Shown: positions 1-64,000 of the stretch, one piece after another | Layout: the number at the start of each line of letters is the position of its first letter | How positions within the stretch are numbered: position 1 is the stretch's first letter | Source: Oscillospiraceae bacterium | GTDB taxonomy: Bacteria > Bacillota > Clostridia > Oscillospirales > Acutalibacteraceae | Length of the DNA stretch: 64,000 bases | Direction: 5' to 3' | Assembly (NCBI GenBank): GCA_902769255.1 | Contig: CACXOM010000003.1 | Span: forward strand, 48,814 to 112,813 | Notes under the pieces: generated by a model | What the model saw: the letters and a program-made list of their open reading frames with translations, nothing else | Told to the model about the DNA's origin: nothing | Database searches by the model: none | Position numbers and translations under genes: made by a program

Positions 1-548
1 TCGGCAACCCGAAAGTAATTATTCTTGATGAGCCTACAGTAGGCCTTGACCCGAAACAAATTATTGAAATCAGAAATTTAGTAAGAATGTTAGGTAAAAA
101 CCATACTGTAATTTTATCATCTCATATTCTTTCTGAAATTCAGGCGGTTTGCGACAGAGTAATTATTATTAACAAAGGCAAAATTGTTGCTGATGACACA
201 CCTGAAAACCTTTCAAATAATCTTTCAAACGACTTGTCGTTATCGGTCGTTTTTGAAGGCGAAAAAGAAAAAATAGTTAAAGAATTAAAACAGGTAAACG
301 GCATTAAATCTATTGATTTTGTTAAAGAATCAAACGGCGAATGTGAGTTTAACATTGAACCGAGAGCAGGTTATGATATTAGAAAACAGCTTTTTGAAAC
401 TGCAAGTTTAAACAATTTTGTGATTTTAAAAATGTCTAATAATTCGCTTTCGCTTGAAGATATATTCTTAAAATTGACTGATGAATCTGTGAGCGCCGAT
501 GTTATAAAACGTTCACTAAAAGCTAAAAAAGAAAAGGAGGAAAAATAA
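1..548 (+). CDS. ABC transporter ATP-binding protein, GldA-like (5' truncated by window edge)
   Basis: The reading frame is open from the first full codon (position 3), so only the C-terminal 181 residues are present. They open with the Walker B and D-loop region (IILDEPTVGLDP) and the H-loop (ILSSHILSEIQ), followed by a C-terminal extension of about 100 residues typical of ABC-2 type exporters. Walker A and the signature motif lie outside the window. The stop overlaps the next start by one base (TAATG), implying translational coupling to the permease. With the GldF- and GldG-like genes that follow, this is probably the ATPase of a gliding-type (GldAFG) ABC transporter. The substrate is unknown, and nothing here implies gliding motility. 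Confidence 0.9.
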   Translation, partial: GNPKVIILDEPTVGLDPKQIIEIRNLVRMLGKNHTVILSSHILSEIQAVCDRVIIINKGKIVADDTPENLSNNLSNDLSLSVVFEGEKEKIVKELKQVNGIKSIDFVKESNGECEFNIEPRAGYDIRKQLFETASLNNFVILKMSNNSLSLEDIFLKLTDESVSADVIKRSLKAKKEKEEK

Positions 549-1252
549 TGAGCGCAATAATAAAACGTGAATTAAGAGAATATTTCACTCTACCGCTCGG
601 CTATGTCGCTATGGCGGTATTAATCTGTTTTGCAGGCGAATATTATTCGCAAACTTTTTCTTCCGGCGTTTCTAACATTGCTTATGTGTTTAGTTATTTA
701 ATAACGGTTGTTTTGTTTGTTGTTCCGCTTCTTACAATGCGAATGCTCTCTGAAGAAAAACATCAAAAAACCGACCAATTACTTTTCACTTCTCCTACAA
801 ACATTGCTTCAATTGTTCTTGGTAAATTTTTTGCGGCAATTATTTTCTTTTTGATTTTTGATTTCTTTATGTTAGTTTTGTTTTTAAACTATTATATTTT
901 TGGCGCTTCGCCTGATTTTATGGTATTTTTAGGCAATTCAATCGGCTTTATGCTTATTGTAGGTGCATTAATATCAGTCGGCGAATTTATCAGCGCATTA
1001 ACCGAAAGTCAGGTTGTAGCCGCTTTGGGCGGTTTCGCCGCTTCGTTTGTATTTTGGGTTATTAACAATGCTTCTCAAAATACCGATAATGAAATTTTGT
1101 TGAAAATAAGCAATTGGCTCTCTTTTTCACAAAGATACAGCAATTTTGCCGAAGGAATTTTTGATGTTGCAAATTTTGTTTTCTTCTTAAGCATAACCGC
1201 AACATTCCTTTTCTTAACCGTTAGGGTTATAGACAGAAAGCGCTGGGCGTAA
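548..1252 (+). CDS. ABC-2 type permease, GldF-like
   Basis: The 234-residue protein has about six hydrophobic segments (roughly residues 15-35, 45-65, 95-115, 125-150, 155-175 and 205-225). It has the short loop with MLSEEKHQKTDQLL after the second segment that is characteristic of the GldF/NosY-like ABC-2 permease family. A Shine-Dalgarno site (aaaggagg) lies in the end of the upstream ATPase gene. It should form the membrane channel driven by that ATPase. The next gene encodes the GldG-type auxiliary protein, which completes the usual three-gene set. The transported substrate cannot be read from sequence. Confidence 0.85.
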   Translation: MSAIIKRELREYFTLPLGYVAMAVLICFAGEYYSQTFSSGVSNIAYVFSYLITVVLFVVPLLTMRMLSEEKHQKTDQLLFTSPTNIASIVLGKFFAAIIFFLIFDFFMLVLFLNYYIFGASPDFMVFLGNSIGFMLIVGALISVGEFISALTESQVVAALGGFAASFVFWVINNASQNTDNEILLKISNWLSFSQRYSNFAEGIFDVANFVFFLSITATFLFLTVRVIDRKRWA

Positions 1253-1269
1253 AAGGGGGAGAAAACAAA

Positions 1270-2859
1270 ATGAAAAAAATGAATTTTAAAAACTCTTTTT
1301 TCAAAAACGAAAAGTTTAAATATAGCGGTCTTTCAACAATAATTGTTGTTGTATTTATTGTTTGCTTAATAGGTGTTAATGTTTTAGGCTCGTTTTTGTC
1401 GGAAAGATTTACAGGCTTTAGTATCGATATGACTTATGATTCGGAATATACCATAAGCGAAAAAAATAAAGAATATATCGAAAAAATAGATAAACCGGTT
1501 GAAATAGTGGTTACTTGTACCGAAGATTATTATTTAAACGAATATATTTCTTCAATTTCGCAAACTTATACTGATTCTTCAGGTGGTAAATATTTTAAAC
1601 AAACAATCGCTCTTTTAAAGAATTATCAAAAAATAAACTCAAATATTACCGTTAAATTTCTTGATTCAAGCAAACCTGACTTTAATAAATATGCCGACAA
1701 GTACTCTGACAGTAACCTCTCTTACGGAGATATTGTTGTCGATTACACTTATAAAACTAAAGACGGAAAAGAAAAAACAAATTATAAAGTTGTAACTTTT
1801 GATGATGTTTATGAAATTGGCACCGATTCTTCGGGCTCTTCAACAGGCGTTATTTCAGGTTCAAACCTTGAAACTTCGGTAACTTCCGCACTTTATTATG
1901 TTATTCAGAAAAACAAAAGTAAAATCGCTTTAATAACCGGTTATGGTAGTGCAGATGTTTCGGATTATGTAAAAACACTTGCAACCGCAGGTTATGACTA
2001 TGTTGAAATAAGCGATTTGAATATTGATTCTATTCCTAAAGATGCTACAATGATAATGCTTGCAGCTCCAACAGTTGATTTATCGCAAAGCGACATTAAA
2101 AAGCTCGATGAATTTCTTTTAGGTAAAGCCGGCGATAATAAATTCGACTACGGCACAACCTTTATTTATTTTGCTTCAAGCGTTCAAAGCAATTTACCTA
2201 ATCTTGACGCATTCTTAGAAGATTGGGGAATAGGCTTTAAACAAGGCACCGTTTTTGAAACAAATTCAAACAATTGTGGCGAAAGCAATACTGACATTCG
2301 TTTTGACTTAAATACAGATGATGCTGATAGGTTAGATTTTGTAGATGAGTTAAACTCAAGCTATTATTATATGGCTGATAACAACCGTCCTATGAAATTA
2401 CTTTTTGACCAAAAGAGCAAGTTTAATACTTACAGCATTTTAAACACATCTGATTCTTGCGTAATAAGACCTTATAACGTGTCTGATAATTGGAGCGCTT
2501 CTGATGAAAACACTTCAGTATTCAGCGAAGTTGCACTTTCAAGATACGTTACTGAAGATACCAAGAAAAACACAGCTCGTTTTTCAAATGTAATTGCAGT
2601 AGCTTCAACCGATTTTATCGGCTCAAACGCATTGTCGGTTGACTACAACGCAAATGTTAGACAGTTGTTGTCGGTAATAAACGGTTGCGCAGGCAGAGTA
2701 CAGGAAACTTATGACGTTGAAACAAGAGTAATTGATTATACAAAATTTGAACCAACCGATGTTCAAAGCAATACCGTAAAAATTGTTTCAAAATATATTG
2801 TACCAATTGCTATTGCATTGCTCGGCGTTGTGTTGTTTGTAATTAGAAAAAGAAGATAA
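1270..2859 (+). CDS. GldG-like ABC transporter auxiliary protein
   Basis: The 529-residue protein has a transmembrane segment near the N-terminus (about 19-41) and another at the extreme C-terminus (about 506-524, followed by the basic tail RKRR). Between them lies a large extracytoplasmic region. The order permease, then a two-anchor extracellular protein, and the conserved start of the soluble part (SIDMTYDSEYTISEKNKEYI) match the GldG / ABC_transp_aux family. That family is thought to form the extracellular part of GldFG exporters. The start is an ATG preceded by aaaggggga. The gene lies 17 bases after the permease, in one operon. Substrate and physiological role are unknown. Confidence 0.8.
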   Translation: MKKMNFKNSFFKNEKFKYSGLSTIIVVVFIVCLIGVNVLGSFLSERFTGFSIDMTYDSEYTISEKNKEYIEKIDKPVEIVVTCTEDYYLNEYISSISQTYTDSSGGKYFKQTIALLKNYQKINSNITVKFLDSSKPDFNKYADKYSDSNLSYGDIVVDYTYKTKDGKEKTNYKVVTFDDVYEIGTDSSGSSTGVISGSNLETSVTSALYYVIQKNKSKIALITGYGSADVSDYVKTLATAGYDYVEISDLNIDSIPKDATMIMLAAPTVDLSQSDIKKLDEFLLGKAGDNKFDYGTTFIYFASSVQSNLPNLDAFLEDWGIGFKQGTVFETNSNNCGESNTDIRFDLNTDDADRLDFVDELNSSYYYMADNNRPMKLLFDQKSKFNTYSILNTSDSCVIRPYNVSDNWSASDENTSVFSEVALSRYVTEDTKKNTARFSNVIAVASTDFIGSNALSVDYNANVRQLLSVINGCAGRVQETYDVETRVIDYTKFEPTDVQSNTVKIVSKYIVPIAIALLGVVLFVIRKRR

Positions 2860-2870
2860 GGCGTAATTTT

Positions 2871-4508
2871 ATGGATAAAAATTCATTTGAAAATTATGAA
2901 AAAAGAATTGAAAAAGATTTTGAAAAATCGACTATTTTCAATTCCGAAAAAACAGAAAACAAACCAAATACAAGAAAATCTAATAACAGATATATAAAGC
3001 TTTTATCTGTTTTGATTTGTATTCTTATAGTTTTTTGCGCTTCAATTTTTGCAATTTCAAAATATTGGCCGGTTGAAACACAAGAGCAAACCAAAGAGGT
3101 TTCTTCTTCGTTTAACTTGACCGATAAAGCGAATGTTGCGCTTGAAAATATGAAAGGTGCAAAAAAAGGTTCAATTTCAAACGTTTCGAAGATTTATTTC
3201 AAAAACGAAAACGGCGAGTTTACTTTAACCCCGTTTAAATCAGGCGAAACGGTAAACTATAAACTTGTAGGTTTTGATAAAGATGTTCCTGTAAATCAAG
3301 ATACATTAAACAACTTTTATGACAGCTTGTTCACCGTTTACGCAAACAGTAAATTAGATAGTTCATTTACTGAAAAAGACTGCGGTCTTGATAAGCCGAG
3401 AGTGTTTATTAAAGCTACTTTGGCTGATAATTCTTCGTTTACAATAAAAATCGGTAAATCCTCGCCAATGAGCGACAGATATTATATTTCAACTTCGCTA
3501 AAGAAAGGAATTTATGTAACCGATTGTGATGTTTACGAAATTTTTTCGGTTAGCAAAAATGATTTAGTCGGAGTAGATTTGTTAAAAGCCGTTTCGCAAA
3601 ATGATAATAATTCCGAATATTTTGCAAATGAAAAGCTTAGTTATTTTGACACAATAACTTTAAAAGGTGATAAATTTAAAAACCAAACAAAACTTTCTTA
3701 TAAAGATACTGATAAAGACGTAATGGTTTATTTTATTGATAAACCTATTGAAACTTACGCTTCTGATTCGAGCATTGAAACGCTTTTAGAGCCACTTGCA
3801 AACGGACTTAGCGCAGAATCTGCTTTAAAAATCAAGCCAAATTCGGCAGATAAGAAAAAATACGGTCTTGAAAAACCATATCTTGAAGTAAATTATAAGC
3901 TTGGAAAAAGTTATAAAATAAAATTCGGCAAACCCGGCGGTTTTAAAGCTGATTATGTAACTTGTATGGTTGAAAACGTACCTGTTGTATATCTTGTTCC
4001 TTCAAACTCGGTAGGTTTTATCGACTGGTCGATAGACGATTTAAGATATAACATTCTCTATGCAAAAAATATTGAAAATATTAAGTCGTTGACTACTGAA
4101 TACAACGGCAAAACCTATAAATATAATTTAAGTTTTGATAAAGCTACAGAAGAAACAGATGAGCTTTCATCAGGCGAAGAGGTGCTAACAGTTCTTCTTG
4201 ATAATGCACCAGTAAACGCCGATGATTTTAAAACCGACTACCAGCGTCTTTCAATGGCTTCGGCTACTAAATATTTAGGCGAAAACAAAACATTATCAGT
4301 AAAACCAACTTTAAAAATAACAATTAAACTAAAAGGCAATAAAACTGATGTAATAACTTATCAAAAATATAACGACAACTATTATTTGCATAAGTTAAAC
4401 GGCATAGGTGACGAGCTTATTCCGGCAAGAACGGTTGATTCGCTTATTAAGAATTATGAAAGACTCAGAAAAGGCGAAAAAGTAGTATCGCCTAATAACC
4501 AACAATAA
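2871..4508 (+). CDS. DUF4340 domain-containing membrane-anchored protein
   Basis: The 545-residue protein has a charged N-terminus of about 40 residues, one transmembrane helix (about 43-64) and a long extracytoplasmic part. The extracellular region seems to hold two related DUF4340-like units. Each contains a G-L-DKP/EKP turn (CGLDKPRVF near residue 183, YGLEKPYLEV near 340) followed by a KIGKS/KFGKP strand. DUF4340 proteins often follow GldG-type genes and are assumed to belong to the same exporter complex, but their molecular function has not been established. It starts 11 bases after the gldG-like gene. Family assignment rests on the repeated motif and context. Confidence 0.75.
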   Translation: MDKNSFENYEKRIEKDFEKSTIFNSEKTENKPNTRKSNNRYIKLLSVLICILIVFCASIFAISKYWPVETQEQTKEVSSSFNLTDKANVALENMKGAKKGSISNVSKIYFKNENGEFTLTPFKSGETVNYKLVGFDKDVPVNQDTLNNFYDSLFTVYANSKLDSSFTEKDCGLDKPRVFIKATLADNSSFTIKIGKSSPMSDRYYISTSLKKGIYVTDCDVYEIFSVSKNDLVGVDLLKAVSQNDNNSEYFANEKLSYFDTITLKGDKFKNQTKLSYKDTDKDVMVYFIDKPIETYASDSSIETLLEPLANGLSAESALKIKPNSADKKKYGLEKPYLEVNYKLGKSYKIKFGKPGGFKADYVTCMVENVPVVYLVPSNSVGFIDWSIDDLRYNILYAKNIENIKSLTTEYNGKTYKYNLSFDKATEETDELSSGEEVLTVLLDNAPVNADDFKTDYQRLSMASATKYLGENKTLSVKPTLKITIKLKGNKTDVITYQKYNDNYYLHKLNGIGDELIPARTVDSLIKNYERLRKGEKVVSPNNQQ

Positions 4509-4531
4509 TTTTGGAGGACTTTAAAGGGAAA

Positions 4532-5806
4532 ATGATAATTTCTGAAATTGCAAACGGCGTTGAAGGTTGTTTTATAAAATCAAACAAATTTAAAACATCT
4601 TCAATAAGCGTTAATATGTTCATTCCTGCTGATGAAAAGGCAGTCAGCGCATATTCGTTGTTATATTTGATTTTGACCGATTCAACAAAAGATTATCCCG
4701 ATTACACTTCGCTTAACAAAGCGTTGAAAAATCTTTATAACGCTTCGCTTTTCGGCGGTGTTCAAAAATTCGGCGATATGCGAATGGTCAAATTCGGAAT
4801 TTCTGTTTTAGATGATAATTTCACCCTTTCAGGCGAAAAAATTTCAAATATGGCGGCTGATTTGTTGCTTGGCGCAATATTCAATCCGCTTTTGGAAAAC
4901 TCAAAATTCAAACAAGAAGTTTTTGAAAACAGCAAGCGCATTTTAATTGACACAATTAACGCCCAAATTAACGAAAAACGTGGTTATGCAATTTCTAAAA
5001 CCGAAAATGCAATGTTTGAAAACGAGCCTGCGAGTATTCAAAACAACGGTACTGTAAAAACAGTTGAAAGTTTAACTAATGAAGATATCGTTGAAGCTCA
5101 TAAAACGCTTTTGCAAAACTCTTTTGTGCGTATAAATGTTATTTCGCAAAACGAGCCTAAAGCGGTTTTTGAAAGATTTAAAGAATATTTTAACTTACTC
5201 GAAAGAAAAGTTGAAAAGAAAAATCTTACAACTTTTCATAAAACCGCAGGCGAGATTAAGCATTTAGAAGAAAAAATGAATGTTACACAAGGCAAACTTT
5301 GCTTAGGCTTTACGCTAAAAACAGGCGAAACAAGGCAAGAAGTTGCAAATTCGGCGGTATTTGTCGACATCTTCGGCGGCGGCCCTTATTCAAAGCTTTT
5401 TACAAATGTAAGAGAAAAGCAAAGCCTTTGTTACTATTGTGCCGCTCGCCTTAATTCCAAAAAAGGTGCGTTTATTGTCGACAGCGGTATTTTAGAAGAA
5501 AATAAAGATAAAGCCTATAACGGCATTTTAGAGCAGTTAAAAGAAATTCAAAACGGCAATTTGTCTGAAGAAGAGGTTAATTCTTCAAAAATCGCTTTAG
5601 TTGATTCTTTAGGCTCTTATAACGACCAAACCGCAACGCTCGATTCTTGGTATGCGGTATCAACCTTTAATGACGGCGAAACTATTGAAGATTATGCTAA
5701 TTTAATTAAAAATGTTACCGTTGACGATGTAATAGCCGTTGCAAATTCGGTAAAACTTGACACAGTTTATTTTTTAGGTAAATCAAAGGAGGAAAATAAT
5801 GATTAA
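4532..5806 (+). CDS. yfmF: M16 family peptidase-like protein YfmF (probably non-catalytic partner)
   Basis: The product is 424 residues with the two-lobed insulinase/M16 fold layout, including a C-terminal half with FGGGPYSKLFTNVREKQSLCYY, which is typical of M16 proteins. The HxxEH zinc motif is absent from the N-terminal lobe, so this is likely the inactive or regulatory subunit. The next gene carries the intact motif. A longer frame begins at a TTG at 4511, but that codon overlaps the Shine-Dalgarno ggagg at 4513-4517, so the ATG at 4532 is preferred. In Bacillus the YmfF/YmfH pair has been linked to modification of elongation factor P; the exact role is uncertain. The gene overlaps its partner by eight bases. 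Confidence 0.82.
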   Translation: MIISEIANGVEGCFIKSNKFKTSSISVNMFIPADEKAVSAYSLLYLILTDSTKDYPDYTSLNKALKNLYNASLFGGVQKFGDMRMVKFGISVLDDNFTLSGEKISNMAADLLLGAIFNPLLENSKFKQEVFENSKRILIDTINAQINEKRGYAISKTENAMFENEPASIQNNGTVKTVESLTNEDIVEAHKTLLQNSFVRINVISQNEPKAVFERFKEYFNLLERKVEKKNLTTFHKTAGEIKHLEEKMNVTQGKLCLGFTLKTGETRQEVANSAVFVDIFGGGPYSKLFTNVREKQSLCYYCAARLNSKKGAFIVDSGILEENKDKAYNGILEQLKEIQNGNLSEEEVNSSKIALVDSLGSYNDQTATLDSWYAVSTFNDGETIEDYANLIKNVTVDDVIAVANSVKLDTVYFLGKSKEENND

Positions 5807-7067
5807 AACATATAAAAACTCCTTAATAAACGAGCAGGTAAAGGTTTACAAACATAAATCAGGACTTGAAGTTTATGTTTGCGAAAAGCCCGAATTTTCA
5901 TCGAGTTTTGCTATTTTCGGCACTCGCTACGGCTCAATTGATACTAAATTTTCGGTAAACGGCGGTAAAATAACCGAAGTTCCCGAAGGCATTGCGCATT
6001 ATCTCGAACATAAATTATTCGAGTCTGAAGAACTTGACGCTTTTGCTCGCTTTGCAAAAACCGGTGCAAGCGCAAACGCTTTCACCTCGTTTGACAGAAC
6101 TTGCTATTTATTCTCTTGTTCAACAAATTTTGAAGAAAACTTTAAAATTTTGCTTGATTTTGTGCAACACCCTTATTTCACCGAAGAAACGGTTAGAAAA
6201 GAGCAGGGAATTATCGGGCAAGAAATTCAAATGTATGATGATTCTGCGCCTTGGCAGGTGCTTATGAATTTGTTAGGCGCTTTATACAAAGAGCACCCTA
6301 TTAGAATTGACATTGCCGGAACGGTAGAATCAATCGCAAAAATCAATGCCGATTTGCTTTATGACTGCTACAACACATTTTACAATTTAAATAATATGTT
6401 CATCTGCGTTGCAGGTAATATAGATGCTCAAAATGTATTTGATTTGTGCGATAAATTGTTGCAAACCAAAGAGCCTGTCGAAATTCAAAGGTTTATGCCG
6501 AAAGAAGAAAATCAGGTTGAAAAAGAAAAAGTCGAAGTAACATTGCCTGTAAGCAAGCCTTTGTTTGCAATAGGTTTTAAAGAAAAATGCGAAAACCCTA
6601 CGAAAACGCTTAAAGAAAAAGTGTTATCCGAAATAATTTTAAAATGTATTTTCGGTAATGATTCTCTTCTTTACAAAGAGTTGTTTGATTCAAAATTAAT
6701 TAACGACTCTTTCGGCGCCGAATATTTTAACGGCTACGGTTACGCTTGCTCGATTATCGAGGGCGAATCCGATTACCCCGAAAAAGTTAAAGAAGTTATT
6801 AACCGCTATTTAAACACTTATCTTGAAAAAGGCATTTTAGAAGAAGATATTAAAAGAGCGGTAAAGGTTTATTATTCAGAAGAAGTTTGCGGTTTTAACA
6901 GCGCAGAAAACATTGTTATGAATATGGTTGAGTGCGCTTTTAATAAAACAGAAGTTTTTGAAGAATTTGATATTATCAAAAACATTACACAAGAAGATGT
7001 CGCAAAGCGTCTTAAAGAAATGTTTGATATTAGCAATTCTTCAATTTCAATAGTAAACAAAGAATAA
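5799..7067 (+). CDS. yfmH: M16 family zinc peptidase YfmH
   Basis: The 422-residue protein contains the inverted zinc-binding motif HYLEH (about residues 67-71) in the context EGIAHYLEHKLFES, the catalytic signature of M16 metallopeptidases, followed by the usual acidic residues of the first lobe. It starts at an ATG with ggagg upstream and overlaps the end of the YfmF-like gene by eight bases, so the two are translationally coupled. They probably form a heterodimer in which only this subunit is catalytic. Family annotation connects such pairs to maturation of EF-P or of secreted peptides; which applies here cannot be decided from sequence. Confidence 0.85.
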   Translation: MIKTYKNSLINEQVKVYKHKSGLEVYVCEKPEFSSSFAIFGTRYGSIDTKFSVNGGKITEVPEGIAHYLEHKLFESEELDAFARFAKTGASANAFTSFDRTCYLFSCSTNFEENFKILLDFVQHPYFTEETVRKEQGIIGQEIQMYDDSAPWQVLMNLLGALYKEHPIRIDIAGTVESIAKINADLLYDCYNTFYNLNNMFICVAGNIDAQNVFDLCDKLLQTKEPVEIQRFMPKEENQVEKEKVEVTLPVSKPLFAIGFKEKCENPTKTLKEKVLSEIILKCIFGNDSLLYKELFDSKLINDSFGAEYFNGYGYACSIIEGESDYPEKVKEVINRYLNTYLEKGILEEDIKRAVKVYYSEEVCGFNSAENIVMNMVECAFNKTEVFEEFDIIKNITQEDVAKRLKEMFDISNSSISIVNKE

Positions 7068-7081
7068 GGAGAAAGCAAAAA

Positions 7082-7966
7082 ATGATGAATTACAATTTGT
7101 TCGGCTGGGAATTTCAGTTTAATCCCGTTGCCTTTTCAATAAAAGGCTGGGGCGTTTATTGGTACGGAATAATTATTACTTTAGGCTTTGTTCTCGCCGT
7201 TATTTACGGCATAAAAAGAGCACCGAAATTTGGCGTTAATCCCGACAGGTTAATCGACTGTATTTTGGTAACCGCACCGCTTTCAATTCTCGGCGCAAGA
7301 CTCTATTATGTAGTTTTCGGCGATATTTCATTTAACCAGTTTTTTAATATTCATCAAGGCGGACTTGCAATTTACGGTGCAACAATTACCGCAATTGTAA
7401 TAGGTGCATTAATGTGCAAACTTCGCAAAGTTAACATTTTGTCAGCGCTTGACTTAACCGCACTTGGCTTTTTGCTTGCACAGTCAATCGGCAGATGGGG
7501 CAATTTTATCAATCAAGAGGCTTACGGTAGCGTAACAGGAAGCTCATGGTTCGGCATCTCGGGCGATAAAATCATTGAAGAAATGGATACTGACCAATTG
7601 GTTCACCCTTGCTTTTTATATGAATCGCTTTGGTGCATTATCGGTTTTGTTATTTTGCACTTTATTTCTAAAAAGAGAAAGTTTGTCGGCGAAATCGGTG
7701 TGTTATACTTAATTTGGTACGGTTTAGGCAGATTTTTCATCGAATATTTGCGTACCGACTCGCTTTTCGGCGGCAGCGTAAAAGTTTCTATGCTTTTATC
7801 GGCAATATTGGTTGTTTTAGGCGCAGTATTGCTTGTTATCGGCTTGAAAAAATCAGGCAATACTAACGATGAGAAAAAATATGTTGAAGTATTCGATAAA
7901 GTCGAAGAAACAATAAGTATTGAAAATGAAGAAAAGAGCGGTGAAGAAAATGGCGACAATAATTGA
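7082..7966 (+). CDS. lgt: Prolipoprotein diacylglyceryl transferase
   Basis: The product is a 294-residue polytopic membrane enzyme with about seven transmembrane helices. It carries the Lgt signature GRWGNFINQEAYG (about residues 141-153). The motif YGLGRFFIEYLRTD near the C-terminus is also diagnostic. Lgt transfers a diacylglyceryl group from phosphatidylglycerol to the lipobox cysteine of prolipoproteins, the first step in lipoprotein maturation at the membrane. A candidate substrate in this window is the YerB-like lipoprotein at 47679. The C-terminus carries an acidic tail (IENEEKSGEENGDNN) whose coding sequence overlaps the start of folD by 17 bases. Confidence 0.95.
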   Translation: MMNYNLFGWEFQFNPVAFSIKGWGVYWYGIIITLGFVLAVIYGIKRAPKFGVNPDRLIDCILVTAPLSILGARLYYVVFGDISFNQFFNIHQGGLAIYGATITAIVIGALMCKLRKVNILSALDLTALGFLLAQSIGRWGNFINQEAYGSVTGSSWFGISGDKIIEEMDTDQLVHPCFLYESLWCIIGFVILHFISKKRKFVGEIGVLYLIWYGLGRFFIEYLRTDSLFGGSVKVSMLLSAILVVLGAVLLVIGLKKSGNTNDEKKYVEVFDKVEETISIENEEKSGEENGDNN

Positions 7967-8804
7967 CGGAAAATTAGTTTCAAAAGCTGTAAAACAAGGC
8001 GTTGCAAACGAGGTTGAAAGTTTAAAACAAAAGGGAATAACACCCGGCCTTGCAGTAATAATCGTTGGTGATGACCCTGCTTCGAGAGTTTATGTAAATA
8101 ATAAGAAAAAGGCTTGCGCTGAAGTAGGTTTTTATTCCGAAGAATATGCATTGCCTGCTGAAACCACTATGGAAGAACTCTTGGAAGTTATTGATGTATT
8201 AAACAAAAGAGTTGACATAAATGGTATTTTATGTCAACTTCCTTTGCCAAAGCATTTAGATGAAAAAGCGGTTATTGATTACATAGATTCAAAAAAAGAT
8301 GTTGACGCTTTTTCGCCTGTAAATGTAGGTAAAATTATGATTGGCGACTATGACTTTTTGCCTTGCACACCTGCGGGTGTTATGGAATTGCTTAGTTACT
8401 ACAACATTGAGGTTGAGGGCAAAGAATGTGTTGTAATTGGCAGAAGCAATATTGTAGGCAAACCTATGTCAATGTTGTTGCTTCATAAAAACGGCACAGT
8501 TACAGTTTGCCATTCACGCACCAAAAATTTAAAAGAGGTAACAAAAAGAGCTGATATTTTAGTTGCGGCAGTCGGCGTTGCCGAATTCGTTACCGCTGAT
8601 ATGGTAAAAGAAGGCGCTGTCGTAATTGATGTCGGAATGAACAGAAAAGAAGGCAAACTTTGTGGCGATGTAAAATTTGACGAGGTATCACAAAAAGCGT
8701 CTTTCATTACACCTGTTCCGGGTGGAGTAGGTCCTATGACAATAGGAATGTTAATGAAAAACACTTTAAAAGCTGCAAAATTGCACAACAATATTCAAGA
8801 TTAG
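7950..8804 (+). CDS. folD: Bifunctional methylene-THF dehydrogenase / methenyl-THF cyclohydrolase
   Basis: The 284-residue protein begins MATIIDGKLVSK at the ATG at 7950. An upstream in-frame ATG at 7920 would add ten basic residues and has no ribosome-binding site. FolD motifs are present in order: YVNNKKKAC with the catalytic lysine, DVDAFSPVNVG, PCTPAGVMELL, the nucleotide-binding GRSNIVGKPMSMLLL, and VPGGVGPMTIGML at the C-terminus. It interconverts 5,10-methylene-THF, 5,10-methenyl-THF and 10-formyl-THF in the cytoplasm, feeding purine and formyl-methionine synthesis. The start lies inside lgt, suggesting coupled translation. Confidence 0.96.
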   Translation: MATIIDGKLVSKAVKQGVANEVESLKQKGITPGLAVIIVGDDPASRVYVNNKKKACAEVGFYSEEYALPAETTMEELLEVIDVLNKRVDINGILCQLPLPKHLDEKAVIDYIDSKKDVDAFSPVNVGKIMIGDYDFLPCTPAGVMELLSYYNIEVEGKECVVIGRSNIVGKPMSMLLLHKNGTVTVCHSRTKNLKEVTKRADILVAAVGVAEFVTADMVKEGAVVIDVGMNRKEGKLCGDVKFDEVSQKASFITPVPGGVGPMTIGMLMKNTLKAAKLHNNIQD

Positions 8805-8817
8805 GAGAAACAAATTT

Positions 8818-9087
8818 ATGAAAGCAGTAATTTCGGTTATCGGTAAAGATACAGTAGGAATTTTAGCAAAAGTTTCGTCAAAATGCGCTGATTACGGCGT
8901 AAATATTGACGATGTTACTCAAACGGTTATGCAAGATATTTTTACAATGATTATGCTTGCTGATGTTTCAAATTGCAAAATTGATTTTAACAAATTTTCT
9001 GATGAAATGCAGTCTTTAGGCGAAGAAATGGGAATGAAAATCCATGTTATGCACGAAGACATTTTCAATTCAATGCACAGAATTTAA
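8818..9087 (+). CDS. Small ACT domain protein (UPF0237 family)
   Basis: The 89-residue protein consists of a single ACT domain (about residues 3-75) beginning AVISVIGKDTVGILAKVSS, the pattern of the GcvR-like/UPF0237 family. It starts at an ATG behind aggag, 13 bases after folD. It is followed after ten bases by a UPF0210 protein, and this ACT-UPF0210 pairing is widespread in Firmicutes. ACT domains bind amino acids or other small molecules, so it may sense a ligand for its neighbour. The ligand and the role of the pair are not established. Confidence 0.88.
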   Translation: MKAVISVIGKDTVGILAKVSSKCADYGVNIDDVTQTVMQDIFTMIMLADVSNCKIDFNKFSDEMQSLGEEMGMKIHVMHEDIFNSMHRI

Positions 9088-9097
9088 GGGGTAAAAT

Positions 9098-10462
9098 ATG
9101 CTAAATACAAATGATATTCTTGAAACAATCAATATGATTGAAAATGAAAACCTTGACATTAGAACGGTAACAATGGGTATTTCATTGCTTGATTGTATTG
9201 ACAGCGATATTGATAAAGCCTGCGAAAAGGTTTATGATAAGATTACAAGATATGCTTATAATCTTATTCCTGTTTGCGAGGAAATTGAGAAAAAATACGG
9301 TATTCCGATAGTTAATAAAAGAATTTCGGTAACACCTATTGCAATGCTCGCTTCGGCTTGCCAAACATCTAACATTGTAAAGTTTGCTTTTGCACTTGAA
9401 AAAGCAGCAAAAACCGTCGGCGTAAACTTTATAGGCGGTTATTCCGCACTTGTTCAAAAAGGCTTTGCAAACGGCGATTATGCGCTTATTGAGTCAATTC
9501 CTGAAGCACTCGCTACAACCGACAGAGTTTGCTCTTCGGTAAACATCGGCTCAACCAAAACGGGTATTAATATGAATGCCGTTAAAATGATGGGCGAAAT
9601 AGTAAGAAAATCGGCAGAATTAACCGCCGACCGTGAATCTGTTGGTGCTTCAAAATTAGTTGTGTTCTGCAATGCGCCCGAAGATAATCCGTTTATGGCA
9701 GGCGCATTTCACGGAGCAGGCGAGCCTGACTGCGTTATAAACGTCGGCGTTTCGGGACCGGGCGTTGTTCGCTCTGCGCTCTCAACACCTCAGGCTAAAA
9801 AGTTAGATATAACAGGCGTTGCCGACTTGGTAAAACGCACCGCTTTTAAAATAACTCGAATGGGACAATTAGTTGCTATGGAAGCGAGCGAGCGTTTAGG
9901 CGTTCAGTTCGGTATAGTCGATTTATCGCTTGCGCCGACCCCTGCAATTGGCGACTCGGTTGCAAATATTTTAGAAGAAATGGGACTTGAAACTTGCGGT
10001 TGTTGCGGAACCACCGCTTGCCTTGCGCTTTTAAACGATGCCGTTAAAAAAGGTGGCGTTATGGCTTCAAGCCATGTTGGCGGACTTTCAGGCGCATTTA
10101 TTCCTGTATCTGAAGATGACGGAATGATAAAAGCCGCCCAAAAAGGCGTTTTAACCATTGAAAAATTAGAGGCTATGACTGCCGTTTGCTCGGTTGGTCT
10201 TGATATGATTGCAATTCCGGGCGATACGCCTGCAGAAGTAATTTCTGCAATCATTGCCGATGAAGCCGCAATTGGTATGGTAAACTTTAAAACTACCGCT
10301 GTTCGCGTTATTCCTGCAATAGGCAAAACAATAGGCGACAGCGTTAACTACGGCGGATTATTCGGCTCTGCGCCGATAATGCGAGTTAACACAGCGTCGC
10401 CTGCTGAGTTTATTAATCGTGGTGGTCAATTGCCTGCGCCTATGCAAGCGTTGAAAAACTAA
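9098..10462 (+). CDS. UPF0210 / PFL-family protein of unknown function
   Basis: The product is 454 residues with the UPF0210 (DUF711-type) pattern: [13 protein letters not shown]-like N-terminus, a central region with [11 protein letters not shown], and [22 protein letters not shown] with [16 protein letters not shown]. The family is related in fold to pyruvate-formate-lyase-like barrels, but no reaction has been assigned and I see no glycyl-radical motif. It is translated from an ATG behind aagggg, ten bases after the ACT gene. Its stop codon overlaps the stop of the convergent hisJ gene by four bases, and its terminator appears to lie inside hisJ (10518-10562). Confidence 0.88.
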
Positions 10463-11208
10463 TCAATTAGTTTTTTGATAGACTCAAAACCAAACAATAA
10501 TTGGTCTTTATTATGACAATCGGAGGAAAAAATCAGTTTTTTCTTCCGATTTTTTATTTTTTCAATAATTTGTATGTCTGGGTAAGGCGTTGTTTTATAG
10601 CCTCTTGCCATACCGCCTGTGTTAATTTCAAACACCGCGGGGCTTTTATAAAGCTTCTCTAAAGCATTATCAACAGCATTTTTATATTTTTCGCTGTTTT
10701 CATCAAACAAATCGTTGTTATCATTAAACTTTGTTATCAAATCAAAATGTCCTATAATATCGCATTTTGTTTTGTTATAAACATCGCTGACTAATGAATA
10801 ATAATCAGAAATAAGCGCATAAAAATCACCGTTGTAATGCCTATTAACTGCATTTATAAGAATTTCTTTACTCTCATCAATCGGAATATAAATATCGTCT
10901 TTTTTTACATAATGAACAGAGCCTATAACAAAGTCATAATCGTTCGTCGGCTCTAAGCAATAATAATCTTGCTCAACTCCGAGCAAGATTTTTATTTTTT
11001 CTTTATATTTTTCTTTTAAACGGCGAATTTCCTTTTTATACTCTTTTGTATTCTCTTTCGACATACAGTAACTTTCATCAAAAAAAGTATAAGAGTGTCC
11101 CGAAAAACCAAGTTCTGACAGTCCTAATTCAATCGCTTTTAAAACCAATTCTTCAGGCGAATTTTCACCGTCACAAAATAGGGTATGAGTATGTAAATTA
11201 CTAATCAT
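10459..11208 (-). CDS. hisJ: Histidinol-phosphatase, PHP type
   Basis: The 249-residue protein has the metal-binding motifs of the PHP phosphoesterase superfamily: [11 protein letters not shown] at the N-terminus, GFSGHS near residue 35, GVEQDYY near 77, IIGHFDL near 151 and FSSDCHN near 228. It hydrolyses L-histidinol phosphate to L-histidinol, step eight of histidine synthesis, and fills the one step not covered by the other his genes here. It is the last gene of the operon. Its start overlaps the end of hisIE by four bases, and its stop overlaps that of the convergent UPF0210 gene. Part of its C-terminal coding sequence doubles as a terminator on the other strand. Confidence 0.88.
10518..10562 (+). 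terminator. Intrinsic terminator of the UPF0210 operon, embedded antisense in hisJ
   Basis: The arms AATCGGAGGAAAAAA (10518-10532) and TTTTTTCTTCCGATT (10537-10551) pair over 15 bp with one G-U pair and a four-base loop TCAG. They are followed by a T-rich run (TTTTATTTTTTC). The T-run lies only on the plus-strand 3' side, so it should terminate plus-strand transcripts arriving from the UPF0210 gene. It lies wholly inside the coding sequence of the convergent hisJ gene. Confidence 0.8.
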
Positions 11209-11855
11209 TTTGTCATTTTCTCTTGTTTTACTTTGTGGTCGATAATGTGTCGTGAAGCAAGTTCTTTATGCACATCTTCAACTGAAATTCCCATTTGAAC
11301 CATCAAAACCATTGCGTGATAAGCAAGGTCTGCGAGTTCATAAACAGTTTCTTTTTTATCGTCTGCTTTTGCAGCGATAATAACTTCGGTACATTCCTCA
11401 CCGACTTTTTTAAGAATTTTATCAATACCTTTTTCAAAAAGATAGGTCGTATAAGAGTTTTCAGGCTTTTCTTTCATTCTGCCGACCAATAAATCATAAA
11501 GTCCTTGCAAACTGAATTCCTGTAACTCATCGCTTTGCCATAATGTGTTAAAAAAGCAAGAATCGTTGCCTGTGTGGCAAGCAGGCCCGTCTTTTTCAAC
11601 CACAACAACCAAAGCATCGTTATCGCAATCGGCGGTAATTGAAACAATATGCTGATAATTTCCGCTTGTTTCACCCTTTAACCAAAGTTCTTGTCTTGAA
11701 CGGCTGTAAAAACAGGTAAGCCCTTTTTCCATCGAAATTTCAAGACTTTGCTTGTTCATATAAGCGACAGTAAGCACTTTTTTGGTAATCGAGTCAACAA
11801 CAACTGCCGGAATTAAACCTTTTTCATCAAATTTAAGTTTGCTAATATCTATCAT
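11205..11855 (-). CDS. hisIE: Bifunctional phosphoribosyl-AMP cyclohydrolase / phosphoribosyl-ATP pyrophosphatase
   Basis: This is a 216-residue fusion. The HisI part (about 1-110) carries CFYSRSRQELWLKGETSG and the zinc-ligand region with ADCDND and GPACHTGNDSCF. The HisE part (about 118-205) carries KKVGEECTEVIIAAK, the MazG-like helical metal-binding motif. It catalyses steps two and three of the pathway. The gene lies two bases after hisF. Its last codons overlap the hisJ start, indicating translational coupling along the operon. A fused HisIE is common in bacteria and the length is normal. Confidence 0.96.
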   Translation of the reverse strand: MIDISKLKFDEKGLIPAVVVDSITKKVLTVAYMNKQSLEISMEKGLTCFYSRSRQELWLKGETSGNYQHIVSITADCDNDALVVVVEKDGPACHTGNDSCFFNTLWQSDELQEFSLQGLYDLLVGRMKEKPENSYTTYLFEKGIDKILKKVGEECTEVIIAAKADDKKETVYELADLAYHAMVLMVQMGISVEDVHKELASRHIIDHKVKQEKMTK

Positions 11856-11857
11856 TA

Positions 11858-12616
11858 TTATAACCTCACAATAATATCATTTTCTTTAAGTTCTTGTTTC
11901 AAATCGGGAATAGCAATTTCGCCAAAATGAAAAACCGAAGCCGCAAGTCCTGCGTCAATATCGGGAATTGCTTTGAATAAGTCAACAAAATCCTGCTTGC
12001 TTCCTGCACCGCCCGAGGCGATAACCGGCACATTAACCGCATCGCAAACCGCTTTTAACATCTCAATGTCAAAACCTTTTTTCACGCCGTCTGTGTCAAT
12101 TGAGTTTACAACAACTTCGCCGGCTCCGTTTGCAACGCATTTTTTAATCCAAGAAATCGCTTCCATTCCCGTGTTTTCTCTTCCGCCTTTGGCAAAAACT
12201 CTAAAAGTGCCGTCAACACGCTTAATATCGGCAGATAAAACAACACATTGATTGCCATATTTTTGCGCTGCTTTGCTAACCAAATCAGGATTTTTTATTG
12301 CACCCGAATTTACGCTAACCTTGTCTGCACCGCATTTTAAAACTCTGTCAAAGTCTTCAACCGTGTTAATCCCTCCGCCGACAGTAAGAGGAATAAAAAC
12401 CTTGTTTGCAGTTTCAACCAAAATATCGGTGAAAAGTTTTCGCCCGTCAGAAGAAGCGGTAATATCGTAAAAAACAAGCTCATCTGCGCCGTTTTCACTG
12501 TAAAATTGCGCAAGTTTAACAGGCGAGGAAACATCAGTCAAATTCAAAAAGTTTGTGCCTTTTACCACTCTGCCGTCTTTAACATCAAGGCAGGGAATAA
12601 TTCTTTTTGTTATCAT
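11858..12616 (-). CDS. hisF: Imidazole glycerol phosphate synthase, cyclase subunit
   Basis: This is a 252-residue TIM-barrel protein starting MITKRIIPCLDVKDGRVVKG, with the catalytic aspartate in PCLDVKDG and the second in LSADIKRV (about residue 130). VIASGGAGSKQDFV forms the phosphate-binding turn. It pairs with the HisH glutaminase encoded two genes upstream to convert PRFAR plus ammonia into imidazole glycerol phosphate and AICAR. Its start overlaps the hisA stop by four bases. Length and motifs are typical. Confidence 0.97.
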   Translation of the reverse strand: MITKRIIPCLDVKDGRVVKGTNFLNLTDVSSPVKLAQFYSENGADELVFYDITASSDGRKLFTDILVETANKVFIPLTVGGGINTVEDFDRVLKCGADKVSVNSGAIKNPDLVSKAAQKYGNQCVVLSADIKRVDGTFRVFAKGGRENTGMEAISWIKKCVANGAGEVVVNSIDTDGVKKGFDIEMLKAVCDAVNVPVIASGGAGSKQDFVDLFKAIPDIDAGLAASVFHFGEIAIPDLKQELKENDIIVRL

Positions 12617-13326
12617 TTCGCCACCTCCAATGCCTTTGTTAAATCAATTGCGCCCAAATAATAAGCTTTACCTATTATTGCGCCGTAAATGTTCATTTCT
12701 CTAAGCGCTTTTACATCGTCAAGTGTCGAAACACCGCCCGAAGCGGTAATATCAAGCGAATATTTTTCAGATAATTCTTTATAAAGTTTAAGATTGGTGC
12801 CTTTCATTGCGCCGTCTTTTGAAATATCGGTGCAAATAACATTTTTAACGCCTATTTTCTGCATTTTTAAAAGAAATTCATCAAGCGTGATTTTAGATTT
12901 TTCAAGCCAGCCTTTTATTGCAATATAGCCGTCTTTAACGTCGGCGCCAACCGCAATTTTCTCGCCGTATTTTTTCACCGCTTCAATTAAAAACTCCTCG
13001 TTTTCAACCGCCGCCGTGCCGAGAATTACTCTGCCAACGCCCGAATTTATATATTTTTCGGCAGTTTCAATATCTCTAATACCACCGCCTATTTCAACAA
13101 AAAGCGAGGTTTCGTTTGCAATTTGTTTAACAATTTCAATGTTAGGCGTTGTGCCGTCTTTAGCGCCTTCTAAATCAACCATATGAATGAATTTTGCACC
13201 GCATTTTTCAAAATCACGCGCAATTTCAATAGGGTTATCGCTGTAAACGGTCATATTTTTATAATCGCCTTTTAAAAGGCGTACCGCTTTTTTATCAAAC
13301 AAATCAATTGCAGGAAGAATTATCAT
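12613..13326 (-). CDS. hisA: ProFAR isomerase
   Basis: This is a 237-residue TIM-barrel enzyme starting MIILPAIDLFDKKAVRLLKG. The catalytic aspartates are in the AIDL motif (residue 8) and in CTDISKDGAMKG (about residue 128). The phosphate-binding segments are IEIGGGIRD and ITASGGVSTLDD. It performs the Amadori rearrangement of ProFAR to PRFAR, step four of the pathway. The ATG follows aaaggaggaaaac-type sequence at the end of hisH, directly abutting that gene. Assignment as HisA rather than HisF rests on the RLLKGDY motif and the separate, clear hisF downstream. Confidence 0.96.
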   Translation of the reverse strand: MIILPAIDLFDKKAVRLLKGDYKNMTVYSDNPIEIARDFEKCGAKFIHMVDLEGAKDGTTPNIEIVKQIANETSLFVEIGGGIRDIETAEKYINSGVGRVILGTAAVENEEFLIEAVKKYGEKIAVGADVKDGYIAIKGWLEKSKITLDEFLLKMQKIGVKNVICTDISKDGAMKGTNLKLYKELSEKYSLDITASGGVSTLDDVKALREMNIYGAIIGKAYYLGAIDLTKALEVAK

Positions 13327-13944
13327 TTAGTTTTCCTCCTTTTCACAAAATGCCTTTAAAATCTTTAATCCGACATTACCGCTTTTTTCGGGGTGAAATT
13401 GGCAACCGAAAACATTGCCTTTTTGCACCGAAGCAGTAAGTTCTTTGCCGTATTCAGCAGTTGCGGTAACGCTTTCTTCGCAATCAGTCGCATAAAAAGA
13501 GTGAACAAAATAAACGCAATCGTTTTCGTTTATATATTTAAAAATTTTGCTGTTATTTTTAAAATGCAAAGCGTTCCAGCCAATATGCGGAATTTTCAAA
13601 TTTTGCGGAATACTGTCTTGCATAGGCACAACGCTTCCTTTAATAAGTGAAAGCCCTTTGTGCTCGCCATATTCAAAACTTTTCTCAAAAAGCATTTGCA
13701 TACCAAGGCAAATTCCCATAATATCTTTGCCTTTTTGCGCCTCGCTTAAAATAACTTTGTCAAGTCCGCTCGTTCTTAACTTTTCCATAGCATCGCCAAA
13801 TGCGCCAACGCCGGGCAAAATCAACTTATCGGCGCTTTTAATTACTTCAACATCGCTTGTAATAACCGCTTCTTCGCCGATTGCTTTTAATGAAGAACAA
13901 AGCGAAAACAAATTGCCAACGCCGTAATCAATAATCGCTACCAT
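13327..13944 (-). CDS. hisH: Imidazole glycerol phosphate synthase, glutaminase subunit
   Basis: This is a 205-residue class I glutamine amidotransferase. It starts MVAIIDYGVGNLFSL and has the nucleophile cysteine in MGICLGMQMLF (about residue 78) and the histidine-glutamate pair in CQFHPEKSG (about 182-184). It supplies ammonia from glutamine to HisF. It lies between hisB and hisA, as in many Firmicutes his operons, and its start overlaps the hisB stop by one base. Nothing is unusual in length or motifs. Confidence 0.96.
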   Translation of the reverse strand: MVAIIDYGVGNLFSLCSSLKAIGEEAVITSDVEVIKSADKLILPGVGAFGDAMEKLRTSGLDKVILSEAQKGKDIMGICLGMQMLFEKSFEYGEHKGLSLIKGSVVPMQDSIPQNLKIPHIGWNALHFKNNSKIFKYINENDCVYFVHSFYATDCEESVTATAEYGKELTASVQKGNVFGCQFHPEKSGNVGLKILKAFCEKEEN

Positions 13945-14531
13945 TATAAAACACCTTTTGTTGAGGGGATTTCATCTTTAAATTTTTCTTGAATTTCAAC
14001 CGCTTTTTTAAGGGTTACAGCTAAAGATTTAAATGCGCCCTCTGCAATGTGGTGCGAATTTGAGCCGTTTAACTGTTTAATGTGCAAAGTAATTTCGGCT
14101 TTTCTAACAAATGCAGTCAAAAACTCTTCAATAAGCTCGCTGTCAAAATCGCCGATTTTTTCAGTCGGAATATCAAGATTAAATGAAAGATAACTCCTGC
14201 CTGAAATGTCAACTGCGCTTAAAATCAGAGCCTCGTCCATAGGCAAAATAGTATCAGCATAGCGAGTAATACCTTTCATATCGCCAAGCGCTTTTTTAAA
14301 AGCCTCGCCGAGCGTAATGCCGATATCTTCGGCGCTGTGGTGAAAATCTACATTAACATCGCCGTTGCAGTTTAATTCTAAATCAAATTTTGAATGTTTA
14401 GCAAAAAGAGTCAGCATATGGTCAAAAAAACCGTTACCACTGTTAATTGTCGATTTTCCGCTACCGTCTAAATTAAGTTTTAAAACAATATCGGTTTCAG
14501 CGGTTTTTCTTGAAATTTCAACTGTTCTCAT
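13944..14531 (-). CDS. hisB: Imidazoleglycerol-phosphate dehydratase
   Basis: The 195-residue monofunctional enzyme has the metal-binding motifs FFDHMLTLFAKH (about 36-47), DFHHSAEDIGI (about 62-72) and SNSHHIAEGAFKSLA (about 160-174). It removes water from imidazole glycerol phosphate to give imidazole acetol phosphate, step six. It lacks the N-terminal phosphatase domain of the enterobacterial HisB, which agrees with the separate PHP-type hisJ in this operon. Its start overlaps the end of hisC by four bases. Confidence 0.97.
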   Translation of the reverse strand: MRTVEISRKTAETDIVLKLNLDGSGKSTINSGNGFFDHMLTLFAKHSKFDLELNCNGDVNVDFHHSAEDIGITLGEAFKKALGDMKGITRYADTILPMDEALILSAVDISGRSYLSFNLDIPTEKIGDFDSELIEEFLTAFVRKAEITLHIKQLNGSNSHHIAEGAFKSLAVTLKKAVEIQEKFKDEIPSTKGVL

Positions 14532-15595
14532 AATTGTTTCTCCTTAAAAATTTCTTTTATTTTTTGAATTAGTGTTTCCATTTGTTCTTTTGTGCCTATT
14601 GTAATTCGGTTATAGTTTTTAATTCTTTCCTTTTCAAAATGCCTTACTAAAACGCCTTTTTTCTTTAATTCTTTATAAAGAGTTTCGCCGTCAATTTTTT
14701 CCGACTTTGCAAAAAGGAAATTTGCGCTCGAATTTAAAACTTCAAATCCCAAATTCTCTAATTCTAATTTTGTAAACTCACGATTTTCAATTATTTTTTT
14801 GCAGTTGTTTAAATAATAATCGTTTTCATCTAAAACCGCTTTTCCTGCCGCTGCGGTAAGCCTGTTTACATTATAAGGATTTGTCGAATATTTAATAGTG
14901 TTTAAATCGTTTATTATTTTTTCATTCGCAATACCAAAACCGAGCCTGCCGCCTGCTAACGAGCGAGATTTTGAAAAAGTACCAGTAACAAGCAAATTAT
15001 CATATTTTTCAGTTAGTTTTATTGCGCTTTCTCCGCCAAAATCAATGTAAGCCTCATCAATTATAACGATGTTTTGTGGATTGCTTGAAACGATTTTTTC
15101 GATTTTTTCAAGCGACAACAAAAGCCCAGTAGGCGCATTAGGATTTGCAATAACAATTGTTTTGTTCTTTCCTAAATAATCGTTAATATCTATCGAAAAA
15201 TCGCTTTTAAGCGGTATTTCTTGATAAGGAATACCGTTTAACTCAGCGAAAACAGGGTAAAATCCGTAAGTAATATCAGGAAATATCAGCGGATTTTTTT
15301 GGTCTGCAAATGCCATAAAAGCAAAATTTAAAACCTCGTCAGACCCGTTTGTCATAATGATATTTTCGCTTTTTACACCGAAAACTTTTGACATTTTTTT
15401 GCGTAAATCAACACATTCGGGGTCGGAGTAAAGCATTAATTTATTTGCTTCTTGTTCTACTTTCTTCGCAACTGATGGCGAGGGAGCAAAAGGCGACTCG
15501 TTTGTATTAAGTTTAACATATTCTAAATCTTTCGGTTGCTCGCCGGGTGTATAGGGTGTTAGCGAAGAATATTTACTTGTAAAAAATCTACTCAT
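14528..15595 (-). CDS. hisC: Histidinol-phosphate aminotransferase
   Basis: This is a 355-residue PLP-dependent class I/II aminotransferase. Motifs in order are KLNTNESPFAPSP (substrate arm), ANPNAPTG, IIDEAYIDFG (aspartate contacting the PLP ring nitrogen) and TFSKSRSLAGGRLGF with the Schiff-base lysine (about residue 209). It converts imidazole acetol phosphate and glutamate to histidinol phosphate. The ATG overlaps the hisD stop by one base. Its place between hisD and hisB is the common order in this group. Confidence 0.95.
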   Translation of the reverse strand: MSRFFTSKYSSLTPYTPGEQPKDLEYVKLNTNESPFAPSPSVAKKVEQEANKLMLYSDPECVDLRKKMSKVFGVKSENIIMTNGSDEVLNFAFMAFADQKNPLIFPDITYGFYPVFAELNGIPYQEIPLKSDFSIDINDYLGKNKTIVIANPNAPTGLLLSLEKIEKIVSSNPQNIVIIDEAYIDFGGESAIKLTEKYDNLLVTGTFSKSRSLAGGRLGFGIANEKIINDLNTIKYSTNPYNVNRLTAAAGKAVLDENDYYLNNCKKIIENREFTKLELENLGFEVLNSSANFLFAKSEKIDGETLYKELKKKGVLVRHFEKERIKNYNRITIGTKEQMETLIQKIKEIFKEKQL

Positions 15596-16875
15596 CAGTC
15601 TTTTTCAAAACGCACAGTTGCACTTTTTGCGTGTGCGTCAAGACCCTCCTTGTTTGCAAAATATGCAACTTTTTCTGCTACATTTTCAAGAGCGTTGGCG
15701 GTATAATAAGTATATTGCATTTTTTTAACAAAATCATCAACCGAAAGCGGTGAAGAAAATCTTGCAGTACCGCTTGTCGGCAATGTGTGGTTAGGACCTG
15801 CAAAATAGTCACCCAACGCTTCAGGACAATATTTACCCATAAAAATTGAGCCAGCATTTTTAATTTTATCAAGATAATCAAAAGGATTATCAACGCAAAG
15901 TTCGAGGTGTTCAGGTGCAATTTCGTTTGCAATGTCAATCGCCTTTAACAAATCGTTTTCGGCAACAATAATTTTGCCGTTATTATCGATAGATTCTCTT
16001 GCAATTTGTGCTCTTTTAAGATTTGGAATTTGAATTTCCAATTGTTCACTTACATTTTGCGCAAATTCTTTTGAATCGGTAACCAAAACCGCGCTCGCCA
16101 TTTTGTCGTGTTCGGCTTGCGAGAGCAAATCAGCCGCAACAAATTTCGGGTTGCAAGTGCAGTCAGCAACTACCAAAATCTCGCTCGGACCTGCAATCAT
16201 ATCAATAGAAACTTTGCCAAAAACCTGCTTTTTAGCTTCAGCTACAAAAGCGTTGCCGGGGCCTACAATTTTATCAACTTTCGGAATACTTTTTGTTCCG
16301 TAAGCCAAAGCGGCAATTGCACCTGCACCGCCGACTTTGAAAATTCTGTCAACGCCTGCAATTTTAGCCGCCGCAAGAATAACAGGGTTTACTTTGCCGT
16401 TTGCAAGCGGGGGAGTAACCATAACAATTTCTTTGCAACCTGCAATTTTTGCAGGAACGCTGTCCATCAAAACTGTTGAAGGGTAAGCCGCCGTACCGCC
16501 CGGCACATAAAGTCCGACTTTTTCAATAGGTGTAACTTTTTGACCTGTTACAACGCCGTCTTTATCGTTAATAATAAAACTGTTTTTAACCTGTTTTTCG
16601 TGAAAATTCTTAATATTTTCAGCCGCTTCTTTAATTATTTCTAAAAATTCCGGCTCAACCTCTGAAAAAGCCTCATCAATTTCTTCCTTTGTTACTTCTA
16701 AAGAAGAAAGCTCTGCTTTATCAAATTTTAAAGCATATTCAAAAAGCGCTTTGTCGCCTTGGTTTATAACATTTGCAATAATATCGGCAACAATGCCCTC
16801 AACGCCCGAATCAATATTTTCTCTTTTAAAAATTTCGGCGTTTTCAACCTCACCGTAATTGTAAATTTTAATCAT
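15595..16875 (-). CDS. hisD: Histidinol dehydrogenase
   Basis: The 426-residue product oxidises histidinol to histidine in two NAD-dependent steps, the last of the pathway. Family motifs are present: VPGGTAAYPSTVLM (about 125), IAGPSEILVVAD (about 227) and the zinc and active-site segment GPNHTLPTSGTARFSS near residue 360. The length is normal for bacterial HisD. The start overlaps the hisG stop by eight bases. There are no signs of truncation. Confidence 0.97.
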   Translation of the reverse strand: MIKIYNYGEVENAEIFKRENIDSGVEGIVADIIANVINQGDKALFEYALKFDKAELSSLEVTKEEIDEAFSEVEPEFLEIIKEAAENIKNFHEKQVKNSFIINDKDGVVTGQKVTPIEKVGLYVPGGTAAYPSTVLMDSVPAKIAGCKEIVMVTPPLANGKVNPVILAAAKIAGVDRIFKVGGAGAIAALAYGTKSIPKVDKIVGPGNAFVAEAKKQVFGKVSIDMIAGPSEILVVADCTCNPKFVAADLLSQAEHDKMASAVLVTDSKEFAQNVSEQLEIQIPNLKRAQIARESIDNNGKIIVAENDLLKAIDIANEIAPEHLELCVDNPFDYLDKIKNAGSIFMGKYCPEALGDYFAGPNHTLPTSGTARFSSPLSVDDFVKKMQYTYYTANALENVAEKVAYFANKEGLDAHAKSATVRFEKD

Positions 16876-17497
16876 CTTTTTTCACCTGTTTTTCAATGCT
16901 TTTTAAAACGCTTTCAATTAATTTGCCTTTAAATTTAAAACTCGATTTGTTTGCAATAAGTCTTGCGCTAATAGGCAAAATCTCGGTTTTAACTTCAAGG
17001 TCGTTTTCTTTAAGCGTAGTGCCTGTTTCAACAATATCAACTATAACATCAGAAAGCGACAAAATCGGCGCAATTTCAATTGAACCGTTAAGTTTAATAA
17101 TATCAATATCTCTGCCGATACTGTTGTAATAATTTGCGGCAATATTAGTAAATTTTGTAGCAACTTTCAGCGTTTTCTCGCCGTCATCATAAAAATCTTT
17201 CGGTGCCGCAACAGCCATTCTGCATTTACCTAAATTCAAATCTAAAAGTTCGTAAACATCAGGCTCATATTCAAGCAAAATATCTTTACCGGCAACGCCG
17301 ATATCGGCAGCGCCTCGCTCAACATAAATCGAAACATCAGAAGGTTTTACCCAAAAATAGCGAACCTGTTTTTCCTCATTTTCAAAAATAAGTTTTCTTG
17401 TGTTTTCTTTAATAGAAGGGCAAGGGTAGCCTGCCGCTTCAAACATAGCGTAAACTTTTTCGCCGAGTCTGCCTTTCGGCAAAGCAACATTAAGCAT
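16868..17497 (-). CDS. hisG: ATP phosphoribosyltransferase, short form
   Basis: The 209-residue protein starts MLNVALPKGRLGEKVY at the ATG at 17497, which has ggaggg eight bases upstream. A longer frame starting at a TTG at 17521 is rejected for that reason. The KGRLG loop, the GAADIGVAGKDILLEY segment and DIVETGTTLKEN (PRPP binding) identify HisG. The C-terminal ACT-like regulatory domain of long-form HisG is missing, so this is the HisG-S type that needs HisZ, encoded immediately upstream with an eight-base overlap. It condenses ATP with PRPP in the committed step. Confidence 0.96.
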   Translation of the reverse strand: MLNVALPKGRLGEKVYAMFEAAGYPCPSIKENTRKLIFENEEKQVRYFWVKPSDVSIYVERGAADIGVAGKDILLEYEPDVYELLDLNLGKCRMAVAAPKDFYDDGEKTLKVATKFTNIAANYYNSIGRDIDIIKLNGSIEIAPILSLSDVIVDIVETGTTLKENDLEVKTEILPISARLIANKSSFKFKGKLIESVLKSIEKQVKKDD

Positions 17498-18587
17498 TAT
17501 TCTTACCCTCCAAAAATTCAACTTTTTGTTTAAATCTTAACTTTTCGGGAACACATTTTTGCGCCGAAACCGAAAGTCCTTTATTTACAAATTCATTTAC
17601 CTTTTGAGCAACTTTCTGCTTGTCGTCATTTTCGCCGTAAATAAGCAAAACATCAACATCAAAAACTTTTTTAGGCTTGCTTAACTGCTCTAATAAATCA
17701 AGATAAAGCGCAAAACCTACCGCGCCCGACTTTCTGTCCATTTTTTGCATTAAGTTGTCATATTGACCGCCCGAAAGCACACCCTCGCAAATTTCGCTTA
17801 AAAATCCTTTAAAAACAATTCCGTTGTAATAACTCATATCGTTTACAACCGAAAAATCAAAAATAATCTTTTCACTAAATTCGCTTGAATTAAGCATATT
17901 TGAAAGAGTTTCAAGTTCTTCTAAACTTTCACCCTTGTAAATGTTTTTAAGCTTTTTAATAACTTCATCACGCTTGCCGTAGGTAGAAACAAATTCAACC
18001 AAATCAGCAGTTTTTTGCGCCGAAATTTCAAATTTTTCGCAAAGACGAGATAAGTCGTGAGTGTTTTTTTGCGAGATAAATTCAAGCGCTTGGCTTTGGA
18101 ATAATTCATCTTTACAAACTTCGTCTAATATGGCCGATAATATGCCTAAATGCGAAATTTCAAGCACAAAATCATCGCTTATCAAAGAAAGGCTTTTAAC
18201 CGCAAGTGTAACAGCCTCAAAAATATCATAAAGGTCAATATCGCCGATACATTCAAGCCCTGCTTGCATAATTTCTTTATAATTTTTAGTGCTTTTTGAA
18301 ACCCTGTAAACATTTTCGTTGTAAAAAACTTTTTGCTTAACGCCTTTTTTGTCCTCGCTGTTTTTAATAATCGAAAGCGTAACATCAGGTTTTAGCGCCA
18401 TAAGTTTTCCGTTTGTATCGTTAAAAGTTATAATTCGGTCGCTTACCAAAAAATCTTTGTTGCGAATATAAAGTTCATATTCCTCAAATTTACTCATTTT
18501 ATAAGGCAAATAACCGTATTTTCTATAAAGCGAACGCAAAGCGAAAACCGCTTTTTCCTCACTTTTTAAAAGTTGTTCTTCAATCAT
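17490..18587 (-). CDS. hisZ: ATP phosphoribosyltransferase regulatory subunit
   Basis: This 365-residue histidyl-tRNA synthetase paralogue has the class II core (ALKPDVTLSI, motif-2-like VYRVSKSTKNYKEIMQ, and LSGGQYDNLMQ near residue 270) but no C-terminal anticodon-binding domain. This is the HisZ architecture: it binds short HisG and confers histidine feedback control rather than charging tRNA. The next gene is the short-form hisG, which confirms the assignment. It begins three bases after the YerC-like gene. A true HisRS would be longer and would not sit in this operon. Confidence 0.92.
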   Translation of the reverse strand: MIEEQLLKSEEKAVFALRSLYRKYGYLPYKMSKFEEYELYIRNKDFLVSDRIITFNDTNGKLMALKPDVTLSIIKNSEDKKGVKQKVFYNENVYRVSKSTKNYKEIMQAGLECIGDIDLYDIFEAVTLAVKSLSLISDDFVLEISHLGILSAILDEVCKDELFQSQALEFISQKNTHDLSRLCEKFEISAQKTADLVEFVSTYGKRDEVIKKLKNIYKGESLEELETLSNMLNSSEFSEKIIFDFSVVNDMSYYNGIVFKGFLSEICEGVLSGGQYDNLMQKMDRKSGAVGFALYLDLLEQLSKPKKVFDVDVLLIYGENDDKQKVAQKVNEFVNKGLSVSAQKCVPEKLRFKQKVEFLEGKNNA

Positions 18588-18590
18588 TAA

Positions 18591-18878
18591 TTATTTCTCC
18601 TTGCATCTTGAAATAACTGTTTTGTAACCGCCTGCGCCATATTCATAAGCCTTACTAACACGGCTGATTGTAGCGGTGCTTGCGCCTGTTTGCGCGCTAA
18701 TAGCGGAATAACTTTCGCCGTTATCAAGCATTTTTGCTACCGAAAGACGTTGCGCAATGTCTAAAAACTCTTTAATTGTGCAAACATCTTCCAAAAAAGC
18801 GTAGCACTCTTCTTTGCTTTCAAGGCTGAGCAAAGCCTCACAAAGCTCGTCTGTACTTTGATTATGCCAATTATTCAT
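18591..18878 (-). CDS. YerC/YecD family TrpR-like DNA-binding protein, probable regulator of the his operon
   Basis: The 95-residue protein has a TrpR-type fold. A helical N-terminus with ALLSLESKEECYAFLEDVCT precedes a helix-turn-helix at about residues 56-78 (SAISAQTGASTATISRVSKA). It is the first gene of the his operon, three bases before hisZ, under a near-consensus promoter. The family is annotated as TrpR-related, but its ligand has not been established to my knowledge. Location suggests, without proving, that it represses its own his operon, perhaps in response to histidine. A near-palindrome across the -10 element (18913-18931) is the obvious candidate operator. Confidence 0.88.
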   Translation of the reverse strand: MNNWHNQSTDELCEALLSLESKEECYAFLEDVCTIKEFLDIAQRLSVAKMLDNGESYSAISAQTGASTATISRVSKAYEYGAGGYKTVISRCKEK

Positions 18879-18912
18879 AACAAATACCTCAATTCATCAC
18901 TTTATCTCGTTA

Positions 18913-18931
18913 ATGTAATAAATTATATCAT
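18913..18931 (-). promoter_or_regulatory. Candidate operator overlapping the his -10 box
   Basis: The 19-base stretch ATGTAATAAATTATATCAT (plus strand) is a near-palindrome centred on 18922, matching at seven of nine positions per arm. It covers the -10 element and the start region. The gene directly downstream is a TrpR-like regulator, which makes it a natural target. AT-richness raises the chance of coincidence. Confidence 0.4.
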
Positions 18932-18950
18932 AACTTTACCACTCTGTCAA
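18922..18950 (-). promoter_or_regulatory. Consensus sigma-A promoter of the yerC-his operon
   Basis: On the minus strand a perfect TTGACA (18945-18950) and a perfect TATAAT (18922-18927) are separated by exactly 17 bases. Transcription should begin near 18915, leaving a leader of about 36 bases. That is too short for a T-box or a leader-peptide attenuator, so control should be at initiation. Confidence 0.9.
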
Positions 18951-18992
18951 GCAAAAGCGTTAAAGTTTTTAATGTTTATTGATTAATAACAA

Positions 18993-19019
18993 AAATGAGC
19001 GGAATTAAACCGCTCATTT
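18993..19019 (-). terminator. Terminator after argF
   Basis: Arms AAATGAGCGG (18993-19002) and CCGCTCATTT (19010-19019) form a perfect 10-bp stem with a seven-base loop. On the minus strand it is followed by TTGTTATTAAT. It separates the arg operon from the his promoter. Confidence 0.85.
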
Positions 19020-19027
19020 AACATTTT

Positions 19028-20011
19028 TTACATCATAGCCGCCATAACTGCTTTAATAGTGTGCATTCTGTTTTCGGCTTCTTGGAACACAATTGACTGT
19101 TTTGACTCAAAAACTTCATCAGTAACTTCCATAGAATTTCTGCCGAATTTTTCGCCCATTTCTTTGCCGACATCGGTTTTTTGGTCGTGATAAGCGGGCA
19201 GGCAATGCATAAACACAGCGTTGCCATCAGCATTTTTCATCAAATCAGAATTTACCTCATAAGGCGCTAAATCATCAATTCTTTCTTGCCAAACCTCAAT
19301 CGGCTCGCCCATTGAAACCCAAACATCAGTATAAATAACATTTGCGCCTTTAGTCGCTTTTTTCGGGTCAGTTTCAAAATTTAATGTTGCGCCTGTTTCT
19401 TTAGCGATTTTTTGACACTTTTCAATCAATTCTTTATCAGGAAAATACTTTTTAGGCGCACAAGCGGTAAAGTTAAGCCCCATTTTTGCGCAACCTACCA
19501 TAAGTGAGTTTCCCATATTGTATCTTGCATCACCCATATAAACAAAGTTAATTCCTTTTAAATAGCCGAAATGCTCTTTAATAGTAAGAAAATCAGCCAA
19601 AATTTGTGTCGGGTGCGATTCGTTAGTCAAACCGTTGAAAACAGGAACACAAGAATATTTTGCTAATTCTTCAACTTTTTCTTGCTCAAAACCTCTGTAT
19701 TCAATGCCGTCAAACATACCGCTAAGCACCCTTGCAGTATCAGCAATGCTTTCTTTTTTGCCGATTTGCGAGCCGGTAGGGTCAAGATAAGTAACGCCCA
19801 TTCCAAGATCTCTTGCGGCAACTTCAAAAGAACAGCGTGTTCTTGTAGAAGTTTTTTCAAAAATCAAAGCCACATTTTTGCCCTCGCATAATTTGTGGGG
19901 AATACCGCTTTTCTTTTTTGCCTTTAAATCGGCGGCAAGGTCTATTAAATATTCAATTTCTTGCGAAGAAAAATCAAGTAATTTTAAAAAATCTTTGCCT
20001 TTTAAATTCAT
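19028..20011 (-). CDS. argF: Ornithine carbamoyltransferase
   Basis: The 327-residue enzyme has the carbamoyl-phosphate-binding motif [16 protein letters not shown] (about 55-70), the ornithine-loop region [10 protein letters not shown] (about 266-275), and [13 protein letters not shown] in the second domain. It makes citrulline from ornithine and carbamoyl phosphate. The HCLP motif and ornithine-type SMG loop (VWVSMGEP) distinguish it from aspartate carbamoyltransferase. It is the last gene of the arg operon, 11 bases after argD, and is followed by a clear terminator. The window contains no argG or argH, so the route stops at citrulline here. Confidence 0.96.
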
Positions 20012-20022
20012 AAAAATTCTCC

Positions 20023-21183
20023 TTATTTACAAGCGTTTTTCAAAACTTCAATCGCTTTTTTAAGTTGCTCAATCGGAATATTAAGCGCAGGTAAAAGCCT
20101 TACTTTTTCTTTTGCTTTTATCACTAAAACGCCGTTTTTTATACATTCGTTAATAACTTCACCGGCATCTTTTTCGGTTTCAATTCCAAGCATTAGCCCC
20201 ATTCCGCTAATACTTTTTACGCCTTTTGCGCTTTCTAATTCTTGTTTAATAAATTCATAGCGCTCTCTTACGCCTTTTAACAATTCTTCATCTAATCGGT
20301 TAATAATGCTAATTGCACCGGCACAAGCGACAGGGTTGCCGCCGAAAGTCGAGCCGTGAGAGCCGGGTGTGAAAACATCTTTAACTTTTTCGCCAAGCAT
20401 TGTAACACCGAGCGGAAGACCGCCTCCAAGCCCTTTTGCAGTCGTAACAATATCAGGCGTGATATCATAATTCATATAGCCGTAAAGTTTACCGCTTCTG
20501 CCGTTGCCAATTTGCACTTCATCGCAAATAAGCAAAATATCGTGCCTTTTCGCAATATTAGCAATATCTTGAACAAATTGATATTCAAGCGGATTTACAC
20601 CGCCTTCACCCTGAACAACCTCAATCATAATAGCCGCACAGTTGTAAGTTGCAATAATCGCTTCAATTTCTTCGGTTGCGTTTGCGGTGGCATATACAAA
20701 ACCTTCAGTAAGCGGAGTAAAATCTTTATGAAAAACCTCTTGTCCTGTTGCGGCAAGCGTTGTAATTGTTCTGCCGTGAAAACTGTTTTTAAGCGTAACA
20801 ATTGTGCTGAATTTTTCGCCTTTTTTGTCTTGCGCATATTTTCTTGCGGCTTTAATTGCACATTCGTTTGCCTCTGCGCCGGAGTTTGAGAAAAACACCT
20901 TTTTCATTCCTGTTTTCTCGCAAAGAATTTTTGCAAGATTTGCACAAGGTGCGCTGTAATAAAGGTTAGAAGTGTGTTGTAAAGTTTCAAGTTGCTTTTT
21001 AACAGCACTAATCCATTCATCATCTGCAACGCCAAATGTATTAACCGCAATTCCTGTTGCAAGGTCGATATATTCTTTGCCGTTTTCGTCTTTTACAACC
21101 GAGCCTTTTCCGCTGACAAGGTTTATAGGAAAACGGGCATAAGTATTTGCAATATACTGTTTATCGGTAGAAAATATGTCCAT
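20023..21183 (-). CDS. argD: Acetylornithine aminotransferase
   Basis: This 386-residue PLP enzyme of class III has [18 protein letters not shown], the HGRTI motif, [13 protein letters not shown] and [13 protein letters not shown] with the Schiff-base lysine (about residue 245). The ATG at 21183 is preferred over the frame-opening ATG at 21204 because aaggag lies six bases upstream of it and the longer version would overlap argB. It converts N-acetylglutamate semialdehyde to N-acetylornithine. Its place between argB and argF supports arginine biosynthesis over other omega-aminotransferase roles. Confidence 0.94.
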
Positions 21184-21193
21184 AATAATCTCC

Positions 21194-22051
21194 TTAATCG
21201 TCAATAAACATAGTGCCTATACCTTCGTTAGTAAGCATTTCAACCAAAATAGCGTGAGAAATTGTGCCATCGATAATAAACACATGTTTAACCCCTAAAT
21301 TAATTGCTTCAATGCAACATTCAACCTTTGGAATCATTCCTCCGCTGATAATTCCTGATTCAATAAGATTTGGAATTTCGCTGACTTTTATAACGGGTAT
21401 AAGTGTAGAAACATCATCTTTATCTTTTAAAATTCCGGCAATATCGGTCATAGAAATCAAACTTTCCGCACCGAGTTCGCCAGCAATTTTAGCGGCTGCA
21501 GTATCGGCGTTAATGTTGTAAACATTTCCGTTTTCATCACAACCTACAGTTGAAACAACCGGAATATAGCCCTTATCAATAACATCGTTAATAGGTTTAA
21601 CATTTACGCTTTCAATTTCGCCGACAAAGCCCAATTTTTCGTGCTTTGTTTTAGCGCTTATCATATGACCGTCAACACCCGAAAGACCGAGTGCACTACC
21701 GCCTTTGTTTTCAATCAAATTAACAAGGTCTTTGTTAACTTTGCCTGCAAGCACCATTTGAACAACATCAATTGTTTCTTTGTCGGTAACTCGAAGTCCG
21801 TCAACAAATTCGCTTTTTTTGCCTATTTTATTAAGCATATCAGTAATTTCAGGGCCACCGCCGTGTACCAAAACTACTTTAACTCCGATAAGAGAAAGCA
21901 AAACAATATCTCTCATAACAGAGTCTTTTAATTTTTCGTTTATCATAGCGTTTCCGCCATATTTAATAACAACAACTTTTCCTGTATATTCTTGAATATA
22001 AGGTAAAGCGTGTACTAAAACTTTTGCTCTTTGCGCATTGGTAATATCCAT
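21194..22051 (-). CDS. argB: Acetylglutamate kinase
   Basis: The 285-residue amino-acid kinase has VVIKYGGNAMIN (phosphate-binding lysine), VLVHGGGPEITDML and NINADTAAAKIAGELGAE. It phosphorylates N-acetylglutamate, usually the arginine-sensitive step in organisms that use a cyclic acetyl pathway with ArgJ, as here. The N-terminal extension carried by arginine-inhibited forms is represented by about 18 residues before the core (TNAQRAKVLVHALPYIQEYTG-type helix). It lies 25 bases after argJ. Confidence 0.96.
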   Translation of the reverse strand: MDITNAQRAKVLVHALPYIQEYTGKVVVIKYGGNAMINEKLKDSVMRDIVLLSLIGVKVVLVHGGGPEITDMLNKIGKKSEFVDGLRVTDKETIDVVQMVLAGKVNKDLVNLIENKGGSALGLSGVDGHMISAKTKHEKLGFVGEIESVNVKPINDVIDKGYIPVVSTVGCDENGNVYNINADTAAAKIAGELGAESLISMTDIAGILKDKDDVSTLIPVIKVSEIPNLIESGIISGGMIPKVECCIEAINLGVKHVFIIDGTISHAILVEMLTNEGIGTMFIDD

Positions 22052-22076
22052 TTTTACTCTCTCTTTTCTAAAAAAT

Positions 22077-23288
22077 TTAAGTTCTGTAATCTCCGTTTAT
22101 TTTAACATAATCATAGGTTAAATCGCAACCCCAAGCAACCGAAGAATATTCGCCCGAGTTTAAATTTACTAAAATTTCAATTTCATCTTCAAGCAAAATT
22201 TCTTTTGCCTTTTCTTCCGAAAATTCAACGCCTGCGCCGTTTTCGCAAACTAAAATTTCACCTTTTGCTGATTTAAATTTAACATCTATTTTTTCAACAT
22301 CAACTTTCGCTCCCGAATAGCCGATAGCGCATAAAACTCTGCCCCAGTTAGCGTCAGAGCCAAACATTGCCGCCTTTGTAAGCGCCGAACAAACAACGCT
22401 TTTTGCGCATAACTTTGCGTTTTCAAGAGTGTTTGCGCCTTCAACTTTACATTCAAGCATTTTAGTTGCGCCTTCACCGTCAGCAACAATTCTTCTGCAT
22501 AAATATACATTAACTGTGTTAAGCGCTTTCATAAATGTTTTAAAATCATCATCGTCAGCAGTAATTTCTTTGTTGCCGGCTTTGCCGTTTGCAAGCACCG
22601 TTACCATATCGTTTGTAGAGGTATCGCCGTCAACACTTATCATATTAAATGTTTCTTTAATATCGGTTGATAACGCTTTTTGCAACATTTCACTACTAAT
22701 ATTGCAGTCGGTGGTTATGAAAACGAGCATTGTAGCCATATTCGGGTGAATCATTCCGCTACCTTTTGCAATACCGCCTATTCTGCATTTTTTGCCGTCA
22801 ATTTCAAATTCAATCGCAATTTCTTTTACCTTTGTATCGGTAGTCATAATACCTTCGGCGGCTTGTTTTGAGTTGTCGCCGAGTTCTTTAATTAATTTCG
22901 GAATACCTTTTTCAATAGGCTCAACATCAAGCGGCAAACCAATTACACCGGTTGATGAAACAATAACGTCATCGCTGTCAATATTAAGCGCTTTCGCCAA
23001 ACAGTCAGCGGTTTTTTCAGCAACCTCAATACCGTTTGCATTGCAGGTGTTAGCGTTTCCGCTGTTGCAAATAACCGCTTGCGCTTTGCCGTTTGCAAGA
23101 TGTTTTTTATTAACAATTAAAGGTGCACCTTTAACAAGATTTGTTGTATAAACCGCCGCAGCAGCGCAGGGCGTTTCGCTGTAAATTAGCGATAAATCTC
23201 TTTTTGTTTTATTTTTGCGGATTCCGCAATGAACACCGCTCGCCATAAATCCTTTTGCGGCGCAAATTCCGCCGTTTACCTGTATCAT
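22077..23288 (-). CDS. argJ: Ornithine acetyltransferase / N-acetylglutamate synthase
   Basis: The product is 403 residues. The self-cleavage site is visible in GMIHPNMATMLVF, where the chain splits before the threonine (about residue 185) that becomes the N-terminal nucleophile of the beta subunit. KGSGMIHP and the C-terminal DLTYDYVKINGDYRT are also family-diagnostic. ArgJ recycles the acetyl group from acetylornithine to glutamate. A complete N-terminal half and the absence of argA and argE in the operon fit a bifunctional enzyme, but sequence alone cannot separate mono- from bifunctional types. Confidence 0.96.
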   Translation of the reverse strand: MIQVNGGICAAKGFMASGVHCGIRKNKTKRDLSLIYSETPCAAAAVYTTNLVKGAPLIVNKKHLANGKAQAVICNSGNANTCNANGIEVAEKTADCLAKALNIDSDDVIVSSTGVIGLPLDVEPIEKGIPKLIKELGDNSKQAAEGIMTTDTKVKEIAIEFEIDGKKCRIGGIAKGSGMIHPNMATMLVFITTDCNISSEMLQKALSTDIKETFNMISVDGDTSTNDMVTVLANGKAGNKEITADDDDFKTFMKALNTVNVYLCRRIVADGEGATKMLECKVEGANTLENAKLCAKSVVCSALTKAAMFGSDANWGRVLCAIGYSGAKVDVEKIDVKFKSAKGEILVCENGAGVEFSEEKAKEILLEDEIEILVNLNSGEYSSVAWGCDLTYDYVKINGDYRT

Positions 23289-23305
23289 ATTTCTGTCCTT
23301 TCAGT

Positions 23306-24238
23306 TTATAAGTCAAGTCCTTTAGTTTTATCAACACCTGTAACAAGGTTTAAACACTCGACCGCAGCTCCCGAAGCGCCTTTGCCGAGATTATCGTAAA
23401 CCGCTGTTAATACAATTCTTTCGTCATTACCTAAAACGCTAATTTTCATACTGTCTTTGTTTGACAAAGTCGCTGTTGAAATTAAACCGTTTTGGTCAAT
23501 CGAGTCATCATAAGTTACAATAGGACCGTTATATTTTTGTTTGTAAACTTCTTTAATATCGTCAATAGTTTTACTATTTGCCAATTGCTTTTTAAACAAA
23601 GGAACGCTAACTTGCATACCGCTGTAAAAGTCGTCAACAATAGGGGAGAAAACAGGCTTGTTCTCAATGCCTGTTATCGCTTTCATTTCTTTTAAATGTT
23701 TGTGTTGTTGTGTAATTCCGTATTGTCTTGGAGCAAAAAGCAATTCACCTTTGTCGTCCGCTTCATATTCAGCAATCATTTTTTTGCCACCGCCTGAATA
23801 ACCTGTAAGCGAAAAGCAGGAAAGCAAAGCGTCTTTCTCTAAAATCTTCGCTTCAATTAAAGGGTAAACCAGCGCAATAAAACCGCTTGCGTGACAACCG
23901 GGAACCGCAATTCTTTTTGAATTAATTATTTTTTGCTCGTGTTCTTTTGAAAGTTCAGGAAACCCGTAAGCAAAATCATCATTTGTTCTGTGAGCAGTCG
24001 AAGTGTCAATTACTACCGTGTTATCGTTTTCAATCATAGCAACCGCTTGTTTTGCCGCTTCATCAGGCAAACATAAAAAAGCAACATCGGCTTTGTTTAA
24101 AGCCTCTTTTCGCGCTTGTGGGTCTTTTCTTTTTTCTTCTGATAAAGTTATAAGTTCAATATTTTCTCTTTTTTCAAGTCTGTCAAAAATGCGAAGCCCT
24201 GTTGTGCCTGCACTTCCGTCAATGAATATTTTTTTCAT
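23306..24238 (-). CDS. argC: N-acetyl-gamma-glutamyl-phosphate reductase, short type
   Basis: The product is 310 residues from the ATG at 24238, which has agagga seven bases upstream. The frame extends 35 residues further to 24343, but that stretch covers the promoter. It starts KKIFIDGSAGTTGLRIFDRL, and the catalytic cysteine is in VPGCHASGF (about residue 114). FLCLPDEAAKQAV places it in the shorter (about 310-residue) ArgC subgroup rather than the longer enterobacterial type. It reduces acetylglutamyl phosphate to the semialdehyde with NADPH. It is the first gene of the operon, immediately behind a promoter flanked by palindromes. Confidence 0.95.
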   Translation of the reverse strand: MKKIFIDGSAGTTGLRIFDRLEKRENIELITLSEEKRKDPQARKEALNKADVAFLCLPDEAAKQAVAMIENDNTVVIDTSTAHRTNDDFAYGFPELSKEHEQKIINSKRIAVPGCHASGFIALVYPLIEAKILEKDALLSCFSLTGYSGGGKKMIAEYEADDKGELLFAPRQYGITQQHKHLKEMKAITGIENKPVFSPIVDDFYSGMQVSVPLFKKQLANSKTIDDIKEVYKQKYNGPIVTYDDSIDQNGLISTATLSNKDSMKISVLGNDERIVLTAVYDNLGKGASGAAVECLNLVTGVDKTKGLDL

Positions 24239-24261
24239 AAAACAATCCTCTTTATGAATTT

Positions 24262-24280
24262 TATGCAAATAATTTGCATA
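24262..24280 (-). promoter_or_regulatory. Candidate ArgR operator 1 (start-site palindrome)
   Basis: TATGCAAATAATTTGCATA has perfect 8-bp inverted arms around a three-base centre, and it covers the predicted argC transcription start. It resembles ARG boxes in size and A/T-rich centre but departs from the TGAAT core. No argR gene is in the window. Confidence 0.5.
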
Positions 24281-24281
24281 T

Positions 24282-24310
24282 ATTATAGCATAAAACGAAT
24301 AATTATGCAA
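24282..24310 (-). promoter_or_regulatory. Promoter of the argCJBDF operon (extended -10)
   Basis: On the minus strand TGCTATAAT (24282-24290) is an extended -10 element. The sequence TTGCAT (24305-24310) lies 17 bases upstream as a weak -35. Transcription should start near 24275, about 37 bases before the argC start codon. The -35 region and the start region are each covered by a palindrome. Confidence 0.75.
24296..24309 (-). promoter_or_regulatory. Candidate ArgR operator 2 (ARG box at the -35)
   Basis: On the minus strand TGCATAATTATTCG matches 12 of 14 positions of the ARG-box pattern TGAATwwwwATTCA and overlaps the -35 element. Its centre is about 31 bp (three helical turns) from the first palindrome, as expected for cooperative binding by an ArgR hexamer. 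Confidence 0.55.
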
Positions 24311-24410
24311 CGATTTTTGCGTTTTTTTATAAAATTGTAGCAAGTGAACAAAAAACCGCTTTATTCGTTGTATTTTTTTGTGTTTAGTTTAATTCTTCGC
24401 CCGTAAAAAT

Positions 24411-24445
24411 GGCGTAAGTCCGAACAATTTCGAGCTTACGCCAAT
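24411..24445 (-). terminator. Terminator after the beta-helix protein gene
   Basis: GGCGTAAG (24411-24418) and CTTACGCC (24435-24442) form the base of a stem that continues as CGAA/TTCG above a small mismatch. On the minus strand it is followed by ATTTTTA. It lies 23 bases beyond the stop of the 24465 gene. It is A/T-flanked on both sides and could act in both directions. Nothing else is recognisable between it and the arg promoter. Confidence 0.75.
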
Positions 24446-24464
24446 AAAAATGCTGGAAAAACAT

Positions 24465-26843
24465 TTACTTTAATTTAACAATTTTCTTTGAAGAGGCTTT
24501 ACTAATTTTGTTGCCTGACAAAGACCCTTTTTTATACTGAATACCGAATTTACAGACTTTTATTATATTCTTTTGAATTTTTGGTTTAGATTTTATTTTA
24601 TAAACCGCAATTCCTGTGTTTTTACAATTATTTATCTGATTTGAATTAATTTGTGTGGTTTTAGCAGCGCCGCTGTTTATCGCAATACCGTTTTTGCAAT
24701 TAACTTTTAGTTTAGAACTGCCTGTTGACTTTTTGCGGTTAATGAGGTTGCCATTAATTTTTGCAACACTCGAAGAATCATTCAAATTAATTACATTAAT
24801 ACTGCCATTTGTAATATCAATTTTATTTTTTGTTATTGTCGAAACAGTAGCTTTTTTGTTTAAATAAATAGGAACGCCTTTTGGATTACATAGCGAGTTT
24901 GAACTAATATCGCCGGCATTTGCATTTTTAGAAATATAAATTCCGTAACCTTTAACACCGGAAACCGTGTTGGTTTTAATGCTAACAGCTTTAGCTTTGT
25001 CATTTAGCTGAATAGCATGAGAAGTAGTATTTGAAATTTTGTTACTGTTAATCTCAACAGCCGCCGCTGAAGAGTTCAAATAAACGCCGATTGAAACCTT
25101 GTTAACGGTGTTACTGTTAATTTTTGACTTGCTTGTCTTTTCCGATAAATAAATACCGTAATTTTTGGTATTATTTATGTTATTCTTCGAAACAACAGCG
25201 CTTGTTGCATTAGCCAATCTTATTCCGTAATTTGTAGTGTTTTTAATTGTGTTTGAGTTAAAAACAATTCCCGAGCAATTATCAACAACCGCGCCCGAAT
25301 TTAAAATTCCTTTAGAAGTTTTAGCATCTAAAATGGAGTTTTTATCGACATAAATATTCTCGCAGTTTATAAATTTCATTCCGTAAATCAATTTGCTTGT
25401 CGTAGCGCTGTTAGAAAAATTAAAAATATTGTTCGAGATATTAAGATTAGAACTACTATTGCTCGAGTTACCAAATGCGCCGTTTGCCCAAATTCCGTAA
25501 CAATTTTTGTTTATAACAGTAGAATTTATAACGTTATTTTCAACTCTTACAGCTGAAATTCTAAAATCACCGCTGAATTTTTTGCCGTCTGCATCAGTAG
25601 CAGAAGTTACTTTTTTACCTAAAAGATAAATTCCATATTGCACATTTTCAAAATTTGTGTCGATTAAATTAATAGAGTTATTTTTTATTTGATTGTTAGA
25701 TTGAGCAATAATTTTATCATTTGAGCTTACAGGAGCATAAAAATGGCTTAAATCTTCAGCAGAAACGCTTCCCATTAAAATTCCGCTTCCGCAGTTTTTA
25801 ATAACATTGTTGTTTATTGTACTGTTGCGGTAGGCTGTCGCCCTAATAGCATAACCGGAAACATTTTCAAAATAATTATTATCAAAATGCATATTTTCGT
25901 AATAATGACCTGCAATACCTGTGTGCGAGCCTAATCCTCTTTGCAGGTTTTTAAATGTGCAGTTTGTAACCGAAACATTTTTTGTAGGAGTACCGTCATA
26001 TTCGGGATATTTATCAAAATATTCCTCTTTCATAACATCAATTTGAATAGCTTCGCAGTTGTATTTATTAATTTCGGTAACGTCCATATCAGAAAAAGTG
26101 CAATTATCGACTTTAACATTGTTACAACCGGCAAAAGTTAAAAGGTGATTAACTTTTTTAGAATTTGTAAAAGTAATATTTGAAATTTGCACATTTTCGG
26201 CGTGAGCAAAACGAACAAGAGAGCCCGTTCCGTTTTTATCAGCATCAAATTTTGCATTTGTCAAAACAATGTTTTTGTATCCGTCATAGCCCGAGCTTGA
26301 TTCATCACTTCTGCCGAAACGAACTATTGCACCGTCAACACCTTTTGCACGATAAATTGTTGAGCCGTTAAAATCAAGCTTTGTATTGCTGTAAACATTT
26401 AGTGAAGATTTAGCACAGTATTCGCCCTTTGGTAAAGTTATTGTGCAAACGCCGTTTTGATTATATCTTAAAGAATCAAGCGGTCTTTGCAAATAATCAC
26501 GAAGGTCTTTTGTTAAATCATTTTTTTCTATGTCGTAAGTTGTAATTATTTCGCCGTTAGAATCGGTAATTACAATTTTGTCATCATAATTTTCAGTAGT
26601 CGACTCTTCAGTAGTCGACTCCTCAGTTGATGACTCTTCCGTTGACGATTCTTCGGTTGATGACTCTTCTGTCGAAGACTCCTCAGTTGAAGATTCTTCA
26701 GTTGACGACTCTTCGGTTGATGTTTCCTCAACCGTTGTTTGATTGGTCTCATCATCAATTAAATCGTCATCAGCAATTGCCGAAAACGCAAAACAAGTTA
26801 AAATTATAGATAAGCAAATAATTATAGCTAAAAGTTTTTTCAT
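24465..26843 (-). CDS. Secreted parallel beta-helix protein with ESSTE repeat linker
   Basis: The product is 792 residues. Residues 1-24 form a Sec signal peptide with a likely cleavage site after AIA, followed by an acidic stretch and nine five-residue ESSTE/ESTTE repeats (about 40-84). From about residue 110 to 780 it shows repeated short strands of the right-handed beta-helix type, with asparagine ladders (for example INNNVIKNCGSGI, INSNTVNKVSIGVYLNSS) spaced about 20-25 residues apart. This is the PbH1/NosD-like pattern of polysaccharide lyases and surface proteins. No catalytic residues can be assigned and no LPXTG or dockerin was found. It may be a secreted carbohydrate-binding or -cleaving protein; function is unknown. 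Confidence 0.75.
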   Translation of the reverse strand: MKKLLAIIICLSIILTCFAFSAIADDDLIDDETNQTTVEETSTEESSTEESSTEESSTEESSTEESSTEESSTEESTTEESTTENYDDKIVITDSNGEIITTYDIEKNDLTKDLRDYLQRPLDSLRYNQNGVCTITLPKGEYCAKSSLNVYSNTKLDFNGSTIYRAKGVDGAIVRFGRSDESSSGYDGYKNIVLTNAKFDADKNGTGSLVRFAHAENVQISNITFTNSKKVNHLLTFAGCNNVKVDNCTFSDMDVTEINKYNCEAIQIDVMKEEYFDKYPEYDGTPTKNVSVTNCTFKNLQRGLGSHTGIAGHYYENMHFDNNYFENVSGYAIRATAYRNSTINNNVIKNCGSGILMGSVSAEDLSHFYAPVSSNDKIIAQSNNQIKNNSINLIDTNFENVQYGIYLLGKKVTSATDADGKKFSGDFRISAVRVENNVINSTVINKNCYGIWANGAFGNSSNSSSNLNISNNIFNFSNSATTSKLIYGMKFINCENIYVDKNSILDAKTSKGILNSGAVVDNCSGIVFNSNTIKNTTNYGIRLANATSAVVSKNNINNTKNYGIYLSEKTSKSKINSNTVNKVSIGVYLNSSAAAVEINSNKISNTTSHAIQLNDKAKAVSIKTNTVSGVKGYGIYISKNANAGDISSNSLCNPKGVPIYLNKKATVSTITKNKIDITNGSINVINLNDSSSVAKINGNLINRKKSTGSSKLKVNCKNGIAINSGAAKTTQINSNQINNCKNTGIAVYKIKSKPKIQKNIIKVCKFGIQYKKGSLSGNKISKASSKKIVKLK
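26592..26726 (-). repeat. 15-bp tandem repeat encoding (ESSTE)n
   Basis: Nine tandem 15-bp units encode ESSTE, the last two ESTTE, in the linker between signal peptide and beta-helix. The units differ at synonymous positions (tca/tcg, gaa/gag). The array is therefore not freshly expanded, although unit number could still vary between strains. Confidence 0.85.
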
Positions 26844-26891
26844 AAAAATACCCCTAATAATTATAAAAAGAGAATATGATATAATTGTGAT

Positions 26892-26926
26892 AAAAAACCC
26901 TCGACACTTTTTTCAAAAGTCGAGGG
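26892..26926 (-). terminator. Terminator after the aldolase gene
   Basis: On the minus strand CCCTCGAC and GTCGAGGG (26919-26926 and 26898-26905 in plus coordinates) form an 8-bp GC-rich stem, followed directly by TTTTTTA. It lies 16 bases after the aldolase stop and just upstream of the beta-helix gene. Confidence 0.9.
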
Positions 26927-26941
26927 TAATTTTTGTAAATT

Positions 26942-27805
26942 TTACGCTTTGCCTACAGAGCCGAAAAGTTCCATTTTTTCTTTAACTGTAGCTTTAATAG
27001 CTTCAACGCCGTCAGCCAAAAGTTTTCTCGGGTCAAAGCCTTTGCCTTGTAAATCTTTACCCGCTTCAATATATTTTCTTGTAGCAGCAGCAAACGCTAA
27101 TTGACATTCGGTGTTTACATTGATTTTTGAAACGCCAAGCGAAATTGCTTTTTTAATCATATCAGCAGGAATACCTGTACCGCCGTGAAGTACCAACGGC
27201 ATAGCACCTGTAAGCTGTTGAATAGCGTCTAATGTATCAAATGAAAGACCAGCCCAGTTTTCAGGGTATTTACCGTGAATGTTACCGATACCGGCTGCAA
27301 GCATTGTTACACCGAGGTCAGCAATCATTTTGCATTCTTCAGGGTCAGCAACTTCACCGCTGCCGATAACGCCGTCTTCCTCGCCGCCAATAGCACCGAC
27401 TTCTGCTTCAATAGAAAGACCTTTTTGCTCGCAAATGCCTACTAATTCTTTAGTTTTCTCAATATTTTCTTCAATCGGATAGTGTGAACCGTCAAACATT
27501 ACAGATGAAAAACCTGCTTCAATGCAAGCTTTTGCGCCTTCATATGAACCGTGGTCAAGGTGAAGAGCAACAGGAACAGTAATGTTAAGTTCTTCCAACA
27601 TACCGTTTACCATACCTACAACTGTTTTGTAACCGCACATATATTTACCTGCGCCTTCAGAAACGCCTAAGATAACAGGAGATTTCAATTCCTCTGCGGT
27701 TAAAAGAATGGCTTTAGTCCATTCGAGATTGTTTATGTTGAACTGGCCTACAGCATATTTGCCTGCTTTTGCTTTGTTCAACATATCTTTTGCTGAAACT
27801 AACAT
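26942..27805 (-). CDS. fba: Fructose-bisphosphate aldolase, class II
   Basis: The product is 287 residues from the ATG at 27805, which has ggagg 10 bases upstream. A longer frame to 27868 runs back into the promoter and is rejected. Class II zinc-binding and active-site motifs are visible: LHLDHGSYEGAKACIEAGF (about 79-97), the acidic EAEVGAIGGEEDG, GIGNIHGKYP with a zinc histidine (about 178) and LHGGTGIP (about 205-212). It cleaves fructose-1,6-bisphosphate in glycolysis and gluconeogenesis. It is transcribed alone between its own promoter and terminator. Related ketose/tagatose bisphosphate aldolases cannot be fully excluded. Confidence 0.93.
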   Translation of the reverse strand: MLVSAKDMLNKAKAGKYAVGQFNINNLEWTKAILLTAEELKSPVILGVSEGAGKYMCGYKTVVGMVNGMLEELNITVPVALHLDHGSYEGAKACIEAGFSSVMFDGSHYPIEENIEKTKELVGICEQKGLSIEAEVGAIGGEEDGVIGSGEVADPEECKMIADLGVTMLAAGIGNIHGKYPENWAGLSFDTLDAIQQLTGAMPLVLHGGTGIPADMIKKAISLGVSKINVNTECQLAFAAATRKYIEAGKDLQGKGFDPRKLLADGVEAIKATVKEKMELFGSVGKA

Positions 27806-27839
27806 ATTTAATAGTCCTCCAATATTTTTTGATATAAAT

Positions 27840-27868
27840 ATTATATCGTATTTTAAAGAAAAAATCAA
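27840..27868 (-). promoter_or_regulatory. Promoter of fba
   Basis: On the minus strand TTGATT (27863-27868), a 17-base spacer and TATAAT (27840-27845) form a strong sigma-A promoter ending about 35 bases before the aldolase start codon. Confidence 0.85.
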
Positions 27869-27971
27869 TATGTTTTTTCTTAATTTAAGTTTTTTATAAT
27901 TTGTGTAAAACCTACAAAAATAATGTCCTTGAATGTCGGGTGGAATATGTGTTAAATTTTAATTGTAAAAA

Positions 27972-28958
27972 CTACACTACTAAAAACGCAACATAACAAC
28001 CTATTATTATTAAAGGGCAAATAATCTGTAAAAATTTATTCTTGAATTTTAAAAGTAAAAGCATTGAAAGCATAGAAATTGCACCAAAAATTAAAAGGTT
28101 TACATTTTTCGGGTCGGCAAAATTAGAAATAAAATCATAAATTCTGCCGTTTACAGCACCACTTTTTCCTGATTTTAAATAGAAAACATCAGCAACCGAA
28201 AGAATTGTAAAGTTAAACAAATTGCTTCCTATAATATTACCTATTGCAATGTTGTAATTTTTAAGTCTGAAAAGTGAGAATGTCGAAGAAAGTTCGGGCA
28301 GGGAAGTGGCAATTCCTAAAAACAAAGCTCCTGCAATACCAGCACCGAGATTTAAGTGGTTTTCATCGGCAATTATATCGGTTACTTTGGTTATTATTAT
28401 ACTAATTGCGATAATTCCGATACTTGCTAAAACAAATCTTATTGCTATTTGCTTAACTGAAAGTTCGGTAATTTCATCATCGCTGTCAACCTGAAAATCA
28501 TCAGCCGCCATACTTTTTACACCAAAAATGTAAAGTGCGATAATTATTATTGAAATAACATTTACCGTAGCAATTTCAAGCGGAATTTTGCCTTGCAAAT
28601 TAAACATCATAAAAGCATAAATCAAAATAATAAAAATCGAAGATTTAATATGACTTTTAGCAATTTTTGCAGTTGAAAAGCCTTTGTAAAAAATCAAAAT
28701 CAAAACGGCAATGGTAAGCAAATTGAAAAGGTTGCTTCCGAGAATGTTTCCTAAACAAAGCCCCGGTTTATCAAGCCAAACCGTTGAGGAAAGACTTGTA
28801 AAAAGTTCCGGCAGGCTTGTAACTGCCGAAAGCATTACACCGCCGATAAAAGCACCCGAAAGCGAAGTTTTTTTATCAAGCAAATCAACATAAACAGACG
28901 CTTTGTTTGAAAGCCAAACAATTATTACGGCACAAATTAAATAACCAATATAAATCAT
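27972..28958 (-). CDS. CaCA-family cation exchanger, probably exporting manganese or calcium
   Basis: The 328-residue membrane protein has about ten helices and two inverted homologous halves. The alpha repeats are GGVMLSAVTSLPELFTSL with GNILGSNLFNLL in the first half, and LFLGIATSLPELSSTFSL with GNIIGSNLFNFT in the second. This is the sodium/calcium exchanger (YrbG-like) family. The acidic residues of both repeats are intact. The usual annotation is calcium/sodium antiporter, but its mRNA leader looks like a yybP-ykoY manganese riboswitch, so Mn2+ efflux is a reasonable inference. The ATG follows aaaggag at a good distance. No clear terminator was found downstream. Confidence 0.88.
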   Translation of the reverse strand: MIYIGYLICAVIIVWLSNKASVYVDLLDKKTSLSGAFIGGVMLSAVTSLPELFTSLSSTVWLDKPGLCLGNILGSNLFNLLTIAVLILIFYKGFSTAKIAKSHIKSSIFIILIYAFMMFNLQGKIPLEIATVNVISIIIIALYIFGVKSMAADDFQVDSDDEITELSVKQIAIRFVLASIGIIAISIIITKVTDIIADENHLNLGAGIAGALFLGIATSLPELSSTFSLFRLKNYNIAIGNIIGSNLFNFTILSVADVFYLKSGKSGAVNGRIYDFISNFADPKNVNLLIFGAISMLSMLLLLKFKNKFLQIICPLIIIGCYVAFLVV

Positions 28959-28977
28959 TTTAAATCTCCTTTAAAAA

Positions 28978-29009
28978 ATTAAAAAGCAGGTTATTTCTGC
29001 ACCTGCTTT
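28978..29009 (-). terminator. Leader terminator of the antiporter riboswitch
   Basis: On the minus strand AAAGCAGGT and ACCTGCTTT (29001-29009 and 28983-28991) form a perfect 9-bp stem with a nine-base loop. A T-run (TTTTTAATTTTTT) follows. It lies between the aptamer and the antiporter start codon, where an expression platform is expected. Confidence 0.85.
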
Positions 29010-29051
29010 AAATAACAATATAAAAAGACAAAAAGTACAGAATATTCCATA

Positions 29052-29153
29052 CTTTGAGTCTCACCAATTAAGATAAGCCAAACCCGAAAAAATCGAGTCG
29101 AGATTGTTGACTTACCGCTTTTTCAAAAGAAAAAGCCGACTACTCCCTCAAAG
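29052..29153 (-). ncRNA. yybP-ykoY type manganese riboswitch aptamer
   Basis: On the minus strand P1 is CTTTGAG (29147-29153) paired with CTCAAAG (29052-29058). Directly inside P1 are the conserved GGAGTAG on the 5' side and GGTGAGA on the 3' side. Between them lie the AAGTCAACA and TCTCGACT segments and a GGCTTATC-type arm, matching the yybP-ykoY family as I remember it. A promoter precedes it and a terminator follows. Just after P1, AAAGTA (29050-29055) can pair with TACTTT (29032-29037), using bases of the P1 3' strand, so that hairpin and P1 are mutually exclusive. Known members sense Mn2+. The assignment is by pattern and needs a covariance-model search. Confidence 0.8.
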
Positions 29154-29163
29154 AGTTTTGTTT

Positions 29164-29192
29164 ATTCTATCATATATATAAATAAAAGTCAA
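29164..29192 (-). promoter_or_regulatory. Promoter of the riboswitch-antiporter transcript
   Basis: On the minus strand TTGACT (29187-29192), 17 bases and TAGAAT (29164-29169) form a near-consensus promoter. It directly precedes the aptamer and lies against the end of the parB-like gene. Confidence 0.85.
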
Positions 29193-29196
29193 GCTC

Positions 29197-29973
29197 CTAT
29201 TTCGGTATTATTACTGTATATTTAATGCAGTTTTCATCTTCTTCTTTGCGGCTTTTTGCTTCAATTCCCGAATTTTTCATAACTTTAATCGCTTTATTAA
29301 TTGAATTTACAAAAAGTCTTAAATCTTTTACAACTAACTTTTCTTTATATTTAGTATTCGGTGTTGTTTTTGTTTCAATAAGCTTTTCGGTTTGCTCAAC
29401 ATTTAAGTTTTTTATTATTATTTCGTTTAAAATATCGTTTTGCAGTAGTTTATCGTCAATTTTTAAAAGTGCTCTTGCGTGGCGCTCGGAAAGCGAAAAT
29501 TTTTGAATTTTTTCTAATTGCTTTTTATCAAGCTTTAAAATTCTTAACTTGTTTGCGATTGTAGGTTGTGAAAGCCCTAATTTTTCGGCAACTGTAGTTT
29601 GAGTGTAATTATATTCTTTAATAAGTTTTTCAATTGCTGTCGCTTCTTCTATAAAGTTAAGGTTGTCCCGCTGAATGTTTTCAATAAGCGAAAGCGCAAA
29701 AACAGTTTCGTTATTTGCATTTTGAATAATGCAGGGAACAGTTTTAAGTTTTAAAAACAAAGCCGCATTTAGTCTTCTGTTACCGCAAATTAGTTCAAAT
29801 CTATTCTTATTAATTTCTCTTACAACAATAGGCTGAATAATTCCGTTCTTTTTAATTGATTTAATAAGCCCTTTCATTTTTTGCTCGTCAATAGTTTTTC
29901 TTGGTTGATAAGGGTTGTCAAAAATACATTTCGGGTCAATCAAATGTATTTTTTCAAATTTGCTTTTTTTCAT
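29197..29973 (-). CDS. Lone ParB/Noc-family DNA-binding protein
   Basis: The product is 258 residues from the ATG at 29973; an upstream TTG at 29988 has no ribosome-binding site. The N-terminal CTPase-type ParB domain shows IFDNPYQPRK, IKKNGIIQPIVV, ICGNRRLNAA (GxxRxxA-like) and SLIENIQRDNLN. The central helix-turn-helix is YTQTTVAEKLGLSQPTIANKLR (about 120-140), followed by LSERHARALL. ParB or Noc proteins spread on DNA around parS or NBS sites. No parA, rsmG or trmE lies next to it, so it is an orphan copy; Noc-like or plasmid-derived origin are both possible. No parS-like site was seen in the window. Confidence 0.85.
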   Translation of the reverse strand: MKKSKFEKIHLIDPKCIFDNPYQPRKTIDEQKMKGLIKSIKKNGIIQPIVVREINKNRFELICGNRRLNAALFLKLKTVPCIIQNANNETVFALSLIENIQRDNLNFIEEATAIEKLIKEYNYTQTTVAEKLGLSQPTIANKLRILKLDKKQLEKIQKFSLSERHARALLKIDDKLLQNDILNEIIIKNLNVEQTEKLIETKTTPNTKYKEKLVVKDLRLFVNSINKAIKVMKNSGIEAKSRKEEDENCIKYTVIIPK

Positions 29974-30010
29974 AAAATTCACCGCCAAAGTTTTTATTTT
30001 ATTTTAGCAT

Positions 30011-30033
30011 AATATGGTAAAAATTACCATATT
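30011..30033. promoter_or_regulatory. Perfect 10-bp inverted repeat in the parB promoter region
   Basis: Arms AATATGGTAA (30011-30020) and TTACCATATT (30024-30033) are perfect with a three-base centre. On the minus strand the repeat sits just upstream of an extended -10-like TGCTAAAAT (30002-30010), where a repressor would act. It could also form a weak hairpin followed by Ts. Apart from this and the downstream promoter at 30210-30238, I see only AT-rich sequence in the 300-base gap 29989-30291. Confidence 0.55.
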
Positions 30034-30209
30034 TTTTTATCGCAAATTACGACAAAAACCTATATATGCAACTTTCACAAATTAAAAATAATAATTTCAG
30101 CAAATTACATAAAAACAAAAATATAACTGTTTTTATGCTAAAATAGGCGGTTTTTTAATGGTTTTTTGTAAGTTTTTATAAAAATTCTTAAAAAAATTTA
30201 AAAAACACC

Positions 30210-30238
30210 TTGAAATTTGCCGTGTTTTTGTGTAAAAT
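30210..30238 (+). promoter_or_regulatory. Promoter of the PucR-type regulator/ftsEX region
   Basis: TTGAAA (30210-30215), 17 bases and TAAAAT (30233-30238) form a good sigma-A promoter 50 bases ahead of the ORF. A second TATAAT-like box lies at about 30241-30246. Confidence 0.75.
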
Positions 30239-30291
30239 GTATATAATCAGTATTATGCAAAATATATAAAATTTTTTAAGGAGAGCTAATT

Positions 30292-31371
30292 ATGTCTAAC
30301 AGACTTTTTCAAAGCGTAGTATCTCAAATGGGTGAAGCGGTAGAAAAAACTATCGGTGTTGTTGATGAAACATTTACTGTTTGCGCATGCAACGAACCCG
30401 CTCTTATAGGTGAGCCTATGGGAATTGTTGAAGCTGATTTAGAAAACGAAGAGGCGTTTGTAAGAGGAGAGTATACTTTTAGAGCCTGTACCAATACCAG
30501 ACCTAATTATTTGGTATTTGTGAAAGGTACTGATGAGGTTGCACAATCCTTTGTAAATTTAATTACCGTTTCTTTGATTAATGTTAAACAGTATTTTGAT
30601 GAGAATTTTGACAGGTCTAATTTTGTTAAAAACATTATTCTCGAAAACATTATGCCGGGCGACATTTATGTAAAAGCAAGAGAGCTTCATTTTAATATTG
30701 ATATTTCTCATGTTGTTTTGCTTGTGAAAATCGTTACTAAAAACGATGTTTCGGTGTTTGATATTGTTCAAAATCTTTTCCCAGACAAGCAGAAAGATTT
30801 TATTATTAACATAAGCGAAACTGAAATTGCAATTGTTAAAGAAACAACTCCTAATATTAGCGTTGGCGACCTTGAGAAACTTGCTCGCTCTATTATTGAT
30901 ACGCTTTCAGGCGAATTTTATACTCATTGCGTAATCGGTATAGGCACTATTGTTGATACAATTAAAGAACTTTCTTCTTCATTTAAAGAGGCACAAATCG
31001 CAATTGAAGTTGGAAAAGTTTTTGATACCGAAAAAGCAATAGTAAGTTATGAAAATCTCGGTATTGCAAGACTTATTTATCAATTACCTACAACACTTTG
31101 CGAAACTTATTTAAAAGAAGTGTTTAAAATGGGCTCAATTGAAAGTCTTGATCAGGAAACTTTGTTTACAATTCAAAAATTCTTTGAAAACAATTTGAAC
31201 GTTTCTGAAACTTCGAGAAAACTTTTTGTTCACAGAAATACTTTAGTATACAGACTTGAAAAAATTAAAAAATTAACAGGTCTTGACCTTAGAGAATTTG
31301 AACACGCAATTGTATTTAAAATTGCTTTAATGGTTAAGAAATATTTGAATTCAAGTCCTGTTTTGTATTAA
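30292..31371 (+). CDS. PucR/CdaR-type helix-turn-helix regulator
   Basis: The 359-residue protein has a C-terminal PucR-type helix-turn-helix (about 300-350) with NVSETSRKLFVHRNTLVYRLEKI, the hallmark of the PucR/CdaR family. The middle part (about 170-280) resembles the degenerate cyclase-like domain often found before this HTH (CVIGIGTIVDTIKELSSSFKEAQIA). The N-terminus has no assigned domain; it contains the cysteine-bearing segment FTVCACNEPA. It starts at an ATG behind aaggagag. It is 20 bases upstream of ftsE and probably cotranscribed, which would tie a ligand-sensing regulator to the cell-division hydrolase operon. The ligand is unknown. Confidence 0.85.
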   Translation: MSNRLFQSVVSQMGEAVEKTIGVVDETFTVCACNEPALIGEPMGIVEADLENEEAFVRGEYTFRACTNTRPNYLVFVKGTDEVAQSFVNLITVSLINVKQYFDENFDRSNFVKNIILENIMPGDIYVKARELHFNIDISHVVLLVKIVTKNDVSVFDIVQNLFPDKQKDFIINISETEIAIVKETTPNISVGDLEKLARSIIDTLSGEFYTHCVIGIGTIVDTIKELSSSFKEAQIAIEVGKVFDTEKAIVSYENLGIARLIYQLPTTLCETYLKEVFKMGSIESLDQETLFTIQKFFENNLNVSETSRKLFVHRNTLVYRLEKIKKLTGLDLREFEHAIVFKIALMVKKYLNSSPVLY

Positions 31372-31391
31372 TTTTTATTTTTCAGGTTGGA

Positions 31392-32117
31392 GTGATTAAT
31401 ATTAATAAGAATATTGACGAAATTAAAAACAATCAGGCGTTGATTGAGTTTAAAGGTGTTTCTAAAAACTATGCAAACGGAACACACGCTTTAAACGATG
31501 TTAATATAAGAATAAATAAAGGTGAATTTGTGTTTGTTGTCGGTGCTTCCGGCGCAGGTAAATCTACCTTTATTAAACTGATTATGCACGAAGAAAAGTG
31601 CAACACCGGCGAAGTTATTGTAAACGGCTACAAAATGAGCAAAATTAAACGTAGGGAAGTACCTTATTTCCGCAGAACAATGGGAATTGTTTTTCAGGAT
31701 TTCAGACTTATTCCTAATATGACTGTTTTCGGCAATGTCGCATTTTCGCTCAGAGTTGTAGGCGCTTCTTCAAAAGATATAAGAAGAAGGGTAGCTTCGG
31801 CTTTGTCTATGGTCGGATTGGGCGACAAAGCAAGGTGTTATCCTAACGAATTGTCGGGCGGTGAACAGCAACGTGTAGGTCTTGCACGTGCTTTGGTTAA
31901 TAACCCTCAAATAATTATTGCAGACGAGCCTACGGGTAACGTTGACCCTGAAATGTCTTATGAAATTGTTGATTTGCTTACTGAAATTAACCGCAGAGGA
32001 ACTACTGTTGTTATGGTAACTCACGAGCATCAACTTGTAAGAGATTTCGGCAGAAGAGTAATTATGCTTGAAAAAGGCAGAATTGTTGCCGATAATGAGG
32101 AGGGTGCCGTTCAATGA
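31392..32117 (+). CDS. ftsE: Cell-division ATP-binding protein FtsE
   Basis: The 241-residue ABC ATPase has Walker A GASGAGKSTFIKL, the signature LSGGEQQRVGLARAL, Walker B IIIADEPTGNVDP and the H-loop MVTHEH. FtsX follows with a four-base overlap. FtsEX transmits cytoplasmic ATP hydrolysis across the membrane to a peptidoglycan hydrolase. The start is unsettled. The frame opens with a GTG at 31392 that directly abuts the only Shine-Dalgarno-like stretch (ggttggag, 31385-31391). An ATT at 31401 would have ideal spacing, and a TTG at 31440 matches the usual FtsE N-terminus (LIEFKGVSKNY). Confidence 0.94.
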   Translation: MININKNIDEIKNNQALIEFKGVSKNYANGTHALNDVNIRINKGEFVFVVGASGAGKSTFIKLIMHEEKCNTGEVIVNGYKMSKIKRREVPYFRRTMGIVFQDFRLIPNMTVFGNVAFSLRVVGASSKDIRRRVASALSMVGLGDKARCYPNELSGGEQQRVGLARALVNNPQIIIADEPTGNVDPEMSYEIVDLLTEINRRGTTVVMVTHEHQLVRDFGRRVIMLEKGRIVADNEEGAVQ

Positions 32118-33028
32118 AGTTAAGAAGTGTAAGATACCTCACTATTGAAGGTTTTAAAAATATTTGGCTGCACCGTTTAATGACGCTTGCATCTGTTTGC
32201 GTTTTGGTTTCTTGTATGCTTTTAATGGGCGTTGCGGTTTTACTTTCATATAACATTCAAGAGTCTTTTGTTTCGGTTAAAGATAATAACTTGGCGCTTG
32301 TGTTTTTGAATGATAATGTTAGCGACAAAAAAGCAGCTGAAATTGAAAAAGAAATTAAAGCTTTAAGCAATGTTAAAAAAACCGAATATGTTAGCCGTGA
32401 GCAAGGCGCTGAATCTTTTAGAGAATCAATCGGCACAATGTTTGATGACTTATTTGAAAACGACAGTACATTTTTACCGGGTAAAATTAAAGTTACTTGG
32501 AAAGATTTTTCTAAATCAAAAACAGAAAAAGCCATTAAAGCAATTAAAAGCATTAAAGGCGTTTATTATGTAAATTATTCTAAAGAGCTTACAAAAGTTT
32601 TAAACGGTATTCAAAATGTTATTAATACTGCAAGTCTTTGGATTATAGGATTGTTGTTGTTTACCTCTTTGGTAATAATTGCGAATACAATTCGTATTAC
32701 AATGGCGGCAAGAAAACTTGAAATTTCAATTATGAAAGCGGTAGGTGCTACTAACAGTTTTATACGTTTTCCGTTTATTATTGAAGGTATTACCTTTGGT
32801 TTGATTTCCGCAGTTGCTTCAACTGGAATTTTATATTTGATTTATAATTCGACAATTGATCAGGTACGACAATTTGGATTTTTAAGTCTTATTCCGTATT
32901 CCAGCGTTGTTTGGTATTTGTTCGGAGGATTTTGCATTATCGGAATTGTTGCCGGAACAATAGGCAGTTCTATTTCTATTAGAAAGTATTTGCGTAAGGA
33001 AGGAAGCGAGCAAAATGCGTTTATTTAA
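32114..33028 (+). CDS. ftsX: Cell-division permease FtsX
   Basis: The 304-residue protein has the FtsX layout: one N-terminal transmembrane helix (about 22-45), an extracellular domain (about 50-170) and three C-terminal helices (about 175-195, 225-245, 265-290). The conserved KLEISIMKAVGATNSFIRFPF segment leads into the last helices. It pairs with FtsE and recruits or activates a coiled-coil peptidoglycan hydrolase outside the cell. The next gene, which overlaps it by 14 bases, encodes such a hydrolase. Length and topology are normal. Confidence 0.94.
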   Translation: MKLRSVRYLTIEGFKNIWLHRLMTLASVCVLVSCMLLMGVAVLLSYNIQESFVSVKDNNLALVFLNDNVSDKKAAEIEKEIKALSNVKKTEYVSREQGAESFRESIGTMFDDLFENDSTFLPGKIKVTWKDFSKSKTEKAIKAIKSIKGVYYVNYSKELTKVLNGIQNVINTASLWIIGLLLFTSLVIIANTIRITMAARKLEISIMKAVGATNSFIRFPFIIEGITFGLISAVASTGILYLIYNSTIDQVRQFGFLSLIPYSSVVWYLFGGFCIIGIVAGTIGSSISIRKYLRKEGSEQNAFI

Positions 33029-34238
33029 AAAGTTTGTTTCTGTAATTGTATGCTTTTGTTTGATTGCGGTTTCATTAGGCATTTTTGTTCCTGAAGATTC
33101 TTTAGATGTATCGGCGGCAACATCAAGCGAATTACAAAATAAGATTAATTCTTTGAATGAAAAGCAAAAGAAAATTCAAAAGAAACTTGATTCTTTGAAA
33201 AGCGATAAAGCCGATATTAAAGAAAAAGCTGAAAATTTGGAAGAGCAGGTTGACGTTATTGAAACAAAAGTTGACACAATGACTGCTAAAGTTAGCGCTC
33301 TTGCAAATGAAATTGATGATTTAAAAGCTCAAATTAATAAAAAAGAAAGTCAGATTAAAAAAGCTAAAAAGCAATTAAAAGACAGATTAAAAGCAATTTA
33401 TATTGCAGGCGCTTCTACTGATGTTTTGGTATTGCTTTCAGCTGATGACTATAGTGATTTTCTTGAAAAAACCGATATTATGAAGTGTATTACTTCTGAT
33501 ACTAAAGGTTTGATGAACAAGCTTGAAAAAGATATTAAGAAAATCAATAAAGACAAAAAGCAGGTTGAAGCTAAAAAATCTGAAGCTGATTCGCTTAAAC
33601 AGCAGTTGGTAACTGAAAAGGGCAACCTTGATTCTAAATATAAAGAAGTGCAAAATACATATTCTAAATTGGAAGATACAGAAAGCGCTTTGAAAGAAGA
33701 ATCGGCAGAGGTTATTAAAGCTAAAGAAGAGGCTCAAAAAGAGTTTGACAGAATAGCAAGAGAGGCGGCAAAACGTGCTTTAGCTGCTAAAAAGTCATCT
33801 TCTTCAAATGTAAATATTAAAATAGGCTCTTCTGGATTCACTTGGCCTTACGGTGGCTCTTCTTACTACATTTCTTCGGGATTCGGTTACAGATATCACC
33901 CGACTTTGCATTATAACAAATTTCATGGCGGTGTTGACATTTCCGGTAGCGGTGCTTATGGTACACCTATTCTTGCAACCGCTTCGGGTACTGTAATTTT
34001 GGCTTCTTATAACGGCTCTTACGGTAACTGTGTTATGATTGACCACGGAATTTATCAAGGTTCGAGCTTGATTTCGCTTTATGGTCATTGCTCATCGCTT
34101 GCAGTGGGTTCGGGTCAAACGGTTAAACAAGGACAGGTTATTGCTTATGTAGGCTCTACCGGTCGTTCAACCGGACCGCATTTACATTTTGAAATGCGTG
34201 TAAACGGAAACCGTGTAAATCCGTTGAATTACTTTTAA
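33015..34238 (+). CDS. FtsEX-linked M23 peptidoglycan endopeptidase with coiled coil
   Basis: The product is 407 residues: signal peptide (about 1-34, cleavage near VSAA), a long coiled coil (about 35-265) rich in Lys/Glu heptads, then an M23 LytM domain (about 290-405). The zinc and catalytic residues are present: the His and Asp of KFHGGVDISG, and the HxH motif in GPHLHFEM. It should therefore be an active endopeptidase, unlike enterobacterial EnvC, whose LytM domain is degenerate. The coiled coil probably docks on FtsX. Coupling to ftsX by a 14-base overlap supports a direct FtsEX-hydrolase complex cutting septal or side-wall peptidoglycan. Confidence 0.92.
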   Translation: MRLFKKFVSVIVCFCLIAVSLGIFVPEDSLDVSAATSSELQNKINSLNEKQKKIQKKLDSLKSDKADIKEKAENLEEQVDVIETKVDTMTAKVSALANEIDDLKAQINKKESQIKKAKKQLKDRLKAIYIAGASTDVLVLLSADDYSDFLEKTDIMKCITSDTKGLMNKLEKDIKKINKDKKQVEAKKSEADSLKQQLVTEKGNLDSKYKEVQNTYSKLEDTESALKEESAEVIKAKEEAQKEFDRIAREAAKRALAAKKSSSSNVNIKIGSSGFTWPYGGSSYYISSGFGYRYHPTLHYNKFHGGVDISGSGAYGTPILATASGTVILASYNGSYGNCVMIDHGIYQGSSLISLYGHCSSLAVGSGQTVKQGQVIAYVGSTGRSTGPHLHFEMRVNGNRVNPLNYF

Positions 34239-34251
34239 TTAATAGTTTTTT

Positions 34252-34280
34252 AGGGGCGAGTTTTCGCCCCTATTTCATTT
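34252..34280 (+). terminator. Terminator-like hairpin after the M23 gene
   Basis: AGGGGCGA (34252-34259) and TCGCCCCT (34264-34271) form an 8-bp GC-rich stem with a four-base loop, followed by ATTTCATTTTT. The U-tract is interrupted, so some readthrough into the S41 protease gene is likely. Confidence 0.7.
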
Positions 34281-34298
34281 TTAGGAGAATGTCGAAAA

Positions 34299-35489
34299 AT
34301 GGCAAAAATTAAGAATTATCTTTTAAAATTTGTAAAAAAACTGCCCCTTATAATAATTACTGCGGTTTTAACTTTGAGCATCGCTTTTTTACTTTTAGGC
34401 GGTGATTTTGCAAGGTTTTTTGAGCAAGTTTCGCTTATGAAAAAGGTGGTAATCGTTGACACAAAAATTAATAATAACGCAATTTGCTTTTCGCTTGACA
34501 ATGAAAAAGTCGGCGATAAACTTTGCAATTGTTATATTGAAATGCTTGATGATGATATTTACGCAAAATATTTTAATAAAGATGATTTTATTAAAAAAGA
34601 AAAAGAGCGTAAAGGTGTTTCGCAAAAGAGTATCGGTGTTTCAATTGCTATAAAGAGTGGGGAAAAATATCCTACAGTTTGTTTTGTTCACTCGTTGTCG
34701 CCGGCGAAAAAAGCGGGTATTAAAAAGGGCGATAAACTGTTGAAAATTAACGGCGTTTCGCTTAAAAATAAATCAGCCTCAACAGCGGCGAAACTTATTA
34801 AAGAAAAAGAAACTGCTAAAATTGTTGTAAAAAGAGGCAAAAAAACATTAAAATTTAGCGTAAAATCGGGCGTATTTGTTTATGACAGCGTAACTTACAG
34901 AATGGTTGGTACTTCTTGCGTTGTGAAAATTGATGAGTTTGAAGAGCCAACACTTGAGCAATTTGAAAAAGCGTTGAGTTTTGTTAAGAAGAATAACGCA
35001 AAATCGGTAGTTTTTGACCTTAGAGATAACCCCGGCGGTTATGTCGATGTTTGCGCAAAAATGCTTGATAAGGTTTTGGACAAGGGCGATATAGTGCGAA
35101 TGAAAGCCAAAAACGGAGATATTAAAACGCTTTATTCATCTGATGAAGAAAGCAAGCTTGATTTGCCCTTTGCGGTTATTGTGAATTCAAAAAGTGCATC
35201 TGCTGCAGAGATTTTCGCTATGAATATAAGAGATTTGGGGAAAGGTAAAATAGTCGGCGAAAAGACTTTCGGCAAGGGAATTGCGCAAACAACTTATGAT
35301 TTGTTTGACGGCACGGCGATTAAATTTACAACCGATGTTGTAGTCGATATAAACGGTAAAACTTATCATAAAAAGGGTATAAAACCTGATTTTGAAGTGA
35401 AATTTAGCGACTATCAAAATAGAAACTATATGTTTTTAAGCGATAAAGAGGACGACCAGCTGAAAAAAGCGTTAGAGGTGTTAAAATAA
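34299..35489 (+). CDS. S41 family C-terminal processing protease (CtpA-like)
   Basis: The 396-residue protein has an N-terminal membrane anchor (about 14-34), a PDZ domain (about 105-185, with SPAKKAGIKKGDKLLKING) and an S41 protease domain (about 195-370). The catalytic serine is in NSKSASAAEIFA (about 293-304) and the lysine in GEKTFGKGIAQ (about 322-332). These proteases trim envelope proteins and often regulate peptidoglycan hydrolases, which suits its place next to the FtsEX-M23 genes. It has aggag upstream of the ATG. Confidence 0.92.
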   Translation: MAKIKNYLLKFVKKLPLIIITAVLTLSIAFLLLGGDFARFFEQVSLMKKVVIVDTKINNNAICFSLDNEKVGDKLCNCYIEMLDDDIYAKYFNKDDFIKKEKERKGVSQKSIGVSIAIKSGEKYPTVCFVHSLSPAKKAGIKKGDKLLKINGVSLKNKSASTAAKLIKEKETAKIVVKRGKKTLKFSVKSGVFVYDSVTYRMVGTSCVVKIDEFEEPTLEQFEKALSFVKKNNAKSVVFDLRDNPGGYVDVCAKMLDKVLDKGDIVRMKAKNGDIKTLYSSDEESKLDLPFAVIVNSKSASAAEIFAMNIRDLGKGKIVGEKTFGKGIAQTTYDLFDGTAIKFTTDVVVDINGKTYHKKGIKPDFEVKFSDYQNRNYMFLSDKEDDQLKKALEVLK

Positions 35490-35492
35490 CGC

Positions 35493-35521
35493 TTGTAAAT
35501 CTTTTTGCAAAATGTTATAAT
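35493..35521 (+). promoter_or_regulatory. Promoter of dtd
   Basis: TTGTAA (35493-35498), 17 bases and TATAAT (35516-35521) lie 34 bases ahead of the dtd ATG, which has aaaggaga upstream. This starts a new transcript, dtd-pyridoxamine kinase-RluA. Confidence 0.8.
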
Positions 35522-35554
35522 GCTAATGCAGTTTGTTTTTAAAGGAGATTTTAA

Positions 35555-35989
35555 ATGAAAATTGTAGTTCAAAGGGTTTTAAGCGCAAGCGTTGATGTTG
35601 ATAACAAAACGGTTGGCGCTGTTGATAAAGGATTTTTGGTGTTTTTCGGTGCAGCAAAGGGCGATACAAAAGACGATGCTGACAGACTTGCCAAAAAAGT
35701 TTGCAATCTTCGCATTTTTGAAGATGAAAATGAGAGAATAAATAAGTCGCTTGGCGATGTTGGCGGGGGACTGCTTGTTATTTCGCAGTTTACTTTGTGT
35801 GCCGATTGTTCGCACGGCAACCGCCCTTCTTTTTTTGAGGCGATGGCGCCTGATGATGCAAGCGACCTTTACGATTATTTTTGCGAGCAGTGCAAGAATT
35901 ATGTTGAAAAGGTTGAAAAGGGCATTTTCGGTGCAAAAATGGAAGTTAAACTTGTAAACGACGGTCCTTTTACAATTGTTTTAGAATAA
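35555..35989 (+). CDS. dtd: D-aminoacyl-tRNA deacylase
   Basis: The 144-residue enzyme starts MKIVVQRVLSASVDVDNK. It has the two active-site motifs of the DTD family: SQFTLCADCSHGNRPSF (about 77-93) and, near the C-terminus, LVNDGPFTIVLE (the NxGP-type motif). It removes D-amino acids, and glycine from tRNA-Ala, preventing mistranslation. Length and motifs are typical. It heads a three-gene operon behind its own promoter. Confidence 0.95.
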   Translation: MKIVVQRVLSASVDVDNKTVGAVDKGFLVFFGAAKGDTKDDADRLAKKVCNLRIFEDENERINKSLGDVGGGLLVISQFTLCADCSHGNRPSFFEAMAPDDASDLYDYFCEQCKNYVEKVEKGIFGAKMEVKLVNDGPFTIVLE

Positions 35990-35998
35990 GAGGTTTTT

Positions 35999-36844
35999 AT
36001 GGAAAGAATAAAAAGAGTAGCGGCAATTCATGATATTTCGTGTATTGGCAAATGTTCGCTCACGGTTGCTTTGCCGATTATTTCGGCAGGCGGAATAGAA
36101 TGTTCGGTAATTCCGACTGCGGTTTTATCAACGCATACGGGCGGTTTTGAAAATTATACTTTTAAAGATTTGACCGATGAAATTTTGCCGATAGTTAACC
36201 ATTGGAAAAGTTTAAATGTTAAATTCGACAGTATTTATACAGGCTATTTAGGCTCGATTGCGCAGGTTGAAATTGTGAAAGAAACAATAAAACAACTTGC
36301 TGATGAGAATACGCTTGTTTTGGTTGACCCTGTTATGGCTGATTTCGGCTCGCTTTATAAGAATTTTGATAACAGCTTTCCAGCTGAAATGCTTAAAATT
36401 TGCAAAACGGCTGATGTTATTACGCCGAATATTACAGAAGCGTGCCTTTTGACAAACACGCCATATATTAGCGGCCCTTATACAAAAGAGTTTGTTGAAA
36501 GTTTAATTGAAAAATTAAAAAGTGTTTGTGATAAAAAAATTGTGTTGACAGGCGTTTATTTCGATAATGAGAAACTCGGTGTTGCGACTTATGACAATGA
36601 AACTAAGAAAATAAATTACTGTTTTACTGAAAAACACGAAGGCGTTTATCACGGAACGGGCGATATTTTTGCTTGTGTTTTATTGACTGCGCTTTTAAAC
36701 GGCAAAAGTCTTGAAACTGCTGCTTCGATTGCGCAAAAAATCACATCTGAAGCGATTAAAATAACAAAAGAAGAAAAAACAGATGTTAGATTTGGCGTAA
36801 GATTTGAGTCGCAACTGCCAAAATTAATTGAACTTTTAAAATGA
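35999..36844 (+). CDS. Pyridoxamine / pyridoxal kinase
   Basis: The 281-residue ribokinase-like kinase starts with VAAIHDISCIGKCSLTVALPI. It has VLVDPVMADFGSLY near residue 115 and the catalytic anion-hole motif GTGDIFACVLL (about 219-229). The pattern matches pyridoxamine kinases of Clostridia (PdxY/PdxK-like), which phosphorylate vitamin B6 vitamers to regenerate PLP. The ATG is nine bases after dtd, and the stop overlaps the next start by four bases. Closely related hydroxymethylpyrimidine kinases are less likely because of the N-terminal HDISCIGKCSL motif. Confidence 0.88.
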   Translation: MERIKRVAAIHDISCIGKCSLTVALPIISAGGIECSVIPTAVLSTHTGGFENYTFKDLTDEILPIVNHWKSLNVKFDSIYTGYLGSIAQVEIVKETIKQLADENTLVLVDPVMADFGSLYKNFDNSFPAEMLKICKTADVITPNITEACLLTNTPYISGPYTKEFVESLIEKLKSVCDKKIVLTGVYFDNEKLGVATYDNETKKINYCFTEKHEGVYHGTGDIFACVLLTALLNGKSLETAASIAQKITSEAIKITKEEKTDVRFGVRFESQLPKLIELLK

Positions 36845-37719
36845 AAAGCGTAGTTATAGGTACAGCGAAGAAAGAGAAAAGTTTGCTTTTGTTTTTGAAA
36901 AATGATTTGGGGCTTTCTTCTTCGCTTATTAAAAAAGCCAAAAGAATTGAAAACGGCATTTTGGTAAACGGCGAGCAAAAATTCACAAATGAAAATGTAA
37001 AATGCGGTGACAAGGTTGAAATTACTATTCAAACCGCTGATGAAAAAAGCGAAAATATACCGCTTTGCGATTTACCGCTCGATGTTGTTTTTGAAGATGA
37101 ATATTTGCTGATAATTAATAAAGACGGTGAAATTCCGACACACCCTTCGCTTAATAATTATGATAAAAGCGTTGGCGGTGCGGTGTTAAATTACTACAAA
37201 AAACAAGGTGAAAATTTTGTTTTTCGCCCTGTAAATCGCCTTGATAAAGGCACTTCGGGGTTAATGGTAATTGCTAAAAATCCGCATATTCACGAGCTTT
37301 TGAAAAAGAGTTTACACTCGCTCGATTTTGAAAGAGAATACTTAGCGGTTGTTTGTGGCAGCCTACAAGGGTGTGGCAGAATTGATGAGCCGATTTTTCG
37401 TCAAGATAAAAGCATTATTAAACGAGTTGTTGATAAAAGGGGCGCAAAAGCGGTTACAAATTACGAGGTTTTAGAGAATTATGATGATAAAACTCTTGTA
37501 AAACTTAAACTTGAAACGGGCAGAACGCATCAAATTAGGGTGCATTTAAGTTATATTGGTCATGCGGTTTACGGTGATTATTTATATGGCGAGACGGCAA
37601 GGGATATAAATCGTCCTGCGCTTCATTCTTATAAAATTATTTTAACACACCCAATAACAAAGCAAAAAATGAATATTGAAATTCCTTTAAAAGATGACAT
37701 TAAAAAAATCCTCGAATAA
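36841..37719 (+). CDS. RluA-family pseudouridine synthase
   Basis: The product is 292 residues with an N-terminal S4-like RNA-binding region (about 18-75, SLIKKAKRIENGILVNG) and a catalytic domain. The signature RLDKGTSGLMVIAKN (about 134-148) contains the catalytic aspartate. RTHQIRVHLSYIGHAVYGD near residue 225 is the second conserved motif. It isomerises uridines in rRNA or tRNA. The precise target (RluC, RluD or tRNA type) cannot be assigned. It is the last gene of the dtd operon; its stop codon lies inside the terminator hairpin. Confidence 0.92.
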   Translation: MKSVVIGTAKKEKSLLLFLKNDLGLSSSLIKKAKRIENGILVNGEQKFTNENVKCGDKVEITIQTADEKSENIPLCDLPLDVVFEDEYLLIINKDGEIPTHPSLNNYDKSVGGAVLNYYKKQGENFVFRPVNRLDKGTSGLMVIAKNPHIHELLKKSLHSLDFEREYLAVVCGSLQGCGRIDEPIFRQDKSIIKRVVDKRGAKAVTNYEVLENYDDKTLVKLKLETGRTHQIRVHLSYIGHAVYGDYLYGETARDINRPALHSYKIILTHPITKQKMNIEIPLKDDIKKILE

Positions 37720-37738
37720 AATTCGGGGATTTTTTGGT
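37706..37738 (+). terminator. Terminator of the dtd-kinase-RluA operon, overlapping the stop codon
   Basis: AAATCCTCGAAT (37706-37717) pairs with ATTCGGGGATTT (37721-37732) around AAA, with one G-U pair, and is followed by further Ts. The left arm is coding sequence, including most of the final TAA. Confidence 0.88.
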
Positions 37739-37803
37739 TTTATAATAAAATGGGTGCTTTTTGCATAAAATTTAATTATAAAAACGCTTTAAGGAGATTT
37801 TTT

Positions 37804-38274
37804 ATGATTAAAACAGTTAATTTGCGAAAACTGATACCTTGCTTGCTGATACCGATTTTTGTAGGATTAATAGCGCAACTTTTTACAAAAAATTCAAGAG
37901 AATTGTATTTGTCTTTACAAAAACCGCCACTTTCGCCAAGCGGAATAATTTTTCCTTTTGTTTGGACTTTTCTTTATATTATGCTTGGAATTGCAAGTTA
38001 TTTTATTGAAGAATCGGGAATTTGTGATAAAAACCGCCCAAGACAACTTTATGGTATTACGCTTGCGCTAAATTTTTTATGGCCCATTGTATTTTTTGCG
38101 CTTGAATGGTACGCGTTTGCTGCGGTAATTATTATAGCAATGGTTGCAGTAGCGGTTTTTACGCTTTATTTTTACTATAACTGCGATAAAAATGCAGCTT
38201 ATATATTTTTGCCGTATCTTATTTGGATTTTATATGCAACCTATCTTAACATAGGCGTTGCTGTGCTTAACTGA
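37804..38274 (+). CDS. TspO/MBR family membrane protein
   Basis: The product is 156 residues from the ATG at 37804, with aaggag nine bases upstream; the frame extends back to 37750 without a ribosome-binding site. It has five hydrophobic helices and the TspO pattern LSLQKPPLSPSGIIFPFVWTF followed by a long second helix and NFLWPIVFF. TspO proteins bind porphyrins and related ligands and act in tetrapyrrole or stress responses. Some tryptophans typical of the family are replaced, but the core is recognisable. Its stop overlaps that of the convergent gene by eight bases. Confidence 0.88.
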   Translation: MIKTVNLRKLIPCLLIPIFVGLIAQLFTKNSRELYLSLQKPPLSPSGIIFPFVWTFLYIMLGIASYFIEESGICDKNRPRQLYGITLALNFLWPIVFFALEWYAFAAVIIIAMVAVAVFTLYFYYNCDKNAAYIFLPYLIWILYATYLNIGVAVLN

Positions 38275-38803
38275 AATTCAGACCGAAAAGCGATGCGCCA
38301 AGAGATGGCAAGGCGTAACAGATTATCGACATTATAAGACCTGCGGTGAATACGCCTAAAAGAATTGTCGGAATTGAATATTTAAGTTTAATATTCATAA
38401 ACGAGGCGACAAGTGCGCCGGTCCAACCACCTGTTCCGGGCAAGGGGATTGCAACAAATAAAAACAAAAACAATATTTTGCCCCAAAACGATTTACTTTC
38501 GGCTTGTTTTGCGTTTTTCTCGCCTTTTTTCTCGAAATAAACCGCAATTTTATAAGTGGGTTTAAACTTTTTCATAACTTTAAAAAGTTTTTGAATTAGT
38601 AAAAGAATAAAAGGAAGCGGAATAATATTGCCTAAAAAGCAAACGGCGAAAGAGGGAATAAGTTTTAACCTTAAAAGTGCCGCCGCAATAAGTCCGCCTC
38701 TGAGTTCTAAAATAGGAAAAAATGAAATAATAAAAATTATTAAATAATCGGGAATACCGAAAGACCTTATCCATTCTGCAACTGAATCTATAACTCCTGT
38801 CAT
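38267..38803 (-). CDS. Small multidrug export protein family (COG2426-like) membrane protein
   Basis: The product is 178 residues from the ATG at 38803, with aggggtg upstream; the longer frame to 38830 is not needed. It has about five transmembrane helices, the conserved PILELRGGLIAAAL segment near the N-terminus, and VAIPLPGTGGWTGALVAS in the second half, the two diagnostic motifs of the family. Despite the family name, transport of drugs is not well supported and the substrate is unknown. Its 3' end overlaps tspO tail to tail. No promoter was recognised. Confidence 0.82.
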   Translation of the reverse strand: MTGVIDSVAEWIRSFGIPDYLIIFIISFFPILELRGGLIAAALLRLKLIPSFAVCFLGNIIPLPFILLLIQKLFKVMKKFKPTYKIAVYFEKKGEKNAKQAESKSFWGKILFLFLFVAIPLPGTGGWTGALVASFMNIKLKYSIPTILLGVFTAGLIMSIICYALPSLGASLFGLNFS

Positions 38804-38878
38804 TAAAACACCCCTAAAAAATATTAGCATAACAACATAATTATAACAAACAAATTTGAAAATAGCAAGAAATTTTAA

Positions 38879-38911
38879 TTTAAAAATGCCGACAAATTAT
38901 TGTCGGCATTA
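38879..38911 (-). terminator. Terminator after the alpha-galactosidase gene
   Basis: AATGCCGACAA (38885-38895) and TTGTCGGCATT (38900-38910) form a perfect 11-bp stem with a four-base loop. On the minus strand it is followed by TTTAAATT. It lies three bases beyond the stop of the GH27 gene. Confidence 0.9.
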
Positions 38912-38913
38912 GT

Positions 38914-40065
38914 TTATTTATCAACCACTTTTGCTCTAAACAGTTTAAAAGTGTGTGGTTTTAAAGAAAGTCTTATAATTCCGTTTTTAACGGTTTCGGT
39001 TTCATTTGTCCAAACATCTTTCATTAAAAGGGTTTTGCCTGTTGCTTCGTCAAGCCCTAATTTTTCGGTTGTGAAATTGGTTTGCCAAAAGTTTGTTTCA
39101 TCATCTGAAAAGTTAAACGCACCAATAGCGTAATCACCGTTTGAGAGCATTTTTGCGTAAAGCATTATATCATCGTTTTTATGTGCAGCGACTTTGGTGA
39201 ATTTAATGTTGAAAGGCACATTAGATTCTTCGTCTTGATTAATTGCGATAACTTCTTTGTTCATAAGAATTTGCTTGGTTTCATCGCTCATGTTTCTTAT
39301 GTCGCAACCAATCATAAGCGGTGAATTAAGCAACGCCCAAAGCGAAAAATGCATTTTGTATTCTTCAAAATTGCAACCGCCGAGTCCGACATTGCCGTTA
39401 CCGCACATTCCGACAATAAGCATATCCATATCGGCAAAACGACTAATTCCACCGTATTTTGCGTTTTCAAGACCGACTTTTGATAGTTTTTTGAGCGATT
39501 CCCAATTGTCCCAAATGTCGCCTGTTGTTCGCCACATATGTGAGCCTGTTTCGCCAATCCATTCTCTTGTTTCATCAGCACCCCAAGAACAAGCGGAAAA
39601 CAAAATATCTCTACCGCTGTTTTTTAGCGCAATTGACATTCTTTTGTATAAAATATCGCCCGGAACGGTTGTTGGTCGAAAACAATAGTCGTATTTCAAA
39701 AAATCAACGCCCCATTTTGCGAAAGATGCGGCGTCATCAAACTCGTGCTGATAAGAGCCCGGAAAACCTGCGCAAGTTAAAGTGCCGGCACAGGAATACA
39801 TACCGAATTTAAGCCCTCTTGAGTGAATGTAATCGGAAACATATTTTATTCCGTGTGGGAATTTTTCGGGGTCGGGAACGAGTTTTCCGTTTTCATCACG
39901 CTCTTTTAATGCCCAGCAGTCGTCAATTACAATGTAATTGTAACCGCAATCAGCAAGACCTGTTTCAACAAGCGTATCAGCCGATTCCATTATTAATTTT
40001 TCGTCAATGTTTCTTGCAAATGTGTTCCAAGAGTTCCAGCCCATAGGCGGTTTGTAAACTTTCAT
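38914..40065 (-). CDS. GH27 alpha-galactosidase, cytoplasmic
   Basis: The 383-residue protein starts directly with the catalytic barrel: PPMGWNSWNTFARNIDE, VIDDCWALKERDENGKL, and the nucleophile aspartate in LKYDYCF (about residue 128). The acid/base aspartate lies in the RFADMDMLIVG segment (about 210). A beta-sandwich C-terminal domain follows (about 290-383). There is no signal peptide, so it acts on imported alpha-galactosides such as melibiose or raffinose-derived sugars, or related alpha-linked substrates. It is monocistronic behind a strong promoter with a terminator after it. No sugar transporter or sugar-responsive regulator lies nearby. Confidence 0.92.
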   Translation of the reverse strand: MKVYKPPMGWNSWNTFARNIDEKLIMESADTLVETGLADCGYNYIVIDDCWALKERDENGKLVPDPEKFPHGIKYVSDYIHSRGLKFGMYSCAGTLTCAGFPGSYQHEFDDAASFAKWGVDFLKYDYCFRPTTVPGDILYKRMSIALKNSGRDILFSACSWGADETREWIGETGSHMWRTTGDIWDNWESLKKLSKVGLENAKYGGISRFADMDMLIVGMCGNGNVGLGGCNFEEYKMHFSLWALLNSPLMIGCDIRNMSDETKQILMNKEVIAINQDEESNVPFNIKFTKVAAHKNDDIMLYAKMLSNGDYAIGAFNFSDDETNFWQTNFTTEKLGLDEATGKTLLMKDVWTNETETVKNGIIRLSLKPHTFKLFRAKVVDK

Positions 40066-40092
40066 ATTTCTTTACCTCCAACTTTTTTGTTA

Positions 40093-40120
40093 ATTATAGC
40101 ACAAACAATTTATAAGTCAA
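40093..40120 (-). promoter_or_regulatory. Promoter of the alpha-galactosidase gene
   Basis: On the minus strand TTGACT (40115-40120), 16 bases and an extended -10 TGCTATAAT (40093-40101) lie 27 bases ahead of the ATG, which has tggagg upstream. Confidence 0.85.
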
Positions 40121-40131
40121 TAAGTAAAATG

Positions 40132-40791
40132 TTATTTTTTAAAATGTTTTTCAAAAATAAATTTTCTAAGCAAAAGTGAGATAGTAGCCGTAAGAATTGT
40201 TAAAAAGCAAATGCCTATTGCAACAAGGCCGAAATGGGTTTGAACAAACTCTATTCTGCCAAAAAGTATGCCGAGAGCGCAGTAAAGTGTAGCCCAAACA
40301 GCAACACCTGTCATATTTCTTTTTAAAAACCATTTGTAACTTTCAAAGCTGACACCTGTTACAAAAGGCACTAAAGTTCTAAAAAGCGGAACAAATCTTG
40401 CGAGAATTACCGCAGTACCACCTGATTTTTCAAAAATTAGATTGGTTTTTTCAAGATTGTCTTTTTTAATGAAAAATACTTTTCCGTTTTTCTTAACCTC
40501 TTTTCGCAAAAAACGCCCAATTGCGAAATTGACCGAATCGCCGGCAACCGCTGAAATGTAAAACATAGGTATTAAAATAAAAGGGTTAAAAATGTTTTTT
40601 ACCATCATAAGCGAGCAGGCAGAGAATAAGACTACATCGCTTGGCAAAAAAGCGGTTACAATAAAAGCGGTTTCAGAGAAAATTATTAAACCTAAAATAA
40701 AATAACTCCAAAACGGTTGGTCTTTTACAAGCGGTTCTAAATATCGGTCGATATGAACAATATGTTCAAAAAAGGTTTCAAAACTTCCCAT
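40132..40791 (-). CDS. DedA family membrane protein
   Basis: The 219-residue polytopic protein has the DedA (SNARE-associated) pattern: FSETAFIVTAFLPSDVVLFSA near residue 40, GDSVNFAIGRFLRKE near 85 and ILARFVPLFRTLVPFVTG near 130. DedA proteins are flippase-like transporters of polyprenyl or phospholipid carriers, and contribute to envelope maintenance. The glycosyltransferase divergently transcribed from the adjacent promoter may also use a lipid carrier, but no functional link is shown. The ATG has aaagga upstream. Confidence 0.9.
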   Translation of the reverse strand: MGSFETFFEHIVHIDRYLEPLVKDQPFWSYFILGLIIFSETAFIVTAFLPSDVVLFSACSLMMVKNIFNPFILIPMFYISAVAGDSVNFAIGRFLRKEVKKNGKVFFIKKDNLEKTNLIFEKSGGTAVILARFVPLFRTLVPFVTGVSFESYKWFLKRNMTGVAVWATLYCALGILFGRIEFVQTHFGLVAIGICFLTILTATISLLLRKFIFEKHFKK

Positions 40792-40820
40792 AAATATTTA
40801 ATCCTTTAATTTTTTTATTA

Positions 40821-40849
40821 ATTATACTATATTTGTATTGATATATCAA
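40821..40849 (-). promoter_or_regulatory. Promoter of the DedA gene with palindromic -35
   Basis: On the minus strand TTGATA (40844-40849), 17 bases and TATAAT (40821-40826) form a strong promoter. The -35 is half of the perfect 12-bp palindrome TTGATATATCAA (40838-40849). Confidence 0.82.
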
Positions 40850-40877
40850 ATATATTTTAAATTTTTACAAAATCAAG

Positions 40878-40906
40878 TTGAAAAAAAGTTTAGTTTATGT
40901 TAAAAT
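40878..40906 (+). promoter_or_regulatory. Promoter of the glycosyltransferase-cdaA-cdaR operon
   Basis: TTGAAA (40878-40883), 17 bases and TAAAAT (40901-40906) lie 31 bases ahead of the ATG. The promoter is divergent from that of DedA, with 28 bases between the two -35 elements. Confidence 0.82.
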
Positions 40907-40937
40907 TTTAGTATAACTATAAAAATGGGGTTGTTAT

Positions 40938-42527
40938 ATGCTTTTGAAAGATAAAAAAAGTGTTTTAAAATATGTTTTGTTAGGTGTAAACTCGCTATTG
41001 CTGGCTTTTACATATATTTTGTTTCAAAGATATATTGGCGGTGATACTCGGGTTAATTTGTTTTCGTTATCAAGAACCGTAATGTTTTTTGGAATTTTTG
41101 TGAGCATTTTTTTGCTGTTTTTGATTTGTAATTTAGACGGCGCTCATAATAAATTTGAAAAAATGATTCAAAGAGTTTCAAAACACCCTATGTTTACTGT
41201 GTTTTTTGCGGTATCGATTTTTAGGCTTATTTACAGAAGCTATTTTTTAACAAGTACGATTTATTATGATACAAAAACTTATACAACATATCCTTTTAAT
41301 TTGCTTGCTGGACAAACCGATATTTTTAGAACACCCGGTTACCCTTATTTCTTAAAAGTAATTAAGTTTTTTGTAAATTTATTTACAAACGCTAATGTTT
41401 TTTACAATGTGGTCGCTGTTTCGCAGTCAATTTTGTCGATGATTAGCGTAGTTTTAATTTATCTTATTGCAAGAAAGATTTTTAAAAGCAAAAAAGTTTC
41501 GGTTTTAACTGCGACAGTTTATGGAATTTTGCCCGCTGTTTTTAATTATGACAGTTGTGTTTTAACTGAAAGCTTATCTTTCTTTTGTATGGTTTTGTTT
41601 ATTTATTTGGTATTTTTATTTATTGAAAAGCCCAAAATTTATAAAGCGATAATTTTAGGCTTATTTGCTTTTGTAATGATAATGGTAAGGCCGACATTTG
41701 TTTATATTTTACCTGTATTAGCGGTTTTCTTTATTGCAAGGTTTATTTTTGTAAGTGCTGACAGGAAAAAATGTGTAGTAGGTATTTTATCGGTTGCGTT
41801 AAGCGGGTTAATGTTGCTCGGTTATTGCGGACTTAATTATAAAAACTATGGTTATTTTAACATAAGTTCGGTCAGCGTAACGGTTAACGAGCTTAAAATA
41901 GTTATGGATAACGGCTGGCAGGAAAATAAAGATTATGCGGAAATTTCAAATTATGTTTCTTCGCAAATGAAAGTGACCGACAGCACTCTTTGGATTCCGA
42001 ATATTGTTGAAAAATTACCAAGCGTTTATTCTTATAGCGAAATTGACGATTATGTAAGCGATTGTATTGCAAAGAATAAAGAAAAATATAACAAGTATAA
42101 TTTAGACAAGGTTAAAAACTTATCTAATTTACCTATAGCAACGCAATATTCTGCTTATAAAGCGATGTATAAAGACACTTCTTTAAGCGACTTGCTTGAT
42201 TGGTTTGTGACTTTTTCTTTTCCGTTTACATTTTTACAATGTATGTTGTTAGTTTTATTGTCGCTTGTTTTTGCAGTTGCGGTTTTAATAAAAAGAAAAA
42301 TAATTTGCTGGCAGGCAGTCGGTCTTAGCGCAATAATTTTTTCGCATATTTTTGTTTCGGTTTACGGCTCTATGGCGGAATTTGCAAGACTTTCGGCAAT
42401 GGTTGTGCCTGCGGTAGTTTTATTGGTATTCTATTTTGTTGATTTATTCTTAAACAGTATAAGAAAGAATAAATTTGACGGCAAAAATTATTCAAAAATA
42501 AAATTTAAAAAGGAGGTTGAGCAATAA
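40938..42527 (+). CDS. GT-C type membrane glycosyltransferase (PMT/ArnT-like)
   Basis: This is a 529-residue integral membrane protein with about eleven helices. The first extracellular loop contains YYDTKTYTTYPFNLLAGQ and FRTPGYPYFLK (about 110-140). An acidic residue followed by RTPGYP is the typical first-loop pattern of dolichyl-phosphate-mannose-like glycosyltransferases (GT39/GT83). Such enzymes transfer a sugar from a polyprenyl-phosphate carrier to proteins or envelope polymers outside the membrane. The acceptor is unknown. It is translationally coupled to cdaA by a one-base overlap, unusual company for c-di-AMP genes. Confidence 0.75.
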   Translation: MLLKDKKSVLKYVLLGVNSLLLAFTYILFQRYIGGDTRVNLFSLSRTVMFFGIFVSIFLLFLICNLDGAHNKFEKMIQRVSKHPMFTVFFAVSIFRLIYRSYFLTSTIYYDTKTYTTYPFNLLAGQTDIFRTPGYPYFLKVIKFFVNLFTNANVFYNVVAVSQSILSMISVVLIYLIARKIFKSKKVSVLTATVYGILPAVFNYDSCVLTESLSFFCMVLFIYLVFLFIEKPKIYKAIILGLFAFVMIMVRPTFVYILPVLAVFFIARFIFVSADRKKCVVGILSVALSGLMLLGYCGLNYKNYGYFNISSVSVTVNELKIVMDNGWQENKDYAEISNYVSSQMKVTDSTLWIPNIVEKLPSVYSYSEIDDYVSDCIAKNKEKYNKYNLDKVKNLSNLPIATQYSAYKAMYKDTSLSDLLDWFVTFSFPFTFLQCMLLVLLSLVFAVAVLIKRKIICWQAVGLSAIIFSHIFVSVYGSMAEFARLSAMVVPAVVLLVFYFVDLFLNSIRKNKFDGKNYSKIKFKKEVEQ

Positions 42528-43429
42528 TGCAAATTTTTTCGGCGGTTTATGACTTTTTATCAAATATTTGGAATAATTTTATTGTTTTGATTTTTTCTTC
42601 AAATAATATTATTTTTGATATTTTAGATATTGTTGCGGTTACTTTTGTAATTTACAAGGTAATTCAGTTTATGCGCCAAACCAGAGCGCAACAATTGCTT
42701 AAAGGGTTAATAGTATTTTTGGCGGTTTACATTGTTGCTAAACTTCTTGGACTAAATGCAATTAGCTGGATTTTGTCGGTAGTTATTGCAAATATTATAG
42801 TTGTTTTGGTTGTTTTGTTTCAACCGGAAATTAGAAGTATTCTTGAAAAGCTTGGCAGAAACGGTATTTCTTCTGCGCTCAAATTCACAAAAAACTATGA
42901 AAATGATGATGAAAATTTACAGCTTATAAACATAGTTAGTAAAGCGGTTGAAAATATGAGCAAAACCAAAACAGGTGCGCTTATTATTATTGAGCGAAAA
43001 ACTATGCTTGATGAAATTGTAAACACAGGCACAATTATTGATGCAAAATCTTCGGTTAATTTAATTCAAAATATTTTCTTTAAAAATTCACCGTTGCATG
43101 ACGGCGCTATGATTATAAGAGAAAACAGGGTTTATGCGGCTTCGTGCATTTTGCCACTCAGCCAAAATCCTGATATTTCAAGCGAACTCGGAACACGTCA
43201 TCGAGCTTCAATCGGCATTAGTGAAACTTGTGATGCTATTGCGATTGTGGTTTCGGAGGAAACGGGCGATGTTTCGCTTTCAGTCGGCGGAAATCTTACA
43301 AGGGGTTTAAGCAATAAAGCTTTTGCCCAAAAGCTTAAAGAATTGTTGATTACGCCACAAAATGATGAAAACGAAAACAAGTTTAAAAAGATTTTCAAAA
43401 AGGAGGTAAGAACAGATGAAAAAGAATAG
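42527..43429 (+). CDS. cdaA: Diadenylate cyclase CdaA
   Basis: The product is 300 residues with three N-terminal transmembrane helices (about 12-75) and a DisA_N cyclase domain (about 100-260). The catalytic motifs are DGA in SPLHDGAMII (about 185-194) and RHR in LGTRHRASIGISE (about 222-234). It makes cyclic di-AMP, which controls potassium and osmolyte balance and is essential in most Firmicutes. The ATG overlaps the upstream stop (TAATG) and has aaaggagg before it. The regulator cdaR follows with a 14-base overlap, the canonical order. The usual glmM partner is not the next gene. Confidence 0.95.
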   Translation: MQIFSAVYDFLSNIWNNFIVLIFSSNNIIFDILDIVAVTFVIYKVIQFMRQTRAQQLLKGLIVFLAVYIVAKLLGLNAISWILSVVIANIIVVLVVLFQPEIRSILEKLGRNGISSALKFTKNYENDDENLQLINIVSKAVENMSKTKTGALIIIERKTMLDEIVNTGTIIDAKSSVNLIQNIFFKNSPLHDGAMIIRENRVYAASCILPLSQNPDISSELGTRHRASIGISETCDAIAIVVSEETGDVSLSVGGNLTRGLSNKAFAQKLKELLITPQNDENENKFKKIFKKEVRTDEKE

Positions 43430-44675
43430 GTTTTCTGTTCATAATCTCCTTAAAAGCAACAAATTTGTTTTGTTTATTTCATTTTTGTTTGCTATAACAA
43501 TTTGGGTTAGCGTTAGTCCTCAAAGAACTGTTACGGTAAATTGCCCGATAAATATTAGTACCGAAAACACTTCGGTTGAAAAGTTAGGGCTTGATGTTAT
43601 TGACGGAAAAACTCAAAATATAAGCGTCAGCGTTAAGGGAAAATGGTATAATATCAGCGATATTTCATCGAAAGATATTGATGTTTCTTATTCATTTGCC
43701 GGTATTACAGATGCGGGTAAATATGAGCTTTCGATTTCGGCGACAAAATCTAATAGTACCGCTGATTATAAAATAGTTAAAATTTCTCCTGAAACGGTTT
43801 CAGTAACACTTGACCATATTGTTACTAAAAAGTTTGATATTTCGGCGGTTTATAACAATATTAAGGTTAAAGATGAAACGGTTTATTCAATAGGCGACCC
43901 GATTATTAATGATGATGAAAAGTCAATTCAAATTAAAGGTCCTGAAAAAAAGGTTAATAAAATTAAAAAAGTAGTAGCTGAAATTACCGAAAGCGAAACG
44001 CTTAATGAAACTAAAGCTTATAAGGCAAACCTTAAGTTTTATAACAAAAAGAACAAAGAGGTTGATGTTTCGAGCTTAACAGTACCTTACAACACAGTTG
44101 AAGTGACTTTGCCTTTGAATATAACAAAAACTGTTCCTATTAAACCTGTGTTTGAAGATATGCCACAAGGCTTTAAAACAAGCAATATTTCTTATACTTT
44201 GTCGCAACAAGAGATTAAACTTGTAGGTACAGCCGAAGCTTTGGAAAAAGTTAAAGAAATTAAGCTTGAGCCTATTAGTTTTAATTCTTTGACTCCAAAG
44301 AATTATGAGTTTAAGCAAAAATTGATATTGCCTTCGGGAACAAGTGCTTTTACAGGCGAAAGTTATGTTAAAGTAACTGTCGATATGAGCGATTATTCTT
44401 CTAAAATGTTTGATATTTACAGCTTTAAAAGTGTAAATAGAGAGAAGTTTTCTTCAACATATGTTCAAACAACCTATCTTTCGGTTGAAGTTGTAGGTAA
44501 AAGTGACGTTATTGAAAATTTGACAAAAAATGATTTGTATATTGAATGTGATTTAAGTTTGGCGGCGGCAGATTCAGGCAGCGTTATTATAGACGGCAAA
44601 GTTAAGTCTAAAAAGTATAAAAATATTTGGGGTACAGGCGACCTAAAGGTAAGAATAACGGTTGTTAAAAAATAG
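43416..44675 (+). CDS. cdaR: CdaR (YbbR-domain) regulator of CdaA
   Basis: The 419-residue protein has one N-terminal transmembrane helix (about 13-35) and a tandem of YbbR beta-rich domains outside the membrane. Each carries a variant of the pattern seen at AVYNNIKVKDETVYSIGDP and KPVFEDMPQGFKTSNISYT. CdaR binds the membrane part of CdaA and tunes c-di-AMP synthesis. The overlap with cdaA and ggagg before the ATG support co-expression. About four YbbR units can be counted, normal for the family. Confidence 0.92.
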   Translation: MKKNRFSVHNLLKSNKFVLFISFLFAITIWVSVSPQRTVTVNCPINISTENTSVEKLGLDVIDGKTQNISVSVKGKWYNISDISSKDIDVSYSFAGITDAGKYELSISATKSNSTADYKIVKISPETVSVTLDHIVTKKFDISAVYNNIKVKDETVYSIGDPIINDDEKSIQIKGPEKKVNKIKKVVAEITESETLNETKAYKANLKFYNKKNKEVDVSSLTVPYNTVEVTLPLNITKTVPIKPVFEDMPQGFKTSNISYTLSQQEIKLVGTAEALEKVKEIKLEPISFNSLTPKNYEFKQKLILPSGTSAFTGESYVKVTVDMSDYSSKMFDIYSFKSVNREKFSSTYVQTTYLSVEVVGKSDVIENLTKNDLYIECDLSLAAADSGSVIIDGKVKSKKYKNIWGTGDLKVRITVVKK

Positions 44676-44677
44676 TT

Positions 44678-45094
44678 ATGAAGTTTAAATTTGAAACAAT
44701 ACTTATTTGTATTGCTTTTGCGCTTTGCGCCGTAATTGTTATTGTTTTGCGGTTTGATAATTCTTCTGCTCAAAATATTGAATATGTTTCGGTTAAAACA
44801 AGTGAAACGACTTTTATTGTGTCGACTGAAAAAACAGAAGAGTTATCAACACAAAAACAACAGCAAAAAGAAGAAGCTTCAAGCGTTTTAAACGAGAAAA
44901 ACGGCGATAAAATCAATATTAACAAAGCTTCAAAAGAAGAGTTGAAAACGCTTGACGGCATAGGCGAAGTTTTGGCAGGACGAATTATAGATTATCGCAA
45001 GATAACGCCTTTTTCAAGCGTTGACGAACTTGTTAATGTAAAAGGAATTGGTGAGAAAAAGCTTTCGGCAATTATTGATAAAATTGTTGTATAA
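44678..45094 (+). CDS. ComEA-like membrane-anchored helix-hairpin-helix protein
   Basis: The 138-residue protein has a transmembrane segment (residues 5-24), a polar linker (about 30-80, rich in Glu/Gln/Ser) and a C-terminal double HhH DNA-binding domain (about 82-138). The domain is marked by INKASKEELKTLDGIGEVLA and LVNVKGIGEKKLSAIIDKI. ComEA proteins bind incoming DNA at the membrane during transformation. It starts two bases after cdaR. No other competence genes are in the window, so a general membrane DNA-binding role is equally possible. Confidence 0.85.
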   Translation: MKFKFETILICIAFALCAVIVIVLRFDNSSAQNIEYVSVKTSETTFIVSTEKTEELSTQKQQQKEEASSVLNEKNGDKININKASKEELKTLDGIGEVLAGRIIDYRKITPFSSVDELVNVKGIGEKKLSAIIDKIVV

Positions 45095-45095
45095 G

Positions 45096-45129
45096 AAAAA
45101 GGTCTTAACTTAAAGTTAAGACCTTTTTT
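45096..45129. terminator. Bidirectional terminator between comEA-like gene and tRNA-Thr
   Basis: AAAAAGGTCTTAACT (45096-45110) and AGTTAAGACCTTTTT (45114-45128) form a perfect 15-bp stem with a three-base loop, with A/T runs on both sides. It should stop both the plus-strand cdaA operon and the minus-strand tRNA transcript. Confidence 0.9.
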
Positions 45130-45204
45130 GGAGCTTGTAGTCGGACTCGAACCGACGGCCTGCTCATTACGAATGAGCTGCTCTACCAACTGAGCCATAC
45201 AAGC
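45129..45204 (-). tRNA. tRNA-Thr (anticodon CGT), CCA encoded
   Basis: The 76-base sequence folds as a standard cloverleaf. The acceptor is GCTTGTA/TACAAGC, the D arm GCTC-AGTTGGTA-GAGC, the anticodon stem GCTCA/TGAGC with loop TTCGTAA, and the T arm GTCGG-TTCGAGT-CCGAC. The discriminator is T and the 3' CCA is genome-encoded. Anticodon CGT reads ACG, and the anticodon arm matches known threonine tRNAs. Confidence 0.97.
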
Positions 45205-45213
45205 ATTGATAAT

Positions 45214-45242
45214 ATTATATGATAAATTAAATAAAATTTCAA
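45214..45242 (-). promoter_or_regulatory. Promoter of tRNA-Thr
   Basis: On the minus strand TTGAAA (45237-45242), 17 bases and TATAAT (45214-45219) end nine bases before the mature tRNA 5' end, so the leader is very short. Confidence 0.85.
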
Positions 45243-45260
45243 TCCTTTTTTTAAAAAATA

Positions 45261-45289
45261 TTGCTTTTTATAAAGTTTTGTAATATAAT
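45261..45289 (+). promoter_or_regulatory. Promoter of the XRE-dnaD-dnaI operon
   Basis: TTGCTT (45261-45266), 17 bases and TATAAT (45284-45289) lie 30 bases ahead of the XRE ATG, which has tggagg upstream. Confidence 0.78.
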
Positions 45290-45319
45290 ATATTTATATT
45301 ATAGCTGGAGGTAAATATA

Positions 45320-45745
45320 ATGAGATATAATAAAGATTTTAATAATAGTTTACAAATCGGCGAAAATTTAAAAAAATTCAGAAAAGCTTGCGCTTTATCT
45401 CAACAGCAAGTGGCAGATGCTGTCGGTATTGAGCGTTCTTCTTATACTTGCTATGAAACAGGAAAATCTCTTCCACCGATACCGACTGCGGTTAAACTCG
45501 CTCGTGTTTTCGGCGTTAGTTTAGATGATTTAGTATCAAGTTCAAATGATAGCTTTTTACAAGGAAAAGTTGCTGATTCGCAACCTGATGTTTATGAAGT
45601 TGATTCTATTTTACCGGTTGAAAATTTCCAGAATTTAACCAAAAACGAGAAAGAACTTGTAATTCATTTTCGACTTATGAAATATGAAGATATGGATTAT
45701 TATTTGACCAAAATTATCGAAGCGGCAGCTCAAAATGAACAATAA
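45320..45745 (+). CDS. XRE-family helix-turn-helix regulator
   Basis: The 141-residue protein has an N-terminal XRE/Cro helix-turn-helix (about 14-68) with LKKFRKACALSQQQVADAVG and YETGKSLPPIPTAVKLARVF. The C-terminal 70 residues are acidic, with no recognised domain. It is the first gene of a cluster with DnaD- and DnaI-like primosome proteins, 25 bases ahead of the DnaD gene. It may regulate that cluster or another regulon; no operator was identified. Confidence 0.88.
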   Translation: MRYNKDFNNSLQIGENLKKFRKACALSQQQVADAVGIERSSYTCYETGKSLPPIPTAVKLARVFGVSLDDLVSSSNDSFLQGKVADSQPDVYEVDSILPVENFQNLTKNEKELVIHFRLMKYEDMDYYLTKIIEAAAQNEQ

Positions 45746-45770
45746 TAACAAAAAATAAGGAGGAGAAAAA

Positions 45771-46688
45771 TTGAACTATTCGTTAAACCCTAATGAATTA
45801 GGCGCATTTTTTGCTCTTCCTTCTTCAGTTGTAGAAAAACATATAAAATTAGCATCAGAATATCAGATTAAAGCTTTACTTATTTTTGTTAAAAATCAGG
45901 CTGATAAAGATGTTTGTGGTATTATTGCAAAAAAACTTTCGTTAAGCGAACAGGAAGTTAAAGAGTGCCTCGATTATTGGGTTCAAAGAGGGGTTTTGGT
46001 TTCTGATGATTCCGCTGTTTCGGCTGAAAAGGCGGTAAAGGCTGTTGTTGATTCGGTTTCAACCTCAAAACCTACAAGGGAAGAGGCGGTAAAAAGAATT
46101 GCTGATTCAAATGAACTTAAGTATTTGCTTGATGTTGTTCAACAAAAGCTTTCTCGCCCTATAACAACCGCTGAAATTAAGACTTTGGTTTGGCTTTATG
46201 ACTGTTACGGTTTGCCGGTTCAGGTTATTATTATGGCAATTCAATATGCGGTTGATTCTGAAAAACTCAGTTTTTCTTATATTGAAAAGGTTTGTGTTAA
46301 TTGGGCAAAAAACGATATTACCACATTACAACAGGCAGAAGAAAAGATTAATGAACTTTACCTTTCAAAATCTGCTTGGAATATTGTAAGAAGCGCATTT
46401 GGTATTGATAAGCGTAAACCTTCTGCAACCGAGCAAAAATATGCTGATAAATGGGTTAACAAATTTGAATTTAATAAAGAAATGCTTGTCGCATCTTATG
46501 ATATTTGTATAAATAAAACCGCAAAGATTAATTTTAAATACATAAATACAATATTAGAAAGTTGGCATAAAGAGGGTTATAAAAAACCTGCCGATATTAA
46601 AGAAAAAGAACAACAAAGTAAAAATAAAAGCAAAAAAACATCTTATTCAATTGACGATATTAAGAAAAAGATGAATAATTTCGATTAA
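45771..46688 (+). CDS. DnaD domain replication-initiation protein
   Basis: The 305-residue protein starts at a TTG preceded by aaggaggag. The N-terminal winged-helix-like region (about 1-80) is followed by a DnaD/DnaB_2 domain (about 110-195, with RPITTAEIKTLVWLYDCYGLPVQVI). The C-terminus is a lysine-rich tail. In Firmicutes, DnaD proteins help load the replicative helicase together with DnaI, whose homologue is the next gene, 14 bases downstream. This pairing supports the assignment over a phage origin. Confidence 0.88.
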   Translation: MNYSLNPNELGAFFALPSSVVEKHIKLASEYQIKALLIFVKNQADKDVCGIIAKKLSLSEQEVKECLDYWVQRGVLVSDDSAVSAEKAVKAVVDSVSTSKPTREEAVKRIADSNELKYLLDVVQQKLSRPITTAEIKTLVWLYDCYGLPVQVIIMAIQYAVDSEKLSFSYIEKVCVNWAKNDITTLQQAEEKINELYLSKSAWNIVRSAFGIDKRKPSATEQKYADKWVNKFEFNKEMLVASYDICINKTAKINFKYINTILESWHKEGYKKPADIKEKEQQSKNKSKKTSYSIDDIKKKMNNFD

Positions 46689-46702
46689 AGGAGGCTTGAA
46701 TT

Positions 46703-47659
46703 TTGGGAGTTTCCGCAAAATATATTTTACAGGCTTTAGAGGAAATTAAAGCAAACGGCACCAAGCAAAGTTTGATTGCCGAAAATAAAAAACAATCGCT
46801 TTATCTTGATTACCCCGAACTTAAAAGGTTTGATGAGCAAATTGCAAGCGTTTTTCAAAATGCCATGAAAAGCGTTATTTCGGGCGAAAAAGTTGATTTT
46901 AAGGCGGCTGAGGCAAAAAGTCTTGAAATTCAACAGCAAAAGAAAGAATTTTTAGAAAAAAATTCTATTGATTTAAGTAAGGTTTCGCCTTTGTTTAATT
47001 GCAAAAAATGTTCTGATACCGGCTATGTAAACGGTAAAATTTGCGATTGTGTTATAAAAACCGCAACCGCTTTAAGTTATAACGAATTAAATAAAGATGT
47101 TGATTTAGAAAGGTATACTTTTGAAAAGTTTGATTTGAATTTGTATCCTGACAGAGAAATAGAGGGCGTAAATTCAAGAGAACTTATGACAAAGATTTAT
47201 AATTTTTGCGTAAAATATGCCGATAGCTTTAGTAATAAAGCGGAGAGTTTATTCTTTTTTGGCAAGACTGGTCTTGGTAAAACGCATTTGTCGCTTGCAA
47301 TTACAAATGTTTTGTGCAAAAAAGGGTATAATGTGGTTTATGGACCTATTTCAAAAGTAATCGGTAATATTGAAAAAGAGCATTTTTCAAAAGATGAACA
47401 AGAAAACACTATTGATAATGTTCAAAATTGTGATTTGCTGGTTCTTGACGATTTAGGAACTGAATTTTCAACGCCGTTTGTTGTTTCGACAGTATTCGAC
47501 ATTATCAACACAAGAATACTTAACAACAAACCGACGATTATTAACACCAATCTTGAATTCGATGAATTGGAGCAAAAGTATTCCGCAAGAATAGTTTCAA
47601 GAATAAGCGGAAATTACAGAATGTTAAAATTCATCGGTGAAGATATAAGAATTAAATGA
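46703..47659 (+). CDS. DnaI/DnaC-like helicase loader ATPase
   Basis: The 318-residue protein starts at a TTG behind aaggagg. A zinc-binding segment CKKCSDTGYVNGKICDC (about 97-113) is followed by an AAA+ domain. Walker A is FGKTGLGKTHLSLA (about 180-193) and Walker B is LLVLDDLGTEF (about 246). The sensor/arginine region is SARIVSRISGNYRM near the C-terminus. DnaI loads the DnaB-type helicase. The N-terminal zinc domain before the ATPase matches Gram-positive DnaI. IstB-type transposition ATPases are excluded by this domain and by the neighbouring dnaD. Confidence 0.9.
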   Translation: MGVSAKYILQALEEIKANGTKQSLIAENKKQSLYLDYPELKRFDEQIASVFQNAMKSVISGEKVDFKAAEAKSLEIQQQKKEFLEKNSIDLSKVSPLFNCKKCSDTGYVNGKICDCVIKTATALSYNELNKDVDLERYTFEKFDLNLYPDREIEGVNSRELMTKIYNFCVKYADSFSNKAESLFFFGKTGLGKTHLSLAITNVLCKKGYNVVYGPISKVIGNIEKEHFSKDEQENTIDNVQNCDLLVLDDLGTEFSTPFVVSTVFDIINTRILNNKPTIINTNLEFDELEQKYSARIVSRISGNYRMLKFIGEDIRIK

Positions 47660-47678
47660 TTTAAGGAGAAATAAAAGT

Positions 47679-48782
47679 ATGAAAAAAATAGTTTGTTTTG
47701 CATTGGCAGTTGTTTTGTGTTTAGGTTTTGCTTCTTGCGGTAAAAAAGCCGGACCTAAAATTAAAGACAAAACGACAACACCGACTACTACAACAACCAA
47801 AAAAGTTATTGTTTGCAATCCGTTGACAGGTATTTCAGGTTATTCTGCAAAAAAACTTGACCAAAAACCTGTTGCTGTTATGATTAACAATGTAAACGGT
47901 GGCGGAAACTATAATGCACAGGCTATACAAACAGGCGTAGGCGATGCTGATATGGTTTTTGAAACTTTGGTTGAAGGTGGTATTACAAGACTTTTGGCTG
48001 TTTACGCTGATGTTGAAAAAGTCGGTCAAATCGGCTCGGTAAGAAGTGCAAGAATTTCTTATGCTCAACTTGCAGCGGGACTTGATGCTTATTATATTCA
48101 TTGTCTTGCCGACAACAAATATTGTAGCACAAGCTATCGTAACAGTCTTGGACTTGTTGACCTTGATTTAGGTGCAAATGCAAGCTCGCTTGGTAAGAGA
48201 ATTCCAAACGGAATGGCTACTGAACATACTTTATATACATTTGGTGACAAAATTGCCGAATTTGTTGGCAAAAAGTATTCGGGTAAGAAGATTAAAGATT
48301 CTGCAAAAAATGTTTACAAATTCAACAGCGAGAAAAAAGCTGAAAAATTTGAAAAATCTGCAAGAAACATTGCTGTTAGATATTCTGATACTCAAACAAC
48401 TTATTTAAGATATAATTCTGATGATAAAATGTATATCAGAGGTAACAGAAACGGTAATTTGCTCGACTATGTAAGTGGTAAAAAAGAAAAGTTTAAAAAC
48501 GTTATCGTTTTATTTACAAGCGTTCATTCATTGCCTGATAAACATCATATGAAATCAGAGCTTGAAAGCGGTACAGGTTATTATTTCTCTGAAGAATCTT
48601 ATAAAGAGATTAAATGGTCAAAAGGCGGCGAAACAAAACCACTTAAATTCTTTGATACAAACGGAAAAGATTTGAAATTAAACGCTGGTAATTCTTATAT
48701 TTGTATTACTGATACAAAAAACAAAGCAAAAATGAATATTGAACCTGCAAGCACAACCGCAAAAGCTGCAGCCGCTCAATAG
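47679..48782 (+). CDS. DUF3048 family lipoprotein (YerB-like)
   Basis: The 367-residue protein has a lipoprotein signal peptide with lipobox FASC (cysteine about residue 22), a threonine-rich linker (TTTPTTTTTKK) and a DUF3048 region (about 45-350). The latter includes KPVAVMINN, DMVFETLVEGGITRLLAVY and IGSVRSARISYAQLA. Function of the YerB/DUF3048 family is unknown. It would be lipidated by the Lgt encoded at 7082 and anchored to the outer face of the membrane. It lies 19 bases after the DnaI-like gene and is followed by a clear terminator. Confidence 0.9.
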   Translation: MKKIVCFALAVVLCLGFASCGKKAGPKIKDKTTTPTTTTTKKVIVCNPLTGISGYSAKKLDQKPVAVMINNVNGGGNYNAQAIQTGVGDADMVFETLVEGGITRLLAVYADVEKVGQIGSVRSARISYAQLAAGLDAYYIHCLADNKYCSTSYRNSLGLVDLDLGANASSLGKRIPNGMATEHTLYTFGDKIAEFVGKKYSGKKIKDSAKNVYKFNSEKKAEKFEKSARNIAVRYSDTQTTYLRYNSDDKMYIRGNRNGNLLDYVSGKKEKFKNVIVLFTSVHSLPDKHHMKSELESGTGYYFSEESYKEIKWSKGGETKPLKFFDTNGKDLKLNAGNSYICITDTKNKAKMNIEPASTTAKAAAAQ

Positions 48783-48801
48783 AATATTAACAGATTTAAT
48801 T

Positions 48802-48838
48802 CGCAAGCAAAGGTTTTGCCTTTGTTTGCGGATTTTTT
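48802..48838 (+). terminator. Terminator after the DUF3048 lipoprotein gene
   Basis: CGCAAGCAAAGG (48802-48813) pairs with CCTTTGTTTGCG (48819-48830), with one G-U pair and a five-base loop, followed by GATTTTTTT. Confidence 0.88.
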
Positions 48839-48906
48839 TGTTCCGCAATTTTAAAGTTTTGCGTATTATATATTAAGGACAACATTTTTTATAAAATTTG
48901 TTTAAA

Positions 48907-48955
48907 TCGGCAAAGTATTGGCAAAGATATTACTGTAATCAGTATTTTTAGCCGA
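48907..48955 (+). promoter_or_regulatory. Structured region upstream of mazF (direct repeat plus palindrome)
   Basis: Two copies of GGCAAAG(a)TATT lie head to tail (48909-48930), followed by the palindrome TACTG-taat-CAGTA (48931-48944). CGGC (48908-48911) can pair with GCCG (48951-48954) across the whole element. The mazF Shine-Dalgarno AAGGAG starts two bases later. It could be an operator or a leader hairpin. No clear -35/-10 was identified in the gap 48839-48974. Confidence 0.4.
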
Positions 48956-48974
48956 AGGAGCGTGAAATTTTAAA

Positions 48975-49325
48975 ATGACAATAAAACGAGGAGATATTTT
49001 TTATGCTGATTTAAGTCCGGTTATCGGAAGCGAGCAAGGGGGACTGCGCCCTGTTTTAATTGTGCAAAACGATGTCGGTAACAAATTCAGTCCTACTGTA
49101 ATTGCGGCGGCAATTACCAGCCAGCAGGCGAAAAATAATTTGCCTACTCATATTAAAATTGATGCAAGGGATTGCGGACTTGCAAAAGACTCGATTGTTT
49201 TGCTCGAACAGATTAGAACTATTGATAAGCAAAGACTAAAAGAAAAAATGGGTGCGCTTGACAACCCGACAATGAGCGGAATTAACAAGGCGCTACAGGT
49301 TAGTTTTGGATTAAATTTTAGATAA
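48975..49325 (+). CDS. mazF: MazF/PemK-family endoribonuclease without adjacent antitoxin
   Basis: The 116-residue protein has the full MazF pattern: IKRGDIFYADLSPVIGSEQGG (catalytic arginine near the RP of GGLRPVLIVQND), TVIAAAITSQ, and SIVLLEQIRTIDKQRL near the C-terminus, as in Bacillus NdoA. It should cleave mRNA at short sequence motifs. No MazE-like antitoxin ORF fits in the 190 bases upstream, which hold a terminator and the structured region, and the gene downstream is an unrelated surface protein. The antitoxin, if present, is elsewhere. The ATG has aaggag upstream. Confidence 0.92.
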   Translation: MTIKRGDIFYADLSPVIGSEQGGLRPVLIVQNDVGNKFSPTVIAAAITSQQAKNNLPTHIKIDARDCGLAKDSIVLLEQIRTIDKQRLKEKMGALDNPTMSGINKALQVSFGLNFR

Positions 49326-49346
49326 AAAGGCTTACATAAAGCCTGA

Positions 49347-49380
49347 AAAATCACCTCGTTTGCGGGGTGATTTTAATTTT
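49347..49380 (+). terminator. Terminator after mazF
   Basis: AAAATCACC (49347-49355) and GGTGATTTT (49366-49374) form a 9-bp stem extended by CG/CG pairs, followed by AATTTTTTT. A smaller hairpin AGGCTT/AAGCCT precedes it. Confidence 0.88.
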
Positions 49381-49499
49381 TTTAAAATTTTTTTAATAAT
49401 AATGAAACTTTTTTAAACTTACCTAACACTTATTAGGTGAACAGTGCATTGTATTTGAAAAACAAAATTAAATTTTTTGACCCTGGAGGTAATTTGAAA

Positions 49500-51455
49500 A
49501 TGAAAAAGAAATTATTAAGTTTAGTTATGTGTGTTTTAACGGTATTATCAATTGTTCCAATGATGAGCGTTAGCGCAGAGACAAAAACATATACAAGCGG
49601 TAAGTACAAATACATTATACTTGCAGACAAAACAGTAGAAATTACTGATTACACAGGAAATGCTTCAAATGTAACCATTCCTTCAAAACTTAACAATAAA
49701 AAGGTTACAAGTATCGGTTTTAATGCTTTTTATTACAAAACAAGTCTTGAGAGTGTTACAATTCCGAGTTCTGTAACAAATATTGACAGATATGCTTTTG
49801 AAGATTGTTATTATTTGAAAAACGTTACAATGTCAAATAGTGTTAAGAACATTGAAAAAGGTGCTTTTTATTATTGTTCTGGTTTGGAAAATATAACATT
49901 GTCTTCAAATTTAACAACAATTAATCCTTATACATTTTATCATTGCGAAACTTTAACTGCAATTACAATCCCTGAATCTGTTAAAATAATTGACCAATAT
50001 GCATTCAATAGATGTACTTCTTTGAGAAATGTAAAAATTCCTGAAAGTGTTGAGTATATCGGTGAATATGCATTTTATTATTGTAGCAAATTAGCAGTAT
50101 TATTCCTGCCGAGCAATTTGAAACATATTGGTGAGTGCGCTTTTGGAAACACCGCTTTTTATAACGATAAATCAAATTGGGAAAACGGCGCTTTATATAG
50201 AGGAGAATACTTATTATCGGCAAATGTTACTAACGAAAATGCGGATTTCAGTATTAAAGAAGGTACAACATTCATCGCTTCTAAAGCGTTTAGCGACCGC
50301 GATAAATTAGTTTCTATTACTTTCCCTGAAAGTTTATCTACAATTCCATACGGCGTTTGTTATGATTGCGATTCGCTTACTACAATTAATGTTCCTAATA
50401 GCGTAATATATATTTCTTCCGGTGCATTTGAAAATTGTGAAAAGCTTAATAATATTAATCTCGGCAATAATGTTGAGCGTATCGGTGAATTTGCTTTTTA
50501 TAATACAGGTTACTATAATTTGAACACAAATTGGGAAAACGGCGTTCTTTATATTGACGGTTATTTAATCAGCATGAAACCTTCATTTGTAGGCGATTAT
50601 ACCGTAAAAGACGGAACAATAGGCATTGCAAACAGCGCTTGTTCTGATTGTGACGCAAGATATTATGACGATTACGATGACGAATGGTACAGCAATAAAT
50701 ATGACGAAACCGATTTTAATTATTCAACTGCAAAATGGTATGGTTGCGTAGGGTTAACCGCTGTAAAACTTCCTGCAAGTGTTAAATATATCGGCTCGCA
50801 TGCTTTTGACGGTTGCGATTCTATTACAACACTTGAGTTAAACGAAGGTTTAAATGTTATTGGCGCTAAAGCATTTGATGGTTGCAAAGCCCTTGATGTT
50901 ATAAAAATTCCGCAAAGTGTAAAAACATTCGGCGCTGCCGCTTTAGATGCTAACACAGTAAAAGTAATTGAAGGTTATAAAGATTCAGTAGCACAAACTT
51001 ATGCTCAAGAAAACAAAATTCAGTTTGTAAATGCCGTTTGCGAAAACGGTGGTGAACATACACCTGTAGAATTAAACGCTAAAAAAGCTTCTTATTTTGA
51101 AAAAGGTTATACCGCTCATTCAAAATGCTCGGTTTGCGGTGAAGATTTAAGTTTTGTTGTATATTCTAAAAAAACAACTCTTAAAAAATCTGTTTTCAGC
51201 TTAAAAGGCGCTAAAAAAGCTTTCAAAATTACTTGCAAAAAAATTAACGGCGCTAAAGGTTTTGAAATTAAATATAAAACAGGCAAAGGCAAATGGAAAA
51301 CAAAATCTTATAATGCAACCAAAAAGGTTACAAAAACAATTAAAAGCCTTAAAAAAGGCAAAAAATACAGCGTAAAAATTCGTGCTTTTGCAAAAATCGA
51401 CGGTAAAAAGCTTTATAGCAATTGGACCGGCGTAAAATCAGTTAAAGCTAAATAA
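49500..51455 (+). CDS. BspA-like leucine-rich repeat surface protein
   Basis: The product is 651 residues from the ATG at 49500, with ctggagg upstream; the longer frame to 49437 is not supported. A signal peptide (1-26, ending SVSA) precedes about a dozen LRR_5-type repeats (about 55-510), each resembling SVTIPSSVTNIDRYAFEDC. A cysteine-containing spacer with CSVCGEDL (about 560) follows, then a lysine-rich fibronectin III-like domain (about 575-651: ITCKKINGAKGFEIKYK, YSVKIRAFAKIDGK). This layout is frequent in gut Ruminococcaceae, and such proteins are thought to mediate adhesion. No sortase motif was found, so cell attachment is unexplained. Confidence 0.88.
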   Translation: MKKKLLSLVMCVLTVLSIVPMMSVSAETKTYTSGKYKYIILADKTVEITDYTGNASNVTIPSKLNNKKVTSIGFNAFYYKTSLESVTIPSSVTNIDRYAFEDCYYLKNVTMSNSVKNIEKGAFYYCSGLENITLSSNLTTINPYTFYHCETLTAITIPESVKIIDQYAFNRCTSLRNVKIPESVEYIGEYAFYYCSKLAVLFLPSNLKHIGECAFGNTAFYNDKSNWENGALYRGEYLLSANVTNENADFSIKEGTTFIASKAFSDRDKLVSITFPESLSTIPYGVCYDCDSLTTINVPNSVIYISSGAFENCEKLNNINLGNNVERIGEFAFYNTGYYNLNTNWENGVLYIDGYLISMKPSFVGDYTVKDGTIGIANSACSDCDARYYDDYDDEWYSNKYDETDFNYSTAKWYGCVGLTAVKLPASVKYIGSHAFDGCDSITTLELNEGLNVIGAKAFDGCKALDVIKIPQSVKTFGAAALDANTVKVIEGYKDSVAQTYAQENKIQFVNAVCENGGEHTPVELNAKKASYFEKGYTAHSKCSVCGEDLSFVVYSKKTTLKKSVFSLKGAKKAFKITCKKINGAKGFEIKYKTGKGKWKTKSYNATKKVTKTIKSLKKGKKYSVKIRAFAKIDGKKLYSNWTGVKSVKAK

Positions 51456-51475
51456 CCCCTTTCATATCTTTTATT

Positions 51476-51511
51476 AAAACTCGGTTGAGAGATTATTCTC
51501 AATCGGGTTTT
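51476..51511 (+). terminator. Terminator after the BspA-like gene
   Basis: AAAACTCGGTTGAGA (51476-51490) pairs with TCTCAATCGGGTTTT (51497-51511) over 15 bp with two G-U pairs, followed by TAATTTTT. Confidence 0.88.
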
Positions 51512-51528
51512 AATTTTTAAAAATTTTC

Positions 51529-51557
51529 TGTACATTTTTAGCGGTTTGTTGTATAAT
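51529..51557 (+). promoter_or_regulatory. Promoter of radC-uvrB-uvrA
   Basis: TGTACA (51529-51534), 17 bases and TATAAT (51552-51557) lie 34 bases ahead of the radC GTG. I see no LexA-type CGAAC...GTTCG box, so SOS control is not evident. Confidence 0.72.
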
Positions 51558-51591
51558 ATAAGAATAAAAACATATAAAGGTAAGAAATATT

Positions 51592-52296
51592 GTGGAAAAA
51601 GAAAACAAAAATATTCACGCAGGCCACCGACAGAGAATGAAAGACAAAGCGTTGAAACACGGATTTGAAAGTTTTGAAAATCATGAAATATTAGAAATGT
51701 TGCTTTATGCCGTTATTCCGCAAAAAGATACTAACCCCTTAGCGCATGAATTGATTGAGAATTTCGGTTCTTTTCATGCGGTGTTTGAGGCTGATGAAAG
51801 CGAACTTTTGAAAGTTAAAGGAATGAACAAAAGCGCCGCTTTTTTGCTGAAATCTATTCCCAGCGTTTTGGGGCGATATATTGACGACAGAAACAACAGC
51901 GACAAAACGGTTGTTAACAGCAGTGAGTTGGCTTATGAGATGGTTTTGCCTAAATATATCGGCGTAACAAAAGAAATTCCTTATATTTTGCTTTTAAATA
52001 ATGCAGGTAAAGTTACCGCTTGTAAAGCGTTATCAAGCGGTACGGTTAATTCATCTGAAATGCCTATTAGAAAAGTAATTGAGCTTTGTATAAAACACAA
52101 TGCAACACAGGTTATTTTAGCGCATAATCACCCGAGCGGTGACACAACTCCTTCGATGGACGATTTTGCAACAACTAAAAATATTAATGTTGCGTTAAAA
52201 AGCATAGGCGTATCGCTTTTAGACCATATTATTGTTTCGCAAAACGGCTATTCTTCGATGCGCTCGATGCACCAATTCCAAAGAGCATTTATGTAA
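51592..52296 (+). CDS. radC: RadC/UPF0758 family JAB-domain protein
   Basis: The 234-residue protein starts at GTG behind aaaggtaag. An N-terminal helix-hairpin-helix-like region (about 10-90) precedes an MPN/JAB domain (about 105-230), with the metal-binding motif [15 protein letters not shown] (about 180-194). The family is called RadC, but a DNA-repair role has not been confirmed in the organisms tested. Its position 13 bases upstream of uvrB is suggestive only of co-transcription. Confidence 0.92.
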
Positions 52297-52309
52297 AAAA
52301 GAGGAAAAA

Positions 52310-54259
52310 ATGTTTAAATTAGAGTCAAAATTTAAGCCGACAGGCGACCAGCCCGAAGCGATTGAAGCGCTTGCAAAAAGCATTTTAGAGGGTAACAAAG
52401 AGCAAACTTTGCTCGGCGTTACGGGTTCGGGCAAAACTTTTACAATGGCTAATATTATTGAGCGTGTGCAAAAGCCTACGCTCATTTTAGCGCACAACAA
52501 AACGCTTGCGGCGCAACTTTGTTCTGAATTTAAAGAGTTTTTTCCTAACAATGCAGTTGAATATTTTGTTTCTTATTACGACTATTATCAGCCTGAGGCT
52601 TATATTCCAAATACCGATACTTATATTGAAAAAGATTCTTCTATTAACGATGAAATCGATAAACTTCGCCACTCGGCAACCGCTGCACTTTCTGAAAGAA
52701 AAGATGTAATTATTGTTTCTTCGGTTTCTTGCATTTATTCGCTCGGTGCGCCGATTGATTATCGCAGTATGGTGATTTCTTTGCGACCGGGTATGCAAAT
52801 GGACAGAGATGTTTTGCTTCGCAAATTGGTTGATTTGCAATATGAGCGAAACGATATTAATTTTGTTCGTAACAAATTTAGAGTAAGGGGAGATGTTGTA
52901 GAAATTTTCCCTGCAAATTCTAATGAAAATGCGGTTAGAGTTGAATTTTTCGGTGATGAAATTGACAGAATTTCAGAAATTAATGTTTTAAAAGGTGAAA
53001 TTATAAGCGTTTTAAAACATATTGCGATTTTCCCGGCATCTCACTACATTATACCTTTTGAGCGAATGAAAGCGGCTACTGACGAAATTGAAAAAGAGAT
53101 GTGGGAGCGGGTAAATTATTTTAACGAACACGAGCAGTTTATTGAGGCGCAAAGAATTAGACAGCGCACCGAATATGATATTGAAATGTTACAGGAAATA
53201 GGCATTTGTAAGGGAATTGAGAACTATTCTCGTGTGCTTTCGGGGCGACCTGCAGGCTCAACGCCCTATACTTTAATGGACTATTTTCCTGATGATTTTT
53301 TGTTGATTGTAGACGAGTCGCACGTAACACTTCCGCAGGTTAAGGGAATGTATGGCGGTGACAGGGCAAGAAAGAAAAACTTAATTGATTTTGGTTTTCG
53401 CTTGCCTTCTGCTTATGACAACAGACCGCTAAATTTTGATGAGTTTTATAAAAAAGTTAATCAGGTTATGTTTGTTTCGGCAACACCCGGTGAATTTGAA
53501 AAAGAAAAATCTAAAGAAATTGTTGAACAGGTTATTCGCCCGACAGGACTTTTAGACCCGCTGGTAACGGTGAAACCGACTGAGGGACAAATTGAAGATT
53601 TAATTACCGAAATTAATAAAAGAACTGCTAAAAAAGAGCGTGTTTTAATAACTACGCTTACAAAAAAACAGGCGGAAGATTTGACTGATTTTTTAGAGAG
53701 TGTAGATATTAAAGTTAAATATATGCACTATGATATTGACACAATGGAGCGAATGGAAATTATTCGTGATTTGCGACTGGGCGAATTTGATGTGCTTGTA
53801 GGTATAAACTTACTTCGAGAGGGACTTGATATTCCCGAAGTATCTTTAGTTGCTATTTTAGATGCTGATAAAGAAGGATTTTTGAGAAGCGAAACTTCGC
53901 TTGTTCAAACAATCGGCAGAGCGGCACGAAATGCACACGGCGAGGTTATTATGTATGCCGACCAAGTGACAAGGTCTATGGAGGCGGCTATAAGTGAAAC
54001 CAACCGCAGAAGAGAAATTCAATCGGCTTATAACCAAAAGCACGGTATTGTGCCGAAAACTATAATAAAAGATATTCGAGAAGTGCTTGAAATATCTAAA
54101 AAAGAAGATAAGATTAGCGGTAAAAAACTTTCTAAAAAAGAGAAAGAAGAATTAATTTTAAGGCTTACTCGTGAGATGAAATCTGCTGCAAAAATGCTTG
54201 AATTTGAACATGCAGCTTATCTTCGTGACAGAATTGAGAATTTAAGAAAAGAGAAATAG
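52310..54259 (+). CDS. uvrB: Excinuclease ABC subunit B
   Basis: The product is 649 residues from the ATG at 52310, with agagg upstream; the longer frame from 52232 lies in radC. Helicase motifs include Walker [15 protein letters not shown], the damage-inserting beta-hairpin [12 protein letters not shown], the DESH box [11 protein letters not shown], and motif [21 protein letters not shown]. The C-terminal UVR domain is [18 protein letters not shown]. UvrB verifies damage delivered by UvrA and recruits UvrC for incision. uvrA follows after three bases; uvrC is not in the window. Confidence 0.98.
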
Positions 54260-54262
54260 TTT

Positions 54263-57085
54263 ATGGAAGCCAAAAAAATTGTTATTAAAGGCGCAAGAGA
54301 AAACAATTTAAAAAATGTTGATATTGAAATTCCGAGAGATAAACTTGTTGTTTTTACAGGGCTTTCGGGGTCGGGTAAATCTTCGCTCGCTTTTGACACT
54401 TTATATGCCGAAGGTCAGCGCAGATATGTTGAGTCGCTTTCTTCATATGCAAGAATGTTTTTAGGGCAGATGGAAAAGCCGAATGTTGACAGCATTGAGG
54501 GATTGTCGCCTGCAATCTCAATTGACCAAAAAACAACCTCGAAAAATCCTCGTTCAACTGTCGGAACAGTAACTGAAATTTACGATTATTTAAGGCTTTT
54601 GTTTGCAAGAATAGGTATTCCGCATTGTCCTGTTTGTAACAGGGTTATAAAACAACAAACTGTTGATGAGATTGTTGATAAGGTTTTATCTTTTGAGGAA
54701 AACTCTAAAATTCAAATTTTAGCACCGATTGTAAGGGGCAGAAAAGGTGAATATAAAAAAGAACTTGAATCTGCCAAAAAATCGGGCTTTGTTAGGGCGA
54801 GAGTTGACGGTAATATTTACGATTTATCTGAAGAAATTCCGCTTGATAAGAATAAAAAACATAATATTGAAATAATTGTTGACAGATTAAAAGTTAATTC
54901 TTCGATTAAATCCCGTCTTGCTGATTCGGTTGAAACCGCTTCAAAATTGGCAGATGGGCTTGTTTTGGTTGATGTTATTGATAATGAAGAAGTTTTGTTT
55001 TCGCAAAATTATGCTTGTCCTGAACACGGCGCTTCTTTTGACGAGTTGTCGCCGAGAATGTTCTCTTTTAACAATCCTTTTGGCGCTTGCCCAAAATGCA
55101 CCGGTATAGGCGTTTTTAGAAAGGCCGACCCAGATTTAATTGTGCCTGATAAAACTTTGCCTTTATCGAAAGAGGCAATAAAGGCGACTGGTTGGAGCAA
55201 GTTAAAAGATATGTCGGTGGCAAAAATGTATTATACAGGACTTGCCGAGCATTACGGGTTTTCGCTTGATACGCCTTTTGGCGAATTGCCGAAAAAAATA
55301 CAGAATATTATTCTTTACGGTACAGGTGGCGAGCAAATTCAACTTGATAGAAAGCATTGCTACGGTGTTGGTAAGTATTATTCTGATTTTGAGGGCGTTT
55401 GCAACTCGCTTGAACGCCGTTATAACGAGAGTGGAAGCGATTGGGCAAAGGCTGATATTGAAAACTATTTATCTGAAGTGCCTTGCCCCGAATGTAAAGG
55501 CAAAAGGCTTTCACCTCAGTCGCTTGCGGTAACGGTTGGCGACAAAAATATAATGGAACTTTGCGACAAATCGGTTAAAGACCTGCTTGAATTTTTCAAC
55601 AAACTTGATTTAAAAGGCAGAGATTTAATGATTGGCGGCGAGATAATAAAAGAAATTAAAGAGCGTTTGGGATTTTTGCAAAGTGTAGGTTTGCATTATT
55701 TAACGCTTTCTCGTTCGAGCGGTACGCTTTCAGGTGGCGAAGCGCAAAGAATAAGACTTGCTACACAAATAGGCTCTTCGCTTATGGGCGTGCTTTATAT
55801 TCTTGACGAGCCGAGTATCGGACTTCACCAGCGGGATAACGATAAACTGCTTGCAACTTTGAAAAAATTACGAGATTTAGGCAATACTTTGATAGTTGTT
55901 GAGCATGATGAAGATACAATGCGTGAGGCGGATTATTTGGTGGATATTGGCCCCGGCGCAGGCGTTCACGGTGGCGAAATTGTTTGCGCAGGTACACCGC
56001 AGGAGGTAATTGACTGCAAAGACAGCATTACAGGCGATTATCTTTCAGGCAGGCGGGCAATTCCTGTGCCGAAAACAAGAAGAAAAGGCAACGGCAAATT
56101 TTTGCGAGTTGTAGGCGCAAAACAAAATAATCTTAAAAACATTAATGTTAAAATTCCGCTTGGTGAATTTGTTGCAGTAACTGGCGTTTCGGGTTCGGGA
56201 AAATCTTCGCTTGTTAATGAAATTCTTTACAAATCTATTGCGAAAGAGTTTTATAAAGCAAAGGCAAAACCCGGTGAACACAAAGCGATTGAGGGACTTG
56301 AAAATATTGATAAAATAATTGATATTGACCAGTCGCCGATTGGCAGAATGCCAAGTTCTAACCCTGCTACTTATACAGGGCTTTTTACTGATATTCGTTC
56401 GCTTTTTGCTTCAACAAAAGAGGCAAAAATGCGCTCTTATACACCCGGCAGATTTTCTTTTAATGTAAAAGGCGGAAGATGTGAGGCTTGCGAGGGTGCA
56501 GGTATTTTAAAAATAGAAATGCACTTTTTGCCAGATATTTATGTGCCTTGCGAGGTTTGCAAGGGCGCAAGATATAACCGTGAAACTTTGGAAGTTAAAT
56601 ATAAAGGCAAAAATATTCACGATGTGCTTGAAATGACTGTTGAAGAGGGGCTTGAATTCTTTGAGAGTATTCCGAAAATCAAGCGAAAACTGCAAACTAT
56701 TTTCGATGTGGGATTGGGCTATATTAAAATAGGTCAGCCGGCGACTACGCTTTCGGGCGGTGAGGCGCAAAGGGTAAAACTCGCTACTGAATTATCACGC
56801 CGTTCAACAGGAAATACGCTTTATATTCTTGACGAGCCGACAACAGGCTTGCACACGGCTGATGTTCACAAATTAGTTGAGGTTTTAAACTCGCTTGTTG
56901 AGCAGGGCAATACAGTTGTTGTAATTGAGCATAATTTAGATGTTATAAAATGTGCCGATTATATTATTGATATGGGTCCTGAAGGCGGTGATGAGGGCGG
57001 AAAGGTAATTGCAAGCGGTACGCCCGAAAAAATAGTTAAATGCGAAAAGTCTTATACCGGTAAATATTTGAAAAAATTACTTTAA
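54263..57085 (+). CDS. uvrA: Excinuclease ABC subunit A
   Basis: The 940-residue product has two ABC ATPase modules. The first Walker A is [16 protein letters not shown] near residue 32 and the second is [16 protein letters not shown] near 640. The signatures are [18 protein letters not shown] and [18 protein letters not shown]. Zinc-finger cysteines are present in [19 protein letters not shown] and the [18 protein letters not shown] finger. It scans DNA for helix-distorting lesions as a dimer with UvrB. Length and motifs are standard. No terminator is evident in the 54 bases before the next gene. Confidence 0.98.
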
Positions 57086-57157
57086 ATGTTTACAACTTGT
57101 TAAATAATTTTTGTTTTCTTTATGATATAATAGTCTGCGATGAAAAGGGGCGGTGTT

Positions 57158-58024
57158 ATGTTCGGCTATGTAAAAGCTTATAAACCTGAACTTAAAATTT
57201 CCGAATATGATACCTATAAAGCGGTTTATTGCTCGCTTTGCAGACAATTGGGCAAAGACTACGGCGTTTTTGCAAAATTTATTTTGTCTTACGATTTTGT
57301 TTTTTTGGCAATGCTTAAATTAGGACTTGAAAACGAGTGTTGCGGTTATAAAAAAATGCGTTGCCCTTTTAATCCTTTAAAAAAGTGTATGCGCCTTGAT
57401 AAAGATTCAAATGCGCTTTCGTTTTCGGCGGCTTGTTTGATAATTATGTTTTACTATAAACTGCTTGATGATTTTAAAGACAACGGTTTAAAAGGTAAAA
57501 TTCGTTCGGGATTTTTATTTCCGATATTTTCGCATTATCATAAAAAAGCGGTTAAAAAATTCCCCGAAATTGAGAAAGTTACCGCTTCGCTTATGCAAAA
57601 ACAAGCAGAGGTTGAAAAGGCTGAATCAACCAGCGTTGATTTAGCGGCGGAGCCTACCGCAAAACTGCTTGAATTTGTTTTTTCTTATGGTGAAGAAGGA
57701 AATAACAAGCGAATTTTAGAAAAATTAGGCTATCTTGCAGGCAAATGGGTTTATCTTGCAGATGCTTTAGATGATTTAGAAGAAGATTTTAAGAAAAAAT
57801 CTTATAACCCGTTTTTAAGAAAATATCAAGATATGAATATTGCTAAACAAAACGCAAAAGCGCTTATAAACAATTGTAATGTTGAAATAGCAAAATCTTT
57901 TGAATTGCTCCGATTTCAAAGATACAAAACAATACTTTCAAATATTATTTACTTAGGCTTGCCTAATGTTTTAAAACAAATATTAAACAAAAACAAGGAG
58001 AATAAAAATGACAAATCCTTATGA
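57158..58024 (+). CDS. DUF5685-like protein with cysteine motifs and two acidic DD motifs
   Basis: The product is 288 residues from the ATG at 57158, which has a purine-rich aaaggggcggtg upstream; an ATG at 57140 would be almost leaderless behind the TATAAT at 57126-57131. Visible features are [11 protein letters not shown] (about 22-32), [11 protein letters not shown] (about 65-75), and a mostly helical body. The body carries LLDDFKDN (about 109) and [17 protein letters not shown] (about 207), two Asp-rich stretches about 100 residues apart. These recall, without proving, metal-binding motifs of all-alpha isoprenoid synthases. I recognise it as a DUF5685-type family of unknown function. It overlaps the J-protein gene by 17 bases. 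Confidence 0.7.
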
Positions 58025-58613
58025 GGTTTTAGGTGTCGGCAGAAATGCAACTGATGAAGAAATTAAAAACGCTTATAAAAATTTAGCGAGAAAATATCAC
58101 CCCGACAACTATTCTGACAATCCGCTTTCTGACCTTGCGGAAGAAAAAATGAAAGAAATTAATGAAGCGTATGACGCTATTATGGGACAGCGCAGAAATG
58201 CCGGTCAAAATAGTTCAAACGGCGGTTATTCGAGCGGTGGTTCGGGTGTTTTTGCTGATGTTCGCAACTATATTAATCAAAACCGTTTAGAAGAAGCGAG
58301 AGAGATTTTAGACGGTGTTCCGCTTGCAAACAGAAATGCAGAGTGGTATTTTTTAAACGGTATGGTGCTTTATCGAAAGGGTTGGTATGACGATGCTTTT
58401 ACATCTGTTTCAACCGCTTGCAGAATGGACCCTAACAACCTTGAATATCGCAATGCATTAAACAGAATAAACGCAAGCAGACAAGGAGCTTTTGGCGGTT
58501 ATAACGCAGGCAGTTACGGAAACGATTGCTCTGTGTGCAATGTTTGCCAAGGACTTATTTGCGCAGATTGTTGTTGCGAATGTATGGGCGGAGATTTAAT
58601 TCGTTGTTGTTAA
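58008..58613 (+). CDS. J-domain protein with TPR-like middle and cysteine-rich tail
   Basis: The product is 201 residues. An N-terminal J domain (1-62) contains the HPD motif in [11 protein letters not shown] glycine/serine linker (about 65-82) and a helical TPR-like region (about 83-155, [13 protein letters not shown] and [20 protein letters not shown]) follow. The tail has nine cysteines in the last 30 residues ([22 protein letters not shown]). It lacks the standard DnaJ zinc finger and C-terminal domains, so it is a specialised co-chaperone. It overlaps the DUF5685 gene by 17 bases, suggesting joint function. The tail may bind metal or be a membrane-association or acylation site. Confidence 0.85.
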
Positions 58614-58632
58614 AACTTAGGGGGTAAAAATT

Positions 58633-59190
58633 ATGAATAAGCAGCGAAATCTTGCAACGGCTATATCGGTTTGCGGACTTTTTGCGGCGCTTTCGGTTGT
58701 AATTATGTTAGCATCTTATTTAGGTGTTACAACTTATGCTGTTCCTGCGCTTGCAGGCGCATTATTAATAATAATTTACCTTGAATTTGGTGTGAAATCA
58801 GCGTTTACCGTGTATCTTGCGGTAAGCGTTTTGTCGTTTTTAATATGTGAAAAAGAAGCATCGCTTTGTTATTTGCTTTTCTTTGGTTATTATCCTTTTT
58901 TAAAAGCATATATCGAAAAAATTAAAAACAAGGCTTTGCAATGGGTAATAAAAATTGCTTTGTTTACACTGTCTTTTTCGGCGGTAACTTTGCTTTGTAT
59001 ATTCGTTTTAGGGTTGCCGATATATGATATGAATTTAGGACTTGGCAATATAGGGCTTTTAGTTTTTGCACTTGCGCTTGAAGTTATGTTTGTTTTATAT
59101 GACATTGCACTTACAAAGGTTATAACGCTTTATATAGTAAAATATCGTGAAAAATTTAGAAAAATGCTTAGGTTAAATAAGAATAAATAG
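58633..59190 (+). CDS. Polytopic membrane protein, ECF S-component-like
   Basis: The product is 185 residues with about six hydrophobic helices (12-32, 38-55, 58-75, 80-95, 103-128, 133-165) and a basic C-terminus. The N-terminal part (LFAALSVVIMLASYLGVTTYAVPALAG) resembles the S components of energy-coupling-factor vitamin transporters, but specificity residues cannot be read. It starts 20 bases after the J-protein gene behind agggggt. If it is an S component it must share an ECF module encoded elsewhere, as none is in the window. Confidence 0.6.
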   Translation: MNKQRNLATAISVCGLFAALSVVIMLASYLGVTTYAVPALAGALLIIIYLEFGVKSAFTVYLAVSVLSFLICEKEASLCYLLFFGYYPFLKAYIEKIKNKALQWVIKIALFTLSFSAVTLLCIFVLGLPIYDMNLGLGNIGLLVFALALEVMFVLYDIALTKVITLYIVKYREKFRKMLRLNKNK

Positions 59191-59201
59191 GGGAAATTTA
59201 T

Positions 59202-60434
59202 TTGAAAGTTTATGATGTGGCAGTAATAGGCGGCGGCGCGGCAGGGCTTTTTTGCGCAGGGCAGTTAGCAAGCAAAGGCAAAAGCGTTGCGCTTATTGAA
59301 AAAAATGAAAAAGTCGGCAGAAAATTGATGATTACAGGCAAAGGCAGATGTAATGTAACCAATATGTGCGACCAAAACGACTTAATTGAATCGCTTACAA
59401 AGAATAAAAAGTTTATGTACAGCGCATTTTCGGCGTTTAGCGCTTATGATACTTTCGATTTTTTTGAAAGCAGGGGAGTTGCGCTTAAAGTTGAAAGGGG
59501 AAACAGGGTTTTTCCTGTTTCTGATAAGGCAAGTGATATTGTTGATTGCCTTTATGATTTTGTTAAAGAGCAAAATGTTATGATAATTAATAACACCGCA
59601 ACGGGACTTGAAATGCAAAACGGCGTTATTAGTGCAGTTAATCTTGACAGCGGTGAAAAAGTTTTTTCAAAAAATGTTGTAATTGCAACCGGCGGAAAGT
59701 CTTACCCGAAAACAGGCTCGACCGGTGACGGTTACCGCTTTGCAAAGTCGGTAGGGCATAATATTATAAAGCCGATAGGCTCGCTTGTGCCGGTTTGTGT
59801 TGCCGAAGGTGCCGCTGCCGAGTGTCAGGGGCTTTCACTTAAAAACGCTGCAATTAAAGTTGAAGACACAAAAGACGGCAATATAATTTACAAAGATTTC
59901 GGTGAAATGCTTTTTACGCATTTCGGACTTTCGGGGCCTATGATTTTATCGGCTTCGGCTCATATGCGAGAGTGTGAAAAATCACGATATAAAATACATA
60001 TTGATTTAAAACCTGCACTTGACTTTAAAAAATTAGATGACAGAGTTTTAAGAGATTTTTCGGAAAATTCAAATAAGATTTTGTCAAATTCCTTAACAAA
60101 ATTATTGCCTTTTAAACTAATTCCTGTTATAATTAAATACAGCGGTTTAAAACCCGATTTGGTTGTAAATCAAATAACAAAAGAGCAAAGAGAAAGGCTC
60201 GTTTCATCGCTTAAAGATTTTTGTTTTAGTGTTACTTCTTTGCGTGATGTCAGCGAGGCGATTGTAACGTCGGGCGGGGTTGACTGTAACGAAATTGAGC
60301 CGAAAACAATGCGTTCAAAAAAGGTAAAAAATCTGTATTTTGCAGGCGAAGTTATTGATGTTGACGCTTACACAGGCGGATTTAATTTGCAAATAGCGTT
60401 TTCTACCGCTTTTGCCGCAGCAAATGCAATTTAA
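59202..60434 (+). CDS. HI0933-family FAD-dependent oxidoreductase
   Basis: The 410-residue flavoprotein starts at TTG behind aggggaaa. The dinucleotide-binding fold is VAVIGGGAAGLFCAGQLA (about 5-22). The HI0933/YhiN family motifs GRKLMITGKGRCNVTN (about 42-57), IATGGKSYPKTGSTGDGYRFA (near residue 165) and the C-terminal YFAGEVIDVDAYTGGFNLQ are intact. The substrate is not established, although the family is often annotated as an aminoacetone or thiazole-type oxidoreductase. It overlaps no gene; cmk follows after 13 bases. Confidence 0.92.
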   Translation: MKVYDVAVIGGGAAGLFCAGQLASKGKSVALIEKNEKVGRKLMITGKGRCNVTNMCDQNDLIESLTKNKKFMYSAFSAFSAYDTFDFFESRGVALKVERGNRVFPVSDKASDIVDCLYDFVKEQNVMIINNTATGLEMQNGVISAVNLDSGEKVFSKNVVIATGGKSYPKTGSTGDGYRFAKSVGHNIIKPIGSLVPVCVAEGAAAECQGLSLKNAAIKVEDTKDGNIIYKDFGEMLFTHFGLSGPMILSASAHMRECEKSRYKIHIDLKPALDFKKLDDRVLRDFSENSNKILSNSLTKLLPFKLIPVIIKYSGLKPDLVVNQITKEQRERLVSSLKDFCFSVTSLRDVSEAIVTSGGVDCNEIEPKTMRSKKVKNLYFAGEVIDVDAYTGGFNLQIAFSTAFAAANAI

Positions 60435-60447
60435 AGGAGATAAAATT

Positions 60448-61116
60448 ATGATTTCAGTAGCAATTGACGGACCTGCAGGCGCAGGCAAGAGTACAATAGC
60501 GAAAACTGCTTCAAAAAAATTAGGTTATATTTATATTGATACAGGTGCGCTTTACCGTTCAATCGGTTATTTTGTTGTATCAAACGGCGGTGATATTGAC
60601 AACGCCGAAAGTGTTGTATCGTTTTTGCCGAACATTAGCGCAGAAATTAAGTTTATTGACGAAGCGCAACATGTTTTTATTAACGGTGAAGATGTTAGCG
60701 ATAAAATTAGAACTGAAGAGATTTCAAGAGCCGCTTCAAAAGTTTCGGCTATACCGAAAGTGCGTGAGTTTTTGCTTGAACTTCAAAGAGGTTTTGCAAA
60801 AAAATATAATGTTGTTATGGACGGCAGAGATATTGGTACGGTTGTTTTGCCAAATGCGCAAGTTAAAATCTTTTTAACCGCATCTGCCGAAGAAAGAGCA
60901 AAACGAAGATATAAAGAGCAGATTGAACGCGGTTTAGATGTTAGTTTTGACGAGATTTTAGCGGACATTAAAGAACGTGATTATCGTGATGAAAACCGTG
61001 AAATTGCACCGTTAAAACCTGCAGAAGACAGCATTTTGGTTGATACTTCAAATTTGAATATTGAGCAAAGCGTGCAAGCGGTGATTGATACCGTTAAATC
61101 AAAAATAGGAGAATAA
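60448..61116 (+). CDS. cmk: Cytidylate kinase
   Basis: The product is 222 residues from the ATG at 60448 with aaaggaga upstream; an in-frame ATG at 60412 lies in the previous gene. Motifs are IDGPAGAGKSTIAKTASK (P-loop), YIDTGALYRS, MDGRDIGTVVLPNA and FLTASAEERAKRR (lid region). It phosphorylates CMP and dCMP. The order cmk-plsC-ispH/S1 is characteristic of Clostridia. Confidence 0.97.
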   Translation: MISVAIDGPAGAGKSTIAKTASKKLGYIYIDTGALYRSIGYFVVSNGGDIDNAESVVSFLPNISAEIKFIDEAQHVFINGEDVSDKIRTEEISRAASKVSAIPKVREFLLELQRGFAKKYNVVMDGRDIGTVVLPNAQVKIFLTASAEERAKRRYKEQIERGLDVSFDEILADIKERDYRDENREIAPLKPAEDSILVDTSNLNIEQSVQAVIDTVKSKIGE

Positions 61117-61120
61117 TAAA

Positions 61121-61744
61121 TTGAATCCTTATAAACAACCTTTATCGGTTAAAATATTAATTGCTATTTTAATACCGATTTTTAAACTGTTGTTTCGTTA
61201 CGAAATAATTGGAAAAGAGAATTTACCAAAAAGCGGTGGAATTGTATATGCCAGCAATCATATTGCATTTTCTGACCCGATTTTGTGGATTCTTTCAATA
61301 CGCTCTCGTATTCGTTATATGGCGAAAGCGGAACTTTTTGACCACGCATTTTTAAGAGGTGTTTTTAAACTTGCAGGCGTTTTTCCTGTTCAAAGGGGAA
61401 AGGCAAGTGTAAATTCTGTTAATCTTGCGATTGATATTGTTAAAAACGGCGGAATTTTGGGAATTTTTCCAGAGGGAACACGCTCTAAAGACGGCAAGCC
61501 TGCAAGGGCAAAATCAGGCGTGGCTTATATTGCAAACGCAACGGGTGCTGATGTTGTGCCTATGGCGATTGTTACAAAAGGCAAAGTTAAACCTTTTAGA
61601 AAAGTTAAACTTTATGTAGGAAAACCTATACCGCACAGCGAAATTCATTTTGAAGGAACCGATAGAAAAGGGCTTCGCAACGCTTCTGAAAGAATTATGG
61701 GCGAAATAACAAAACTTTGGGAAGAGGGACAAAATGAGTTATAA
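61121..61744 (+). CDS. plsC: 1-acyl-sn-glycerol-3-phosphate acyltransferase
   Basis: The 207-residue protein starts at TTG behind aggag. It has an N-terminal hydrophobic segment (about 8-25) and the acyltransferase motifs ASNHIAFSDPI (the NHxxxxD block, about 44-54) and FPEGTRSKDGKPARAKSG (about 115-132). PVQRGK lies between them. It acylates lysophosphatidate to phosphatidate in the membrane. The end overlaps the next gene by 11 bases. Confidence 0.94.
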   Translation: MNPYKQPLSVKILIAILIPIFKLLFRYEIIGKENLPKSGGIVYASNHIAFSDPILWILSIRSRIRYMAKAELFDHAFLRGVFKLAGVFPVQRGKASVNSVNLAIDIVKNGGILGIFPEGTRSKDGKPARAKSGVAYIANATGADVVPMAIVTKGKVKPFRKVKLYVGKPIPHSEIHFEGTDRKGLRNASERIMGEITKLWEEGQNEL

Positions 61745-63872
61745 AATAACGCTTGCAAAAACCGCAGGTTTTTGTTTTGGTGTAAACAGGGCAATTGAAC
61801 TTGTTGAAAAACTTTTGAGCGAAAACAAAAAAGTTTGTACATTAGGTCCTATTATTCATAATCCGCAAATGGTTGAGTCGCTAAAACGACGAGGAGTTAT
61901 TATTGCCGAAAATATCGACGATGTACCGAAAGGGTATACGGTGGTAATTCGCTCGCATGGCGTTGATAAAAATACTTACGAAATAATCAAACAAAACAAT
62001 CTTGAAATTTGTGACGCTACTTGTCCTTTTGTTTATAAAATTCATAAAATAGTTGATGAGAATTCAAATGAAAATACTCCTGTTTTAATCGCGGGAGATG
62101 AATCTCACGCAGAGGTTATCGGAATAAAAGGCTTTGCAAACGGCAAAGTTTATTGTTTTACATCTGAAGAAGAATTGTCGGAAATTGTCGAAAATTGTAA
62201 AAATTTGGGTGACAATTCGCCGATAATTGTTGCTCAAACGACTTTTAATCAAAAAAAATGGCAAAAATTCAAAAAAATTATAAAAAAAGTATGTACAAAT
62301 GCGATTTTTTTTGATACAATATGTTATGCGACTGCCGAAAGACAAAATGAAGCAGAATCTTTATCGAAGCAGAATGATTTAATGGTTATTATCGGCGGCA
62401 GGCACAGTTCAAACACAAAGAAATTGTTTGATATTTGTTCCGCCAACACAAAAACCTTTTTAGTTGAAACTGCTGATGAGTTAGATGAAAAATGCTTTAA
62501 ATCGGCTCGCGCTGTCGGAATAACAGCAGGCGCTTCCACACCTGCCGTTATAATTAAGGAGGTACTAAACAAAATGACCGAAATTTTGAAAAACGAGGAA
62601 ACTATGGCTGAAGAAGTTACAGCCCAAACTAATACGGAGGCTGAGTCGGCTGATAAGTCCTTTGAAGATATGCTCGAAGAGTCGCTTAACAGTATGAACC
62701 ATAACCAAAAGGTTAAGGGCGTTGTGTTGGCTGTAAACCCAACCGAAGTTCAGGTTGATATCGGAAGAAAACAAACCGGTATTATTCCTGCAAGTGAACT
62801 TTCTAACGACCCTAATGTTGAGCCTGCTGATATTGTTAAAGTCGGCGATGAAATTGACCTTATCGTTATGAAAACAAACGACCAAGAGGGAATTGTTACT
62901 CTTTCTAAAAAGCGTTTTGACTCATATGCTGGCATCGCTAAAATGGAAGAGGCAAAAGAAAACGATGAAATTTTAGAAGGCAAAGTTACCGCTGTTGTTA
63001 AAGGTGGCGTTACTGTTGTTTCTAACGGTGTTCGAGTATTCGTTCCTGCTTCTCACGCAACACTTAGAAGAGGAGAGGATTTGAATCTTTTAGTAGGTAC
63101 CGATGTTAAATTTAAAATTATCGATATTCGCAGAGGCAGAAATGTTGTAGGTTCAATTCGTGTAGTTCTTAGAGATGAACAAAAGAAAGTTCAAGAAGAA
63201 TTATGGGAAAAATTGGCTGTCGGCGATACATATGAGGGTGTTGTTAAATCTCTTACATCATACGGCGCATTTGTTGATATCGGCGGTGTTGACGGTATGA
63301 TTCATATTACTGAACTTGCTTGGACAAGAATTAAACACCCATCAGAAGTTGTTAATGTAGGCGACACAGTTACAGTTTACATTAAAGACCTTGACAAAGA
63401 GAATAAAAAGATTTCTTTAGGTTTCAAAAAAGCTGAAGATAATCCTTGGGAAATTATTAAAACAAAATATCAAGTAGGCGATACTGCTACTGTTAAAATT
63501 GTAAGTTTCGCTTCTTACGGCGCATTTGCTAATGTAATTCCGGGTATTGACGGTCTTATTCACATTTCGCAAATTGCAAATAAGAGAATTGAAAAACCTC
63601 AAGATGTTCTTAAAGTAGGCGACGAGGTTGAGGCAAAAATAATCAGCATTGATTATGACGCAAAACGAGTAAGCCTTTCAATTCGTGCGCTTTTACCTGA
63701 AGAGGAAGTTGCTCCTGAAACTGAAGAAGAACCTGAAACCGTAGCAGAACCTCCAAAAGGTTATGTTTGCGACCCTTGCGGTTATGTTTTTGAGGGTGAA
63801 ACTTTACCGGAAGATTTTGTTTGCCCGCTTTGTGGTGCAACTGCAGACCAATTCAAACCTTTAAAAGACTAA
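61734..63872 (+). CDS. ispH: IspH - four-S1-domain - rubredoxin fusion protein
   Basis: The product is 712 residues. IspH (1-281) has its three [4Fe-4S] cysteines at C14 (AGFCFGVNRA), C97 (CDATCPFVY) and C197 (DTICYATAERQ), plus the substrate-site motifs SHAEVIG and GGRHSSNTKK. It reduces HMBPP to IPP and DMAPP, the last MEP-pathway step. Four S1 domains follow (about 326-394, 411-480, 496-565, 582-651), like ribosomal protein S1. After an acidic linker comes a short rubredoxin knuckle (676-712) with C679/C682 and C697/C700 (CDPCGYVFEG, CPLCGATADQF). IspH-S1 fusions are known in Clostridia; the rubredoxin tail is unusual. An internal Shine-Dalgarno site and ATG sit at the junction. Confidence 0.93.
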   Translation: MSYKITLAKTAGFCFGVNRAIELVEKLLSENKKVCTLGPIIHNPQMVESLKRRGVIIAENIDDVPKGYTVVIRSHGVDKNTYEIIKQNNLEICDATCPFVYKIHKIVDENSNENTPVLIAGDESHAEVIGIKGFANGKVYCFTSEEELSEIVENCKNLGDNSPIIVAQTTFNQKKWQKFKKIIKKVCTNAIFFDTICYATAERQNEAESLSKQNDLMVIIGGRHSSNTKKLFDICSANTKTFLVETADELDEKCFKSARAVGITAGASTPAVIIKEVLNKMTEILKNEETMAEEVTAQTNTEAESADKSFEDMLEESLNSMNHNQKVKGVVLAVNPTEVQVDIGRKQTGIIPASELSNDPNVEPADIVKVGDEIDLIVMKTNDQEGIVTLSKKRFDSYAGIAKMEEAKENDEILEGKVTAVVKGGVTVVSNGVRVFVPASHATLRRGEDLNLLVGTDVKFKIIDIRRGRNVVGSIRVVLRDEQKKVQEELWEKLAVGDTYEGVVKSLTSYGAFVDIGGVDGMIHITELAWTRIKHPSEVVNVGDTVTVYIKDLDKENKKISLGFKKAEDNPWEIIKTKYQVGDTATVKIVSFASYGAFANVIPGIDGLIHISQIANKRIEKPQDVLKVGDEVEAKIISIDYDAKRVSLSIRALLPEEEVAPETEEEPETVAEPPKGYVCDPCGYVFEGETLPEDFVCPLCGATADQFKPLKD
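62556..62576 (+). promoter_or_regulatory. Internal ribosome-binding site and ATG at the IspH/S1 junction
   Basis: AAGGAGG (62556-62562) lies 11 bases upstream of an in-frame ATG at 62574, codon 281 of the fusion, exactly where IspH homology ends. A second, weaker site (gagg five bases before ATG 62604, codon 291) follows. Either would give a separate S1-rubredoxin protein of about 420-430 residues. Confidence 0.65.
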
Positions 63873-63943
63873 TATAATTAAAATTAAAAACCGACTTGCC
63901 TAAATGAACAAGTCCGTAAAAAATGGACAATAGAAAAAAACAG

Positions 63944-63980
63944 CCTCCTATGGTAGAATTAAAATAACTACCATGGGAGG
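63944..63980 (+). promoter_or_regulatory. Hairpin sequestering the Shine-Dalgarno site of the last ORF
   Basis: CCTCCTATGGTAG (63944-63956) pairs with CTACCATGGGAGG (63968-63980) over all 13 positions, allowing one G-U pair, with an 11-base loop. The 3' arm ends in the gggagg ribosome-binding site of the ATG at 63988. Confidence 0.75.
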
Positions 63981-63987
63981 TTTTGTT

Positions 63988-64000
63988 ATGCCACGAAAAT
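63988..64000 (+). CDS. Start of an ORF truncated by the window edge (possible transposase)
   Basis: An ATG at 63988, seven bases after gggagg, begins a frame reading MPRK before the window ends. MPRK starts are common in IS3-type OrfA proteins, and the upstream sequence looks like an IS terminus. Only four codons are visible, so the identity is a guess from context. Confidence 0.35.

What the first reader, a model, noticed from the sequence alone, without database searches (positions are those of the whole stretch)
61734..63872. Three-part fusion: IspH, four S1 domains and a C-terminal rubredoxin knuckle
One 712-codon frame joins an iron-sulfur enzyme of isoprenoid synthesis, a ribosomal-S1-like RNA-binding array and a short rubredoxin-type iron site (C679, C682, C697, C700, with 14 residues between the knuckles, closer to rubrerythrin tails than to free rubredoxin). 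IspH-S1 fusions are known in Clostridia. I do not know of a described role for an added rubredoxin. It could feed electrons to the IspH cluster, or make the S1 module redox- or iron-responsive, linking isoprenoid supply to translation.
Basis: partly seen in the sequence, partly recalled or inferred. Interest (0 to 1): 0.78.

Follow-up and report, generated by a model that had tools for sequence, protein, structure and literature searches.

The report
Hidden second start in IspH-S1 gene
A bacterial gene thought to make one long fused protein (an isoprenoid enzyme plus a ribosomal protein) carries, at the join, a strongly conserved second start signal, so it probably also makes the ribosomal protein by itself; in one rumen genus that ribosomal protein has also gained a small rubredoxin-type tail.

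Summary
The three-part frame is real: 712 codons, IspH + four S1 domains + a short-spaced rubredoxin tail (C679, C682, C697, C700). The tail is no frameshift artefact: three genomes of the genus share it (one cut by a contig end) under purifying selection (dN/dS 0.05-0.14). Elsewhere it was not seen: 2 of 218 complete fused C-termini have it. Its closest relative in this genome is the tail of a flavin reductase beside a flavodiiron-like gene.

The larger result is at the IspH/S1 join: AAGGAGGT (62556-62563) with an in-frame ATG (M281) 11 nt after GGAGG. In 231 of 231 fused genes read, all from one phylum, GGAGG is followed by an in-frame start (230 ATG, 1 GTG) at 11 or 8 nt. Of 12 loci where S1 overlaps IspH out of frame, 10 keep this signal; 8 of 8 IspH genes without S1 beside them lack it. 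In this genome S1 has ribosomal-protein-like codon usage and IspH does not. Most likely S1, here with its tail, is made largely by itself and the fusion is a second product; this weakens the electron-feeding idea. No expression data were available.

The parts
61734..63872 (+). full open frame, 712 aa: IspH + S1 array + short-spaced rubredoxin tail
61734..62573 (+). IspH (LytB) part, codons 1-280
   Evidence: Pfam PF02401 residues 5-281
62556..62563 (+). AAGGAGGT, internal Shine-Dalgarno sequence inside the last IspH codons (K275 E276 V277)
   Evidence: read; GGAGG in 231 of 231 fused genes
62574..62576 (+). internal in-frame start codon ATG (M281), 11 nt after GGAGG
   Evidence: a start codon in frame in 231 of 231 fused genes
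62574..63872 (+). predicted separate product: S1 protein with rubredoxin tail, 432 aa
   Evidence: inference
62661..63740 (+). S1 protein region with four S1 domains (residues 310-669)
   Evidence: NCBIfam NF005208 best stretch; Pfam S1 four stretches
63762..63857 (+). short-spaced rubredoxin domain (residues 677-708; C679, C682, C697, C700)
   Evidence: PF21349 above its cut-off; nearest solved folds are rubredoxins, weak E-values
61121..61744 (+). upstream gene, acyltransferase of PlsC type (named by eye); overlaps the ispH start by 11 nt
   Evidence: ORF; name from my reading of the sequence
60412..61116 (+). cytidylate kinase-like gene (named by eye); cmk near the S1 gene is a recalled common bacterial order
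   Evidence: ORF; name from my reading of the sequence

Best explanation
The ispH-S1 gene is a two-product gene. Ribosomes that start at 61734 make IspH and read on into S1, giving the fusion. Other ribosomes bind the strong AAGGAGGT inside the last IspH codons and start at M281, giving free S1, the organism's ribosomal S1. In this genus the S1 end has gained a short-spaced rubredoxin domain, most likely copied from the tail of the flavin reductase beside the flavodiiron-like gene, so the tail is carried mainly by S1. Shown by sequence: the signal, its conservation, its survival in most out-of-frame arrangements, a higher codon adaptation of S1 than of IspH, and a tail under purifying selection. 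Inferred: actual initiation at M281, the ratio of the two products, the source of the tail, iron in it and what it does (my guess: a redox- or metal-responsive knuckle on S1, not an electron donor to IspH).
For: (1) Conservation: in 231 of 231 fused genes read, of 261 distinct IspH loci, GGAGG sits at the join with an in-frame start: 222 ATG and 1 GTG at 11 nt, 8 ATG at 8 nt. The script scored 230; the last, L050, was settled by eye (sequences). The amino acid before the conserved E varies (K, E, R, G, L) but its codon ends in G. (2) Synonymous constraint: G-ending codons make up 97% at each of the two signal positions (246 of 253; 236 of 244), against a mean of 36% and a maximum of 63% over the 61 other K/E/Q positions. 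(3) Broken fusions: 12 loci have S1 overlapping IspH out of frame; 10 of them keep GGAGG at the same site, with ATG or GTG 9-10 nt later in the S1 frame. On a 249-tip tree the fused/overlapping/separate state needs at least 7 changes. (4) Control: 8 of 8 IspH genes with no S1 found beside them lack GGAGG at that site. (5) Codon adaptation to ribosomal-protein regions: IspH 0.588, S1 0.760, r-protein regions 0.740 here; S1 above IspH in 18 of 19 genomes. (6) Predicted anti-SD pairing is stronger at the internal start than at the ispH start in 121 of 129 scorable loci, -13.1 vs -9.0 kcal/mol. (7) mRNA around the internal start is less structured than the gene's own mean in 225 of 231. (8) In this genome no second IspH was found; the other S1-type matches were a 318-aa frame at 27% identity and S1 domains in larger frames.
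Against: No expression data. The codon step does not fall exactly on the join: in this genome the first 60-codon window past it (residues 301-360) is still low, 0.60, and the rise to 0.78 comes after that; in some distant genomes the difference is tiny (G600, G738, G751) and in G579 it is reversed. The low-structure result is not unique: windows 270-300 nt upstream are about as weak (-6.2 and -5.9, against -5.6 at the start). GGAGG occurs 764 times elsewhere in the same 231 genes, 38 of these with an in-frame ATG/GTG at 8 or 11 nt, so a single such site is not rare; the conservation is what counts. The usual spacing of 11 nt is long: only 6% of 232 GGAGG-ATG pairs in r-protein regions have it, mean 8.3, so initiation may be less than maximal. 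2 of 12 out-of-frame overlaps and six further separate S1 genes do not use this site. The 231 genes are related, not independent; comparison with other codons of the same genes answers this only in part.
Confidence: 0.8

Rival explanations
1. Plain three-part fusion: only one protein is made, and the rubredoxin tail hands electrons to the IspH cluster in the same chain.
For: The frame is open throughout, and the in-frame state is kept in 231 genes at spacings of 11 or 8 nt although 9-10 nt is common in r-protein regions. A fused Clostridium thermocellum protein expressed in E. coli is an active IspH (Rao 2015, PMC4746011, section read).
Against: It does not explain the invariant internal Shine-Dalgarno and start codon, their survival in most out-of-frame arrangements and absence in solitary IspH, or the higher codon adaptation of S1. 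Removing S1 domains left IspH activity almost the same in vitro (PMC4746011, passage). The tail is missing in the other 216 of 218 complete fused C-termini.
Confidence: 0.1
2. The AAGGAGGT is not a start site but a ribosome pause signal that lets IspH fold before S1 is made.
For: It sits at a domain border. SD-like pausing inside genes has been proposed (recalled, not looked up).
Against: A pause signal needs no start codon, yet one is kept at 11 or 8 nt in 231 of 231; out-of-frame pairs use the same signal for a separate S1 gene.
Confidence: 0.08
3. The tail is a zinc knuckle that only stabilises S1 or its ribosome contact, with no redox role.
For: Four-cysteine knuckles of this kind can hold Zn or Fe (recalled); a Zn-substituted rubredoxin is among the fold matches. 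The tail rides on S1.
Against: Its closest relatives in the same genome are a tail of a flavin reductase beside a flavodiiron-like gene and a short rubredoxin beside a rubrerythrin-like gene.
Confidence: 0.35
4. The in-frame state is a by-product: with S1's start inside the last IspH codons in the same frame, IspH has no place to stop, and the fused form is a tolerated read-on product without function.
For: Fusions were broken several times, with both IspH and S1 frames kept.
Against: Broken states are few (18 of 249 tips, and I looked for them on purpose) although a one- or two-base change suffices, so the fused form is probably useful in most lineages.
Confidence: 0.35

Closest known systems
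IspH-RPS1 fusion proteins (NF000907; Rao et al. 2015, PMC4746011)
   Same: Domain order, homology (737 bits); the paper places them mainly in anaerobic Firmicutes.
   Different: Described as one fused 'Rosetta stone' protein. The words Shine, internal, start codon and rubredoxin do not occur in its main text (supplement not seen). Here a conserved internal start and, in one genus, an added rubredoxin tail.
Genes with internal in-frame start sites that yield a shorter C-terminal protein (e.g. Cas11b in an archaeal CRISPR-Cas system; infB and others recalled)
   Same: Same logic: a start site inside a longer frame gives a second protein (PMC11899642, title and start of abstract seen).
   Different: Here the inner product would be a ribosomal protein and the outer one an unrelated enzyme fused to it, with the signal kept in every fused gene read in one phylum.
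Short-spaced rubredoxin domains of rubrerythrins and flavodiiron proteins (PMC6033852)
   Same: PF21349 match; CxxC pairs 14 residues apart here, 12 in the C. difficile flavodiiron protein (passages read).
   Different: Attached to ribosomal S1 instead of a diiron or flavin redox enzyme.

Membership tests
Bifunctional IspH/S1 (NF000907) | score above the curated cut-off over IspH and the S1 array | tested here: met
   737.1 vs 624 bits, residues 4-666
Bifunctional IspH/S1 (NF000907) | single fused polypeptide in the cell | not testable with these tools
   sequence predicts a second, separate S1 product
Short-spaced (rubrerythrin-type) rubredoxin, PF21349 | two CxxC pairs about 12-14 apart; score above the cut-off | tested here: met
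   36.9 vs 26.5 bits; 14 residues between pairs
Short-spaced (rubrerythrin-type) rubredoxin, PF21349 | binds one iron by four cysteines | not testable with these tools
   four cysteines kept in 3 of 3 tailed genomes; metal not tested
Canonical rubredoxin, PF00301 | score above the cut-off, long spacing between CxxC pairs | tested here: not met
   19.9 vs 23 bits; spacing 14
Internal in-frame translation start | conserved Shine-Dalgarno and start codon inside a longer frame | tested here: met
   231 of 231 fused genes
Internal in-frame translation start | signal retained when the inner gene is out of frame, lost when the inner gene is absent | tested here: met
   kept at the site in 10 of 12 out-of-frame overlaps; absent there in 8 of 8 solitary IspH; six more loci with a separate S1 next door place S1's start elsewhere
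Internal in-frame translation start | product seen in cells | not testable with these tools
   no proteomic or ribosome-profiling data on hand

The most novel reading that the evidence does not exclude
Throughout this phylum the ribosomal protein S1 is made from a hidden start inside the IspH gene, while a smaller fused IspH-S1 fraction puts an iron-sulfur enzyme on some ribosomes as an iron or redox sensor; in this rumen genus the free S1 itself has acquired an iron-rubredoxin tail, giving ribosomes a second, S1-borne redox-responsive site linked to oxygen defence.
Probability: 0.15. Interest if true: 0.88.

Novelty: new variant of a known kind. Interest (0 to 1): 0.62.

Why it matters
IspH-S1 has been cited as a 'Rosetta stone' fusion whose existence implies a functional link between isoprenoid synthesis and the ribosome. 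If S1 is made mainly from its own start, that inference must be reconsidered, S1 in such genomes is annotated with the wrong N-terminus, and the real question becomes what the fused form does. The prediction is sharp and cheap to test. The rubredoxin tail would be a redox-type metal site on a core ribosomal protein.

Tried and rejected
Tail as frameshift or assembly artefact: rejected (three genomes, purifying selection). Tail by read-through of a conserved downstream gene: no rubredoxin frame seen downstream in the stretches held of the tail-less relatives L009 and L301. Tail elsewhere: candidates whose matches ran to residue 689-696 (L211, L178, L187) end without cysteine pairs; several long matches ran through stop codons. 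Stops inside 14 fused genes of the listing first looked like split genes; none lies at the join. One miss in the script count (L050) was a second GGAGG upstream of the true one. Literature: ten searches found no report of an internal start in IspH-S1 or of a rubredoxin-tailed IspH-S1 or S1; the library holds open-licence papers only. Fusobacterium IspH-S1 (named in PMC4746011) was not examined.

Rows dropped: of 261 distinct loci, 30 were not scored as fused: 10 out-of-frame overlaps with GGAGG; 4 cut by a contig end or an early stop (L139, L151, L321, L322), all four with GGAGG before an in-frame ATG; 8 with S1 next door but another start arrangement (L132, L138, L303, L304, L307, L308, L310, L318; of these I labelled L138 and L310 out-of-frame overlaps, and the S1 start of L310 is not settled); 8 solitary (L152-L156, L316, L317, L320; L316 and L317 have GGAGG further on, after the IspH stop, before a gene that is not S1). 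The surveys returned more matches than I fetched: 183 of 200 family genomes, 218 of 291 class genomes and 286 of 299 phylum genomes matched. Genomes to fetch were chosen by rank in the listings and by family, and the short IspH frames on purpose, not at random. G056 was left out of the codon test because its IspH-S1 locus had not been fetched, so 19 of 20 r-protein regions were used.

Full report
OBSERVATION. The frame at 61734-63872 is intact and reads IspH, four S1 domains and a C-terminal short-spaced rubredoxin. The tail matches the rubrerythrin-type rubredoxin model above its cut-off and canonical rubredoxin below its cut-off. A model of the tail from a four-sequence alignment (mean pLDDT 82, pTM 0.56) finds rubredoxins as its best solved matches, though with E-values of only 2.7e-3 and up and TM about 0.6.

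WHERE THE TAIL OCCURS. Within the genus 3 of 4 genomes have it. Two of them appear under names, the Ruminococcaceae MAGs RUG11873 and RUG12659 (that these are rumen isolates is my reading of the RUG label, recalled); the latter is cut by its contig end after the fourth cysteine. The fourth genome of the genus (68% identity) and the nearest other genus (69%; goat colon MAG RGIG2202 matches it) lack the tail. In 394 genomes of the order only the window genome covered the tail without stops in the listed rows. Among 218 complete fused C-termini 2 have paired CxxC motifs, L001 and L299. Between the three tailed species dN/dS over the tail is 0.05-0.14, close to IspH (0.07-0.11) and above S1 (0.03), from few changes.

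ORIGIN OF THE TAIL. All three tailed genomes hold a 207-213 aa frame with a 58-60% identical match to the tail, and a short frame (39-53 aa) close to a 182-193 aa frame, both with weaker matches. In the window genome I read these: a flavin reductase ending in a rubredoxin of the same 14-residue spacing next to a flavodiiron-like gene, and a 37-aa rubredoxin beside a rubrerythrin-like gene, named by eye. In the two tail-less relatives neither the flavin-reductase tail nor the short rubredoxin showed at E <= 0.01; G003 has one weak match in a 186-aa frame, which may be the rubrerythrin, and G083 one in a 64-aa frame. A related Oscillospiraceae MAG (L302) has flavodiiron, flavin reductase and rubredoxin in one 620-aa chain. 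Copying of this tail onto S1 is the simplest source (inference).

THE JOIN. Codons K275-E276-V277 read AAG GAG GTA, a full Shine-Dalgarno sequence, 11 nt (counted from GGAGG) before ATG 281. The same arrangement was read in 111 of 111 first family loci, 86 of 86 class-level loci, a few of them again from the family, and 20 of 20 further phylum-level fused loci. A common count over distinct sequences gives 231 of 231 fused genes (L050 settled by eye, L131 has GTG). The octamer is AAGGAGGT in 185, GAGGAGGT in 24, and five other forms, all with GGAGG, in 22; elsewhere in the same genes GGAGG occurs 1.6 times per kb. The codons that make it are the most G-ending of 63 testable positions, 97% against a mean of 36% and a next best of 63%.

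NATURAL EXPERIMENTS. In G135, G590, G675 and seven other genomes S1 is out of frame with IspH: IspH ends a few codons later while S1 keeps GGAGG and an ATG or GTG at 9-10 nt. Eight further loci have S1 next door with another arrangement; in one of them, L132, the separate S1 has its own AAGGAGGT before its ATG. Eight IspH genes without a detectable S1 in the stretch held lack GGAGG at the site. On a 249-tip FastTree tree (231 fused, 12 overlapping, 6 separate) these states need at least 7 changes, against a mean of 17.7 for shuffled labels; some of the branches concerned have low support.

EXPRESSION PROXIES. With the frames of each genome's ribosomal-protein region as reference, codon adaptation here is 0.588 for IspH, 0.760 for S1 and 0.740 for the r-protein region. 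The rise does not fall exactly on the join: residues 301-360 are still at 0.60, the next window at 0.78. In 18 of 19 genomes S1 exceeds IspH, but the gap is tiny in G600, G738 and G751, and G579 is reversed. Predicted pairing with the anti-Shine-Dalgarno is stronger at the internal start in 121 of 129 scorable loci. RNA structure is weak around it in 225 of 231, but as weak 270-300 nt upstream.

WHY THE FUSION MAY STILL MATTER. The spacing is 11 nt in 223 and 8 nt in 8 fused genes, both in frame; in r-protein regions 7-9 nt make up 67% and 11 nt 6% of 232 GGAGG-ATG pairs. Keeping an unusual but in-frame spacing suggests that the fused form is also used. I cannot separate this from IspH needing those residues.

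LITERATURE. Rao et al. 2015 (PMC4746011; outline, opening part and sections 15, 17, 18 and 22 read, term search of the main text) describe IspH-RPS1 as one chain, report finding no other ispH or rps1 genes in such organisms, show that S1 removal leaves IspH activity almost unchanged in vitro, and speculate on iron or oxygen sensing. An internal start or a rubredoxin is not mentioned in the main text by the terms searched. PMC6033852 (passages) reports about -110 mV for the short rubredoxin of a C. difficile flavodiiron protein and +185 to +280 mV in rubrerythrins; a centre in that range looks a poor donor for a low-potential 4Fe-4S enzyme (my inference; IspH potentials not looked up).

VERDICT. 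The tail is a real, genus-restricted addition whose metal and role are unknown. The internal start is the broader and better supported feature; its use in cells is a prediction.

Noticed in passing
L005 1498-3124 (-), own genome contig C2: Flavodiiron-like frame overlapping a flavin reductase + short rubredoxin frame; the three tailed genomes all show a 207-213 aa frame with this tail, while a related Oscillospiraceae MAG (L302) has all parts in one 620-aa chain.
   Followed up: partly
L006 907-1602 (-), own genome contig C12: 37-aa free short rubredoxin directly upstream of a rubrerythrin-like frame with an N-terminal rubredoxin knuckle (reverse rubrerythrin by eye).
   Followed up: no
62595-62606: A second candidate start, GAGG then ATG (M291, MAEEV...), 10 codons after M281, also present in the two other tailed genomes (L007, L008); it could give a slightly shorter S1.
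   Followed up: no
58008-58613: J-domain-like protein (by eye) ending in a cysteine-rich tail ([28 protein letters not shown]), overlapping the end of a cysteine-containing protein at 57140-58024.
   Followed up: no
L321 (G1036): IspH-S1 frame interrupted about 134 codons past the end of IspH with S1 continuing in another frame; a frameshift in the sequence or a broken fusion.
   Followed up: no
L310 and L138: Two lineages place S1's likely Shine-Dalgarno elsewhere in the ispH 3' end (GGGAGGT; AAGGAG), with S1 in another frame.
   Followed up: partly
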